Below the pieces are notes generated by a model. That model ran no database searches, was not told the origin of the DNA, and saw nothing but the letters and a program-made list of their open reading frames with translations. The position numbers and the translations under genes are program-made. Shown in pieces: positions 1 to 64,000 of a stretch of 64,000 bases of DNA. Source of the DNA: Trachythela sp. YZ-2020 (Eukaryota > Cnidaria > Anthozoa > Malacalcyonacea > Clavulariidae); the NCBI GenBank assembly GCA_016169945.1, contig JADLSH010000091.1, positions 806,001 to 870,000 on the forward strand, in the 5' to 3' direction. Position 1 is the first letter of the stretch. Every line of letters starts with the position of its first letter.

Positions 1-395
1 AATGCATCGCTTGCTTGATGCTGTATACCGGCTTTCTCCTTGCGTAATTTCGAATTTTCCAAATCGATTTCTCGAATGGAGTTTTCCAACGATAGCAGGG
101 CGGCGTTTAGCTTTTCGATCCCCCCCGTTTTGCTGTACTTTTCTTCTTCTAAGTTTGAGATAGCTTCGTTGTTTTCTTTGTTTTCTTGCAAGCGTATCGA
201 AGACAAAATGCCTTCCTTCTCTCCAAGCTTCGCCAGACTTTGTACACAACGTTTGACTTCCAAGTTTCGCTGTTTGATGAGCTCGATATTATTTTTCCCG
301 CTTTCCGTCACCGTTAAAAGTTGTTCCAAATCATCACCACTGTCAAAAATCTTCGCCAGTTCCTTGCTTGTCTGACAAAGCTCTCCAAAAGACAT
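1..395 (-). CDS. Coiled-coil protein, N-terminal part (Spc24-like?), runs off the window
   Basis: Reading leftward from an ATG at 395-393, the frame stays open for 131 codons to the window edge, so the C-terminus is missing. The product begins MSFGELCQTSKELAKIFDSG and is charged and helical, with heptad-like spacing of Leu/Ile/Val (IRLQENKENNEAISNLEEEK region), as in a parallel coiled coil. A short N-terminal segment followed by a long coiled coil, with a closing SIREIDLENSKLRKEK segment, resembles the kinetochore subunit Spc24, which pairs with Spc25 in the Ndc80 complex. That is inference from layout, not a firm family match. No splice site is required within the visible part. The frame on the other strand over the same bases is a shadow. 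It could equally be another small coiled-coil protein. Confidence 0.6.
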   Translation of the reverse strand, partial: MSFGELCQTSKELAKIFDSGDDLEQLLTVTESGKNNIELIKQRNLEVKRCVQSLAKLGEKEGILSSIRLQENKENNEAISNLEEEKYSKTGGIEKLNAALLSLENSIREIDLENSKLRKEKAGIQHQASDA

Positions 396-690
396 GTTTT
401 TAACACAAAATTCGGTACAACCACGATAATATTTTGAATTTTGAAAATGGCGCCTGAAATCAACAGCATTTTTTGTTATGATAATACGTCATCAGCTATG
501 TGTTTCCACTTTCCACATTGATTTTTCTTTTCTCGCCATTTTTTCCTCTTTTTCCAAGAGTCAAAACTGATGGTGATTACAGGACAGCAGATGGTGATCA
601 ACTTCAGAACTGTTACACAACATTTACAGAGGCAAGCAAATTAATCTAAATCTCTCTATTTATTTGCCACCAAAAACATTAAACTTCAAC

Positions 691-740
691 CAACCTCGTT
701 CCCAGGGCATGGGAAATGGGAAGCCCTGCGAACCAGGTTG
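691..740. repeat. 50-bp hairpin ending in CAACCTCG / CAGGTTG
   Basis: The left half (CAACCTCGTTCCCAGGGC) pairs with the right half (GCCCTGCGAACCAGGTTG) around a 14-base centre. The outer motif is the same as the ends of the 9.7-kb element at 18292-28019. The nine bases on each side (682-690 and 741-749) agree at seven positions, which would fit an old target duplication. It is probably a minimal non-autonomous relative. Confidence 0.55.
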
Positions 741-801
741 TACTTCCACCTTCTTCCACCATACAATGAAAAGAATGAACATTATTTTCTCACTCTAATA
801 A

Positions 802-1146
802 CCAGGAACGCCGGAGAGGGGGGGGGACAAGCGCCCCTCTCTCAAGCGCCCCTTGCCTCACTGGGGCAAGTGGGGGGGAATGCCCTTTTTAATATAAATG
901 AAACAACAATAAAACTGCTAAAGAAGAGAGAATACAACTGTAAATTACATGATCAGTTCAGATTGGGAAAGCCAATTTTCTATTGTTTACGTTCTGTACC
1001 TCATTAGATCTTTTGTACATAGAAATAACATTTAAATGAGCTGAAAATCCCATCGAAAGGGCTTGGCAGCGAAATTTTCTTCGAATGCCATTACGTTCGC
1101 ATTGCCCTCCCCCCCTGCCCTACCATCGCTCCGGCGTCCCTGCTGA
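802..1146. mobile_element. Foldback (MITE-like) element with GGAACGCCGGAG-type arms
   Basis: The left arm begins CAGGAACGCCGGAG followed by a G run. The right arm, read on the other strand, begins CAGGGACGCCGGAGC and then a similar G run and GGCAATGC. The arms are imperfect (about 70-80 bp) with an AT-rich middle and no coding content. It is a non-autonomous inverted-repeat element; the superfamily is not determined. Confidence 0.5.
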
Positions 1147-1375
1147 TACTGTCGGTTGACCACCATGCATCTGCTGCACGAAAACTAACCAAAAAATTAC
1201 ATGTACGATATGAAAATTACAGTTCACCCCTGGTTAACCCTAACTCATGTTTGTTGTTTGAAGTATGAATGCATCTGGAATACTGTTTCAAATTTGGGCA
1301 GCATGCATTGAACATAACTCACAATCTTAGCTTGTCGTTGAATAAACACAATGTAAAACAGCGATTCTCTATACA

Positions 1376-2165
1376 ATCCTTTTTCTTACAATCCTAATAC
1401 CAAATCCTTAAACTCTAATCCTACTACTAATCCTAACATTAATAATCCTATACCTTATCGTAACACTATTTTTCCTTCGTAGGCCTATACCTATAGACAA
1501 AGGGCCTTTTGCATCCTTCAACCAATTTCTCGATTGCGTTGGTATTAATGCATCACGGTCAATTCTAGCATTGCCACCCCCCCCCCCTGGGCTACCCCCG
1601 GGCATTTGCAAACTTTCTTTGCCCAGGAGGCCGGGCATTAGTACTTGCAAAATTTCCCTCGGGCCGGGCATTTGTTCACCGGCGGGGCATTTGTCTACTT
1701 ATCCGGAAATTATTGTGGTTTCTGCAGCAGCTGCAACGAACATATGTGCTGCCATGAATTAGGATGAAGTATTTGTGTCACACACACAAACAAATAGAAC
1801 TTGTGAAGCAAAACGTGCTCGTCTTTACAAGGCTTAAAACGTCATGATATCTCATGATATTCTGGCGAAATCTATGTGTTGGTGTGCCCCGCGGCCGGGC
1901 ATTTGTCATAATTTATTTCCCCCGGGGTGGGGCATTGTTGCCTTTTTTCTGCCCAGCCCCAGGGAATTGTACACTTAGAGAAAAAATAAGTGCAAATGCC
2001 TGGGGTGGCCCGGGGGAGGGATGGGCAATGCTAGAATTGACTGATGCATAAGGTTAGGAAGGTGATCGAGGATTCAGAGTGCTAAGAGTCAGGATTCGGT
2101 TAGGATTAGTGTTATGATAAGGGTTAGGATTATGGTCAAGATATGGATTAGGATTAAAGATCAGG
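1376..2165. mobile_element. Large foldback element with CGGGCATTTG motifs and TTAGG-like outer blocks
   Basis: The two halves are imperfect reverse complements. The left side (about 1540-1700) carries TCAATTCTAGCATTGCC, a C run and several GGGCATTTG copies. The right side (about 1880-2055) carries the same in reverse (GGGCAATGCTAGAATTGA). Outside both arms lie degenerate CCTAATCCTAA / TTAGGATTAGG blocks, also in inverted orientation. No gene is present; the short open frames here follow the GC-rich repeat. Confidence 0.6.
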
Positions 2166-2469
2166 TAAAATCCATTCTGCGCATGTGCTATGGGGGGTCC
2201 CGCGATGTAAACAATGCCCAAATTTCGCGTTGTTTCGACTAAAATTCGACATCTTTTAAATCAGAAACTCGAATCTGTATTTATTTAAAGCATAGCGAAC
2301 CAGAACACATCATAATTTTTTAAATATAGCGTGTTTAAAATGTAAACAAACGGACGTTGCCGTTAATATTACGACTTTACATCACCGTTAATATTACGAC
2401 ACAGTAAATGAAACATATTGTTGTGCTAATCGTCCTAGCTTGCAGCTGAGCTGAATTACGAAGGACGCA

Positions 2470-2762
2470 GCTCAACTTGATGGAGTCGAAGTGTTTTAAA
2501 GGCGCCTCTGCACCTGCAGACAGCGTATTACGTCTATTGCACATGTTTGATCAGGGAGCATATAGCTACGATGGAAGGGTTAATTTGGGGCTTATCCCAA
2601 CCCACCCTGTCAACATTCCCCTAGGAGGAAACCAGAATACCCGGACAAAAGCCACGACAAGAGTGCTGACTGACTCTTTTGACATAAGTTCGCAGCGAGA
2701 ATCGAACACACAATCTCAGCGAGGTGAAAGACGCTTGCTCTGACGAGCTAGTGCGCCACCGA
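2470..2762 (-). mobile_element. tRNA-derived SINE
   Basis: Read on the minus strand it starts GGTGGCGCACTAGCTCGTC (A-box region), then a B-box-like GTGTTCGATTCTCGC, followed by a tRNA-unrelated body that includes GGGTATTCTGGTTTCCTCC. This is the usual organisation of a Pol III SINE. The apparent 88-codon plus-strand frame here is not a gene. Confidence 0.7.
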
Positions 2763-3070
2763 AGATATGGGTTCATATCTAATCTGTGATTATTGTAAGG
2801 GTTAGGATTGGGGGATTAGGATTTGGTTAGGATTAGGGGAATCCTTTCTATATTACTATCCAGAAATTACGTCACAAGGTTGCGATTAAAAGTTAGGATC
2901 AGGGTTGGGATTAGAGTTAGGATTAAGATTAAGTTTGTATTAAAATTCAGGTTGTTAATTTGGAAATTGAGCCGGATTTAGTTATTTAGGAAAATGGAAA
3001 AGTAGACATCGCTAAATGCCGATCCTGCAGCCGAGAAGCCCTGGGTACGAGGTTGATCCAGGGTTGATCC

Positions 3071-3146
3071 AATCTCGTATACGAGATTGGGGTTGATCTC
3101 GAGGGTTCAATCTCGTATACGAGATTGGGGTTGATCTCGAGGGTTT
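3071..3146. repeat. Two tandem 38-bp units each with the palindrome CTCGTATACGAG
   Basis: The unit starting AATCTCGTATACGAGATTG occurs at 3071 and again at 3109, each followed by GGGGTTGATCTCGAGGG. The 12-bp core is a perfect palindrome. It lies just upstream of the TTC32-like gene and directly abuts the MITE at 3148. Confidence 0.75.
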
Positions 3147-3147
3147 T

Positions 3148-3374
3148 CACTTGTTTCCATCTATCAAACTGACGTTACGCAATTTTCCCGATTTTCAAAG
3201 ATTTTCATATTCGTTTTTCTTGATTTTTCTTCACTTTGGTTAGGGTTAGGGTTAGGTAAGGGTTAGGGGTTAGGGTAGGTTTTCAGGGTTAGGTTAGGTC
3301 AGTTACAAAGTTTTTAACTTTACTTCAAAGTTGAAAAAATGACGTAACGTCAGTTTGGTAGATGGAAACAAGTG
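3148..3374. mobile_element. 227-bp MITE with 32-bp TIRs and an internal TTAGGG block
   Basis: Left 3148-3179 and right 3343-3374 are inverted repeats differing at one base (CACTTGTTTCCATCTA, then T or C, then CAAACTGACGTTACG). The middle contains short TTAGGG-type repeats (about 3238-3300). A 10-bp direct repeat, GATCTCGAGG, lies at 3133-3142 and 3381-3390, though not immediately adjacent to the TIRs. The element ends 41 bp before the likely TTC32 start codon, and an upstream in-frame ATG (3362) lies inside its right TIR. Confidence 0.75.
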
Positions 3375-3415
3375 GCGACCGATCTCGAGGCGACATTTTA
3401 CGAAAGCAAAACAAA

Positions 3416-3862
3416 ATGGCTACCGCCACTCCTATCGATGAACAAGAGTTTTCTAGGATAGAAAAGGAAGCTAAAAATCTTATGACAAATGGAGAGGTCG
3501 AGAAAACTGAAAAACTGTACACAAGTTTTATTGAGAGAGAACAGGAGGCCACAAAAGACAGAAAAATCCTCGCCTTAGCAAGAAATAATCGCGGACATTT
3601 ACGCTATTTGACTGTGGATTTTCATGGTGCTATTCAGGACTATACCGCCGCGATAAAACTTGATCCTTGTTTAGTCGTTTCGTACTATAATCGTGGACAA
3701 ATTCACTACAGAATGGGCAGGTTTAAACTCGCAATAGAGGACTTCGAGAGAGCTTTAGAATTGGATCAAAATTTTACAGACGCTCAGGATAATTTAAGAC
3801 AAGCAAGAGAAGATTTTGCTGCCAAAACTATGAATTCAACTTATCCTAATACTTTATCATAA
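3416..3862 (+). CDS. TTC32: TTC32-like tetratricopeptide repeat protein
   Basis: Intronless frame encoding a 148-residue TPR protein, close to the roughly 150 residues of vertebrate TTC32. An initial helical pair (residues about 8-40, FSRIEKEAKNLMTNGEVEKT) is followed by two clear TPR units: ARNNRGHLRYLTVDFHGAIQ at about 57-76 and SYYNRGQIHYRMGRFKLAIE at about 92-111, each with the alternating A/G/Y/F positions of the fold. The spacing and the YNRG..YR.G signature match TTC32. I chose the ATG at 3416 (context acaaaATGG) rather than the in-frame ATG at 3362, because the latter lies in the TIR of a MITE and would add 18 residues with no TPR content. The last ten residues are encoded by CCTAATAC-type repeat DNA that merges into the 42-bp tandem array downstream, so the native C-terminus may have been replaced. 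Confidence 0.85.
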   Translation: MATATPIDEQEFSRIEKEAKNLMTNGEVEKTEKLYTSFIEREQEATKDRKILALARNNRGHLRYLTVDFHGAIQDYTAAIKLDPCLVVSYYNRGQIHYRMGRFKLAIEDFERALELDQNFTDAQDNLRQAREDFAAKTMNSTYPNTLS

Positions 3863-4035
3863 CCCTAATCATACATCCTAACACTAATTGTATACCTATT
3901 CCTCACCTAATCATACATCCTAACACTAATTGTATCCCTATTCCTCACCTAATCATACATCCTAACACTAATTGTATCCCTATTCCTCATCATACATCCT
4001 AACACTAATCCTAATTGTATCCCTAATCCTCACCC
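3845..4035. repeat. 42-bp minisatellite (CATACATCCTAACACTAATTG)n
   Basis: Units start at 3866, 3908 and 3950 with nearly identical sequence, followed by a shortened unit and a degenerate CCTAATCC tail. The array begins inside the last codons of the TTC32-like frame. It belongs to the same degenerate CCTAA/TTAGG sequence type seen at 1376-1450, 2055-2165, 2790-2960 and 3238-3300. Confidence 0.85.
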
Positions 4036-4564
4036 TTAATCCTATCTGGAACATTTATATGGATAGACACAAATGATAGACACCTCAAAAGTAAATGACA
4101 TATCCAGGGTTTGAAATTAACGCAATTTACACATTGTTTTGGCTTAAATAGTGAAAATTAAATATCTCTTTTCCAAACGATGTGCAAACTCTATTTTGTA
4201 AACTCACTGTGTAAACTCAACACAGTGTTTAGCCCAGTAATATGACACTGCTAGTCTGCCACGTAAGCAAATTTGCATATTTCGTATAGCGTGATCTGTA
4301 GCGTGATCATCGAAATATAATTATACACTTGCGCGAAATAGAAAGGCAAAAATTCAAATATAAGTAAAGAAGAATCCTATTATTTTAGTATGGGAAGTAA
4401 TTTACGTTATTATCAGTGTCATTATTAAGCGAATGAAATATTGTATGGTCGTATTGGCACTTGGCAGGGAAATATAAGCATGCATATTATTGTCAGAACA
4501 GACAGTGGCCAAGGTCTTAGGGTCTCAGTTCTGCGCGCACTAAGACAAATATTCGAATGGCAAT

Positions 4565-4655
4565 GAGTTGAGCTTTATTTTTTTTTTTATTCAACTTCGC
4601 CTCAATGGCAGGGAGTCCACAACAGCGTCAGCCAATTACTGTGGCCCCATTGTTA
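4565..4655 (-). mobile_element. LINE 3' end fragment
   Basis: On the minus strand it reads GGGGCCACAGTAATTGGCTGACGC... then a CATTGAGGCGAAGTTG segment and an A-rich end. A second copy with the same order (CAGTAATTGGCCAACGC ... GGCGAAGCTAATAAA) lies at 54711-54850. This looks like a LINE 3' untranslated tail; no coding sequence remains. Confidence 0.5.
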
Positions 4656-5730
4656 GTTCCTAAGGGTTAACAATTTACATGTAGGTGTAACTCACATATC
4701 CAGCAAAGTAAGAACAGAATGATGGAACAATGCTTTCGTTTTATAGCTTTCCAAATGCAAAATTATTTCGCGCACATGTATATTTTTAACGCTTTTATAC
4801 GCTACAAAAATATGCAAACTTGCTTCCTTGGCGAGGGTTTGAGCCGCCAGAACTTTGTCTGCAGAGCAGATGTTTGAGCCATAAGAACGTCTGCAGGCGA
4901 AGCTTATGTCATAGCTCTCATGCGGTAAGCATGCGAGCAGGCTATGTCATAAGGCTCATCGCGGTAAACATGGGTTTCATGTGGGAATTCCATGTGGAAG
5001 AACAATACATGGAATATTTTGAAATAGATGTTACAAAACTTTCAATCGATGCCTTTCATGTTTTGTGATACATTTAGCTTGTTCTCATCCTGCAAACACA
5101 AACACCATCAACTATTATTCCCATCGAACGAGATGCCGAGAAAAATCTTAGTATTTACCCATAGGTCTAAAAATGTATATAAATTTTCGTTCGAATATTC
5201 CATCCACAAACACCATCAACTATGCTAGGGTATGCATCTACTGACAGCGCGCAAGCAAGCCCGCAACCTTGATATCTTCTGGCATACACACTGGGTCAAT
5301 GCCAGTAATTACAATCTACTGAATTACAAGCTACAGAATAACAGTCCCCGCAGCATTCCCTACCTTGCAGGTACCCTAGTTTATTTTTGTACCAAGATGT
5401 GTAAAAATAATTATAGGTATAGCTCTCTAATTCACACCCTGGACATATCAGCCTAGTAGGGGTGTAATTAAAAGGGGAACAGCTTGAAAGGGCCGAAAAT
5501 AAAGGCATACAAGGCTGATCTTGTCAACTTTGCCTGGAATTTATGGCCTAGAATTTGGAGGGTCGCTTTTGCATACTTTAGCTCCCTTATTTTGTTCAAA
5601 CGAAAGCAATTTACGGCACACCTTCGCCAGTTCAAATGAACAATAATTAAATGGAGACAAACAGATACTCAGAGGCCTCAAATTTAGCGGCGGGGATTGC
5701 CAGTCGATGCACTGCTTGTTGGCAGCTATG
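4656..5730. other. Gene-free stretch with one single-arm repeat copy
   Basis: I see no coding exon. At 5117-5163 there is one arm (TCGAACGAGATGCCGAG and flanks) of the palindrome that is complete at 29824-29932. Open frames here are short and show no conserved pattern. Confidence 0.5.
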
Positions 5731-5731
5731 C

Positions 5732-5860
5732 GCTCTTTTAAGAGCCTTAAAAGGCAAGCTCGCTGCGAGTACTTTCATCCAATCACAATGCTCGACAGTT
5801 TATTTTAATTACATGCAAGAACTCGCAGCGAGTTTGTTTTGCGATGAGTGGAAAAGAGCC
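5732..5860. mobile_element. Small foldback element with AAGCTCGCTGCGAGT arms
   Basis: Left GCTCTTTTAAGAGCC ... AGCTCGCTGCGAGT pairs with right ACTCGCAGCGAG ... GGAAAAGAGCC. Shortly after it, at about 5931-5949, is one copy of the AGCCCTGGGCACGAGGTTG end motif of the 9.7-kb element family. Confidence 0.5.
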
Positions 5861-5968
5861 TTTAATATACGGACCGAGCTTGCTTTGCTGGGATATGTTG
5901 GGATACGCGTTGTGTCAGTGTAGGTAGAAGCCCTGGGCACGAGGTTGCTATACAATAAGCTTCGGGCA

Positions 5969-6187
5969 CAGAATAGGAAATGACCAGAAGGCCCACTCAA
6001 CAGTGCAACGTGACCCCCTATTTTTATGCAGTTTTCGTGGCGGAACAGCCACTTCAGCGTGTTTATTGGCCAGAAAATGCAATTGACTGGCTAGAATGGT
6101 AATGAACATGCGTAATGCGATATGCGCAGTGTCAAAAACTTCAAAGGTTCCGCCTCAAGTGGCCCTTCTAGTCATTTCCTATTCTAT
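5969..6187. mobile_element. MITE, family A copy 1 (GACCAGAAGGCCCAC arms)
   Basis: Arms of about 27 bp, AGAATAGGAAATGACCAG on the left and its inverted partner at 6159-6187. The interior (CAATTGACTGGCTAGAATGG ... GCGTAATGCG) is related, in opposite orientation, to the MITE at 61529-61729, so the two are one family with diverged ends. Confidence 0.6.
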
Positions 6188-6340
6188 GCTTCGGGTCTTT
6201 AGGATGAAAGTTGCCTTAAAAATTCAAGAATAACTTTGACGTTTCGAGCGAAGTTCTCGCTCTCACTAACTTCCAGACAAAAGGCCTTCTGTCGAAACGT
6301 CGAAGTTCTTATTGAAATTTCCCCAATTCGGTTGCCCGTA
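6188..6340. mobile_element. Dispersed repeat family B (ACGTCGAAGTTCTT), copy 1
   Basis: Contains GCTTCGGGTCTTTAGGAT, GACGTTTCGAGCGAAG and GAAACGTCGAAGTTCTTATTG. The same modules recur at 16490-16605, 40250-40345, 52455-52605 and 62858-63060. The most complete copy (62858) shows the family is an inverted-repeat element with CGAAGGCC-type symmetric cores. Confidence 0.6.
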
Positions 6341-6504
6341 TTACTTCTAAGCTGCTCCCATTTTGATCCGATTGTTAAAAATAATCGATTAATCGGGAGC
6401 AGTTCTAATTACTTCACATTATTTATACTGGGTTTGGTGGATAATCCAAGTGAGTAGATATATACGCAATTTAAGACCTAACCAGGAACGGTTGCGAAAA
6501 ATGC

Positions 6505-6595
6505 AAAACTAGGTCCTCTGGCAGGAATTGAACCCACGGCCCTGCGATTCCGGTGCATTATTTAACCTGTCGGACACAGAAAACACGCGATAATC
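6505..6595 (-). mobile_element. tRNA-derived SINE head (truncated)
   Basis: On the minus strand: GTCCGACAGGTTAAATAATG, GCACCGGAATCGCAGGGC, then a B-box GTGGGTTCAATTCCTGCC. It has the length and box spacing of a tRNA-related Pol III head, but no acceptor pairing that would make it a real tRNA gene. Confidence 0.6.
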
Positions 6596-6743
6596 GAGTT
6601 GATTTATACCATTTATTTAACTATTGGCCACTATTACACTCAAAGTCTCTTCCAAATGGAAAACAAGTATTGATAGTTCTTCCATAGAACGGGCCATTAT
6701 TCTCAACAACTAGATCTTGAGTGAAATGTTCAAGATGGCAAAA

Positions 6744-12664
<5,921 letters not shown>

Positions 12665-12684
12665 TTAGTAGTTGAGATTAAATC

Positions 12685-14800
12685 TAAAAGAATAAATATG
12701 ACATTATTAGTATATTTAAGTTATCTATTGATTAGTATTATTTCCCATCATACTGTGAAATTGTTTAAGAAAGCACACTAAAGCCAGCCAAGCTTGGACT
12801 TAAAACCGGTTAAACCGTAAAATAAGTCATCACAATTACTGTACTATACAAAAGTATAAAAAAACGTTTTTTCCGGTTGTTGACATAAAGAACCGGTTTA
12901 ATGAAAACCCCGAATGAAACTGTTACATTATGCCACATTCGGAAATTACTGATTGTTCCAAGTCACAATCAGCTTGCTCCAATCCCGATAAATTGGCATA
13001 CACAACATGAAATAGCTTCCTTGGCCAAAAACTAGTTACAACCACTATACAGTTAGTGGCTTTGCACACAAAAGTTACACACACTTCTGCTTGACAAATT
13101 GGCAGCCTCTAAAGAGTTGTTATATTTGAAATCACAATAATCGGTTATGGGCAATTGGGATACAAAGGAATTTTTACCAATTCCGATTATCGGCCAATCA
13201 CTAGCAATGTACACTGTAGAAAGTTTGTATTGGGTCATTCCAGAAAGATTCACACTCCCCCCCTACAAAGGAAATATCTGCGGTCCGGATGGGAAGAAAT
13301 CTACTTCTGATAATAGTAAATCAAACAAGAACATAACTGAAATTTATTACACATTTCGTTAACGACATCGTGATCAAACTATCAAACATATTTCAACCTT
13401 TCAACATCCTGACAGGAGGATAGGTCGGCAAAATGGCTGAGCAACCGCATTAAGCATCGGGCGAAAAATGTTCTCTGTAAAAATGCTGATGGGAAAATGT
13501 GACAAGCAAAAAATTATGTAATGCATACTGGAACTGGTGTATTACTAGTTTAGTCTAAATACACATTCCCTAGCTAGTTATAAAAGATTACATATATTCA
13601 AAGTAGAAAAACATATGTTGTGAAAAATATAGATATAGATTTCATCCCGTCATCACACTTTAACTCTCCCCCCCCCTACCCATCTTGTACCAGTCTGTCT
13701 TTTTCACAGAAAAGTCAGATTTCATTATTTTGTAATCACAGATTCTGTGGTACCCCATTGTCCCTATCAAGTCAGAAACTGAGACAAGATCTATTTGTTG
13801 ATGGCAACTTAGAGCTAATATGTGAAGCAGAAGCTTTAATGGTAGTATTGAACTACCATCAACTTGAGGTTTTTAGGTTTTATACTCGAAGATTTACCAT
13901 TTAAGTCTAGATAATTATAGAGTTATATACAACTTGTATAGTATTTAACCCTACTCTGTATATAGCTTAGAATGCTTTTTCAGAATAGACGAAATGTGTA
14001 ATAATGTTTTTCTGAGATTCTGAAATGCATAACAAAGTTTGTCCTTTGACCGAAAAATATATAATTTTATACACGCTGCTTCGCTAGTACTTCAAATAAT
14101 GAACAATTAATTCACACATAAAACTCGCATTTCTCGATTCAAAACCAGCTTTTTTAAGGCGAAATAAGTCATGAAATCCGCTTGAAGCTTTTATTCATAC
14201 GAAAACGTTTCACTCTATATAAATAAAATAAAGAGCCTTGCCCGCATGAAACATACGTCATCTAGTAAAGTCTTGAAATATTTGTCGCTCTTAGACAAGC
14301 AAAAATAGCCGAATTTTACACTAAAAAACTAACACAAATGTTACCAATTGAAAATAATGTGAAATGGCACAATTCTTTTCATTCCTGAACGAAAAAACGT
14401 TTCAAAACGTAGCCCAAGCGCCATGAGAAAAACTTTTCAATGACCACAAAGCCCTTAGTTTTAGCACATATTTTTTGGGGAAAATACGATATTTATATAC
14501 ATTAATTTATCAAATCATCTAGATTATTACTCAAAGACTTATATAACTGTTTCATACTATGAAATCCGCCACAAAAAGCAAGCAGATTGATAAGGATTTA
14601 AAAGACATAAAATTTTCTATACCTTCTCCTGCGAAATACAGAGAATCAAAGAGACTAGTCACATGGCACGCACAGAATTTATTCATGGGAGTTGCACTTC
14701 ATGACGCAATCAGCATTCTTATTGGTGGAATAATTAGTGCGGGCATGCGGGTTTGACCAAATCACCAAAAGGCCGTGGCCTGCCGAATATAGTGTCGCGA
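12685..14800. other. Gene-free stretch upstream of EF-1alpha
   Basis: Presumably contains the EF-1alpha promoter and any 5'UTR exon, which I cannot place. Several AACCGGTT motifs lie at 12805-12905. Open frames (for example 13620-13904, 14559-14756) are short and show no conserved protein pattern. Confidence 0.4.
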
Positions 14801-14806
14801 TATGTA

Positions 14807-15515
14807 ACTTCAAGAAATAAAGTAACAAACTCCGAATCCAGACTGCAGAGTATGGCACTTTTCAACAAGATCTTGGGTGCGCAATCAGGCCGCACCTGAA
14901 GTGCGGGTGCGCAAAACTGCCTAAAATTTCTCAGGTGCACCTTCTCAGGTGCGCCTTGAAATGCATATGCGGGGGGTGCCTGTGCACAAAGGAAAATGAA
15001 AGGAAATGCGAAGTAAATCATTCGAAGTAAATCATTCAGTGCGAATTAAATCATTCTGTCTACAGGGGATAGACTAAAAAGCTCTCACTAAAATGCAGGA
15101 AATCAAGCCACAGAGAATCAATAATTCAAAAACTTTCTGCGGGAGGACCCCTAAACCCCCCTCCACTTCACCACCTTTTGTCTAGGTCCCTTTACATTAA
15201 TGGTCCCCCCACTGAAGAATTATTAACGCCCTGTTATTCCATGCATGTCTGCTTTATTTGCTCATGTTCCAAATTGCACTAATCAGAGCTTTCATAATGG
15301 AAAATTTATGCACAAAATTTTAGTGCGAAAATATTTCTGCAAAGCCAAAGCAGCCGAAACAAATATCGTGCATGGGAAAAAAGTCCTCCCCCTCATCACT
15401 TTTCTAATGTTCGCCCCTAAGTACGTGCGCCATTGTTATTGCATTAATTTATCTTGGGTGCGCCGCTGCCATACTCTGCAGCCTGGCTCCGAATAAAATC
15501 TTGAAATTCAAGATT
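14807..15515. mobile_element. Foldback element with CTGCAGAGTATGGCA arms
   Basis: Left CAGACTGCAGAGTATGGCA with ATCTTGGGTGCGC about 20 bases further in is mirrored on the right (15460-15515) by its reverse complement. The interior includes GTGCGC-rich stretches and three near-copies of GAAGTAAATCATTC / GAATTAAATCATTC (15009-15055). No coding potential. Confidence 0.5.
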
Positions 15516-15955
15516 TGAGAAATATAATATAAATGGTGATCCCTCGACGGCCCTAAATAACATAATTATATAAGAGGAATTGAGATGGGTGGTCATTATG
15601 GTTGGCGGTCATATTGTGGTCACTTGTCAATTAAGCTTCGGGTCTGGAGGATCAAGCTAACTCAAGCAGGCTTGCATTCAGCATACAAGATAGATCCAGA
15701 CTATTTCACATCGTCGACTTGCTCACGACAATTACGACCAAATTGGGAACCAGGCTTAAATTATGTTTCGGCTGGGAAATTAAGCTACACTTTAAAACAT
15801 TGTGTAAAGCGGTCTATTGCGGACCTCAGAATGATTTAAATACTTGATCTACCAAGTACTTATCTCAGCTTTTGAAATATTGGTCCTTTATGACACGCCT
15901 TATCGATTCTGGATATTCTGGCTAAACTCTAAAGCCTATCATGCTAAACTCGTCT

Positions 15956-16100
15956 GTTCGCACGATCCGATTTGTCGGATCAGATTCTCCTCTCGACGTA
16001 TGTGATTTACTGGATTTGCTGACAAGAATAAGGTGGCAAAAAGTGTAGTTGTTATTTGATTATGAAAAATCACATACGTCAGGAGGAGAATCAACCACGT
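15956..16100. mobile_element. MITE, family C short copy (CTCGACGTATGTGATT arms)
   Basis: Left GATTCTCCTCTCGACGTATG and right CATACGTCAGGAGGAGAATC are inverted repeats around ATTTACTGGATTTGCTGACAAG. A longer element with the same ends spans 31325-32268. Confidence 0.65.
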
Positions 16101-16489
16101 GAACATGCTTTTTAAGAGCTTACTAAACTCCCCTAAAAACTTAGTTACAAATGACACATCCGATGTAAACCTTTAGTTTAAGGTGCATGACTATAATGGC
16201 ATGATAGCAAAACGATTGCACGAAAACACGCTATAAAATTACCCATTAACAAGCCATAAAACGAAATGGTAATTGCAGTGTTTTGCTAATGACCCTGTAA
16301 CGATTTGCGTGTTTTGTATTTTACATGTGTTTTGAACGCGTGTATACACATTAAGGTCAAGCGTGCCGGAAATGCAATAAAGTAATGACTTATGGTCGTC
16401 AACATATGGCTACTTTGTATTTATCACTTTTTGACTGTTATTAAAAATAAGGCGAAGCCGAATCAATGAGCCACAAAACCCTACTTCCA

Positions 16490-16605
16490 GACGAAGGGCC
16501 TTCGCTCAAAACATCGACGTTCTTGTTGTATTTTTCAGGTAGATTGATCCTAAAGACCCGGAGCTTATTGCTTATATAGATGCTACCTACACTGGCATCA
16601 CACTG
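16490..16605. mobile_element. Repeat family B copy
   Basis: ACGAAGGGCCTTCGCT, CATCGACGTTCTTGTTG, TTTTTCAGGTAGATTGATCC and CTACCTACACTGGCATC occur in the same order as the copies at 52455 and 62858. Confidence 0.6.
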
Positions 16606-17125
16606 AAACGGTAGAGTTATTGCCCCATAACTCCAACGGTTTGTTCAAGTCAATTATTGTGAAACTGGGTACCAATATCCCATCGGAGATTACCTGCACC
16701 CTCGCCCTAGGCTTTTTGGCGAGACCGGCGAGAGCCAGTCACGGGCCCAGGGCAGATTGGTGAACGTGGGCTCCCTCACTCCCTCAGTCTTGCACCCGTG
16801 CGCTTTGGTTTGCTCCTCCCCCACTGAACGCTCACCAGAGACGTGAACGCTGTCGGGCACGTGATGTCGTAGGACAAAAACTTTTGTAAATGCATGTAAA
16901 TTTTTATTCTTTGTGTTTGACTGACATGCAGTTATGGTTCTATTATGCCATTTATTTCAGAAATGTATAATATATTAAATAAATAGGCACACGTAAAGCT
17001 TTACATGTGACGCAAACATCCTTACCCAACTTTTCCGGGCCCCTTTGAACAGCCCGGGCCCCGGGTATTGTGCCCCCTCTGTCTCCCCCCCCCCCTCTCG
17101 CCGGCCTTGCTTTCTGGATACTGAT
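16606..17125. other. GC-richer spacer, no gene
   Basis: Contains CCCTCGCCCTAGGC, GCGAGACCGGCGAGAG and a C-run/GCCGGCC block (17025-17107). The compositional change suggests an unclassified repeat; no exon is recognised. Confidence 0.3.
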
Positions 17126-17129
17126 TAAC

Positions 17130-17830
17130 TAAACAGTCATCTCGTCCTAAGACTTGATCAATACAATTTTAAGTCCTAGCATTTGATCAAAACTTTATCC
17201 AGTCAGTATAGGACTTGATCAAATTGTTATCCAGTTGTAATTCTTAGTCAAAACTTTATCGACTTTATCATGTCCTCGGACTTGATCAAAACGTCATCCA
17301 GTTGGTAGGACTCGAAGAAAACTTGATACTTTATCAGCCACTTATAGAACATGATCATGCACAAAACAATATATATATCCATTTTATCATGCAGTCATAT
17401 GACTTAATCAAAACTTTATCCAGTCCTAAAGACTTAATCAAAAACTTTATATTGATCTATTCCTCATACAATCACAGAATAATTCATATATAGGACAAAA
17501 ATGGTAGAAACTACCCTACACGACTGCCCTACTTAACTTGCAGCAAGATGGTGCTAAGCCTTCCCTAATCCCCAAGACCCCACCACTCAATGTTGTAAGT
17601 TTCAGAGCAATGAGCAACGTTTATCGCACTTTATTCAGCGTCAACATTGAGTGGTGGGGCAAGGGGAGGGTGGCTAATTAATCTATAAGGCTGATGATAT
17701 ATATGTGTGTTCGTTTTTAGGCAGTTTGCCCCAATGTAATTATTCTATGATTGTACGACTTAATCATAAACTTCATCCAGTCCCAAAATTTGGACAAAAC
17801 TTTATCATATCGTACGACTGATATATCTAC
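17130..17830. repeat. Degenerate ~28-30-bp minisatellite (GACTTGATCAAAACTTTATCC)
   Basis: The core CTTGATCAAAACTTTATCCA / AGTCCTA recurs roughly ten times with indels between 17130 and 17450 and again at 17755-17810. The array is split by a segment holding a hairpin at 17578-17659 (arms CCCCACCACTCAATGTTG). Confidence 0.7.
17578..17659. repeat. Hairpin with CCCCACCACTCAATGTTG arms
   Basis: An 18-bp perfect inverted repeat separated by about 46 bases, inside the interrupted minisatellite. Confidence 0.6.
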
Positions 17831-18140
17831 TCTGGCTTGACTAAACGATATGAGTAGCCACCAAAATAATCTACATTGACAGCTTGACTATTTAATATGC
17901 ATTCTGATTATTTATACAGTGACGATCACTGTAGCTAAAACTAGGTTGAGTATGGCAAATATGGTTTTCGGGGGACGAGGCGAAAATTCCCGGAAAAGGC
18001 CCTGGGAATGTGGTTGAAAAATCCCATATTCCCAGGGATAAATCTTTAAAAAAAAATTCCGCATTCTTATATATATATACGCCAAAACGCCAGCTTAGCT
18101 AACTATAAAGTGCTTTTGTAATGTATTTGCTAACGATCAG

Positions 18141-18285
18141 GGGCCGGTTGTATAAAAAAGTAGTTAAAGTTAACTATAGTTAGTGCGAAAGTTAACCAAT
18201 CATAAACGCGAATTTTACAGTTAACTACTATTTAACTACAAAACGGGTAGTTAAAATGTAGTTAAGACTTTTATACAACCGGCCC
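18141..18285. mobile_element. MITE with GGGCCGGTTGTATAAAA TIRs and CAG duplication
   Basis: Perfect inverted ends GGGCCGGTTGTATAAAA and TTTTATACAACCGGCCC, with GTTAACTA / TAGTTAAC motifs inside. It is flanked by CAG at 18138-18140 and 18286-18288. The right end was partly duplicated when the 9.7-kb element inserted next to it, so this MITE is the older insertion. Confidence 0.8.
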
Positions 18286-20397
18286 CAGATGCAACCTCGT
18301 TCCCAGGCTCTTATCTCTTGGGGAGATAAAACCCTGGTTGTCGCTGGTCACGTGAACCCCCAGATTTTGGGGGAAAATCGAAATTGTTCTTAGGGATGGG
18401 TGGTAGAGGAGTGTGTTGTTGTCGCGTTTGGAAATTTTCAAATTTATGATTTTGCGTTTTGTATTCGTAAAACAGTATATATAGTATAACGCGCCAAATA
18501 TATCAACAAATTTTTAAAAACAGCATTGAAATTAATTACATCCTGTCTTGGAACATATGGAGTATTAAATTACATCTCAAGTATGGAGTTAAGGTCAAAT
18601 TTCAAGATCCTATCCATTCAATCGAGTCGATGGCTAGCAAAGACACGCCGAAAAAGCTCTACAAAAAACAAGAATCGAAGGCCAATATTTCACGTTGCAG
18701 ACTTTGTAATTGTGTTTCTGACCCAAAGCACAGTAAAAGTCTGTTTCGGAGTCAGAATCAAACAATTCTACGCAACGCGGAGATAATTTATGGTGGTGAG
18801 TTGCCACAAGGAAGCGACCTTCCTCGCCAAATTTGTGCGCCTTGTGAAAGGAGGCTAAACAATGCCGTACAGTTGAAGAAAATCATCACGGAGACGCAAC
18901 AAAGTTACGTGAAAATGTTCGAGCGAAACGATGTGTGGAAATTTCGCCATCTGTTAATAAACCGTCTGCAAAAGTGCGTGCAGTTGGGACTACGCGACGA
19001 CGAAGTATTGACTTCAATGTTGCAGCAGAAAAATCTCCACATCCAGTAAGTGTTCATCAAATATTAAAGCTTCTGCTGTCATTTAATATCTTTAGTTAAT
19101 TCTTTTCTCTATATAATTTTTTGAACATCATATTTCTAGTGAGTATTTTCGTTGAATATTTTGCGCCATTTTAATAATCATGAATGAATTCATTGTGGTC
19201 ATGAATGAATTAATCATTCATGCATATAAAACAAGACAAAACAATGGTCCAATTTTAATACAGTATTATACTCATATTTGAATTAATATCGTTTTGTGCT
19301 TTATGGTTTTACTTTAAACCTTTCAAAAACCTTTCAAAATATATCATTGTTTAGTATACAATAGCATGAAATTGTTTGATTGAAAATTTTGACAGTGTGA
19401 CAATGTTTTAAGGTCGAAACTTTTGATGCATCATCATCACAAATTCTCAATGAGGCAAACAAAGAACTCCTTGAAGTGGCAAGGAGGAGTGATGCATCTG
19501 TCCTGAGACAACGAAAGTATGATGGGTTATCTTCTGAGGGTTGGATGTCTGAAGTTATAGAGGAGATGGCAACCAGGTGTCCGATGGTGCATAAAATCCT
19601 ATCTGGTCTCTTGGAAAGCACCATCTATCCGGCAAAGAAGAATCCTGCAATCTGCTTGATTTATGGCATTGTGATGTTTTTGCGATGCCATGAATTAAGC
19701 AGAATCAACGAATAAATTCAGTTCTGTTGATAGAAGGCCAAGCATCTGTAAATGTAAGTCATTCTAAAATTTCTGTGATGATCATCAATAACTTGACCTG
19801 TTTGTCGCACTGTTTATATGATCTTAGGTACTGGGACACTCTACCTCCTGAGCTACCCTGGGAGAGGAAAATGACAATAATATTATAACAGCTGAAACGC
19901 AAATGTTTATATGGAAAGTTTTAAACTTGCCTCGGCTGGTAGGGTTCCCCTGGGTATAGGGTCACTCTGTTCGTGAAAGAGGGTGACCTAGTGGGAGGAC
20001 AACTTTTGTCCATGTAAACGGTTTGTCTTGGCCCCAGGACAACTTTCAGACAAGTTTTCAGACAGACGAACAAAAGGGAGTGTTTTCTCATATAAATGCA
20101 TGGTAAAGTTGTCTCAGAGGGTAGGGTGTCCTGGTCCCTCTCTTTAAATAGTCTCCCCAGGGCCTGAAATTGGGAGAACATTTTAGTTGCCCAAGTGGCT
20201 AGATACATGTACATGGAATAAAATATGGTTGCCAAATATAATACCAAATCTCCCTATATGAGGCTTATTGATCTATAATTATGAAAGAAGCTTGCTGCTG
20301 AGAGCTGGCTGAGCCACACTGCTGGGTGCCCGATGAAAGTAGGGGTAAGCCAATTTGTTGTTGCTTGACAAAAGTGCCCACCCACCCAGCCCCTATC

Positions 20398-20483
20398 TGA
20401 ATATTTCTATATTATGTATATGTTTGTGTAATTGCTTGCTTTACAGTAATTACACAAACATATACATAATATAGAAATATTCA
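20398..20483. repeat. Perfect 36-bp hairpin, 14-base loop
   Basis: 20398-20433 (TGAATATTTCTATATTATG...) and 20448-20483 are exact reverse complements separated by GCTTGCTTTACAGT. It lies in intron 2 of the DUF6589-like gene. Perfect arms in otherwise decayed DNA suggest a recent origin. Confidence 0.85.
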
Positions 20484-20499
20484 AATTTTGTGAATAAAT

Positions 20500-20762
20500 G
20501 TTTATGGGTAAACCCATTGCCTGGCAGTCTGTACCACTGATGAGTAAAATTGTCTGGCATTAGACAGAGTAAAATACTAAAGTAGGACACATCTGGGGAC
20601 ATTGCCTGCTGATGGGTAACAAGAGGCAATGGCAGATAGTTTTGTTGACCCATTAACCACCAGTACTCTACCACTGACAAGTAAAATACTCTGGCATTAG
20701 ACAAAGTAAAATATACTAAAGTAGTGTGCATCTGGGCATATTGCCAACTAATGGGTTATGCC
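20500..20762. repeat. Two tandem ~133-bp units of the TCTGGCATTAGACA repeat
   Basis: Each unit has ACCACTGA..AGTAAAAT, TCTGGCATTAGACA.AGTAAAATA, AAAGTAG, CATCTGGG..ATTGCC and TAATGGGTT. Diverged copies of the same unit lie at 40815-40880, 41320-41410, 41490-41545, 53700-53790 and 53850-53895. Confidence 0.75.
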
Positions 20763-23700
20763 ATCCAATATATGACATCCTCTGGTTATTTGACAGTTGA
20801 CATTTGCATCTGATAGTTGTCAAACAATGCATGGATATTCTCATCCATGAAATATTACAAGTAAAAGAAACCGCTCTTTCATACAGTATATGGCGGATCA
20901 TACGCAAAAGCAGTTTTAATATATTTTCTATATTATAATGTAAACCTTCAATTTAACCAATGCTATTGGAGTTTGATGGAACACTAGAAATAAGGATAAA
21001 CTAATTATTCCAGCATATTGGCTATCGAGGAGTTTCAATCTGAAACTCATTACCGAACAGTATAAGGAGTTTAAATAACTTAATTCAATTTAAGAAAGAT
21101 CTCAAAATAAGATGTTAATTCTATTTGACTATTTGTACTTTGGTTCTTTGATATGAACCATGTTTTAATTGTTTCTAATATTATCATGTAAAAGCCTTCT
21201 GGGAGAGTTCATAATTTTAAATAAATAAAATTAAAGCTGTGGCTTGCATTTCAGCAAAATGAGAATTTCAATTTTAGAAAGAACAGCTGCTTTGTTACAA
21301 AGCAAAATATGATCTCTTTCTTTCACCTTCTTTGAAGTCCCCTGACTGCCTTAGTGCATAAGAGCTACGTTTGGATCCAGTTTGGGATTATTACATGTAT
21401 CTTAGTATCTATTTTTGACACAGAAATGTAAACAAAACAGTGTGTCTGGTATTTAATAGTATATTATGCTTAAGCTCATGAATGTGTCCTTATACTTTCC
21501 ATATTCTTTCAGCTGATTGCTCGCTTGAATAAGTATGGTCTGTGCCTTGAACCCACAAAGAAATACACAATTCTGGATGACATTGGAAAACAATTCATTG
21601 ACCATGCTGCGGATTTGGTAAAGTCTGGACATAAATTTGTCTATGTATTAGACAACATTGACTGGGAGGAGAAAGCTCATGACATGAGACAGAATGTGCA
21701 AAACAGGAGTGTTCATGCTGTGGCAACAAGTATTGTATTTAATCGAGTTTCTGATGAAGGGTTGCCCGATTCTGGTCCACAGCAAAGTCTAAAAGATTGC
21801 AATGTCCATCAGTTGGTGGATATCAATCGACTGGAATTGGAGGCAATTAGAAGCCGATATAGAATACTTGTTGCTAAGCTTTTGTTTGAACATTTTCCTG
21901 CTTTTTGCAATATTCAAGCCTTATGTAGCTGGAACCACTGAATGTCAACGAAGCAAGGACATGTCTACCAAGTCGGAAGTCATGACAATGCCCATCTTGA
22001 TGAAAGACGAAAAAATATGCTGAGTGTGTGGATGTACTGGATCAGCTTGAGAAGTGGACCCAAGAAATCTACACAGCTGCTGGGCTATGTTCCTCGCTTC
22101 CTCAGAACCCAATGATGATGATACCACACCCACCATTGGAGCCACATCCAGACCAGACCAACCAGCCTCGCATGTACCACCTGCTGCCTCTGAAAGTGAT
22201 CCATTGCATGGTGTAAAGATACCATGCTTTGGTGATCAACTCACCCGGGTCAGATTCGCTGGAGCAAAGATTTAAGAGCTGGATGCCATTCTGCAAAGCA
22301 GAGACTGGATCACCTCTATCCATTTTGCATTGTTGACTGGCACACCAAAAGAAGTTTCTTAAAGGTATGGTTTCTGTAAGCTATGTACAGTATTAACTAT
22401 GTCTTGTGGGTAAACCAATTAATTCAAGACCCACATACAAGCTTTGTCTCCTGCAGCAGTAGACCATATACAGGTAGCCTCTTCTTGCATCAGATGATAT
22501 TACCCTTTGTACAGTACTTGTAACCACATCCAATGTACTAATCACATCCAATGTGTTTAGCACAGTACTAAACACAGTGGATGTTAATGGCTTATTTAAC
22601 AACAGAGATAAACAAATACTCTTCTTACAGCACAATACAAAACAGTGATGTGTCTAGATAGGAGCCTCATATCAGAGTTAATTTGTAACCCATTACTAGT
22701 GGCATCCTGAACATTGTTAGTCTGTGCCCTTGCAGTAAACTATTATTGGGGTAGAACCTCTTGGGGGCACCCCACAATAATTTGGCATTTTGGAAGCAGG
22801 GCTTACAAATAGGGCCTGGGACACCTTTCGCTAAGGGCCCACTGCTCACGTTGGGAGAGTTGGGGGGTGTCATTTGCTGAGAAGAAAAATAGGATTAAAT
22901 ACAAAATTAAATTTTTGTTCATTAAATATCAGTGATTTATCCCAAATATTTAATGAAGGGCCCAAAACTTTATAAACATTGTAGACCTTTGCATGCTTGG
23001 GGCCCACAATTGCCAGATTTCTGGTGGCCCACCGGGAAATCTCCTGGTGGGCCAACGCCGCCCCTGTTTGGAAGCATCAGAATTCAGAAGCCCATTTTCC
23101 ATGTTTCCGGAGAGGATTTTTATAAAAATTATGAGGTTTTTACATCTAAGAATTCAATATTTTTACCGATAAGTTACTTTCAAATTCTACATTCAAACCG
23201 ATGAAGGTCAATTTACAGACAGTTTTCTTAAAAATTGGATTGGGGCATTTTGCACCCCCCCCCCTCGGTATGCCCTTGTCAATTACTGTGCTGTCACAAG
23301 AGATTACATTTGTTGAAATGTTTTATAGACAGTTGCAAACACTTCACTAGTATTGTACCAAATGTGGGCAGATTGTCAAATGCAATTCTTATACTGTTCC
23401 ACAATGTTTACTGATTCACCAAGTGCTAACAAAACAAACACAATAATATATGTATAGAACATCCATATCAATATTTCTCTCTCTTAGGAAATATGTCGTC
23501 TTCAGTATTTATATAAGGATAATGATATGCCTTTTTTTTCTTTTAACAAAGTGACATCATGGTGTCAAAATGTGCCTTCTGTGATGACAAATGTTGGTTA
23601 AAATTAAACATTTTGAGAAGAGAATTTCAATCAAACCTCAAGTGAAAAGTTCAGTACCTTTAGCTATCACATGTACAATATTGTTATTTTTTTTTTGTAC

Positions 23701-25570
23701 AGACTGTGTTCAAGAAACTGTATAAGAACTCTGGTAGAGAGAAGGGAACACTGCGATTTTTTCGAGAAAAGCTCAACCGAAGAAATGTCACAGTTGATGT
23801 AAAACACTATGAGGATTGTGAGCAGCTGTTTTACAGTGTTGGTAAGTGTTTTGTAGTTGAGGCCCTTATGGAGTTCTTCCAAATGGAGGATACGAAACAC
23901 AAGCCAGCAGTGAACGGTCCTCATAGTGTCAACGTCCTAAAAGAAGAATATAGAAAGAGCTACATTATCAACATACTTGACAAATTTCTTGATGAGTTTG
24001 TTTTTCGTTGGTGGTGAGAGTGATGATGGAGATATGGATGATGGAGATGAGGACGATGGAGACAGAGTTGATGAAGATGGTGTTTGGAGTTACGGAGTTA
24101 ACATCATAAAGTGTTTCATGTTGCTGGCTGATTTTAAGGATGCTGTCTCCACAGGCAATGGCGAACACCTATCGATCCTGAGAAAACAGCTGCTGGTCCA
24201 TTTCTTTGCAACACCTGGATTCAACGAGTTTGCGATTGAAATGCTGATAAATATCCTCCAGTGTGAAGTGTTGCTGTCAAGAGCTGAGGCCCATCGTTGC
24301 AAATGGGCTGCTACGGTCAATTGGAAAGGTGGTGCTGGCAAAACATTGAAATTGACCTGTTTCAAGAAAATAGGAACTGCGAGATGAAGAAGTTGATCAG
24401 ATCAATGGGTGCCAACAAGACGGACAAGGCTATTACCAGAGCAAGTAAGGCATCAGGAGGAGTGACCAAAATAGTGGATGCATTTGAGCAGCAGGTTAAC
24501 ATTCGCCCTAAATCAACAACGCACTCCCACAAATCAGCAACTGAGGATGAAAGGATAATAAGTAGGGACATAAGAGGTTTAAGGCCTTTTAAGAAGGAGG
24601 ATGGAAGAGCATTTGAGTCCTTTGCAAGCATTTCCTGTGATCCCATCCACTCTTTGGACAAAGATAAATTTGTGACATGGATTGATAGACATAAGAAGAA
24701 CATATTGATGCACTATCCGGTTTCAGAAGATGCTGAACTGTCCAATGAGTGATTTAGTTTATCACAGAACTGTCCAGTGAGTAATTTAGCAATTTTCAGA
24801 AAGTAGTCTATAGTGTAAGTTTGTTAAAAGAACTGTTGAGGTTTTGGTTGAACTACCTGAGAAAGGTACTGTAATCCTCAACATTTAGAGCTAATCCTAA
24901 GGACATTTGTCCAGAACATTCAAAATGTCTTGGTTTGCTAACTTGTCAAGGCAGTTCGATCAAAACCTTAGCAGGTTATTGTCAGATGATTAATTGCTAT
25001 AAATATTAATTGTTAAAAGTACAACTACAATCTGCAGACAGATACTACATATAAAGATGACACAGACTATACCATAAGCTGGTTTCTGTGAGAATTTAAG
25101 ACTACTATAATAGTGCTGGTTCTGATTTGATTCAAAACCGCCATAAATTTTAACTCACAGATGGCAGCTTATTTCCAAACATCCACTATAAGATATCAAT
25201 TAGACCAGAAATTTGTTTTATAGGGTGCAATATAAATAACTCAAATATTTAGAGTAAGTTTAGTTGTGAAGGCGAGACTTCACTTGTGCTGATCATGAGT
25301 TTATGTCAGCCTTAGTAACAAAATTTAATATATTGTAATAGCACCAAGTTGCACTTGCACAAGTCATATGGACACAAATTTATAAATGTATATATTGCAC
25401 ATTTTATGAGAAATTTTGAGAACAGTTATAATAAAAATTAACAAAATATTTACACTAGTGGTCTCAGTCTGCATTTTGTTTGTCCATCACTCTAATGAAG
25501 TACAGTAACATGTAATGTGATAAAATATAATTTATATACCACAAACTCTTAGAAATTGGAATAAAATGTT

Positions 25571-25716
25571 CAGGGTTTGAATTAACAGATAGTGAATAGC
25601 AATTCCCTATCCATTTTTGGGATTTCGCTATTCACTTTGTTATACAGCGTACTGGTTTTATATAACACATCACTAGAAATTTGCTATTCATTTTTAAACT
25701 TTTAATTCAAACCCTG
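25571..25716. mobile_element. MITE with CAGGGTTTGAATTAA ends
   Basis: Left CAGGGTTTGAATTAA and right TTAATTCAAACCCTG are exact inverses. TGAATAGCAATTCCC / AAATTTGCTATTCA motifs inside also mirror. The 8-base flanks (aaaatgtt, aatatgct) agree at six positions, compatible with an old 8-bp duplication. It lies in the spacer between the two genes of the 9.7-kb transposon. Confidence 0.65.
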
Positions 25717-25944
25717 AATATGCTACAATTTTTTAAGCAGGCAAAGTTAAAAAAGTTTTGTTGGGTCCTTCCAGAAAATATCACACTCTCCCTATCAAAT
25801 AAATTGAACATAAACCCACCCACCATCTAAGAATGTAAGAGTATATTTTACTATTATCAAATGTAGATTCTTCTCCACTGATTGTCAAAAACCTCTACTA
25901 TAGGAGGAGTGTGGATCTTTCCTGGACTGATCTGAATGTTTCAC

Positions 25945-27867
25945 TTACAATTTTTCCATGAGAAGCTGTAAGCACATGGAACAGTTACATTCTTTTTCAC
26001 AGACACCACAACAAAGGTGCAATGGCTTAATAAAAATATCCTGTTCATAATCAAGTGACTTCAGCAGTAACTTCCTCAGACATATGTTGTCACTTGAACA
26101 AAAGTTGCGCATATCATCTTGCATACCCACTCTATTCTTGCCAATGTCTCTGTTGTTGTAGTATAAGTAAGCCGATGAAGGTTTGCCATCTCTACCGGCA
26201 CGCCCTGTCTCTTGGAGGTATGCCTTCACTGTACTTGGAGGCCCAACATGGATGACCTGACGGATGTCAGGAATGTCCACGCCCATTCCTATCGCTACTG
26301 TCGTAAAAACCACACGAATTGTACTTCTTGCTGAACAAAGTTGCTTCAAAATCTCATCCTTCATCTCAATGGTTTGAGGAGCATGAAATTGTGCAAACAG
26401 CCTGTTTGCTGGAATTGAGGCAGATCCAAGAGGGAAATATTGTTCAGCACCAAGAACATGCTCAAACATCTTGTACGCAAATCCACATAATCTTAAGGGT
26501 ACATATACGATAGTCAATGGATAATTTATCTTTTCCTGTAAAAGATCTCTGGCTACTGGTATCAAAATCGATTGAATGGCGTTGACATCTTGCCCATGTC
26601 GAAAACTTTTGGTAGAAAATATTTTTCCGATCTGGATTGCCAATAATGCATTCACAATTCTTCAGTCCTAACGAGTCCTGGATACATTTAATATCAGTCC
26701 GACTTGCTGTCGCTGTCATCGCAATAACGGGTACATCGGAAACAGTGCACACAGCACTCCTAATTTACCATAGTCTTTTCTGAAATCACTCCCCCTGCAA
26801 TAACATAAAAACAAAATGTAAGTCTGATATAAAAGCACATTACATTCAGGTAGGAATACACAGGCTATGCAGATTGCAGAATTTTACGTAAGGCTCGCTT
26901 TGTCCCAAGCCACTTATTTATTTTCCAAATTTTGTGTTTACCACTACCATCATGACATAATTTTGAAGGGAAGGTGATTGGGCATAAACAATCTAACATT
27001 TATTAACACTACAAGCTGACAATTCAGGCATTCGCTGTCTAACTTTATACCTTCTTTTCAAGTCAATTTTGTATTTGTGTAGGTATATTACACATCAAGA
27101 TTACGCATATAAAATAATTTATAGTCATCATTTACAGTAGGTGTGGGTAACACGATTGCTAAATAACATAAAACTTCGCCATTCATATTAATACAGTGAT
27201 TGGCAATCCTACAAGGACATCAAAATATTTTAATACATGCATGGAAGGTGAAACGTTGACTTGATACTAACCAGTCTAATATACAATGAGCTTCGTCTAT
27301 AACAATTGCAAAGACATTTTCTTGGTATATCTCGCTCAGCAATAACTCCCGTCCATATTTGCTCGAAATAAGTGTTTCTGGATGAGCAAAAACAATGTTG
27401 TAATGACCATCGCGTAAGTTTTTCTCTTCACACTGGCTGAAGTCAACATGTATATTTTCATTATTTTGGTCGTCAGAATCCTCGGCCAGTTGATCCATTC
27501 CCGATTCCTTTAATACATTGATAACCGACGCTCGAATACCACTCATGCTTAGACGCGATACTTGGTCACTTATCAAAGAATTCAATGGCGATACAACAAT
27601 AATAATGGAGTTAACTACGGCCGTAGAAATACCTTTCGATGCCCGAAGTAAATCGTCTGGCAACTTGTATTTCGCGAACAACAACATTGGCAGAAGATGA
27701 TAAATTAAAGACTTGCCATAACCCGTCGGTAAAACACACATCACATCCTTCTTTAGATACATGCTCTCCAAACAAAGAACTTGCTTTGGTTTTAGAATAA
27801 TTTGTTTATATATACTATTTACAACCGCAAATTCTAAGCAAGATAAAAAGGCAATGTAGTCCAGCAT
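25945..27867 (-). pseudogene. RecQ-like SF2 DNA helicase, two frameshifts
   Basis: ATP-dependent 3'-5' helicase family. Exon 1 is 27867-27272 from an ATG with a good GCC context; the frame upstream of it begins in the element's TIR. It shows motif I LPTGYGKSLIYHLLP, motif Ia VVSPLNSLISDQ and motif II VIDEAHCILDW. Donor GTTAGT joins in phase to exon 2 at 26794 (GSDFRKDYGKLGVL). Exon 2 carries motif III MTATAS, motif V TTVAIGMGVDIPDIRQVIHV, motif VI QETGRAGRDG and a Cys cluster CCGVCEKECNCSMC (zinc-binding region), ending at 25945. Within exon 2 the frame shifts at about 26750 (a TGTGTG run) and at about 26603 (a TTTT run). The two shifts together restore the original frame, but the unshifted frame has a TGA between them. 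A GTAAGT overlaps the stop, so a further exon is possible. The HRDC and RQC domains of WRN/BLM are not seen. Confidence 0.8.
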
Positions 27868-28028
27868 GGCGGAAACGCGAGAGAAATGCTTGTCAAGTGG
27901 AAGCTTGTAATATGATACTTTCCCGACACCCCCTAAGGCAATGAATTTTTGATAGGTCACGTGACCAGCGGCATCCAGGGTTTTTCTTCCCCAGAAGGAA
28001 AAGCCTGGGTACGAGGTTGCCCCAGATG

Positions 28029-28816
28029 TTACTTGTTCGATATCTGGATCAGACGGCTAAATAGCTACAAACCACGGATGCATATTTTCCGAACGTAATC
28101 TAGATAGGATGATAGACGGGTTTCAAAGAAGAAGCGATTCAGTCATGATTCGTTGCGTAGGTACGATCGGTAGATTTGGTAGTCAGCTGCTTTTTGTTCG
28201 ATCAAATAGCTGGAAAGAGGTCTTGACCGTGACATGCTCTTAAATATTCCTCCAGAGAGCACGAAATGGCATTTTAGAGATTGTAGATTTTAAACTTTTC
28301 TGAGGGAGCATGCCTTCACATTCGGTTCTAGTGGCACTGTACCCTCTGAGATTTTTAGCCCCCCCCCCCTCCCCGAATGCCAAAAATGCTCCGCGGTCCC
28401 TGAATCCTGAGATCAAATGACACGAACAAAGTCAAAACTGTATTTATTCCCTTTATTTTATGTTCACTTGAAATGTGTGCAGTATTTATGATCTAAGCTA
28501 GCTCTAATATATACAGCTCATTCAATTGACGTTGTCTTCTGAAGGTCAACACGCTCAAACGCAAATTCTCGACCTAATGGACGTGTTTGTCTTTTCTTAA
28601 TACTTCGTTCGCAACATTTTGCAATGCACAACTTCAATGCCCCCATTCATACTTGATTACACAAATACATCCATTGAGCTGTTTGCACTTGACTTAGAGG
28701 TCGCTGTTTTTGATTTTGAGTTTTGACTTTGAAAGGACAACCATGATATTTGAAATGGCTGAGACGCCCTACTAAGCTACATATCATCGAAACGTAACTA
28801 AAGTTCTGACAGAAAG
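28029..28816. other. Spacer right of the 9.7-kb transposon, no gene seen
   Basis: Holds a C-run block at 28350-28375 and minus-strand AATAAA-like signals near 28441-28456 that could serve the vWA gene. No exon pattern recognised. Confidence 0.4.
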
Positions 28817-29140
28817 TTAATAAATTGGACAAGAATCCTGGCTGGAAACGAGAAAAGAATAAGCACAACATTTATAATGAGCAGCGTTGTAGTACTTTGG
28901 ACCACAGCATTCGTACCCAGACTTCTGGTCGTGAATTGTGCCACAACAACATTTTTGATTTTCAGAATCGAAAGCTTTGTCGCCACACATTTTTCCTTTA
29001 TACAGAAATACAGTAAACGATATGCATTAGTTCATTTAGTTGATAGCACTGAGGTTTTCATATACTAGATGTCCTGATTAGTCCGTAAATATACATGTTA
29101 TAATATTACCTCTGTCAGGAGGTTATGTTTTCCCTAGGTT

Positions 29141-29216
<76 letters not shown>

Positions 29217-30959
29217 TGTGTTTGTCTGTGTTTGTTTGTCTGTGAGCACGATAACTCAGAAATATCAAACATTTTAATACGAAAATTTGTGGAGCTAATG
29301 GCCATAGGCCAAGAACAAATCAATTAAATTCTGGTTTGAGTTTGGATGAAAATTGGATGAGACATTTACAAAGTTTGTCTTTCTTTCCCCGGCTGAACTG
29401 AACTGAATGCGTACTTAGTGCATGAATAATTTATTTATGAATATTTGAATTATAATTTTCTGGCAGAGATATGCAGTCCACAAGTACCCTCTAGCTATCG
29501 TTATAATATGCATGGAATGGTATGTAAATGGTAGGATATGGAATTAGCTATGGCATGGTGCAGTATCGTATGAAATTATTAAATATAGCATAGTTAATTA
29601 CTCTAGAGTGTTGTGGTACTATATGGCATCATATTATGGCACTGTATGCTATCATTTGCTATTATAAATAATATGGTACAATGTATGGAAGAACTCTATT
29701 CATACTGGACAGCCGTTTATCAGTTCAAAACTATTCCTAGCTCCTAGAGATCTTATTGTTTCAATGTTACTGTAGGAGGAAACACAATATATGATGGGAG
29801 TGATGCCAGTATATGGTGGATGGGTAAATATCAAGATTTTTCTCGGCATCTCGTTCGATAGGATTAATACTACTAACACCTTCTACTATTAATCCTATCG
29901 AACGAGATGCCGAGAAAAATCTTGATATTTACTCAATCTAGAAATATTCTTCTCACATGCTAATTTGAGGCAAAGAGTTACATACATACTGTGGGAAATA
30001 AACTCAGGTCACAGAGATGATGAGGCAGATGAACTAACTACTGTGACATTCAAGATAACCTTTTTGAAAAGATATAGGTTTTGACTCCGCAAACACGGAC
30101 CAGTTAGAAATCTCACCTTTCACAATGATTGTTACTGGACACACCACGTCAACACCACCCTCGAGTTTAAACGTGTAGGTGATAATGTGGTCACCAAAGG
30201 GGAATACGTGTGGTGACATCACTCTTGGTTCAACCCACATCTTTGCTAGTGTTGCTTTACCGCCAGGTTTACAAGAGTACTGAGGAAGAGGCCAAGTTAC
30301 GCGCACTTCAGATTGTCCAGGTGGGATCCGGAAGATTTTTGAAACGGTCGAATCACATCGGCATGGACCTTTGAAGAAAAAAAGAAAATATACATTTTAA
30401 CGATTCGACGAATTGAAGAAACTTTGAAAAACCTATGGCTATGTTACACAGAACCTTATGCATAAGTTTTGTGAAATTGATGAATAATTAATGAGCTTTG
30501 CACCCAATCAAATTTCAAAGATTAGGTCACATGTATACACTTGTAAACTCCATACAAATGAATAATGAAAACAGGGCCTGAAAACAAGGGCTCCTCTTTC
30601 AGCTTCGACAGATAACACAAACTTTGGCCCAGTGAGAGTGAGAACTCGCGTCCAAAAAGTGAAGCCAAAGATGGCGGAAATTGACATCCAGTGCCAGTCC
30701 CTTTGTATTGTTTTTATCTGCGCGGTTAGCACAAGACAGTAAGCAGTGTTGCGATATTTCGTATTTTGACTTCGATTTAAAGAATAATATTCTGATTTTA
30801 TGAACTAATAACTTGATTAGGAACACAACCCGTTAGAAAAAAATGGAATTAGCTGGAAAAATGGTATGAAAACTGGTTACGACCTCCCAGATTTTGGACG
30901 TCAATTTCCGCCATCTTGGCTTCACTTTTCACGTAGGCCAAATCACTGAAGTTCTTACT

Positions 30960-30999
<40 letters not shown>

Positions 31000-33900
31000 T
31001 ATAAAGCTATAATGCAAATTCGTCTGGATCACTTCATGCATGGGAGTATTGAGTACCACATGCGCTTGGTGAGGGCAGAGTATGGTGTATAAATACGAAG
31101 GTGAAGTCACTCGTCACTTCATCTGACCAGCGTTGCTGCCACTGAGCCGTTGAACGGCGAAACATGCATGTCTGCAGATTTGACTATATATATATATATA
31201 TATATATAGAGCTCACCGCTTTGGCCTTGATAATTCTCCATGTCATGTGAAAATTACGGAATTCAATATGAATGCAAAATATATTCATCATTCATCAAAA
31301 TATATTCAATATGATTGTAAAAAGGCCAGTTCACACAATCACACGATCCGACTTTCCTCTTGATGCGTGTGATTTACTGGATTTGCTGACAAGTGTAAAG
31401 GTATTGGTGTGTGAGTTCTAAAATTGACTACGTATTTCAACATTCCAGATCCTTAAGATCTAGTAATAGCATCCAACTAGAAAGGCCATTAGTCAGCAAT
31501 ACTCTGCAAGATCAAACTTCAGAACTTTTTAACGCTTTACCAAGTGACGTTAGGATATGTTCAGATTGTTTATACAAGGGCATTAGAACGTATTTCTCAA
31601 TTGTACATATTGTATCAGTATTTTATATTCTATATATAAGTATAGTCTAGTACTAGGTTAGTAAAAATATTATTGTAGTATTATATTGTAAGTTGTTAAC
31701 AGGTGAAGAGCCACTTTGTGGATACACTGTTAAATAAATCATTATTATTATTATTAATTCAAAACAAATTATGTATTTATATACTCGAACTTACTGTCGG
31801 ATTTGAATCTAATCTGCTTACTAATGTAACCCGTAAAAGACAAAAATATCAAGAACAGAACAGAACAGAACAAAAAATATGAAAATTTATCTATCAGTTC
31901 ACTGGAAGTTTTCAGTCAATCATCGCTGGACTTTGTTGAAATGTTGAAAGATCTGAAGTTTGATGAGCAGTGTAGAAAGTACTTCATTAGGAAAATTATT
32001 AACACTTGTGTCAGGTCCTCATATTATATATTCTGTAAACGTAACAAAGAATGGGATAACCCACAACTAATGTCATACTAATATTTTTGTCATATATATA
32101 GAGTTAATTCAAGTAGACACTGGTAAACTACCTGTAAAGAGAGGTTTATATATCACTGTAGTATGAAAACATTGATCGTAATTAATAAAGTTCCATTATT
32201 ATTATTAGTCACTTGTGTGAATCACATACGTCAAGAGGAGAATAGAATCCGACAAATCGGCCTTAAACATGTTCCCTTACCTGGTTTCATGCAGGTATTT
32301 TGAATAAGCTTTGAGCGAATCGTGTTGATATCTTTGTAGTCAGCCTCGACGACATGTTCTTCTGACGTAGCCATCGCGATGAGTTTCGGCTTTAATTTCT
32401 TTCTCATCGCAAGACTCCCTACAGCGGCTCCGACAATATCAATTCCTTTTTCTTTTATGAGATTTGCATTCTGCATCGTTCTTTCCAAAACGTCTTCCAC
32501 TCCCCAAGGATCTCCATCAGTGATGATTACCACGACGTCATCTGCATCACGTCTGTTGTTTCTTGGATTTTCTTGAGTGAAAACCTCAATTTGGAAGTTA
32601 ATAACAAAAGAGATTAATGTTTAAATGAGTCTAATGAGTCAATGAGTTATGAGTCAATGAGTTATGAGTCAATGAGTTGAGTCAAAAAATTGGGATTTAT
32701 TGTGTTTTGGTATATTTTTGTTATTTTTCTCGAATTACATTGCGTACATGCCATATAGACTACAGGCCTCGACCCTAAAGCCTCGTACAGACGAGCAAGT
32801 TTTCATTGACAAGTTTTCCTTGACAAGTTTTAATTGTTCGTGTGTATACGGCCGACAAGGAAAACTTGACAAGGAAATGCGCAGACGCAACTGCACACTT
32901 ATTTTCGATCTAGTTGAGCGGCCATTGCCACTATAAACATGAAGTATTCACTTGTGTCGTTAATACACGGGCTCGTAAAACTTGTCAAGGAAAAATGGAT
33001 CGAAAAAATTGATCGTCGTGTTTGCCGTACACACGACCAAGTAAACTCGACAAAGAACTTGTCAAGGAAAACTTGCTCGTCTGTACAGGGCTTAACCCTA
33101 CCCTACCCTACCCTACCCTACCCCAACCCTAACTGAGCCTGATGATGAATTATACGTAAACTACATAACCTAGTATCCCTGTGTAGACAGTTGATAAAAA
33201 AGGTTTTCAGGCAGACTCGTAACTCATTGACTCATAACTCACAACTCATTGACTCATTTGACTCATAAAACAGGCATCCTCATAACAAAACCCTTGTCAA
33301 ACGAGGATAAGAGTGGATGAGGATTGGCAAGCGAGAGTTTGCAGGAGAGTTTATTCATGCAACTCTCATGGCCCAATCAAACGAGAATAAGAGTTGCATG
33401 AGAGTGGACTGGATATTACCGCGAGTACCAGTCAAACGAGCATAAACTCTTGTCAACTCCCATCAAAATTTCAACCAGCTCATTTTGATAAGAGTGCATG
33501 AGAGTCTATGAGAGTTTGCGGTCAAACGTCATTAACTAGCTCTCTCGTCCTTGTGAACCATTCATTATTTACTCATTTATTCATTAGCTTAATGAACCAT
33601 TCATTATTTACCAGGGTTTGATGTACCGAAAAAACCCTGAAAAGGTTGTAACATTTGTATTCACCAACTTCAAAATGACCAAAAATAATCATGACTATAC
33701 CTGACTATATACCTTACCCAGGTATACCCTGTGCCTGGTAATCAACTCCCACCCCCCAGTGGATTGTTTAATTATAATCACATTTTAATATCTATACATT
33801 ATACAGTCCCAAATACCTTACAGTATATTTTGTCGTATGAGCAAATCTTGTAAAATTTTTATGAAATCCTGTCTAATACTGTTTGAGATACTCTTGCTGA

Positions 33901-35412
33901 TAGAAAGTCAAGTGTTCATGCATAGATTATGCATGCTTTATTCATTTAGTTCTTTTATACAGCACGGAATACACTTTTGTAAATTTCGCATCCAATTATT
34001 ATGGAAATTCAGCCAAAATTGTATCGATTTGTCTTTAGCCTACAGCCATCAGCTCCACAGATTTTCGCATATTAAACTGCGTGATACTATCTGCAATCAA
34101 AATCCAATTCAAAATCCTTACTATGCAAATAGTATGGATCCCAGGGGCCATGCGGAACCGAGGAGCACTGGGGGCATGTTCCCTTCCCTATCTTTTTTCC
34201 AAAATGGAAATTGGTTTGAAAGTGCCCTTTTCCAATCAATGGACAAAATCCATGTTCTTCGAACTTTTAGATTAGGTACAGAAATTGCCTTACAATACAG
34301 GAAATGGTGTTGCAGAGATCTTAGAAATCCATATTTACCCCGGAGGATCCCATCGGACCCGCTTACAATGCTTGTTCCTTACATTGTACATTCAGGATAT
34401 TTTTAACCCCCACCCGCCACAAAATGACGCTGGCTATATGCCGCTGATAGGTGGCCCCTTTTGGCGGTGCCCCCCTACCCTTTAGATGGTTCCGCGACCT
34501 TTGCTGGATCCTAGTTGGAATTAGTGTGAAAATCCAATTTCCATACTAATTGACATTTCCATGGCTAGACTATGGATTTAATTATGCAAATATAGTTTCC
34601 ATAGTGGATTTCACTACTTTTTTCCAGTGACTGATAGACACGAAAACACGTAAAGGATGAAGACAAAACTGAGGTGGCATCAAAAGGTAACATCCTTGCA
34701 GTGGTAAAATAAACATTTAAAGTTTTACCTTATCATTAGCCATTTGAAAAGCGACATCGGTTCTTGTATGGCCCCCTTTTATATCGTCCCATTTCAACTT
34801 ATCGATAAATCCCGCCAGTTCATCGGCATCATAAATCATTCCAAACTCCAACAGCACTTCGGTTTTCTCCACCGCACTAAATATCATCAGCGCTATCTGT
34901 GTGCCATTGCGGGAAACATGGAGATCTCGGTCTGTGACGAGATTCTTCAAAAATGGTTTCATATCACTTTCGAAGTATGCTTGGACAGATACTGATGTAT
35001 CGAGGATGAGCAGGAGATCTTTCATACATAGTGTTTCTAAAAATCAGAAAACCATATAGTCCCGGCTCTATTAAACCCCAGGACATGCATATTTTTCATC
35101 GGGGATGTGAGCGGGAGTGCTTATCTAAAAATATTTTCATTACTTTACCTGGGCGTACAGTGGCTGGCACTCCATTGAAACGGCGAAATTGATTATCATC
35201 TAGAAAACGAATATCATAACTAAGTACTCTCGTGTAATTCTCGCTATATACATATATATATATATATTTGAAGATTTCATTGTAATCCATGCAGGCAGGC
35301 ATAGCTACATACTGTATGTTTCATCAAGGGATCGACCAAAATCTTTAGGCGGAAGCCTTTGAGCTTGACTTCCATGGAGGAACAACGCCACCATAACCAA
35401 TAACTTCGTCAT
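28817..35412 (-). CDS. Secreted vWA-HYR-galaxin-like protein (six exons, 397 residues)
   Basis: Exons from the 5' end: 35412-35313, 35199-35149, 35036-34729, 32584-32281, 30368-30117, 28995-28817. All have GT/AG borders, and phases 1,1,0,1,1 join without a break to 1194 nt including TAA. Residues 1-17 (MTKLLVMVALFLHGSQA) are a signal peptide. Residues about 52-252 form a von Willebrand A domain with a complete MIDAS: DTSVS, the Thr of HTRTDVAF, and ITDGDP. Residues about 257-338 look like a HYR domain (VSPHVFPFGDHIITYTF read with one variant, then VVCPVTIIVKG). The last exon gives MCGDKAFDSENQKCC and YECCGPKYYNAAHYKCC, a galaxin-type double-Cys repeat. vWA and galaxin-like proteins are known in coral skeletal and extracellular matrices; a matrix role here is inference. 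A TATA box lies at 35529-35523. Joining exons 5 and 6 rests on phase and splice signals only. Confidence 0.78.
29102..29505 (+). repeat. Dispersed ~400-bp repeat (GGAGGTTATG ... GTACCCTCTAGCT), copy 1
   Basis: Order of blocks: TCTGTCAGGAGGTTATG, GT-rich run, ATAACTCAGAAATATCAA, GCCATAGGCCAAGAACAAAT, GGATGAAAATTGGATGAGA, then TATGCAGTCCACAAGTACC. A second copy (35845-36141) and a partial third (about 37180-37335, ending GAGTGCCCTCAAGTT) keep the same order. No coding sequence. Confidence 0.65.
29141..29222. repeat. (TTCGTG)n hexanucleotide microsatellite
   Basis: About thirteen uninterrupted TTCGTG units, then GTTTGT variants. It sits at the start of a roughly 400-bp dispersed repeat (29102-29505). 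Intron 5 of the vWA gene. Confidence 0.9.
29824..29932. mobile_element. 109-bp near-perfect palindrome
   Basis: Arms of 46 bp (GTAAATATCAAGATTTTTCT ... GATAGGATTAATA) are exact reverse complements around a 17-base centre. One arm recurs alone at 5117-5163. It is a snap-back MITE in intron 5 of the vWA gene. Confidence 0.8.
30652..30937. mobile_element. MITE with AAGATGGCGG-containing arms
   Basis: Left AAAAGTGAAGCCAAAGATGG and right CCATCTTGGCTTCACTTTT are inverted, extending through CGGAAATTGACRTCC for about 35 bp. The arm core AAGATGGCGG matches the YY1-type motif. Lies in intron 4 of the vWA gene. Confidence 0.7.
30960..31210. repeat. Segment bracketed by two (AT)n microsatellites
   Basis: (AT)n runs at 30962-30998 and 31182-31209 flank a segment containing the palindromes GAAGTCACTCGTCACTTC and CCGTTGAACGG. 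No gene. Confidence 0.6.
31325..32268. mobile_element. Family C element (long copy) carrying LINE 3' tails
   Basis: Left ACGATCCGACTTTCCTCTTG with GTGTGATTTACTGGATTTGC matches the short copy at 15956, and the right end (about 32216-32268) is its inverse (CATACGTCAAGAGGAGAATA). Inside are two stretches ending in ATTATTATTATT runs (31735-31755, 32195-32207), typical LINE tails. The first is preceded by a frame with LFNALPSDVR, like the C-terminus of a CR1/L2-type ORF2. Lies in intron 4 of the vWA gene, ending just before exon 4. Confidence 0.55.
32615..33275. repeat. Inverted (AATGAGTTATGAGTC)n blocks around a PIF/Harbinger-like MITE
   Basis: A 15-bp tandem repeat at 32625-32685 is mirrored by its reverse complement at 33210-33268. 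Between them, 32778-33091 has TIRs of about 40 bp (CGTACAGACGAGCAAGTTTT / AAAACTTGCTCGTCTGTACAG) with TAA at both outer edges, compatible with a 3-bp TWA duplication. A CCCTA run follows at 33095-33125. Confidence 0.6.
33280..34700. other. Intron 3 of the vWA gene, repeat remnants only
   Basis: Repeated GAGAGTTTGC / TGCATGAGAGT / AACTCTCATG motifs at 33320-33530 suggest another degraded foldback element. The 189-codon frame at 33837 has no recognisable pattern and lies antisense in an intron; I do not call it a gene. Confidence 0.4.
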
Positions 35413-35522
35413 AATGTTAATACAACTTTAACCACAAACTGAGTTGCTCTGTATTAATTTTAATACCCTTTTCAATTCTTCCACGATGTCGATGAATAAC
35501 AACACTATCTCGACCTTGCTAC

Positions 35523-35529
35523 TTTTATA
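35523..35529 (-). promoter_or_regulatory. TATA box of the vWA-HYR-galaxin gene
   Basis: Minus-strand TATAAAA in the context ACAGTATAAAAGTAGC, 111 bp upstream of the ATG at 35412. Confidence 0.55.
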
Positions 35530-35844
35530 CTGTTCGCAGCTCTCAAATCGTCCAATATACTCGTTTGGCCGTTGTACGTTTTGACCGTTATTTACCGTTG
35601 ATTAACCGTTTTTTCGTCAAAGTCCAGTGCACATGCACGCAGCAATCATGCCAATTTATCCGACAATGGGCACTTAACACACAATAGGGTTTGATAGCTC
35701 AAAGGAGCGCGGCAGTTATTGAAATATGCCAGTGAGTTCGATTGTTTTAATGAATAATGTGGAATTGAATCAAAACTGTTATAAGGCTAATACGAAAGGT
35801 TTTTAATTATTACCGCTGCATGGATGTTATGTTTTTACGTCCGG

Positions 35845-36141
35845 TTGTTTGTGTGTGTTTTTTTGTATTTGTTTTTGTCCCTGTCTTCGGCATGATTACT
35901 CAAAATATCAAGCAGTCAAATGCGACAATTTCAGTGTTGAGCTGATGGTCGTAAGCCAAGGACAAATCGATTAAATTTTGGTTCAATTTAGATGAAAATT
36001 CCATGAGAAATTTACAAAATTTGGCTTGCTTTCTGAGCTAAAAGAACGAAACTATGATATACGTAATTAAGCATGCATAATTTATGTCTTGACTTTCGCT
36101 GGCGCGGTTATGCAATCTCTCAGTCCGAGTACCCTCTCTAG
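35845..36141 (+). repeat. Copy 2 of the ~400-bp GGAGGTTATG-type repeat
   Basis: Shares GTCGTAAGCCAAGGACAAAT, TTCAATTTAGATGAAAATTC, TTTACAAAATTTGGC and GAGTACCCTCTCTAGC with the copy at 29102. Its start is GT/T-rich rather than TTCGTG. Confidence 0.65.
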
Positions 36142-36518
36142 CTCTTATTATTATAATATATAGTTGGTTCTATCAAGGACAGAAGACGACAAATTAATGC
36201 TTAAAGTTTTAATGTTTTAAGTTCCCCAGAGTTCAGAAAAGCTTTGAATTGCCAATATATAGGCATATATAGGCAATATGGTTGCCAATCAGTTTAGATT
36301 TTAATAACATCTATATATTGGACTAGGAGTGCAAAGTAAAAAGCCAACAAGTTTCACTATATCGGTAAAGTGTATATTTGATTGAGTGAATAAAATGAAA
36401 AATGAAACCTCGTGGTTGGTGTTGCTTGAAAAATCACGTGGAATACTACCACTGGAAAAACAGCGAAATCATACTATATCTATGGAAATCATATTTGCAT
36501 ATAGTACAGCCTTATTAT

Positions 36519-36655
36519 ACAATTACTTTATGGTTTCCGTGTTTGGATGGCCTGATCCAAACACGCGGGGATTGTCGCGCGCTTTTCTTAACTCGAGCAA
36601 CATTCCCAAGTGTTTGGATCAGCCCATCCAAACAAGGAAACCATAAAGTAATTGT
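36519..36655. mobile_element. Snap-back palindrome 1 with ACAATTA ends
   Basis: Arms of about 52 bp (ACAATTACTTTATGGTTTCC, then TGTTTGGATGG and GATCCAAACAC) are near-perfect inverses. A further CGTGTTTGGAT hairpin lies at 36689-36716, followed by CGACCAATCAGAGCACGCG and an AT-rich edge, which looks like the other part of the same larger element. Confidence 0.75.
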
Positions 36656-37989
36656 TTTATAAAATAACAACAACACGATAGTCTTCCGTGTTTGGATGGC
36701 CTGATCCAAACACGGGTTTCGACCAATCAGAGCACGCGTTATATACATGTTATTTTATAATATTATTTCCAACTAGACTCCATATATACTTTCTCCATAG
36801 TATAAGAATTTTGAAAAAAATTTCCAGTGTATTAGATGTTTATGTCATCATCTTTCATTGTGTTTCACCCTACATCCAAACCCTACTCAGTTAAGGAATT
36901 TTTGTTTTGATTATAATTCTTGTATACATTTATATGTGTTAAGTACACCCTCTCAAAGTTTGGACCAACTTCAAAGTGGCGATGTTAAACAATATGCAGA
37001 TTATTTATGAAATTTCTTGGTCATACAATATTTTCCTGCAGTTTGGGACCCAATTCGGAGGTTGCAAATCCCATTCTTGCAGTGGTCATTTCGTTTCGCC
37101 ATTCAAAACCTTCTTAAGGAAGCATCGTTGTGATTATAGTTTTGTACATTTATGTATAGATGTTGAGCGGATGATTGCCAATCTAGAAATCAATCAAATT
37201 TTGGATGAAAAATTTAATAACAACCGCGCTGTGCAAATCTGAATGCATGAATATTTAACACACGTATGATGATGACTTGATTTTCGCTAGGGGAGGTATG
37301 CCGACATTTTCTGAGTGCCCTCAAGTTAAGCTATATGTCACAGGCTGTGTTTTGTCGCTCATGGTTTCGATAACATTACGTGACCTATGTTTAAATTTAA
37401 ACAGTAGTCAGTACCGAACAAAACGGTAAAATACTTTGGTGTTTACGCATTACCGCATGCTTTATGAAATATTAAAATCGCGGCACAGCACAGGAACCTA
37501 TATCAGTTTGCCTAGTGTAAACATAACTATATGTAAACTTAGATTGACCCAGACATCAAAGAAAACAAAATATTTCATAACAACGGTTCTTAAGTACCAT
37601 GTTACCGTCCACTTCAGCCTTTACGCCTCCACTATAGCTCTGTTATGGTCTTGGACCGAACACAATTTCTCCACATCACATGCCTTAATTGATACATGCA
37701 AACATTTGTAATAATATACTATTATTCACAAAATAATTACACTTAATCTAAACTTTCGACGCGCCATCATGCATTGCACATTTTTATCCTTTCCAAACTC
37801 GAAACTGAACTCAAGTTTAATTCAGTTCTTCTAATTTAGATTGACATGAGTGTCTATGGATTATAATAATACAAAAACATTTTATGACATGTGCATTTTA
37901 ATCAATAGTATGATTGTGAACGTAGTAAAATAGTAGAAACTTTATGTTTAACTTCGTATTTTACCAGGCCTGATAATTTTACCTACAAT

Positions 37990-38575
37990 CATAATGAAAT
38001 TTTACCTACAATCAGAAACGTGGTTGAACACTACGATAACGAATGCCGAGATCTTCATCGAAGGTTATACATTATATAGACAAGATCGATTAAATAAACG
38101 TGGAGGTGGTGTTTGCGCATACATCCGAAATGACATTAAGGTCTCCAAACTTAAGGAAATTTCATCTGTTTCTGAAGACTATTTCCATCAGCTTTGGCTG
38201 AAACTTCAAAGTAAAAAGTTAAAATCTTTTACGATATGCATATCCTATAGACCACCAGAGTGTCCGTTGTCCTGCCTGGAAACCAACTCCTCCATAAAGA
38301 TAATTCTAGATCGTTGTGGAAAGTGATTAACAGGTGCATTCCATCTAAAGATAAAATAATTTTGACTTATCATAAAAATACTTTAGAGGTGGCCAACGAT
38401 TTCAACCAGTTCTTTCAATCTGTGAGAAAAAGAGCTGCCGAAACAACTAAAATGTTAGTCCTACAAAATAATCTAAATATATCAACTGAGTTGGAACTTC
38501 AGAATAGGAGATCTGAACTCTTCTCTACGGAATTGTTCAAGTTCACTCCCGTCACATGCACAGAGGTGCAACGCA
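37990..38575 (+). pseudogene. CR1/L2-like LINE ORF2, endonuclease part (5' fragment)
   Basis: Translation shows an apurinic-type endonuclease segment (SETWLNTTITNAEIF, DRLNKRGGGVCAYIRNDI, CISYRPPECPLSC). Within one frame change it jumps to the linker before the RT (SLWKVINRCIPSKDK, FNQFFQSVRKRAAE). The rest of the endonuclease is missing, so there is an internal deletion at about 38255. The frame then runs into the CACTA-like element at 38576 and resumes at 44322. The N-terminus is absent. Confidence 0.75.
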
Positions 38576-38587
38576 CACTCTAAAAAA

Positions 38588-39060
38588 AGGTGTGTTAAAT
38601 TAACACACCTTTTCTGTCCAAATTTTAACACACCTTTAGGTGTGTTTTGTAACACACCATAAGGTGTGTTAAACACACCTTAAGGTGTGTTTTGATACAC
38701 ACCTAAGGTGTGTTAAACACACCATAAGGTGTGTTAAACACACCTTGAGGTGTGTTTAGTTACACACCAAAAGATGTGTTAAACACACCATAAGGTGTGT
38801 TAGAAAACACACCTAAAGGTGTGTTTTCGGCTTGTCCAAATTTTAACACACCTAAAGGTGTGTTTTGGAAGAAGGTGTGTTTTCTAACACACCAAGGTGT
38901 GTTTTCCAACACATCAAGGTGTGTTTTGAAACACACCAAGGTGTGTTTTGATACACAGCAAGGTGTGTTTTATTACGCAGCTAAAGCTGTGCTAGAAAAC
39001 ACATGTATTGACCCTGTACTCTATTACACACCTTTCCTAAAACACAACTTCGAACACACA
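38588..39060. repeat. Left subterminal repeat array (AGGTGTGTT)
   Basis: Alternating AGGTGTGTT and AACACACCT units, often paired as small palindromes with 2-6 base spacers. The mirror array is at 43965-44310. Apparent reading frames through it are artefacts of the repeat. Confidence 0.85.
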
Positions 39061-39378
39061 AATTGAATCGGGCTTAAGAGCATACAAAACAATGCACACA
39101 TCGAAAATGGTTGACATCTTAATTCTATGTTTCAATGATTGCAAGATGGTTGAAACACATAATTCAAATGTTATACCCATTCCCAGATTGTGTAGTGCAT
39201 TGTATTTTCAAAGTTACTCTGTGGAAACCATGATTTTTGAATCTAGTTTTACCATTATATAAGAAAGCATAATACTACAATAATTGTTAAATAATTTATT
39301 AAGACTATAAAGTAATGTTAAGACTATTAAATAATGTACAGACTATTTTGTAGGATTACAGTTAGCTTAATTCATAAC

Positions 39379-39728
39379 AGAATAGTTCCACAGTTCGTTT
39401 TCAGCTATTGACATGCCACTGTTTAGTTCAGTCATTAATGCTGAGTACTTTGTACCTTTGTATGCATTATCGCTTGATCGCAACACAATTTCCTGAAGAA
39501 AGGATAAGGCCACAACCATACCATCTGGGTAGGAAACGTTGAAAACGTACGGTAGTGCGCGGATATGACGTCTATCAGAGCGTTGATCACATCAGTACCA
39601 GGGCATTCAACAAACACTTGGTTCTCCCCAATAATCATTAACTGGTCTACATCCTCCGGGCACCCAGTGCACAGTACACGAAACTGGACCATTTTATCCT
39701 GGACTATACTCTCAATTGCTGACGAGGG
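39379..39728 (-). pseudogene. Coding-like exon inside the CACTA-like element, frameshifted
   Basis: Acceptor TTTTTTTCCATAG is followed by PSSAIESIVQDKM, VQFRVLCTGCPEDVDQ and GENQVFVECPGTDVINAL. After one frameshift at about 39555 it continues ALPYVFNVSYPDGMVVALS and FLQEIVLRSSDN, ending in TAA near 39379. The composition and ending look like a real protein C-terminus of the kind seen in multi-exon mobile-element genes, but I do not recognise the family. A possible upstream exon at 41670-41594 (YMSPPYCLPLLNIREFYN) joins in phase, but it overlaps a repeat motif (AGTGGCAGACAGTAAGGGGG) that recurs at 41850, so it is doubtful. Confidence 0.5.
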
Positions 39729-41849
39729 CTATGGAAAAAAATATTGTGGGTGTCAATGTAGATATTGGTGTAAAAGACAACTACTCAACTAGAATACGAT
39801 TACACATCCAACATAGAATATGAGGTCTGAGCACTTGCACAACATTAAATATCCCGCAGTAAATAGCACTTGCCAAACATCAAATGTCCTGCAGAAAGCA
39901 AGCTAGATTATATACTTTGTCTCAGTGGTGAAGCTAGACATTAGCAACTAGCCATGCTATGCAATTATTGAAACCTTTATTTGAGTTATTATAAGGAGAG
40001 TGGGATACTCGGCAGTTGACTGTTCTGTAAAACTACCTGAAGACTGGTAGACTGCCTGGACATTATGTCATGCTATAAGCTAGCTTGGATTAAGCAAAAC
40101 ATCTGGCCACAATAGAATCTTAGGAGAATAAAAATTAATACACTATTTTAAAATGCATTGGACATTAATCGGTTAACCTTGAATTATCTCGATCGTGTGG
40201 TGCCAGTGTGGGTAGAGTATAGCAAATATGGCAGTTGACTGTTGTGTAAAACTTCGTCTGGAAGTTAGTAGAAGCCCAGACAAAGGGCCTTTGCTTGAAA
40301 CGTCGAACTTCTTATTGTATTTTTCAGGTAGTTTTACACATGTTCAGTCAACCGCCATAACCTTGAATTAGTTAACTACATACTGTATCAAATCTTTGCA
40401 CGCATAAAAATACAAAAATTCTAATTGTTATTTTTGTAAGTCCCTAATGCGACCAGAGGTTTTCTCATCCAAGAGAGATAGCTGCTTATGGTATTACCTG
40501 TACATAATGTCTACCCAGTCTCCTACACTCCTTTGATTACTCAAATTGTCTGGAGTTAGAAAGAGCATTGTCAAAGCAAGCCATGGAAACTGCTCTTGCT
40601 ATTCAAATAAGCATGCATTAAAATACTAGGCTAAAGACAATGCATTTCTGAAGGTTTCAATAATTAAAGAATCAACAATTTGCATAGCACAACCAGTTGC
40701 TATCTCTAGCTTCATCACTGAGACAGAATATATAATCTACCTTGTTGTGAGACAACCCACTGAATAAAACAGCCTGGTTTAGAACAGGTCGCTGCATATT
40801 GATTGAAAAACTGACTGGTATTAGACAGAGAATAATAGCGAATTAAGGCACATTGCGGTTTAATAGGTTAACCGTAAGTGAGGAGTTAATTAGAGTTAGA
40901 ATACTATACTGATATTAATCGTCTCATAGTTTGTAGACATGTGATGGTCAAAAGACTGCAACCCTAAGTTTTCCCTGATCTGAATACCTTTTACATTGTC
41001 ACATTGGCCAACATCAAACACACATAACTTGCTGCAGTTCATTCAATCCTTGTATAATTTGTTTTGTCTCTTCCAGTAACATATCATTGTTCTAATCTTT
41101 GAGTCCTGAGGACAAGGCGAACCATACAGAAATATACCTTGTTTCGCCAGCTCCAAATATACAATATCTGTCTCAAGAGAAGTAAACATATATATTAGGA
41201 CAACCTGACAGCTTGACATTTATATAATACACATAATAGAGTATATATTGAATGCCAATAGACAGGTCTCATAATTATGTCTATTTAAGCCATGCATATC
41301 CAACACTCTTTCTTTCCCTTAACAAGTAAAATCGTCTGGCATTTAGACAGAGTAAAATAGGAATGTAGGGCCACTAGGGTGAAATGAGCAAATTGTCTTA
41401 ATGGGTTAAAAGAGACATGGGAAAACAGTTCGGTTAACCCACCGACATCCAGCGGTCTGTGGCACGAGTACAATCATGTGGTGTTAAACATAGTAAACTA
41501 ACGTATGGGAATTAGGGCACATCCTTAATGGTCAACCACTCAACATTGGTAACGGTCAGGCATCGTTAACATTATATGTACAAAATTTATTACCTTTTCA
41601 ATTTGTGCAGGAACATTATAGAATTCTCTAATATTAAGCAGTGGCAGACAGTAAGGGGGACTCATATAATCTAAAAATATAAGATGTATTTTAATTTGCA
41701 AGCACATTTCAAAAGGTAATAAATTTTGCTCACAGACACAAAAACATTAATTAATGAACCCTGGTACGCATACTATAAGAGTCGACTATTATTGGATTAA
41801 ATTACAGTTATATCTAAAATCATAATCAATTTTAAGTATTTTGCAATAA

Positions 41850-43960
41850 GCAGTGGTAGACACTAGGGGGGCCAAGGGGGCAGTCGCCCCCTCCAATAAT
41901 TTCTCAAAGCCTTTGAATGATAGCTGGTTAACTGTGTAACAAAGCTGTATCAATGAATTTACAACCACAAAAGCCTTGATAGGCTATAATTTAAGTAAAT
42001 TTGCCTGAAATTTAAGCGAAAATGGTTTTAAGAATTGAGATTTGCAGCAACAAAAGGATGGTTATATGTTGGCAACCTAAGTTCGCACCCCCTATATTTT
42101 GAGAAGTGTCCAGCACTGGCAATAAGTTCCATATCCATATCCACACATTGCTTCTGTCTGGCCCCATTAGAATGTGGGAAGGAAGTACTAGTCGATACCA
42201 CATAGTGTAGAGTGAGAAATAGATATGTTGTACCACAGCCATTATTTCCCTTAGGAAATGCATGTATCAGTGGCTTCCCCAGGCTGGGGTCGACCGCCAG
42301 GACCCATGGGGATTGGTCTTTTTACCCAGTCAAACCTTAGCATCATGGATTTACACTGACTGGTGCATAAACTTCTCACAATCAAAATATATCAACCAGG
42401 CATTCGGCCCGGTGATAATGGGCCCAGTGATTTTACATTCTTGGACAGGTTTCGGACATGTGAAAATATATAAAAGTCATGCGAATCTGACCTATTAGTA
42501 TCGATGAAACATTTCAGCTTACAAAATACAGCAGAATTTAGATACATGACTCTGATTGACAGTATACCAGTTAGTGGTGACAAGGCCAGATGCAATCTCT
42601 TGAACTCAAATAATATATTTAGAATAGGCAATACTTTTACAATAGTTTTTTCTCCATTTTCACTGCATATGTATCAACATAATTATATTAAAATCTTATA
42701 TGAAAGTTGTAGCTGATATTTGAAGTGGTTAAATCTTTAAATAAAGCTATATACTAGGACAAGATGGGCTCTGAGTATTTAACTGGCAATGTCATATACA
42801 GTTGGTAAATATAAACATTGAAAGCCCAAGTAAAAGTGAAGATTTTCTTAGTAGCATTTGCTGAAGTAATTTTAAGTTGGAACTGTATTATTTTCAGCGT
42901 TTTAATTCATATATTGTCGCGGCAAATTCAAATTTTAAGCGGGCACAACATGCTTGACATCCACGAACGAAGATTGCAAATATTTCCTAACAAAATCGCT
43001 CTATTACATAAAAAACATAACAATAACCTTACCTGAATATTATTCAGTAGTCGCCGATGTATTGCTTCTGAAAATCCAGTTTATCTTGGGTCAAAAATAT
43101 AAAATTTCGAGCACGATTTCGACTAACAGAACAAAAATAAAAATTTTTAAAATATGGAGGTGTGATGACTCTATCCCGAGAACCTTTGCGCGCGTAGTAA
43201 GAAGACTAGACACCAGTCTGTCAGTCAGCGCGCATTGCGGAATATTCATTTTTCGTTCATTCTTTGATAGAGTGACAAAACTTCAATCACCAGCAAATGT
43301 TTAAGATTTTGTGTTACATATAGAGCTCTTAAATAGATAGATAGTCGCTGAGATGCCCCTCAAACTTGAGCATACCGATATATTGCCCGATATATTTCAA
43401 TATTTTCGTAGAAATATTATAGCATACATGTGGATTTCGGGTATCAGGAAGGTTATTAACATATATATTAAGGTCTTTTATCAAAATAATAACTAAACGG
43501 TTTGAAATTTTTCGAGAAACATCTATTACCGCCGTTGCTATGGTGATAATGACGTTTCAAGATAGCAGTTGGGTTTAAAATGCTTTAGAAAGCCTTTTAT
43601 AGTTATCATAGTTGGCGTATATAATGTTTTCTCTAGTTTTCTTGTTTATAGATGTGAAAAATTATAACATGTTTAACTTATGTGTATGACAAATATGTAT
43701 GATAAATTATTGGTGCAATCCCTCCCTCCTCCCCACCTCCCCTCCCCCTCTGTTCCGCAGTCAATGGTTAACGATCAACTCGCTAACTCGATCACTGTTG
43801 TATTCAAGTCAGTCGAGTCTCTTTGTTTTTCAAACCAAAAATAATTCTCAAAAAAATTGGATCTAAATAGAAAATCTACTATCTCTTTTAGAAAATGTAG
43901 GGAGCCACTTTAAAAGGCATTTCCTTTCTCATTCCATGCTGTGTTTTGTTTAAAAAATCC
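41850..43960. other. Interior of the CACTA-like element, no gene recognised
   Basis: AT-rich, with a short GGGGGGCC block at 41868-41892. No frame above noise on either strand. Confidence 0.4.
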
Positions 43961-44321
43961 GTGCGAGGTGTGTTCTGTAACACACCAAGGTGTGTTTGTA
44001 TAAAAAGTCAAAGGTGTGTTGCCTAACACACCAAGGTGTGTTTTCATTCAAAAGGTGTGCAACTTAACACACCTTACAGTCATCAAAGTAAGGTGTGCTA
44101 AAAGGAAGTGTGTTCCATAACACACCTTGGTGTGTTTTGTGACCCACCATGGTGTGTTCTCTTACACACCAAGGTGCGTTTTCTAACACACCAAGGTGTG
44201 TTTTCCAAAAGTGCGTAGAAAGGTGTGTAAAACGTACACACCTTGGTGTGTAATGAAACACACCTTGGTGTGTCATTAAACACACCTTGGTGTGTAATTA
44301 AACACACCTGTTTTTAGAGTG

Positions 44322-46022
44322 CATAATAACAACAATGCCGTCGAACAAATCGCCAGGACCAGACAAAATCAGCATGCGAAATATTAAGGATTGTCTTCCG
44401 GTCATACTCGGCCCATTGACAGACATCATTAATATCTCATTTACCACCTCGGCGTTCCCTGAGTCCTGCTAAATTGCAGAGATTATACCACTATTAAAAG
44501 AAGGTGATCATGAAGTTGCTGCAAATAACCGCCCACTTTCAATGCTCAAAGTACTATCAAAGATCTGCGAAGAAGTTGCTCTAAATAAATTTAGCGGTTT
44601 TCTTAACCGCACTGACCGCCTATCCTCCCAACAAAGTGGAAACAAAAAGTATCATTCAACCGAAACACTCAGTATATTAGTCAATGATTTTTTGCTAAAA
44701 TCGTTGGACAACAAAAAGCTTACTGCCCTAGTCCTTTTGGATCTCTCAAAAGCATTTGACAGCGTGGACCATTCAATCCTGTTATAGAAACTAAGCAATA
44801 TTGGGGTTTCAGGTGAAGCGCTAAACTGGTTTGAAAGCTACATTTCGGATAGAAAGCGGTTCGTTCGAATTGCCCCCTCGGTATCCGAAGTCCTGCCAAT
44901 CACCCACGGAGTGCCTCAGGGAGCAATATTGTCACCGCTATTGTTCTGTATTTATATAAACGACCTTTCAAGAGTACCACAAGCATCTGAGTTAGAATCA
45001 TTCGTTGGCGATTCTAAGATCTTCATGTCATTTCCAATCGAAGATATTGCTATTGCAAAAACAAAGATAGAAGAGGGCCTCAAATTGGTCGCAACCTGGT
45101 TTTTCGAAAATAAACTGTTGATAAACCCCGAGAAGACAAAGTTACTCATGATAGGAACTCGTCAACTGCTCGGCAAGCTCCTAGAAGAGATGACAATTAC
45201 ATTTCTTGGTGAAGAAATTACACCAACTACAAATGCCAAAGACCTGGGATTAATCCTAGACAGTTATCTGACATATGATTACCATATCAAAAATGTTGTA
45301 TCATCTTGTATGGCCAAGCTGTCAGATAAATAGAGTAAAGGATAGCTTCGACAGGGATACACTTCGCTTAATTATCAATGCTTTAGTAATGAGCAAACTT
45401 TATTATTTCTCTACAGTATGGTCAAACACTTCTGCAACAAATATAAAGAAATTGAGAGCAGTACAGAATTTCGCTTGTAGGATATTGACAAATACTGGAA
45501 GATATGATCATGTAACACCAGCACTACGGTAAATACGCTGGCTTCCTGTCGAGGAACACTTAAAATATAGAGAGGCACTAATAACATACAAATGTATGAA
45601 CGGATTAGCACCACCTTATCTATCCAAATTATTTATAAAAAGAAACGAAATTCACGATCTAAATACAAGGAATAACAAAGCGCTACACATCCCTCAACAC
45701 AAAACAGTTTCAGAACAAAGAATTCGAACCTTTTATTACTGAGCGGTGATGTTATGGAATGACTTGGATGAAGATTTAAAAAAGTTACCTTGGAAAAGAT
45801 TTAAAATTGAGTTAAAGCAGAAGATGCTAACATTATACTAACATTATACTTAATAGATTTTAAATAAATGATACTGAAATAATTACACTTCTGATCTCAT
45901 AGACAAATAGATTTTAAATAAATGCTATAAATAGGAACTTTAATTTTAATATAACTATTCGTACTGTAAATAGGCATTGAAAAACCCTCTCCGGGAATAC
46001 TTTATTAAATAATAATAATAAT
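44322..46022 (+). pseudogene. CR1/L2-like LINE ORF2, reverse transcriptase part (3' fragment)
   Basis: Broken frames give the RT order: MPSNKSPGPDKI, NNRPLSMLKVLSKICEE, motif A region LVLLDLSKAFDSVDHSILL, motif B GVPQGAILSPLLFCIYINDL. At the catalytic motif C the usual YADD is replaced by FVGD (SFVGDSKIFMSF). Later NPEKTKLLMIGTRQ, NAKDLGLILDSYLTYDYHI and WLPVEEHLKYREALITYKC follow, ending with LWNDLDEDLKKLPWKRFK. In-frame stops occur at about 44470, 44785 and 45330. The 3' end is an AATAATAATAATA run near 46008-46022. Dead retrotransposon, plus strand. Confidence 0.85.
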
Positions 46023-46380
46023 AAATACATTCCTGACTGGTTAATATAATGCGAGTGAACATAAATTTCATTCGACAAGGTCCTCTCGAAGCCGAAGGCT
46101 AAATTAACACCAACAACAACCCTTGTAATGATTAGCATAAAGTGGATATGACTGTGACAAGTATACACCCTCAGACTTCAGTACCGTTTGAAAGCATATC
46201 TTAAATCATTAGATAAAGAAATCATGAAGTGTGAAAAATATTCCGCTCTTTCCGACAGGCAGAAAGTTGACTGAAATAGTCTACATCTGAATTGATTTAG
46301 AGGCTATTTGACATAATCCCACTTTGTTGCTACTTCTCTGTGACTGACAATATAATATATGCGGAGAATATGTATTATTA

Positions 46381-46582
46381 TTATATACACAAGCTCTGGA
46401 TATGAGGTATTCTGCAATCTGATTGGTTCTCTACTAGCAGGATATTAGCTCATATCCTGCCAGTAGAGAAAAGTAGAAAAATGGCTGGCAGATTTGGACA
46501 ATTAAATGAAGAGGAAATTCAGGTTTTACTTTAAAAAAGTACGCCAAAATGTTCTGTTCATATCCAGAGCTTGTGTATATAA
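46381..46582. mobile_element. MITE with 25-bp perfect TIRs (TTATATACACAAGCTCTGG)
   Basis: 46381-46405 and 46558-46582 are exact inverses. Inside is an inverted TACTAGCAGGATAT..ATATCCTGCCAGTA pair and a short frame MAGRFGQLNEEEIQVLL, which resembles the start of proteins found in cnidarian tyrosine-recombinase-type mobile genes. That resemblance is weak and from memory. Confidence 0.65.
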
Positions 46583-46585
46583 TAA

Positions 46586-46694
46586 AACAGTTATTCTACT
46601 CACTCTCATCGCATATGACTGATAGCTGACTCGGCGCTATCGCGCCTCGTCAGCTATCAGCTCATATACGACTCGAGTTCGTAGAATAACTGTT
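46586..46694. mobile_element. Snap-back palindrome 2 with AACAGTTATTCTAC ends
   Basis: AACAGTTATTCTAC at the left is mirrored at the right, as is CATATGACTGATAGCTGAC. The centre is CGGCGCTATCGCGCC. Sits four bases after the previous MITE. Confidence 0.75.
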
Positions 46695-47214
46695 AATTAT
46701 TGACCGGATATGGTGGTCCTTAAAGACGTTATTGTCCGGTCATGGCTGATTTGACTAGCAGGCAGTTGTCGGCAGGTAGAAACAATTTTGCCTGCGTAAT
46801 GAATGTACGCACAACATGTTTCAATAGCGGAAGCGGCGTTTAATGCTGGCTGCTGGTATTTTGAATAGGAAAATTTACGATTTAGGTTCAAAAGCTAGTA
46901 CCTGACGTATAGAAAACAATCCCTAAATAGTTTGAAAATTTTGTTGAGAAAAAAGACGTATAACTCCGTTGTTGTGGCAACCACGACGTTTCAATATGGC
47001 CGATATTTTGGCTTTAAACTAATTTAACTCGAAAAACACATTTGCGCCCCCCACCTTTCTTTAATATTAGTATCCTTACAGAAAAAATATAGTAGTTTAA
47101 TTGATTTAAAAATGATCGCCAGTGGCAGAAGCGGTAGAATTTAGTAATTGAATAAAACGTTTTTTTAACACGTACGCGTCCTTTGGATGCACAGTCGCAT
47201 AACTATAAACTGGC

Positions 47215-47957
47215 TTATACAGGTGTATGTACCACAGAATACCGCAAAAATTTACATGTTCAATATATTTTGTCAAATATATATGTGGCTTCTTAATATT
47301 TTTTAGTATAGTTTATCGATATATTTTTTCTTCCTGGGGGTTTTGGGGCTAGATTTCATAGACTTAAATATTTTTTTAAAATTGAACATTCTGTGGAACA
47401 AACTCTGATGTACCACAGAATACCAGTCCAGAGATAAATAAGCAACGGTTTATCAAATTGTACCAGGATTTGGTGTGTCATGTTGTGTGATAATACTGTA
47501 GGATATTGCTAACTTAATTCAGTGAAAGGTAAATACTAAAATCAGTACAGCATATACCAGTGGTGTAACTAAAGTATACCAGGTTTATCAATAATTTTGA
47601 AAAATTCAGTTTTTTAATGGTAAAATTGATTCCTCGGTGTGATTCCTGTATAGTAATAATGTTGTGTTGCATAGAAAAACTAATGATCAACATAAATTAT
47701 ACTGGTTTGCAAACTTATTTTTAAACTTTCGAATTTTACAGGCATTATGCGGGAAAAAGTATCAAAAACATAGAATGTTATTTTTTGTTAATCCTGATTA
47801 TTTTAAAGAATTTCCATGAAAATATTGATTTTTTGTTTTTTATATGTCAATAAAACTAATATATATTTTGTATGTTTCGTCCTAATTTTATAAGATCAAT
47901 AAATAAGACTGGTATTCTGTGGTACCGTGGTATTCTGTGGCACATACACCTGTAAGA
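47215..47957. mobile_element. Foldback element with TACAGGTGTATGT ends
   Basis: Left TACAGGTGTATGTACCACAG, right its inverse with one change. Internal copies of CCACAGAATACC occur at 47405-47425 and in inverted form at 47910-47940. The right end lies about 40 bp before the last exon of the ZU5 gene. Confidence 0.65.
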
Positions 47958-47995
47958 GAGTACCGTGTGGCTCACTCAAAGAATACAGGATTTGA

Positions 47996-50900
47996 TCACA
48001 AGTTTCTCCACTCCCCTGTGGTAATTGGCCAAATCAAGTCCAACTTCTTGATTCCTTTTAAGCACTCTTCCAACTTTCTACGCGAGAAGCCTTTCTTGTT
48101 GTTGAAAATTGACAAGATTTTCTCAGCTCGTGAGCGGTTGTCATTGTACGTACTAGTGTTATCTCGAATGTCATCCCTTCGTTCTTTGGCTATATCCATA
48201 AGACCAGCAAGGCTGTCCCAGTCAACAGCAATGCGCTGGCTTAGTCTGAACATTTCACGAGAAGAGAGAGGTGTGTTTCGTAACTTAACGTTCTCGTTTG
48301 CATCGACCTCAGGTGGGGATGGTGGTGTTTCTACTTCTTCAGTTCCATTCTGTTTAGAGACTTCAATTTGCGGTGGTGTTGTATCTACTTCTTCAGTTCC
48401 ATTCTGTTTAAAGAAAAACAATCTTTCATTATATTCTGTTTAAACCTACAGGACATTCAATTTCATTTTTATTGTTTAACGAGCTGAATGTAGCTGAGAC
48501 TGGAAGAATTAAAATATGCAAATCGAAATATTCAACTGTTTAATCATCATTTGAATAATATGCAACAATTGCTCAAAGAATAATTAGTTTTCGCACGGTG
48601 AACTCGCTCTAAACTAGAAATTCTATTCTATTCAGTGGACTTTTCTGTGTTTTGCTTTAAAATTACACAGAAGACAAAATATGGTAGCACAAAAATTATT
48701 GTGAAACATAAATAGATGATTGAACATTTGAATACTTTGATATGCATATTCTAATTCTTCCAGTCTCAGTTACATGCTATGGTTCAAAATTAATTATATC
48801 GGCCGACGCAGAACGCGCCATTTGGATGCGCAGTCGAAACTACGAACTTCCATTAAGCAAGATGAAATATATAACCAAGCATAGACGAAGCAAATTACTT
48901 TACGACTGTTTTAAACCTTCTAAAACTTTAAAAAAGAGAAATTGAAGAAAGAGAATACACAAATACTGCAGTTCTATATCTATATTGGGAAGAATTTAAA
49001 GCATTAAATACCTCGTTTTCCACAGAACGCATTTCGTTTTTTAAATCGTTTCGTCCCAATTCTTTGAAGTATTTTTCCAGAATATGACGACCGAAACACT
49101 GACTGCCATTAAAGAGCGCGAAAATTTGCGCGGCTTTCGAAGGACAATCCGGATATTTTGCGTGATTGGTTCTGATTTCTTCTCGCTTAGAATATGGAAT
49201 ATCCATGAGTCCGGCTAGGCTGTCCCAGTCCACTCCAACCACGTTGCTCAACCGATTGATTTCTCCATTTGTGAGTCTTGTGCTCCGATATATAACTAGA
49301 AATGGAAAAGAAAATTATTTGACTCAACTGCGCATCCAAATGACGCGTTCTGCGTCGGGATAAAATTGCGGTTGAATCCTAACATCTGGCTGAATAAATA
49401 TACCTTGTGGTTCGGTGTCTGGTTCCGTGGATTGTACTAAAACAGAATGTGAGAGTATCAGTAGAGTGCAATACAATGGAACACAAGAGCAAACAACTGT
49501 ATAATCAAATACGATAATAGAATGCAGAATAGTATGAAATACATTAATTAAGATAAGTACAATACGTTTTAAACAGAACAGTGCAGTGCAGTGCAGTGCA
49601 GTACAGTACAGTACAGTACAGTACAGTACAGTACAGTACAGTACAGTACAGTACAGTACAGTACAGTACAGTACAGTGCAGTGCAGTGCAGTGCAGTGCA
49701 GTGCAGTGCAGTGCAGTGCAGTGCAGTGCAGTGCAGTGCAGTGCAGTGCAGTGCAGTGCAGTGCAGTGCAGTGCAGTGCAGTGCAGTCATAGAAATAAGA
49801 GACATAGAATGCGTACTCCTATCTTTTCTCAGTCAAAATTTTGTCTCCACAAAATGGCGGTTTTCTAAGGGCACTTTGACTGGTCCCAGACTCACGTCGC
49901 AAGGAATTTCGCGCGGTAAAAATACTGACAGGTTTCCCTACCAGTCTTGTCACCGCTCTTTCTATATCTACTGCTACAACCTAATGCTGAACAGGTATTT
50001 GGCATTGTTTTGCCATTCAAAATGGCGGTTTTCTAAGGGCATGCATGAAAAAAAGTGGAGACATGATTCGTGATCAAGTACGCATTCTATGTCTCTTATT
50101 TCTATGAGTGCAGTGCAGTGCAGTGCAGTGCAGTGCAGTGCAGTGCAGTGCAGTGCAGTGCAGTGCAGTGCAGTGCAGTGCAGTGCAGTGCAGTGCAGTG
50201 CAGTGCAGTGCAGTGCAGTACAGTACAGTACAGTACAGTACAGTACAGTACAGTACAGTACAGTACAGTACAGTACAGTACAGTACAGTACAGTACAGTA
50301 CAGTACAGTACAGTACAGTACAGTACAGTACAGTACAGTACAGTACTACATACAGTACAGTACAGTACAGTACAGTACAGTACAGTACAGTGCAGTGCAG
50401 TGCAGTGCAGTACAGTACAGTACAGTACAGTACAGTACAGTACAGTACAGTACAGAACAGCAATGCAACACAATTTTTACCCCACTTTTTTGAATGAAGG
50501 GAAATAATTTCAAATTACCATAAGCTTCCTCAACTCTAATCTCCTGTTCCATTTCATGAATATTCAACTTCCACAGTAATTTCTGTTCCTTGCACTGGAC
50601 TCTCTATTGCAGTTCCTTGAAATGATCGATCACGAAACAGAATCAGAGCAGTTCAGGCTGGTCTGATCTTTTCCGAAAAAGGACTGGAATCGACTCCATG
50701 GAAAACAAACACATTTCAAGACGACGATCAGTGTGGACACGTTTCGACATTCCTTTATCTCCTTTAACGTAACCTTCTTTAAAATGATCCTTCAATTGTT
50801 TAATGTCTTCTTCTTTATTTTCATCAACAAACGAGCTTACTAAGACAACCGAAATATCTATAGTATCCATTGGAGGTAGTCTGCGATAGAAAGCATACGC

Positions 50901-53900
50901 ACAACAGGTAAACGAGTGATTGAGATGACTCAAGATTCGGGCTATCGTCCCGCGCATTGCTAAAATCCAACTATAAATAGAGAAACCGTTAATTTTCATA
51001 TTTACAACTCCCTCCACTGTGTTCTCTTCGATATCATTAGTCACCAGTTCCCAAACGACCCTGTGATAATCGCGGTTGTAAGAACCATGTAGGATGAACA
51101 GTTCAGAATCGGAGACGGTCTTTTCAAATCTGATGGTAAGATCGGCTGGTTTTAAGAATTTCAAGCCGTCTGGGAGAAATTCAACAACTCGCGGGGCAGC
51201 ATCGAGTAGTCCTAAATCCAGCAGTGATTTAAAGGCAATATTCTGATCGTCTTTTATCAAAGTAATTTCTGTATCCTTAGCAAGACATCCAGGTCCGATA
51301 TTAAGTATGATGTCATCTATCTGGATAACACCTCCGTCTGGACGCATTGAAACAGCTGGAATAGAATAAACATAGTTATAATAATAACAATAATAGAATC
51401 TATTTTATTGTGGCATTTATAGATTATGTTTTGGTAATGTGTGCTCATTCCAATAATCCTTAGGTTGGTTAGTAAAATCATAGTTTGAAACTGAAAAGTT
51501 GACAAAGTTATTGTTCAATGATTTCTTATCAACCTAAACTACCTCTGAGTCTGCAGAAATTTGTCAAGATAACAACTCGCAATGGGAATTCGAAATTGAT
51601 TTGATTCGGCTCTATCTATTTTTTCTATTTTTATGACGTAACATTACCAATACATAAAACAATATCTTACTTTTACCGAGAGGCTCCTTCGACATAGATT
51701 TTGGATCACAAATTTCTCTTCCTATTGGTTCTTGCTAAAAACGAAGTTATAAGATTCTGGTAGTGTTGCATGGCGATATAGTAGAAAGCAATGTCGAAAT
51801 TGGTGAATTAGTGGAGCTGGCATATACCGTATTTACTCGTTTAAGCGCAGCGGCACATATTTGAGGGGGCGCTTTCGTAAACAATAATGTTAATAACAGG
51901 ATAATATTCAGTACAGTGTTTTACAAAATATCAACGTCACTGTTGTGTAATTCGCCCTTCGTGAGAATTGAAATATATACTCACTCTAAACTTTACACTG
52001 TAACACTAAATATGAACTCATATTTAAAGATTTAAGACACATATTGACATAGGAATGCTTTTATTACTGAATATTGTCTTTTTTATGTTTTTTCACCTCC
52101 ATAAGAATGATTTTGTTGTTGCTAAGGCAGTGTTGCTAAGGTGATTTAAATGTAGCCAATGGGTGCACGAATTTACATCCAGGACATAAATCTAACCCCA
52201 TTAGGAAGTTTTAATTTTTCCTTTCAAATATGACTGCATGAATATATCTCGCAATCTCCCCTCTATTCCATTATAATCTCTATGATTCTTACCTCATCTT
52301 CATTAAGGTCGACACTACCATTATCGCCAATTATAACAGGACTACGATTAGGTTGTACTGCATGAACAGTGTAATAGGGCGGTAAGCAAGGAACTTGATT
52401 TATTTCTCTCTAAAAATATATACAGTAACATAGTAGTGCCAGTAATGCGGTGCCAGTGTAGGTAGCGGCTATACGTTTCGAGCGAAGGCCTTCGTCTGGA
52501 AGTTAGTGAAAACGACCACGAAGGGCCTTCGCTCGAAACGTCGAAGTTCTTGTTGAATTTTTCAGGTAGTTTGATCCTAAAGGCCCGAAGCTTATCCGCA
52601 TACAGTAGATTGAGTCATGTTCTTCCGTCCTAGCGGAACCCCGAAATATTCATGATAACCTGTATATATAGTAAATACAATCATGGGTAGAATGTTTATG
52701 TTGGCTTGTTTGGAATATCAACTAGGCGAGCTATACTCAGTTATGTCAAAATTTAATCAGCAAAGTTTATCATTAATGGTAAAACCTTATGTCAAGAAAC
52801 AGCTAAAGGCTTAGTTAATGTAAAATGAAAACGAAACTAATTAAGGCTTCTAAGTGAAATTGTCGACTTCATTTTATTACATAATGCCTTAACGCTTGAT
52901 TTCAGGAAGTCAATGACAAGGCGAAGGAACCCTGCATACGTGGCTATTCTTCTACGAAATTTCCGATCATAAAATGTTTCGAAACTCGACGAAACAGACA
53001 TGTGAAAGCCTGGTTCAAACAAGTATGAGAGTCAAGACTTGGAGATTGGACCTGTTTAAGACTTTTAGATTCATAAACAACAGCTTTGAAGATTGAAAAT
53101 CTTTTACTCTTTGGGTGCGACGGAAAGAAAAATCACTTTCAGTCAAGTGTCTTTCACGGCTGCAGACGGGGTGCAACTCCCAAAATATACAGTTTATTAT
53201 TACAATTTCGCCTCGGTGGCGTGTGTGAAAGCCGTTCTTCCAAACGTTTAACTCAAAGCCGCAGTTTTTCTTCGGGTATTTCGATCTTCTACTATATTAC
53301 CACAGGACCGTTTAAGGTTGCCCCTTAATGGATCTCTGGGGAGAAAAGTTTAAAATTTGGCAACATTTAAAGTTATCTGATATGAATACAGTTAGTTGTG
53401 TGGTATTTTAGGGAGATGGTATTGAAATATAACTGTCTGACTTACATTCGGAGAAAAAGGCCCGGCGTTGTCGGCGTACCGCTTCTTACGTTGCCATTTG
53501 TATCGCAGTACCACACTAACAACAATCACCACAACCACGGCAGCCGCAACAGCGCAACCAATGGTCAAAACCAAATTGGAGTAACCTCCTTTGATTTGAT
53601 CTAAACGACAAAGGAAGTTCGCAGAAACGCCTGGGAAGTCCATTGGTATAATGCATGCGAATGGATTTACTATATTAACCAATCAACACCCAACTCATTC
53701 CCCTTGACGTATAAAATCATATATGGCATTAGATTATAGATAAAATGAAAAAGTAGGGCACATTGCTGAGAAACGGGTTAACAAGAGACATATGAGCAGA
53801 TAGTCTGGTTGAGTTGACTGATTAATCCCAACAATTACCCTTTAATTAACGAATAAATCGTCTGTCGTTAGACAGAGTAAAATACAAAGAGTACAATACC

Positions 53901-54995
53901 TGTGATTGCCACTGTCTTAGTTCTTGTGGGTCTCGTGCGAACGATGGTAATCGAAGCGTTTTTTCTCAACGGTTCTATAAAAGAAAAATTTCATTGGTAA
54001 ACATATATGACTGTAAATTTCATGCACACAAGGTTGGCCACATCCACAACATACCAGGTTTACTAGTTACCATTATTCCCCTGGATCTCTCAGATGTCAA
54101 GTTAACTTTGGAGTCTTTTGAATAATTATTGCCATGCATGTTGGTCTCGTTTCGAGTGAAATTTAGATAAAACAAGTAAAACAGGTGTGAAGTAATTCTT
54201 CTAGGGGAATTAAAATTGTTATTTTTCACGGCCGTCTTTGAAAAACCATATCAGAGTTTCACGATTCACTATTGTCAAGATAATGAACGTACGAGAAAAT
54301 GTATACATATGTAGACAAAGTCCATGTATAGTGTATCTCTTCAAATTACACAAGCATAGGCGAAAGGTCCACTGCTAAAGTTTCCGCAGCTTTGCTATAG
54401 TTTTTATGCATTTTCAATGATTTGAAAGTTTCACTGAACTATATAGTAGTCCACATTTGTGTCTAAAACACAACTTCAGTTCAGATCGCAATAGTTGTCT
54501 GTTAATTTTCATAATACTCCTCTTGAAAATTCCGAATAGTACAAAAAGTCCATCCAATTCTCATTGATAACTCATGAGAAAAACACAAAGGAAATCATGA
54601 ACAAGGAAGAGCATGTCTAGTGCAGGGTTTGATAGAAAACTGCTGCTGATTGACATATACTTTAAGCTTCTCTCACCATGCAAATATCATTCAGACATGT
54701 CTTTAAGATTATTATTTTTATTAGCTTCGCCATAAATTAATAAACAAGTTACAGGACAATGGACAATACATTAATGTAAATAATAATACAATATAAATGG
54801 CTGGGTTACCGCAACAGCGTTGGCCAATTACTGCGGGCCCAAAGTATCAATTTCATCAAAACTACCAAAAATATATTTTTGTCATATATAAAACATTCTT
54901 CTATTATTACCATTGTGTGCATTTGTGAGCACTCCACTGCACAAAAGGACAAACACAATTTGAATCAACTTGATCATCGCAAAATTCAGCTTCAT
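47996..54995 (-). CDS. Single-pass receptor-like protein: ZU5, UPA-like, two death domains
   Basis: Exons from the 5' end: 54995-54911, 53974-53900, 53600-53446, 52409-52293, 51734-51677, 51355-50519, 49436-49404, 49295-49012, 48403-47996. Borders are GT/AG and phases match throughout; the sum is 2052 nt (683 residues plus stop). Signal peptide about 1-26 (MKLNFAMIKLIQIVFVLLCS...), then only about 35 extracellular residues, a TM helix at about 62-85 (IGCAVAAAVVVVIVVSVVL) and a basic stop-transfer RYKWQRKKR. ZU5 starts DGGVIQIDDIILNIGPGC. The two death domains share VDWDSLAGLMDI. ZU5-UPA-death is the cytoplasmic layout of UNC5 and PIDD-type proteins; this one lacks UNC5's Ig/TSP ectodomain. 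In exon 6 the frame meets stops at 50643 and about 50609, while a UPA-like stretch (SFQGTAIESPVQGTEITVEV) lies in another frame. Two opposite indels would explain it, by sequencing error or damage. Confidence 0.72.
49578..49787. repeat. Pentanucleotide array (GTACA)n then (GTGCA)n, left part
   Basis: Short GTGCA start, a GTACA block to about 49675, then GTGCA units to 49787. Long frames on both strands here are artefacts of a 5-bp repeat without stops. It lies in intron 6 of the ZU5 gene. Confidence 0.95.
49788..50106. mobile_element. 319-bp MITE inserted in the pentanucleotide array, 3-bp TSD
   Basis: TIRs of 29 bp are perfect (CATAGAAATAAGAGACATAG...). AGT lies on both sides (49785-49787, 50107-50109), so removing the element and one AGT restores an unbroken GTGCA array. 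It holds two copies of AAAATGGCGGTTTTCTAAGG. Confidence 0.85.
50107..50457. repeat. Pentanucleotide array (GTGCA)n then (GTACA)n, right part
   Basis: GTGCA units to about 50217, then GTACA with a brief interruption (ACTACATACA, 50344) and a short GTGCA island at 50391-50410. Same strand register as the left part. Confidence 0.95.
52455..52605. mobile_element. Repeat family B copy
   Basis: TTTCGAGCGAAGGCCTTCGT, then CGAAGGGCCTTCGCTCG, AACGTCGAAGTTCTTGTTG and TTTTTCAGGTAGTTTGATCC. It lies in intron 3 of the ZU5 gene. Confidence 0.7.
53695..53900. repeat. Diverged TCTGGCATTAGACA repeat copies
   Basis: TATGGCATTAGATTATAGAT ... AAGTAGGGCACATTGC and CGTCTGTCGTTAGACAGAG ... match the units at 20500-20762. 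They sit in intron 2, touching exon 2 of the ZU5 gene. Confidence 0.6.
54711..54850 (-). mobile_element. LINE 3' tail
   Basis: Minus strand reads GGGCCCGCAGTAATTGGCC, AACGCTGTTGCGGTAACCC and GGCGAAGCTAATAAAAAT. Related to the fragment at 4565-4655. Intron 1 of the ZU5 gene. Confidence 0.6.
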
Positions 54996-54999
54996 GCTG

Positions 55000-55978
55000 G
55001 TATAATGGATATTAATCTAGAACTATAGAAAGATTGAAAATTAGCAAATTTATAGACGATACAAATCTGTACAGCATAGTGGAATTTCTAAGCAATCCGC
55101 AATCGTATGACTGGATCTTGGGCAAATTGTTACTTTTTAATATGTGACATTAATGACCCAAGCTGTTGAATAAAACCATTTTTATAAAAACACAATTCAA
55201 ATGCAACAATTTTTTTGTGGGAGAAGGGGTTCTGGGGTGTGAAGACTCATATTATGACAAACATCATCCCTACTCACGTCACACCCTAAGCAGCACTGGT
55301 CAACTGAATGCTATATGTGCCATGTTGCAGAGCCTTGCCAGGGGCAGCCAGTCCCTGACGAACCTGAACCAAGAACACTTGGACAGTCCATAACCTGACC
55401 AAGGAGCACTAAACCCCTATGGCCAGTCCTTAACCTGACCAAGGGGCGATAAACCCCTATGGACAGTCCTTAGATTTAGACATGGTATATGTGTGACGTA
55501 TATTGAGTCTATGGGCCTGAAGTTGACATTTTGGAGACTTCAACCCCACAAATACACAGAATGTGTATTCCCCATAGACGAAAAGACCCTCCCCCCATTT
55601 TTTTAAAATATAAAATTGCTATGTATTTAGCCTAATTGTTACAGTGGCTGATTTGAGCATTACCAGCAGCTTCCCCACAAGGCTTCTATCTCACAAGTTC
55701 TCAATTGGAGTGTGGATAACACGACAAACAGAGCTTACTATAAAGGCATACGTTTTTTTGTATATATATTAATTTGAGTTCGGTTTTCTTGTTATGATCT
55801 TGCTTAGCCTCCTGCACGCTATTCGTTAATCAACTTGAATTGTAATGCGCCTTATGATTGGTCAAGTTGTTAGTAGGAAGTGTTTGTAAGTATTCTATTG
55901 GTTCACTATGAAATATCATGGCTGCCCATGTGAAAGCAGGCCAAATTATGAAAATTATCTTCCATGAACTATCGTCAA
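55000..55978. other. Upstream region of the ZU5 gene with a 40-bp tandem repeat
   Basis: At 55381-55472 the unit CAGTCCTTAACCTGACCAAG..(AC/CG)..TAAACCCCTATGG (40 bp) is present a little over two times. The promoter of the minus-strand ZU5 gene should lie at its left edge, but no TATA box is clear. No other gene seen. Confidence 0.5.
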
Positions 55979-56395
55979 TAATAATAATAATAGTCTTTAT
56001 TAATCAATACTCGAAACACACGTCCGAGTTTACATGGAATTGTAAAAATAAGGTATATAGTCTATTTTTCATTAGTTATTTACATCAATAATTTAATAAA
56101 ACTAGTAAAAATTCTACAATATTGTTAATAATTATTAAAATATCATACACTAGATAAAATTGAAAAGACATCTATTTACAAAAGATTTTTTAAATCTTTC
56201 AGTTTTCACTAAAGGCAGCTCAAAGTCATGTCCCCTTTGCCTTAAAGTTCGATTTAATTTGTTGGGTAAAAGTTCTCTTAATGCATTATTTTCATCATCT
56301 AATGCGTTCTTTGAGGCTTTCAGTGGGAGTTCTCCCAAACTCCCACGAGTGTTTCTATAACTGTGTAGAAACACAGGAAATGTTTTCTATTTCTT
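55979..56395 (-). mobile_element. LINE ORF2 C-terminus and (ATT)n tail
   Basis: Minus-strand frame ends RQRGHDFELPLVKTERFKKS then FVNRCLFNFI and stop, the kind of ending seen in LINE ORF2 proteins. About 170 bp later comes an ATTATTATTATTATT run (55979-55993). Strongly 5'-truncated. Confidence 0.6.
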
Positions 56396-56796
56396 TTATA
56401 ATTATAACTCAAAAGACATTTTTTAAACTCGATTAATTTACAAATTCTCACTACGTACGCATGCTGACCTTTGCTCGTCAATTTCGCCGCAAAAAACAAC
56501 TCTGTTTGAAAATTAAGTCAAAAATGTGTAAAAGCATTAAAATTGTTTTTAAATAGTATTCAAAGTTTTATAATTCGCATTAAATTTCTTTTTTATGATT
56601 TTTTTATGATTTCTTTTTTTATGAGTTTTAGGAGAATCATACTCGTATACTATTGAAAATGCTGTAATTTGATTGGCTACGCTACTCGCTATCTAATTGA
56701 CGATAGATCCATCTCCTCGGCGCGATTTTTAACGAATTTATTTCAATAAATTATGAAAAACGTTTTGAAATACTGTTTTCTTGCTGGTTTCTATAA

Positions 56797-56903
56797 AACA
56801 ATTAGATTATTCGCTCTCGATTTCTATGAGATGATAGTTCATTCGGGCTTCGCCCTCATCAACGATAACCTCATAGAAATCTTGAGCTCATAATCTAATT
56901 GTT
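56797..56903. mobile_element. Snap-back palindrome 3 with AACAATTAGATTAT ends
   Basis: AACAATTAGATTAT is mirrored at the right end, then CGATTTCTATGAG / CTCATAGAAATC, with the centre GGGCTTCGCCC. It is followed by CGACCATTCAGCACGCGCG and an AT-rich edge, like the sequence after palindrome 1. Confidence 0.75.
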
Positions 56904-57207
56904 AAATAGAAACACGCTTCTCGACCATTCAGCACGCGCGTACTATAAATGTTATATTATAATATATATATTCAAGATTATTTGTTGAATTCAAGATTAT
57001 TGCGTGTTTACATCTTCTCAGACGATAGCTTTGGAACGTTGATTTTGACTTCTAGATATATATATTCAGAAGGAATTCGCGCAAGATCCTCTATATAATT
57101 GATCTTCTATAATTACTCCTTCAAACATTCTCGAGCGCTTGTTCTGCTATTTGCCATGCGGAAAGCATGCAGTCTGAATCAACGGCACACGAAATATAGT
57201 TTTAGTA

Positions 57208-57460
57208 TTCCGGGTTTGGCTTTTCTCATTTTGCGTTTTACATATTCCGGATTTCTTCGTTTCGGATTTTACACTTTCAGCCTTTTCTCCGGTTCTGAGT
57301 TTTACATATTCCGGGTTTTTTTCGTTCCGGGTTTTACAAATTCCGTTTTTCTCGTTCCGGGTTTTACAGATTTCGGCTTTTCTCGTTCCGGGTTTTACAG
57401 ATTTCGACTTTTCTCGTTCCGGGTTTTATAGATTTCGGCTTTTCTCGTTCCGGGCTTTCT
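57208..57460. repeat. 31-bp minisatellite (GTTCCGGGTTTTACAGATTT)n
   Basis: Three near-identical 31-bp units at about 57353-57445, with degenerate earlier units (CGGATTTTACACTTTC, CCGGGTTTTACAAATTCC) back to 57208. The 110-codon frame over it is an artefact. Confidence 0.8.
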
Positions 57461-57751
57461 CCTTCCTTATTCCATTCGTCGTTCCGTTCGATCCTTGATT
57501 CCCCGTTCCTTGTTTTACAGATAGCATATATTTTAGTTATGCATGCATGTTGGCAATCTCCTGTAGAAAAAGTGTCAGCATGCATTTGACAAACAAGGAT
57601 CGAAAACTATGACTAATACTGACCAAAATTATAGCAGAGCGAATTGATCGTTTACACCTTAGCTTAGAATAATTATCGCTGCTTATCTAGAAACTAGATA
57701 AGCGCATGTTGTATTTAACTGTATTCATATTATAATACTGAAATATACTAA

Positions 57752-57863
57752 AACAATTATTTACCTCAGTTTCGGTGATTATCGACTATCGTTGAATATT
57801 CACCTCGACTTTGTCTCGGTGAATATTCACCGATAATCACCTCGACTTCGGTAAATAATTGTT
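57752..57863. mobile_element. Snap-back palindrome 4 with AACAATTATTTACC ends
   Basis: AACAATTATTTACC is mirrored at the right end, with GGTGATTATCG / CGATAATCACC and a centre containing two GAATATTCACC palindromes. Confidence 0.8.
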
Positions 57864-58124
57864 AAATATTGTCTTATTGATTGTGAGCACTTTAATTGAA
57901 TTGTCTATTTAAAGGGACTTTGTTGAAAACGTTGAAGTGTTTCTATTCTTTTTCTAAGCCAACGAATTTTACGACCATGCACGCCGATTTCTTATAGGTA
58001 CTGTAATATAGCTATACACCGCGGCAGCTAGGAGAAATTACAATACTACATAATCAGTATCCAAGAAGCTATACATTATTTATCAAGCTGATCTTCATTT
58101 GATATTGCCAATAGAGCCCATAAA

Positions 58125-58325
58125 TGGCCAATGGCCTCGTTTTCGTGTGGTATTTACAGATGTTTCGTGCACAATAGAGTTAAGAATAAGTTTGTGTTTG
58201 GGCTTATTAAAAGATCGACGAGAAACAAATTCGTGCAGGAAACATGGGTACATAACCTTCATATGCGTCTGCCATTGCCAATTGCCAAAACAGGTAAACA
58301 TGGAAACGAGGCCATTAATTGGGTC
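58125..58325. mobile_element. Probable foldback element (AATGGCCTCGTTT arms)
   Basis: Left AATGGCCTCGTTTTCGTGTG with TATTTACAG and right the imperfect inverse (AAACATGGAAACGAGGCCATTAATTGG region). Interior without coding sequence. Confidence 0.45.
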
Positions 58326-58329
58326 AAAA

Positions 58330-59820
58330 GTGAATAAACAGTAAGGTCTATATTATTTGGCTTATTGCTCGTAGTCAAAATATAACTTACAACCGTGTAT
58401 CGATATTTCACCTGTTCTGGCATATACAGATTGTCATTACAGTATATAAATACTGCAAATAATCTTGTGTTGGTATATGTGGCAAAATTCTCAGAATTCC
58501 TCGACAATTCACATGCAAAGTTACATCTAAATCCGCACGGGAACCGGAACTATAAGAAGGCTTATTCAAACAAAACTACATTTTCTTTAAAAGTTCAGTA
58601 CTGATTCTATCTCGTATATATATGCAATATATAGGCTTATTAAGGTATTATAGTTATAGGTCACTTACATTACTCATTGGGTTCGGCACGTGAGATTCGT
58701 GACGTTCACCTAGCTAGGCGGCTATATTTCAGTAGAGAATTTCGAGAATATATTCAAAACTCACTGAAGATCGCATTCATGCATTATACAACATTTTACT
58801 CTAAGACAAAGAAGATAATAAATTGTATTCCCTTGAACGTTTCAGTACGCCATTTCTTGTTCAAACTAGGCTGCCACGTTATTTAGATCATTTCTAAGTC
58901 TCACTTAGAAATGCGCTTGTGCTTGAATAAAAAAGAATATACTAACGTCATTTCGATTGATACTATCAAGTCGCGTTCTAACCTGCCGATATCCCCATCG
59001 TACTATACGTGAAACGGGGCCGCACAGTTCGATTAGTTTGGTTAACAGGCACGATATTTTAAAGGTTCTTTTCTCTATCGAACAAGGGGTCATTTGTGTC
59101 TTAAGTACAAGTATAATAACGGCACAAGCGAAAATTTAGTAGAACGCATCATTTTTAGATGCCGTTTAATTATGCAATTTTACTATGTCTATGACAAATT
59201 ATGTCGAGACTCGTTTAGGAAATTCTTGAATTTTTGTGTTTACTGACCTTCATTTTACTGTTGTTGAAACACGAGAAAAGGTAGTAAGAACTATTTAAAA
59301 ACATTGAGAAGGTGTATCGAAAGCAGTAGGTACTTGGTTTGATGACACATTGCCTAAATCTGCTTGTTGACAAAATTTTTAAGTAAAATTCTTAAGCAAA
59401 TTCTATCGATTTGGAATTGTTCCCAAATTTTTGACTCTCCACTCAGTCACTTAAATAATATATTTCGCGATGGCTAAGGCTAAGCTATAAATAAGATAGA
59501 AACATATAAGCGTTTTACGTATTAAATTATTAGTCTGTTCAAAATTTACATTTGAATTGAGGTTCCGCATTCTCGCAACTCTCCGTATGTACAAAATATT
59601 AAAGATTTGCTATAGCCTACATACATATATTTATAAGAAAACACAACATACCTGTAACCAACTGGCAAAGATGCTAAAAGTCAAATTGAAATATGGTTTA
59701 TAAGCTGAGCGGTGTCGCTCACCAATAATCAATATATGATCTGTATATTTTTGGCCATTTTTGTACTTAACTTCCCGCAGGGAAATCCCTATAGAAGGTT
59801 ATAATTATGACATATGGCAA
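58330..59820. other. Gene-free stretch
   Basis: AT-rich, no recognised exon or clear inverted repeat. Short open frames only. Confidence 0.4.
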
Positions 59821-59828
59821 GGCATGGA

Positions 59829-60041
59829 GGAAATGACGGAGTTGGAGTACGAAGTACGGAGTATAGTTTATTTACGATAGCCAATTGATTAGTTATCAGA
59901 CTTAATGGGCGCATAAAGTGGAAAACGCGGAGTCTGTCAAAAAAGCTGCCATAAAGTGGAAAAGACGAAGTCCGATAGAGAACTATTGCCTATCGTAAAG
60001 AAAAACTTTTTGGTAGACTCCGCACTCCGTCTTTTCCACCA
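59829..60041. mobile_element. MITE with GGAAA(T/A)GACGGAGT ends
   Basis: Arms of about 55 bp: GACGGAGT..GGAGTA..ACGGAGT ... TTTACGATAG on the left, inverse on the right (CTATCGTAAAG ... CTCCGCACTCCGTCTTTTCC). Interior repeats CATAAAGTGGAAAA twice. Confidence 0.65.
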
Positions 60042-60385
60042 TGCATAAATGGCAATGGGTAGTTTGAAGGGGGATATGAACTGACGTCCTGCCCGAATAG
60101 GATTGGATGGGGCATGATGGATGGGTAATGGTGTAGATCTTTATAGACTTCCAGGAATTGTGAAACCTGGCCAAAATTAGAATAAACTTGCTTAGGCAAT
60201 TCTCGGTTCACCAGGTGGCAGATGTATTACATACGAGGTTCTGTGACAGAGCGATGTGACTATATTAGGGACAGGGAGGAAGCAACGTTTTTGTTAACAC
60301 GGACGTCACCCGAAAGTTAGCATACCTAATTCATTTGGAGGACGCTCGTGTAGGGAGGTCATAGACTTATAGCATACCCTAGTTA

Positions 60386-60550
60386 AGGCTGATTTCCACT
60401 CAGTGCAAAATGTCGCGCGATCGACTTTTTGCGATCGTTTTCTTTTGAATTATGAGCATTCGACTGGAACGGGTCCGGTCGAGGGCTCATAAGTCAAACG
60501 ATCGTAAAAGGTCGATCGCGCGACATTTTGCACTGGATGGAAATCAGCCT
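60386..60550. mobile_element. 165-bp palindromic MITE, TTA duplication (PIF/Harbinger-like)
   Basis: Ends AGGCTGATTTCCA / TGGAAATCAGCCT, continuing through CAGTGCAAAATGTCGCGCG and ATCGAC for about 50 bp. TTA is present on both sides (60383-60385, 60551-60553). A 3-bp TWA duplication fits PIF/Harbinger. Confidence 0.75.
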
Positions 60551-60553
60551 TTA

Positions 60554-60850
60554 CTCGCTTAATAAGCGCTGGCATCAAATAAGCGCCGCATATGAGAACA
60601 GAGATATTAAGCCTTTAATCAGCCTCGGACATTTTTTATCCTGTAATACATTGTTTTTGAGTTCAAAGTGAGCATATTTCAATTCTCTGTCGTCGTTTAA
60701 CTCTCTCTCCTGAACTTTGGAAATGCGGAATTCCGTTCTGAAGACAGATACAAATAGAATAATTTTTAAAGAGCGTCGCCCTCGAATAACCGTCGCCCTC
60801 GAATAAGCGCCGTCCTCAAATAAGCGCCGCACTCAAATAAGCGCCGTAAA
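60554..60850. repeat. AATAAGCGCCG-rich repeat
   Basis: CTCGCTTAATAAGCGC at the left and several CTCAAATAAGCGCCG units at 60790-60847 on the right. A related GTATTTACTCGTTTAAGCGC fragment is at 51829-51850. Confidence 0.5.
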
Positions 60851-61528
60851 AAACACAAAAACATTAAAGAGTGACGCAGAGCTCAAACGACTAAATATGG
60901 TAGATGTTGAAGAACTGACACGAACACGTTTTTAATCCAGTCCCCCCTCTCGGCAATCTGACGTCCGTACGTGGCGTCAAAAACGTCCCTTGCTTAAGCT
61001 CACTAATATCCGTCAACTTACTGGCCACATTGCAGTTCGCTATCCATTCATTGACGTTAACTATGACTTGAACATCATTTTTCCATTTCCAGTCCTGTAG
61101 AGACATATCAATACGAGACTCCAGAGACATATCAATACGCACCTACCGTCAGAAATGAGCCGTACTAGCCATCTTACATTAAGTTGATCCAGACAATCCA
61201 ACAAGCGAGAACAGAGCGGTCTACACTGCGAATAATTCTGGTAACATTATGATTGTTATTTCCTGATAGTTCGTCTGAACCGCCGAAACGTATTCAAGTA
61301 GACGGAATACATGTACAGTTAGGCTGAGTGACTCAGGTAAGTTTATCTGGGTAGTACTTAATACTGAGATGACAAATGATCTGTCTGTTTGCCGCGATTG
61401 CACACAGACGAATTATAGTTTTTTTCCCAAGTTCGTACAGATCCGAGCATGATGCATTGACGTCTTTGTAGATTAGTATAAAACATTAAACCTTGCATTG
61501 AACAACCAAAGCCAGGCAGAGTATGAGC
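60851..61528. other. Spacer, one unproven exon-like piece
   Basis: On the minus strand an acceptor (GTCTCTACAG) at about 61096 and a GTAAGT at about 61023 bracket a short open piece (DWKWKNDVQVIVNVNEW...). No neighbours confirm it. Confidence 0.25.
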
Positions 61529-61729
61529 ACAGTATAGAGACGACCAGTAGGGCCACTCATTTGATTTTTTGTGTGGCCGCTCATTACGCATTGGCAGCCA
61601 GTCAATTGCTTTTTCTGGCCAATAAGCAAGCTGGACTAACTTTCCTGGCCAGTAAACTGCATATTTTTGCATAAAAAGCCGGCTACATGTTGCATGGCCG
61701 AGTGGCCCTACTGGTCGTCTCTATACTGT
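61529..61729. mobile_element. MITE family A copy 2 with 30-bp perfect TIRs
   Basis: ACAGTATAGAGACGACCAG...GGGCCACTC at the left and its exact inverse at the right. The interior GCCAGTCAATTGCTTTTTC and CATTACGCATTGG is shared, in reverse, with 5969-6187. It ends 75 bp before the CCAAT boxes of the H4 promoter. Confidence 0.85.
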
Positions 61730-61803
61730 GGTATGAGCTTGAGTGCTTGACAAAGCTAGAGGATCAAAATTGAAAATTCACATAAACGCATCAGTGGTCA
61801 TAA

Positions 61804-61900
61804 CCAATGAGCTATCATACTTTTGAGCCAATCAATGACCAGGGAATACTAATGTTATTGGTCTTCTCAGACGTCCGACGCACAACACAACCATATATAA
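61804..61900 (+). promoter_or_regulatory. Histone H4 promoter: CCAAT boxes and TATA box
   Basis: CCAAT at 61804-61808 and 61828-61832, and TATATAA at 61894-61900, 86 bp before the ATG. This is consistent with a short 5' leader and replication-dependent histone control. Confidence 0.65.
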
Positions 61901-61982
61901 CTGCGCCGACGAATTTCAAATTTCGATTGCGACTGCTCAGAAGAACCACAAGGAAATTCAAAAACAAAGAAGATAGTATTGA

Positions 61983-62297
<315 letters not shown>

Positions 62298-62330
62298 ATG
62301 TACATTCCGAAAGACTAATTATAAACAAAC

Positions 62331-62346
62331 GGCTCTTTTAAGAGCC
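62331..62346 (+). terminator. Histone mRNA 3' stem-loop
   Basis: GGCTCTTTTAAGAGCC (6-bp stem, 4-base loop), 33 nt after the H4 stop, in the context AAAC before and ACCA after. This matches the SLBP-bound consensus that directs 3' processing. Confidence 0.95.
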
Positions 62347-62735
62347 ACCAAATCTCCTAGGAGAATACCAAAACAATTCGAAATTCCACTATTTGGATGT
62401 TGCAATTTCAACTATTCTTCCTGAGAACAAGTTTCTATATTCAAGAAATTTGAGTACGTTAAAGCTAACGTATAGAGTCAAAATATAGTACGGGAGCACT
62501 TTTGGGACACTATTGTCTGAGCAAATTAGTGCATGGGCGTATGTGTTGGGACTTGGTCAACAGAATGAATCACGCTAAATTTTAAGATAACAAGCTAACT
62601 GAGCAGTTTAACCCGCATGGCTATTTTAGTTAGTGTGCATGGCTACCTTATAACTGTGTTATTCTAATGATATATGTATACTGTATACTATATGTTAGAT
62701 TTGGTAAGATAAATAGAACAATCATGTCTAATTTA

Positions 62736-63495
62736 AAATTTTTCGTTACTTTCTGGGTGAAGCTGGCTTAATTGACCGAAAAGATAAAAGCCACCCTCCT
62801 AACCCATGGCTACAAAATACCTCACAACAGCTAATGGGTGGCATTTCTATATATTTTATGCTTGAGGGTTTGTGGGATCAAAGTACCTGGGAAATATAGC
62901 ACGAACTTCGACTCATTTAGAGCGAAGGCTCTTCGTCTGGTTGTTAGCCGTAGCGTTGGTTGGGAAACGTCGAAGTTCTTGTCGTATTTTGACAGGTAGT
63001 TTGGTCCTACAAACCCTCAAACATATCCTTTATCGCTACCTACACTGGAACCACGCCTTCAAGATTTCTACATTTTTCTTGTTTAAAAACACAACGGTAG
63101 GGGAATCTGTAATACGACGAATAAAAATCATCGGCGTGTCCAATATTCTAATACAAATTTGTAGTAAAAAATTTCCGGGAGTCACACGTAGAACAGTGCC
63201 AGACGAAAATAGCTGAGCATACTTACTGGGCGATGTTTGGGCTTGTCAATAAAATGAAATAACATGTCAACGGTTAGTTAAGAGCATGTTTACAGTACTC
63301 TTAAGTTCCTTTTAAAAGTCTTTTTTTCGTCTGGATTGAATGTATGGATATGCGCATATTCTTCATGCTTTTGACGAAAAAGATGAAATAGGAATATTAA
63401 AGTCTTTGACACGACGCTTGAACTAGCCTTGAGCAGACGTTTTCAGAATTTGGGGTGTTAGTAGAGTCTGAGTAACAGAGACACAATTTGTTTTT
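62736..63495. repeat. Direct duplication, unit 1 (interrupted)
   Basis: 62736-62852 and 63180-63495 match unit 2 at 63593-64000 in order (TTTTTCGTTACTTTCTGG, GATGGGTG-type block, TCACACGTAGAA, AAATAGCTGAGCA, AACATG.CAACGGTTAG, GGGTGTTAGTAGAGTCTG). Unit 1 is interrupted by a family B element. Confidence 0.8.
62858..63060. mobile_element. Repeat family B, most complete copy
   Basis: Left ATGCTTGAGGGTTTGTGGG, GATCAAAGTACCTGG, GAACTTCGAC and right GTCGAAGTTCTTGTCG, CAGGTAGTTTGGTCC, ACAAACCCTCAAACAT form inverted arms of about 60 bp. It sits inside unit 1 of the flanking duplication. Confidence 0.75.
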
Positions 63496-63592
63496 TTGCA
63501 ATTTATTCGTGTAATTGAAAGACCTAATTAATGCAAAATAACAATTCCTGATTTCCTGTTATTGTATAAGTGATGAAAAATGTCTATACTTT

Positions 63593-64000
63593 TAAATTTT
63601 TCGTTACTTTCTGGCTGAAGCTGGCTTTATAGTCGGCCAAAAAGATAAATAACCAACCTCGTCCAATGGCTACACAATACTTCATAAAAACTGATGGGTG
63701 TTACACGTAGAATAGAGCCAATACGAAAATAGCTGAGCAGATGGGCGATGTTGAATTTGAATGAAATAACATGACAACGGTTAGTGTGTTTACCTTACTC
63801 TTCTATTCCTTTAGGCTTAAAGTCTTATATTTGGTCATGGACTGAACACATGCATAATTATGCACGCATTCTCCATGCTTTTAACGAAAAGGATGAAATA
63901 AGGATATAAAAGTCTTAACACGACGTTTGAACTAGCCTACGAGGTGAGGCTTTAAGAATTGAGGGTGTTAGTAGAGTCTGCACAACGGAGCAACATTTCG
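63593..64000. repeat. Direct duplication, unit 2
   Basis: Uninterrupted partner of unit 1, running to or past the window end. No coding frame is conserved between the two copies. Confidence 0.8.

Follow-up and report, generated by a model that had tools for sequence, protein, structure and literature searches.

The 64-kb window analysed here (the window being the whole stretch of DNA studied, at its full length) contains, at 18283-28028, a pair of convergent genes lying between inverted repeats, and the question it raises is whether this block is one inserted mobile element or two host genes, and, if an element, to which family it should be assigned. We favour, with a probability of about 0.87, the explanation that an AcademH-type DNA transposon inserted here, in an animal genome that to judge by the nearest relatives is probably an octocoral's, and that this copy has since decayed, gene 1 encoding the transposase and gene 2 a RecQ-type helicase. 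The observations behind this explanation are the terminal inverted repeats (TIRs), a 9-bp target-site duplication (TSD), the gene content and the multi-copy relatives of the two genes.

Boundaries and termini

The transposon unit measures 9,728 bp, from 18292 to 28019, and is delimited as follows.

18283-18291, no strand: left target-site duplication, CCCCAGATG (read from the sequence and the junction match)
18292-18355, plus strand: left TIR, 64 bp, inner end GGTCACGTGA (84% identity to the right TIR)
27957-28019, minus strand: right TIR, 63 bp (from alignment with the left TIR)
28020-28028, no strand: right target-site duplication, CCCCAGATG (read from the sequence and the junction match)

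Aligned with each other, the TIRs are 84.4% identical in 64 columns that include one gap (E 2.2e-14 in a comparison with the window), and the unit starts with CAACCTCGT at 18292 and ends with ACGAGGTTG at 28019, exact 9-bp direct repeats adjoining both ends. Junction matches of at least 9 bases occurred for 206 of 2,000,000 random position pairs drawn from the window, a figure that is probably raised by simple repeats; given this figure, and because the TIR stops exactly at the 9-bp repeats, a chance origin is no serious option. The outermost G/C pair is also compatible with the TIR, which would then gain one base and leave a duplication of 7 bp, CCCAGAT; 9 bp is the longest reading. The original prediction had placed the block at 18283-28028, with inverted repeats of about 64 bp and identical outer 9-mers, and when the duplications and TIRs were re-read this span proved exact to the base, with TIRs of 84% identity and CCCCAGATG on both sides.

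At the inner end of each TIR lies the palindrome TCACGTGA (18348-18355 and 27957-27964), a possible binding site. The transposon-end motif CAACCTCGTNCCCAGG has three further exact copies in the window (691-706, 3040-3055 and 5932-5947), and with up to three mismatches it gives nine matches, including the element's own two, where 0.54 are expected and none of 100 shuffles reaches nine; the copies at 3040-3055 and 5932-5947 also have GAAGCCCTGGG on the plus strand in common. These extra copies are possibly the ends of related short non-autonomous elements. A second element starting from the end at 691 was considered and rejected, as the flank of this left-type end agreed in no more than one base with those of the right-type ends (739/740, 3055 and 5947), even when the boundaries were moved by one or two bases, and no 9-bp flanks were found at the extra end copies (691-740, 3040-3055, 5932-5947).

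Elsewhere the window holds a reverse transcriptase (RVT_1) fragment at 44788-45330, which is a retroelement remnant, and a simple tandem repeat at 49324-50073, where open reading frames on both strands consist partly of short repeated peptide runs. Host-type coding pieces are present at 3362-3859 (plus strand, TPR repeats) and 9281-9760 (minus strand, elongation-factor GTPase domain), and a histone gene may end at 62326-62370, since a histone 3' UTR stem-loop (RF00032, 35.8 bits) is matched there on the plus strand.

The two genes and their products

The element carries two convergent, frame-shifted genes, gene 1 on the plus strand and gene 2 on the minus strand, an arrangement that had been anticipated and that is borne out by domain matches on both strands and by frame changes in tblastn alignments. 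In the Pfam scan of the window, which took in eight pieces, the gene 1 pieces fall within 18471-24749.

18630-19045 (end inferred), plus strand: gene 1 coding piece 1, zf-AD (ZAD) and linker, frame change at about 18902 (Pfam, tblastn)
19428-19756, plus strand: gene 1 coding piece 2, frame change at about 19706 (tblastn)
21510-22373, plus strand: gene 1 coding piece 3, frame changes at about 21904 and 22260 (tblastn)
21651-21653, plus strand: proposed first Asp codon (DNIDW), in piece 3 (conservation; chosen on the P0001 model)
22234-22236, plus strand: proposed second Asp codon (GDQLT), in piece 3 (conservation; chosen on the P0001 model)
23694-24005, plus strand: gene 1 coding piece 4, part of DUF6589, helical insertion (Pfam, tblastn, model)
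24082-24749, plus strand: last coding piece of gene 1, end of DUF6589, frame change within 24339-24369 (Pfam, tblastn)
24366-24368, plus strand: proposed catalytic Glu codon (DLFQEN), in the last piece (conservation)
25948-26793, minus strand: C-terminal half of gene 2, Helicase_C followed by a tail that looks Cys-rich on inspection, with one or more frame changes (open reading frames, Pfam, tblastn, PDB)
27271-27849, minus strand: N-terminal half of gene 2, DEAD domain including the stretches PTGYGKS and DEAH (open reading frames, Pfam, tblastn)

The zf-AD match of gene 1 scores 32.4 bits, above the Pfam cut-off of 28, whereas the three DUF6589 pieces score 12.8, 15.9 and 25.7 bits, all below the cut-off of 27. 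The intact relative P0001 passes the same gathering score with 118.9 bits, and DUF6589 (PF20231) is found in all 16 members of an alignment of intact relatives (best 5.2e-44), five of which also contain zf-AD; the DUF6589-like nature claimed for this protein is thus upheld by the relatives, the broken window pieces alone remaining below the cut-off. Alignment with intact relatives by tblastn places frame changes in gene 1 at about 18902, 19706, 21904, 22260, 24005-24082 and 24339-24369. The presumed intron of gene 1 contains a 42-bp inverted repeat (20395-20486, arms 95% complementary and separated by 8 bases), possibly a small nested insertion. A dispersed repeat with a unit length of about 137 bp is present in two copies within the element (20512-20756) and partially at 41322-41369 and 53776-53893.

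Searched against the PDB by sequence, the gene-1 protein gave no match. The structure model of P0001 has the P-element and Hermes transposases as its best structural matches, at 5-10% identity in the eight best rows, and in this model Asp304, Asp497 and Glu746, which are conserved among the gene-1 relatives, occupy the positions expected of a DDE triad. Both the RNase H-like fold and the placing of the three acidic residues within it are predictions made on the relative, from its model, the structural matches and residue conservation; PF20231 spans most of the catalytic core so defined, with the first Asp falling outside it. The model agrees with the suggestion, made in the original prediction, that this protein might be the transposase and adopt an RNase H-like fold.

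Both the DEAD and the Helicase_C matches of gene 2 exceed their Pfam cut-offs, and its alignment to intact relatives requires gaps and a second frame (tblastn; overlapping reading frames). P0029 from Dendronephthya gigantea, 70% identical to the gene-2 read-through query, matches 38 distinct PDB sequences at E up to 1e-10, all with RecQ-family or ATP-dependent DNA helicase names, among them by molecule name bacterial RecQ-type helicases, WRN, BLM, Q1, Q4 and Q5. The predicted RecQ-like character of gene 2 is therefore supported, in that P0029 shows a sequence relation to RecQ proteins. No nuclease family appears among the Pfam matches of the eight window pieces; a weak ResIII match overlies the helicase region. 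As read, neither protein is encoded by an intact frame in this copy, which looks dead because gene 1 has several frame changes and gene 2 is interrupted.

Relatives, family assignment and rival explanations

The first search with the gene-1 protein returned 28 matches, including D. gigantea, Montipora, Desmophyllum and Paramuricea; one of them (P0028, an integrase-type protein covering 9% of the query) was excluded from every alignment and count. A profile search gave 240 matches, of which 120 were listed, and the 27 retained and 105 new matches make up 132 gene-1 rows, from which alignments A1, A2, A3 and A4 of 27, 16, 43 and 35 sequences were built. In the octocoral D. gigantea alone, the gene-1 relatives have at least 11 gene numbers, with PF20231 marked for 10 of these, and lie on contigs of different size. 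The helicase search listed 120 of 7956 matches, and among the matches listed (132 gene-1 against 119 helicase rows) at least seven contigs longer than 9 kb are common to relatives of both genes, a shared contig being inferred from equal contig size in the two lists. This pairing count used 119 of the 120 helicase rows, leaving out P0147 (3,843 bases, below 9 kb), whilst P0121 came without a contig; rows above 9 kb numbered 86 for gene 1 and 73 for the helicase.

D. gigantea, shared contigs: 126242, 250424 and 725607 bases
ENA records, shared contigs: 82433, 793920, 29500 and 1253474 bases

On one of the seven the two gene numbers are consecutive. Given the gene numbers in D. gigantea and the shared contigs, gene 1 and the RecQ helicase look like a multi-copy two-gene unit. 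As far as the matches were listed, this is the opposite of a pair kept at conserved host loci, and the presence of the pair at several places in one species points to transposon behaviour rather than a single conserved host locus. No confirmed relative was detected in viral contigs (with the N-terminal helicase piece, the gene-1 alignment and the TIR pattern) or in bacterial and archaeal genomes (with the gene-1 alignment), where an animal transposon is not expected.

That the block instead comprises two adjacent host genes, with TIR and duplication arising by chance or from something else, might be argued from the host-type RecQ names under which several D. gigantea relatives are annotated, but this is the least credible reading of all: it is opposed by the TIR (E 2.2e-14) that ends exactly at the 9-bp repeats, by the scatter of gene-1 relatives over contigs of different size in one species, by the shared contigs and by the breakage of both genes in the present copy. 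The claim that the block is one inserted unit is sustained by the TIR, the duplication, the multi-copy relatives and the recurring pairing on contigs of equal size. Duplications of 9 bp are typical of Mutator-like elements, and the one found here is what would favour an assignment to that group; no Mutator or MULE family was matched in the eight window pieces or in 16 relatives, whereas DUF6589 was found in all 16, and we consider this assignment highly improbable. The view that such a duplication is unusual outside Mutator-like elements was only partly right, in that AcademH, by its description, also makes duplications of 9-10 bp.

According to a passage of PMC10045372, AcademH makes duplications of 9 or 10 bp and AcademX of 3 or 4, a difference tied there to helicase versus nuclease; DEAD and Helicase_C are named in a passage of PMC10799480 among the domains of AcademH, KolobokH or Helitron taken together, and the title of Kojima 2020 (Mobile DNA 11:15), as cited in both papers, places AcademH in animals and fungi. 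In the present element a helicase is encoded (DEAD and Helicase_C, RecQ through the PDB matches of P0029), the TIRs are 64/63 bp at 84% identity, and CCCCAGATG stands on both sides (one copy, in which a 7-bp reading is formally possible). A Kolobok element of the KolobokH type, equipped with a RecQ helicase, has to be considered, since passages of PMC9587614 describe such a helicase in KolobokH and, on the complementary strand, in Kolobok-1_CCri of a red alga, an arrangement resembling the present one. The same passages give the Kolobok duplication as TTAA, 4 bp, and KolobokH as described from fungi only, whereas the duplication here is the 9-bp CCCCAGATG and gene 1 is a DUF6589 protein (compared with the Kolobok description rather than a profile), which leaves this explanation very unlikely. 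AcademH is therefore the best filing, helicase and 9-10-bp duplication being described for it and TTAA being absent here; the AcademH link made in the original prediction fits by duplication length and helicase, a fit at the level of description. Because of this fit, the P-element/Hermes-like model and the conserved Asp304, Asp497 and Glu746, gene 1 is most likely, on the predicted structure, the AcademH transposase.

It is improbable, though less so than the Kolobok assignment, that the DUF6589/RecQ lineage is a separate, non-Academ superfamily sharing the same duplication length. Such a separation could be argued from the link to AcademH being one of description, and from the absence of the word DUF6589 from the literature searched; it is countered by the described combination of helicase and 9-10-bp duplication in AcademH and by the occurrence of the latter, by title, in animals and fungi. 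The letters PF20231 retrieved only papers that by title belong to other fields, and passages of PMC8290104, PMC10294476, PMC12730594, PMC12210899 and PMC9970103 contain nothing linking DUF6589 with Academ. The original description of AcademH may already cover the gene-1 protein under another name.

Proposed mechanism and comparison with known systems

For the AcademH-type transposon favoured here, the fold, the linkage in relatives, the cut-and-paste chemistry, the catalytic residues, the step served by the helicase and the host enter as prediction or inference. The model suggests a transposase with an N-terminal ZAD followed by an RNase H-like DDE/D core bearing a large helical insertion, the core corresponding mostly to Pfam DUF6589. 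By analogy with known DDE transposases, its N-terminal part would bind the 64-bp TIRs, and the enzyme would cleave at CAACC/GGTTG and join the ends to the target with a 9-bp stagger, host gap repair then giving rise to the 9-bp duplication. The RecQ helicase would probably unwind or process DNA as the element is excised, as strands are transferred or as gaps are repaired, and may open the joined intermediate or the excised ends.

Helicase-carrying AcademH-type transposons are known, and the useful part of the present analysis is the DUF6589 assignment. If it is true, DUF6589, a domain of unknown function, would make up most of the catalytic region in a group of transposons that carry a helicase, eukaryotic genes labelled 'DUF6589' would be transposon genes rather than host genes, and a P-element/hAT-like core with an insertion would supply a structural frame for testing what a RecQ helicase does in a transposon. 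A more speculative proposal, which we think unlikely but the least so of the alternatives raised here, is that DUF6589 marks a family of helicase-partnered DDE transposases of P-element/hAT-like architecture, in which RecQ helps to set the 9-10-bp stagger and part or all of which may be a lineage apart from Academ.

Compared with known systems, the gene-1 protein resembles the P-element and hAT (Hermes) transposases in its predicted RNase H-like core and in a long helical stretch ahead of the last acidic residue, and differs from them in lacking a PDB sequence match, in its 5-10% identity, in its other accessory gene and in its other TIR. KolobokH and Kolobok-1_CCri likewise have a RecQ helicase within a DNA transposon, but are set apart, in the passages describing them, by the TTAA duplication and by their fungal and red-algal hosts. 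AcademX shares the Academ superfamily, yet is described with a nuclease and 3-4-bp duplications, in contrast to the 9 bp, and no nuclease match in eight pieces, of the present element. With AcademH itself, compared through its description in the papers cited, no difference was found, and the likeness extends to the helicase gene, the 9-10-bp duplication and, by title, the occurrence in animals and fungi.
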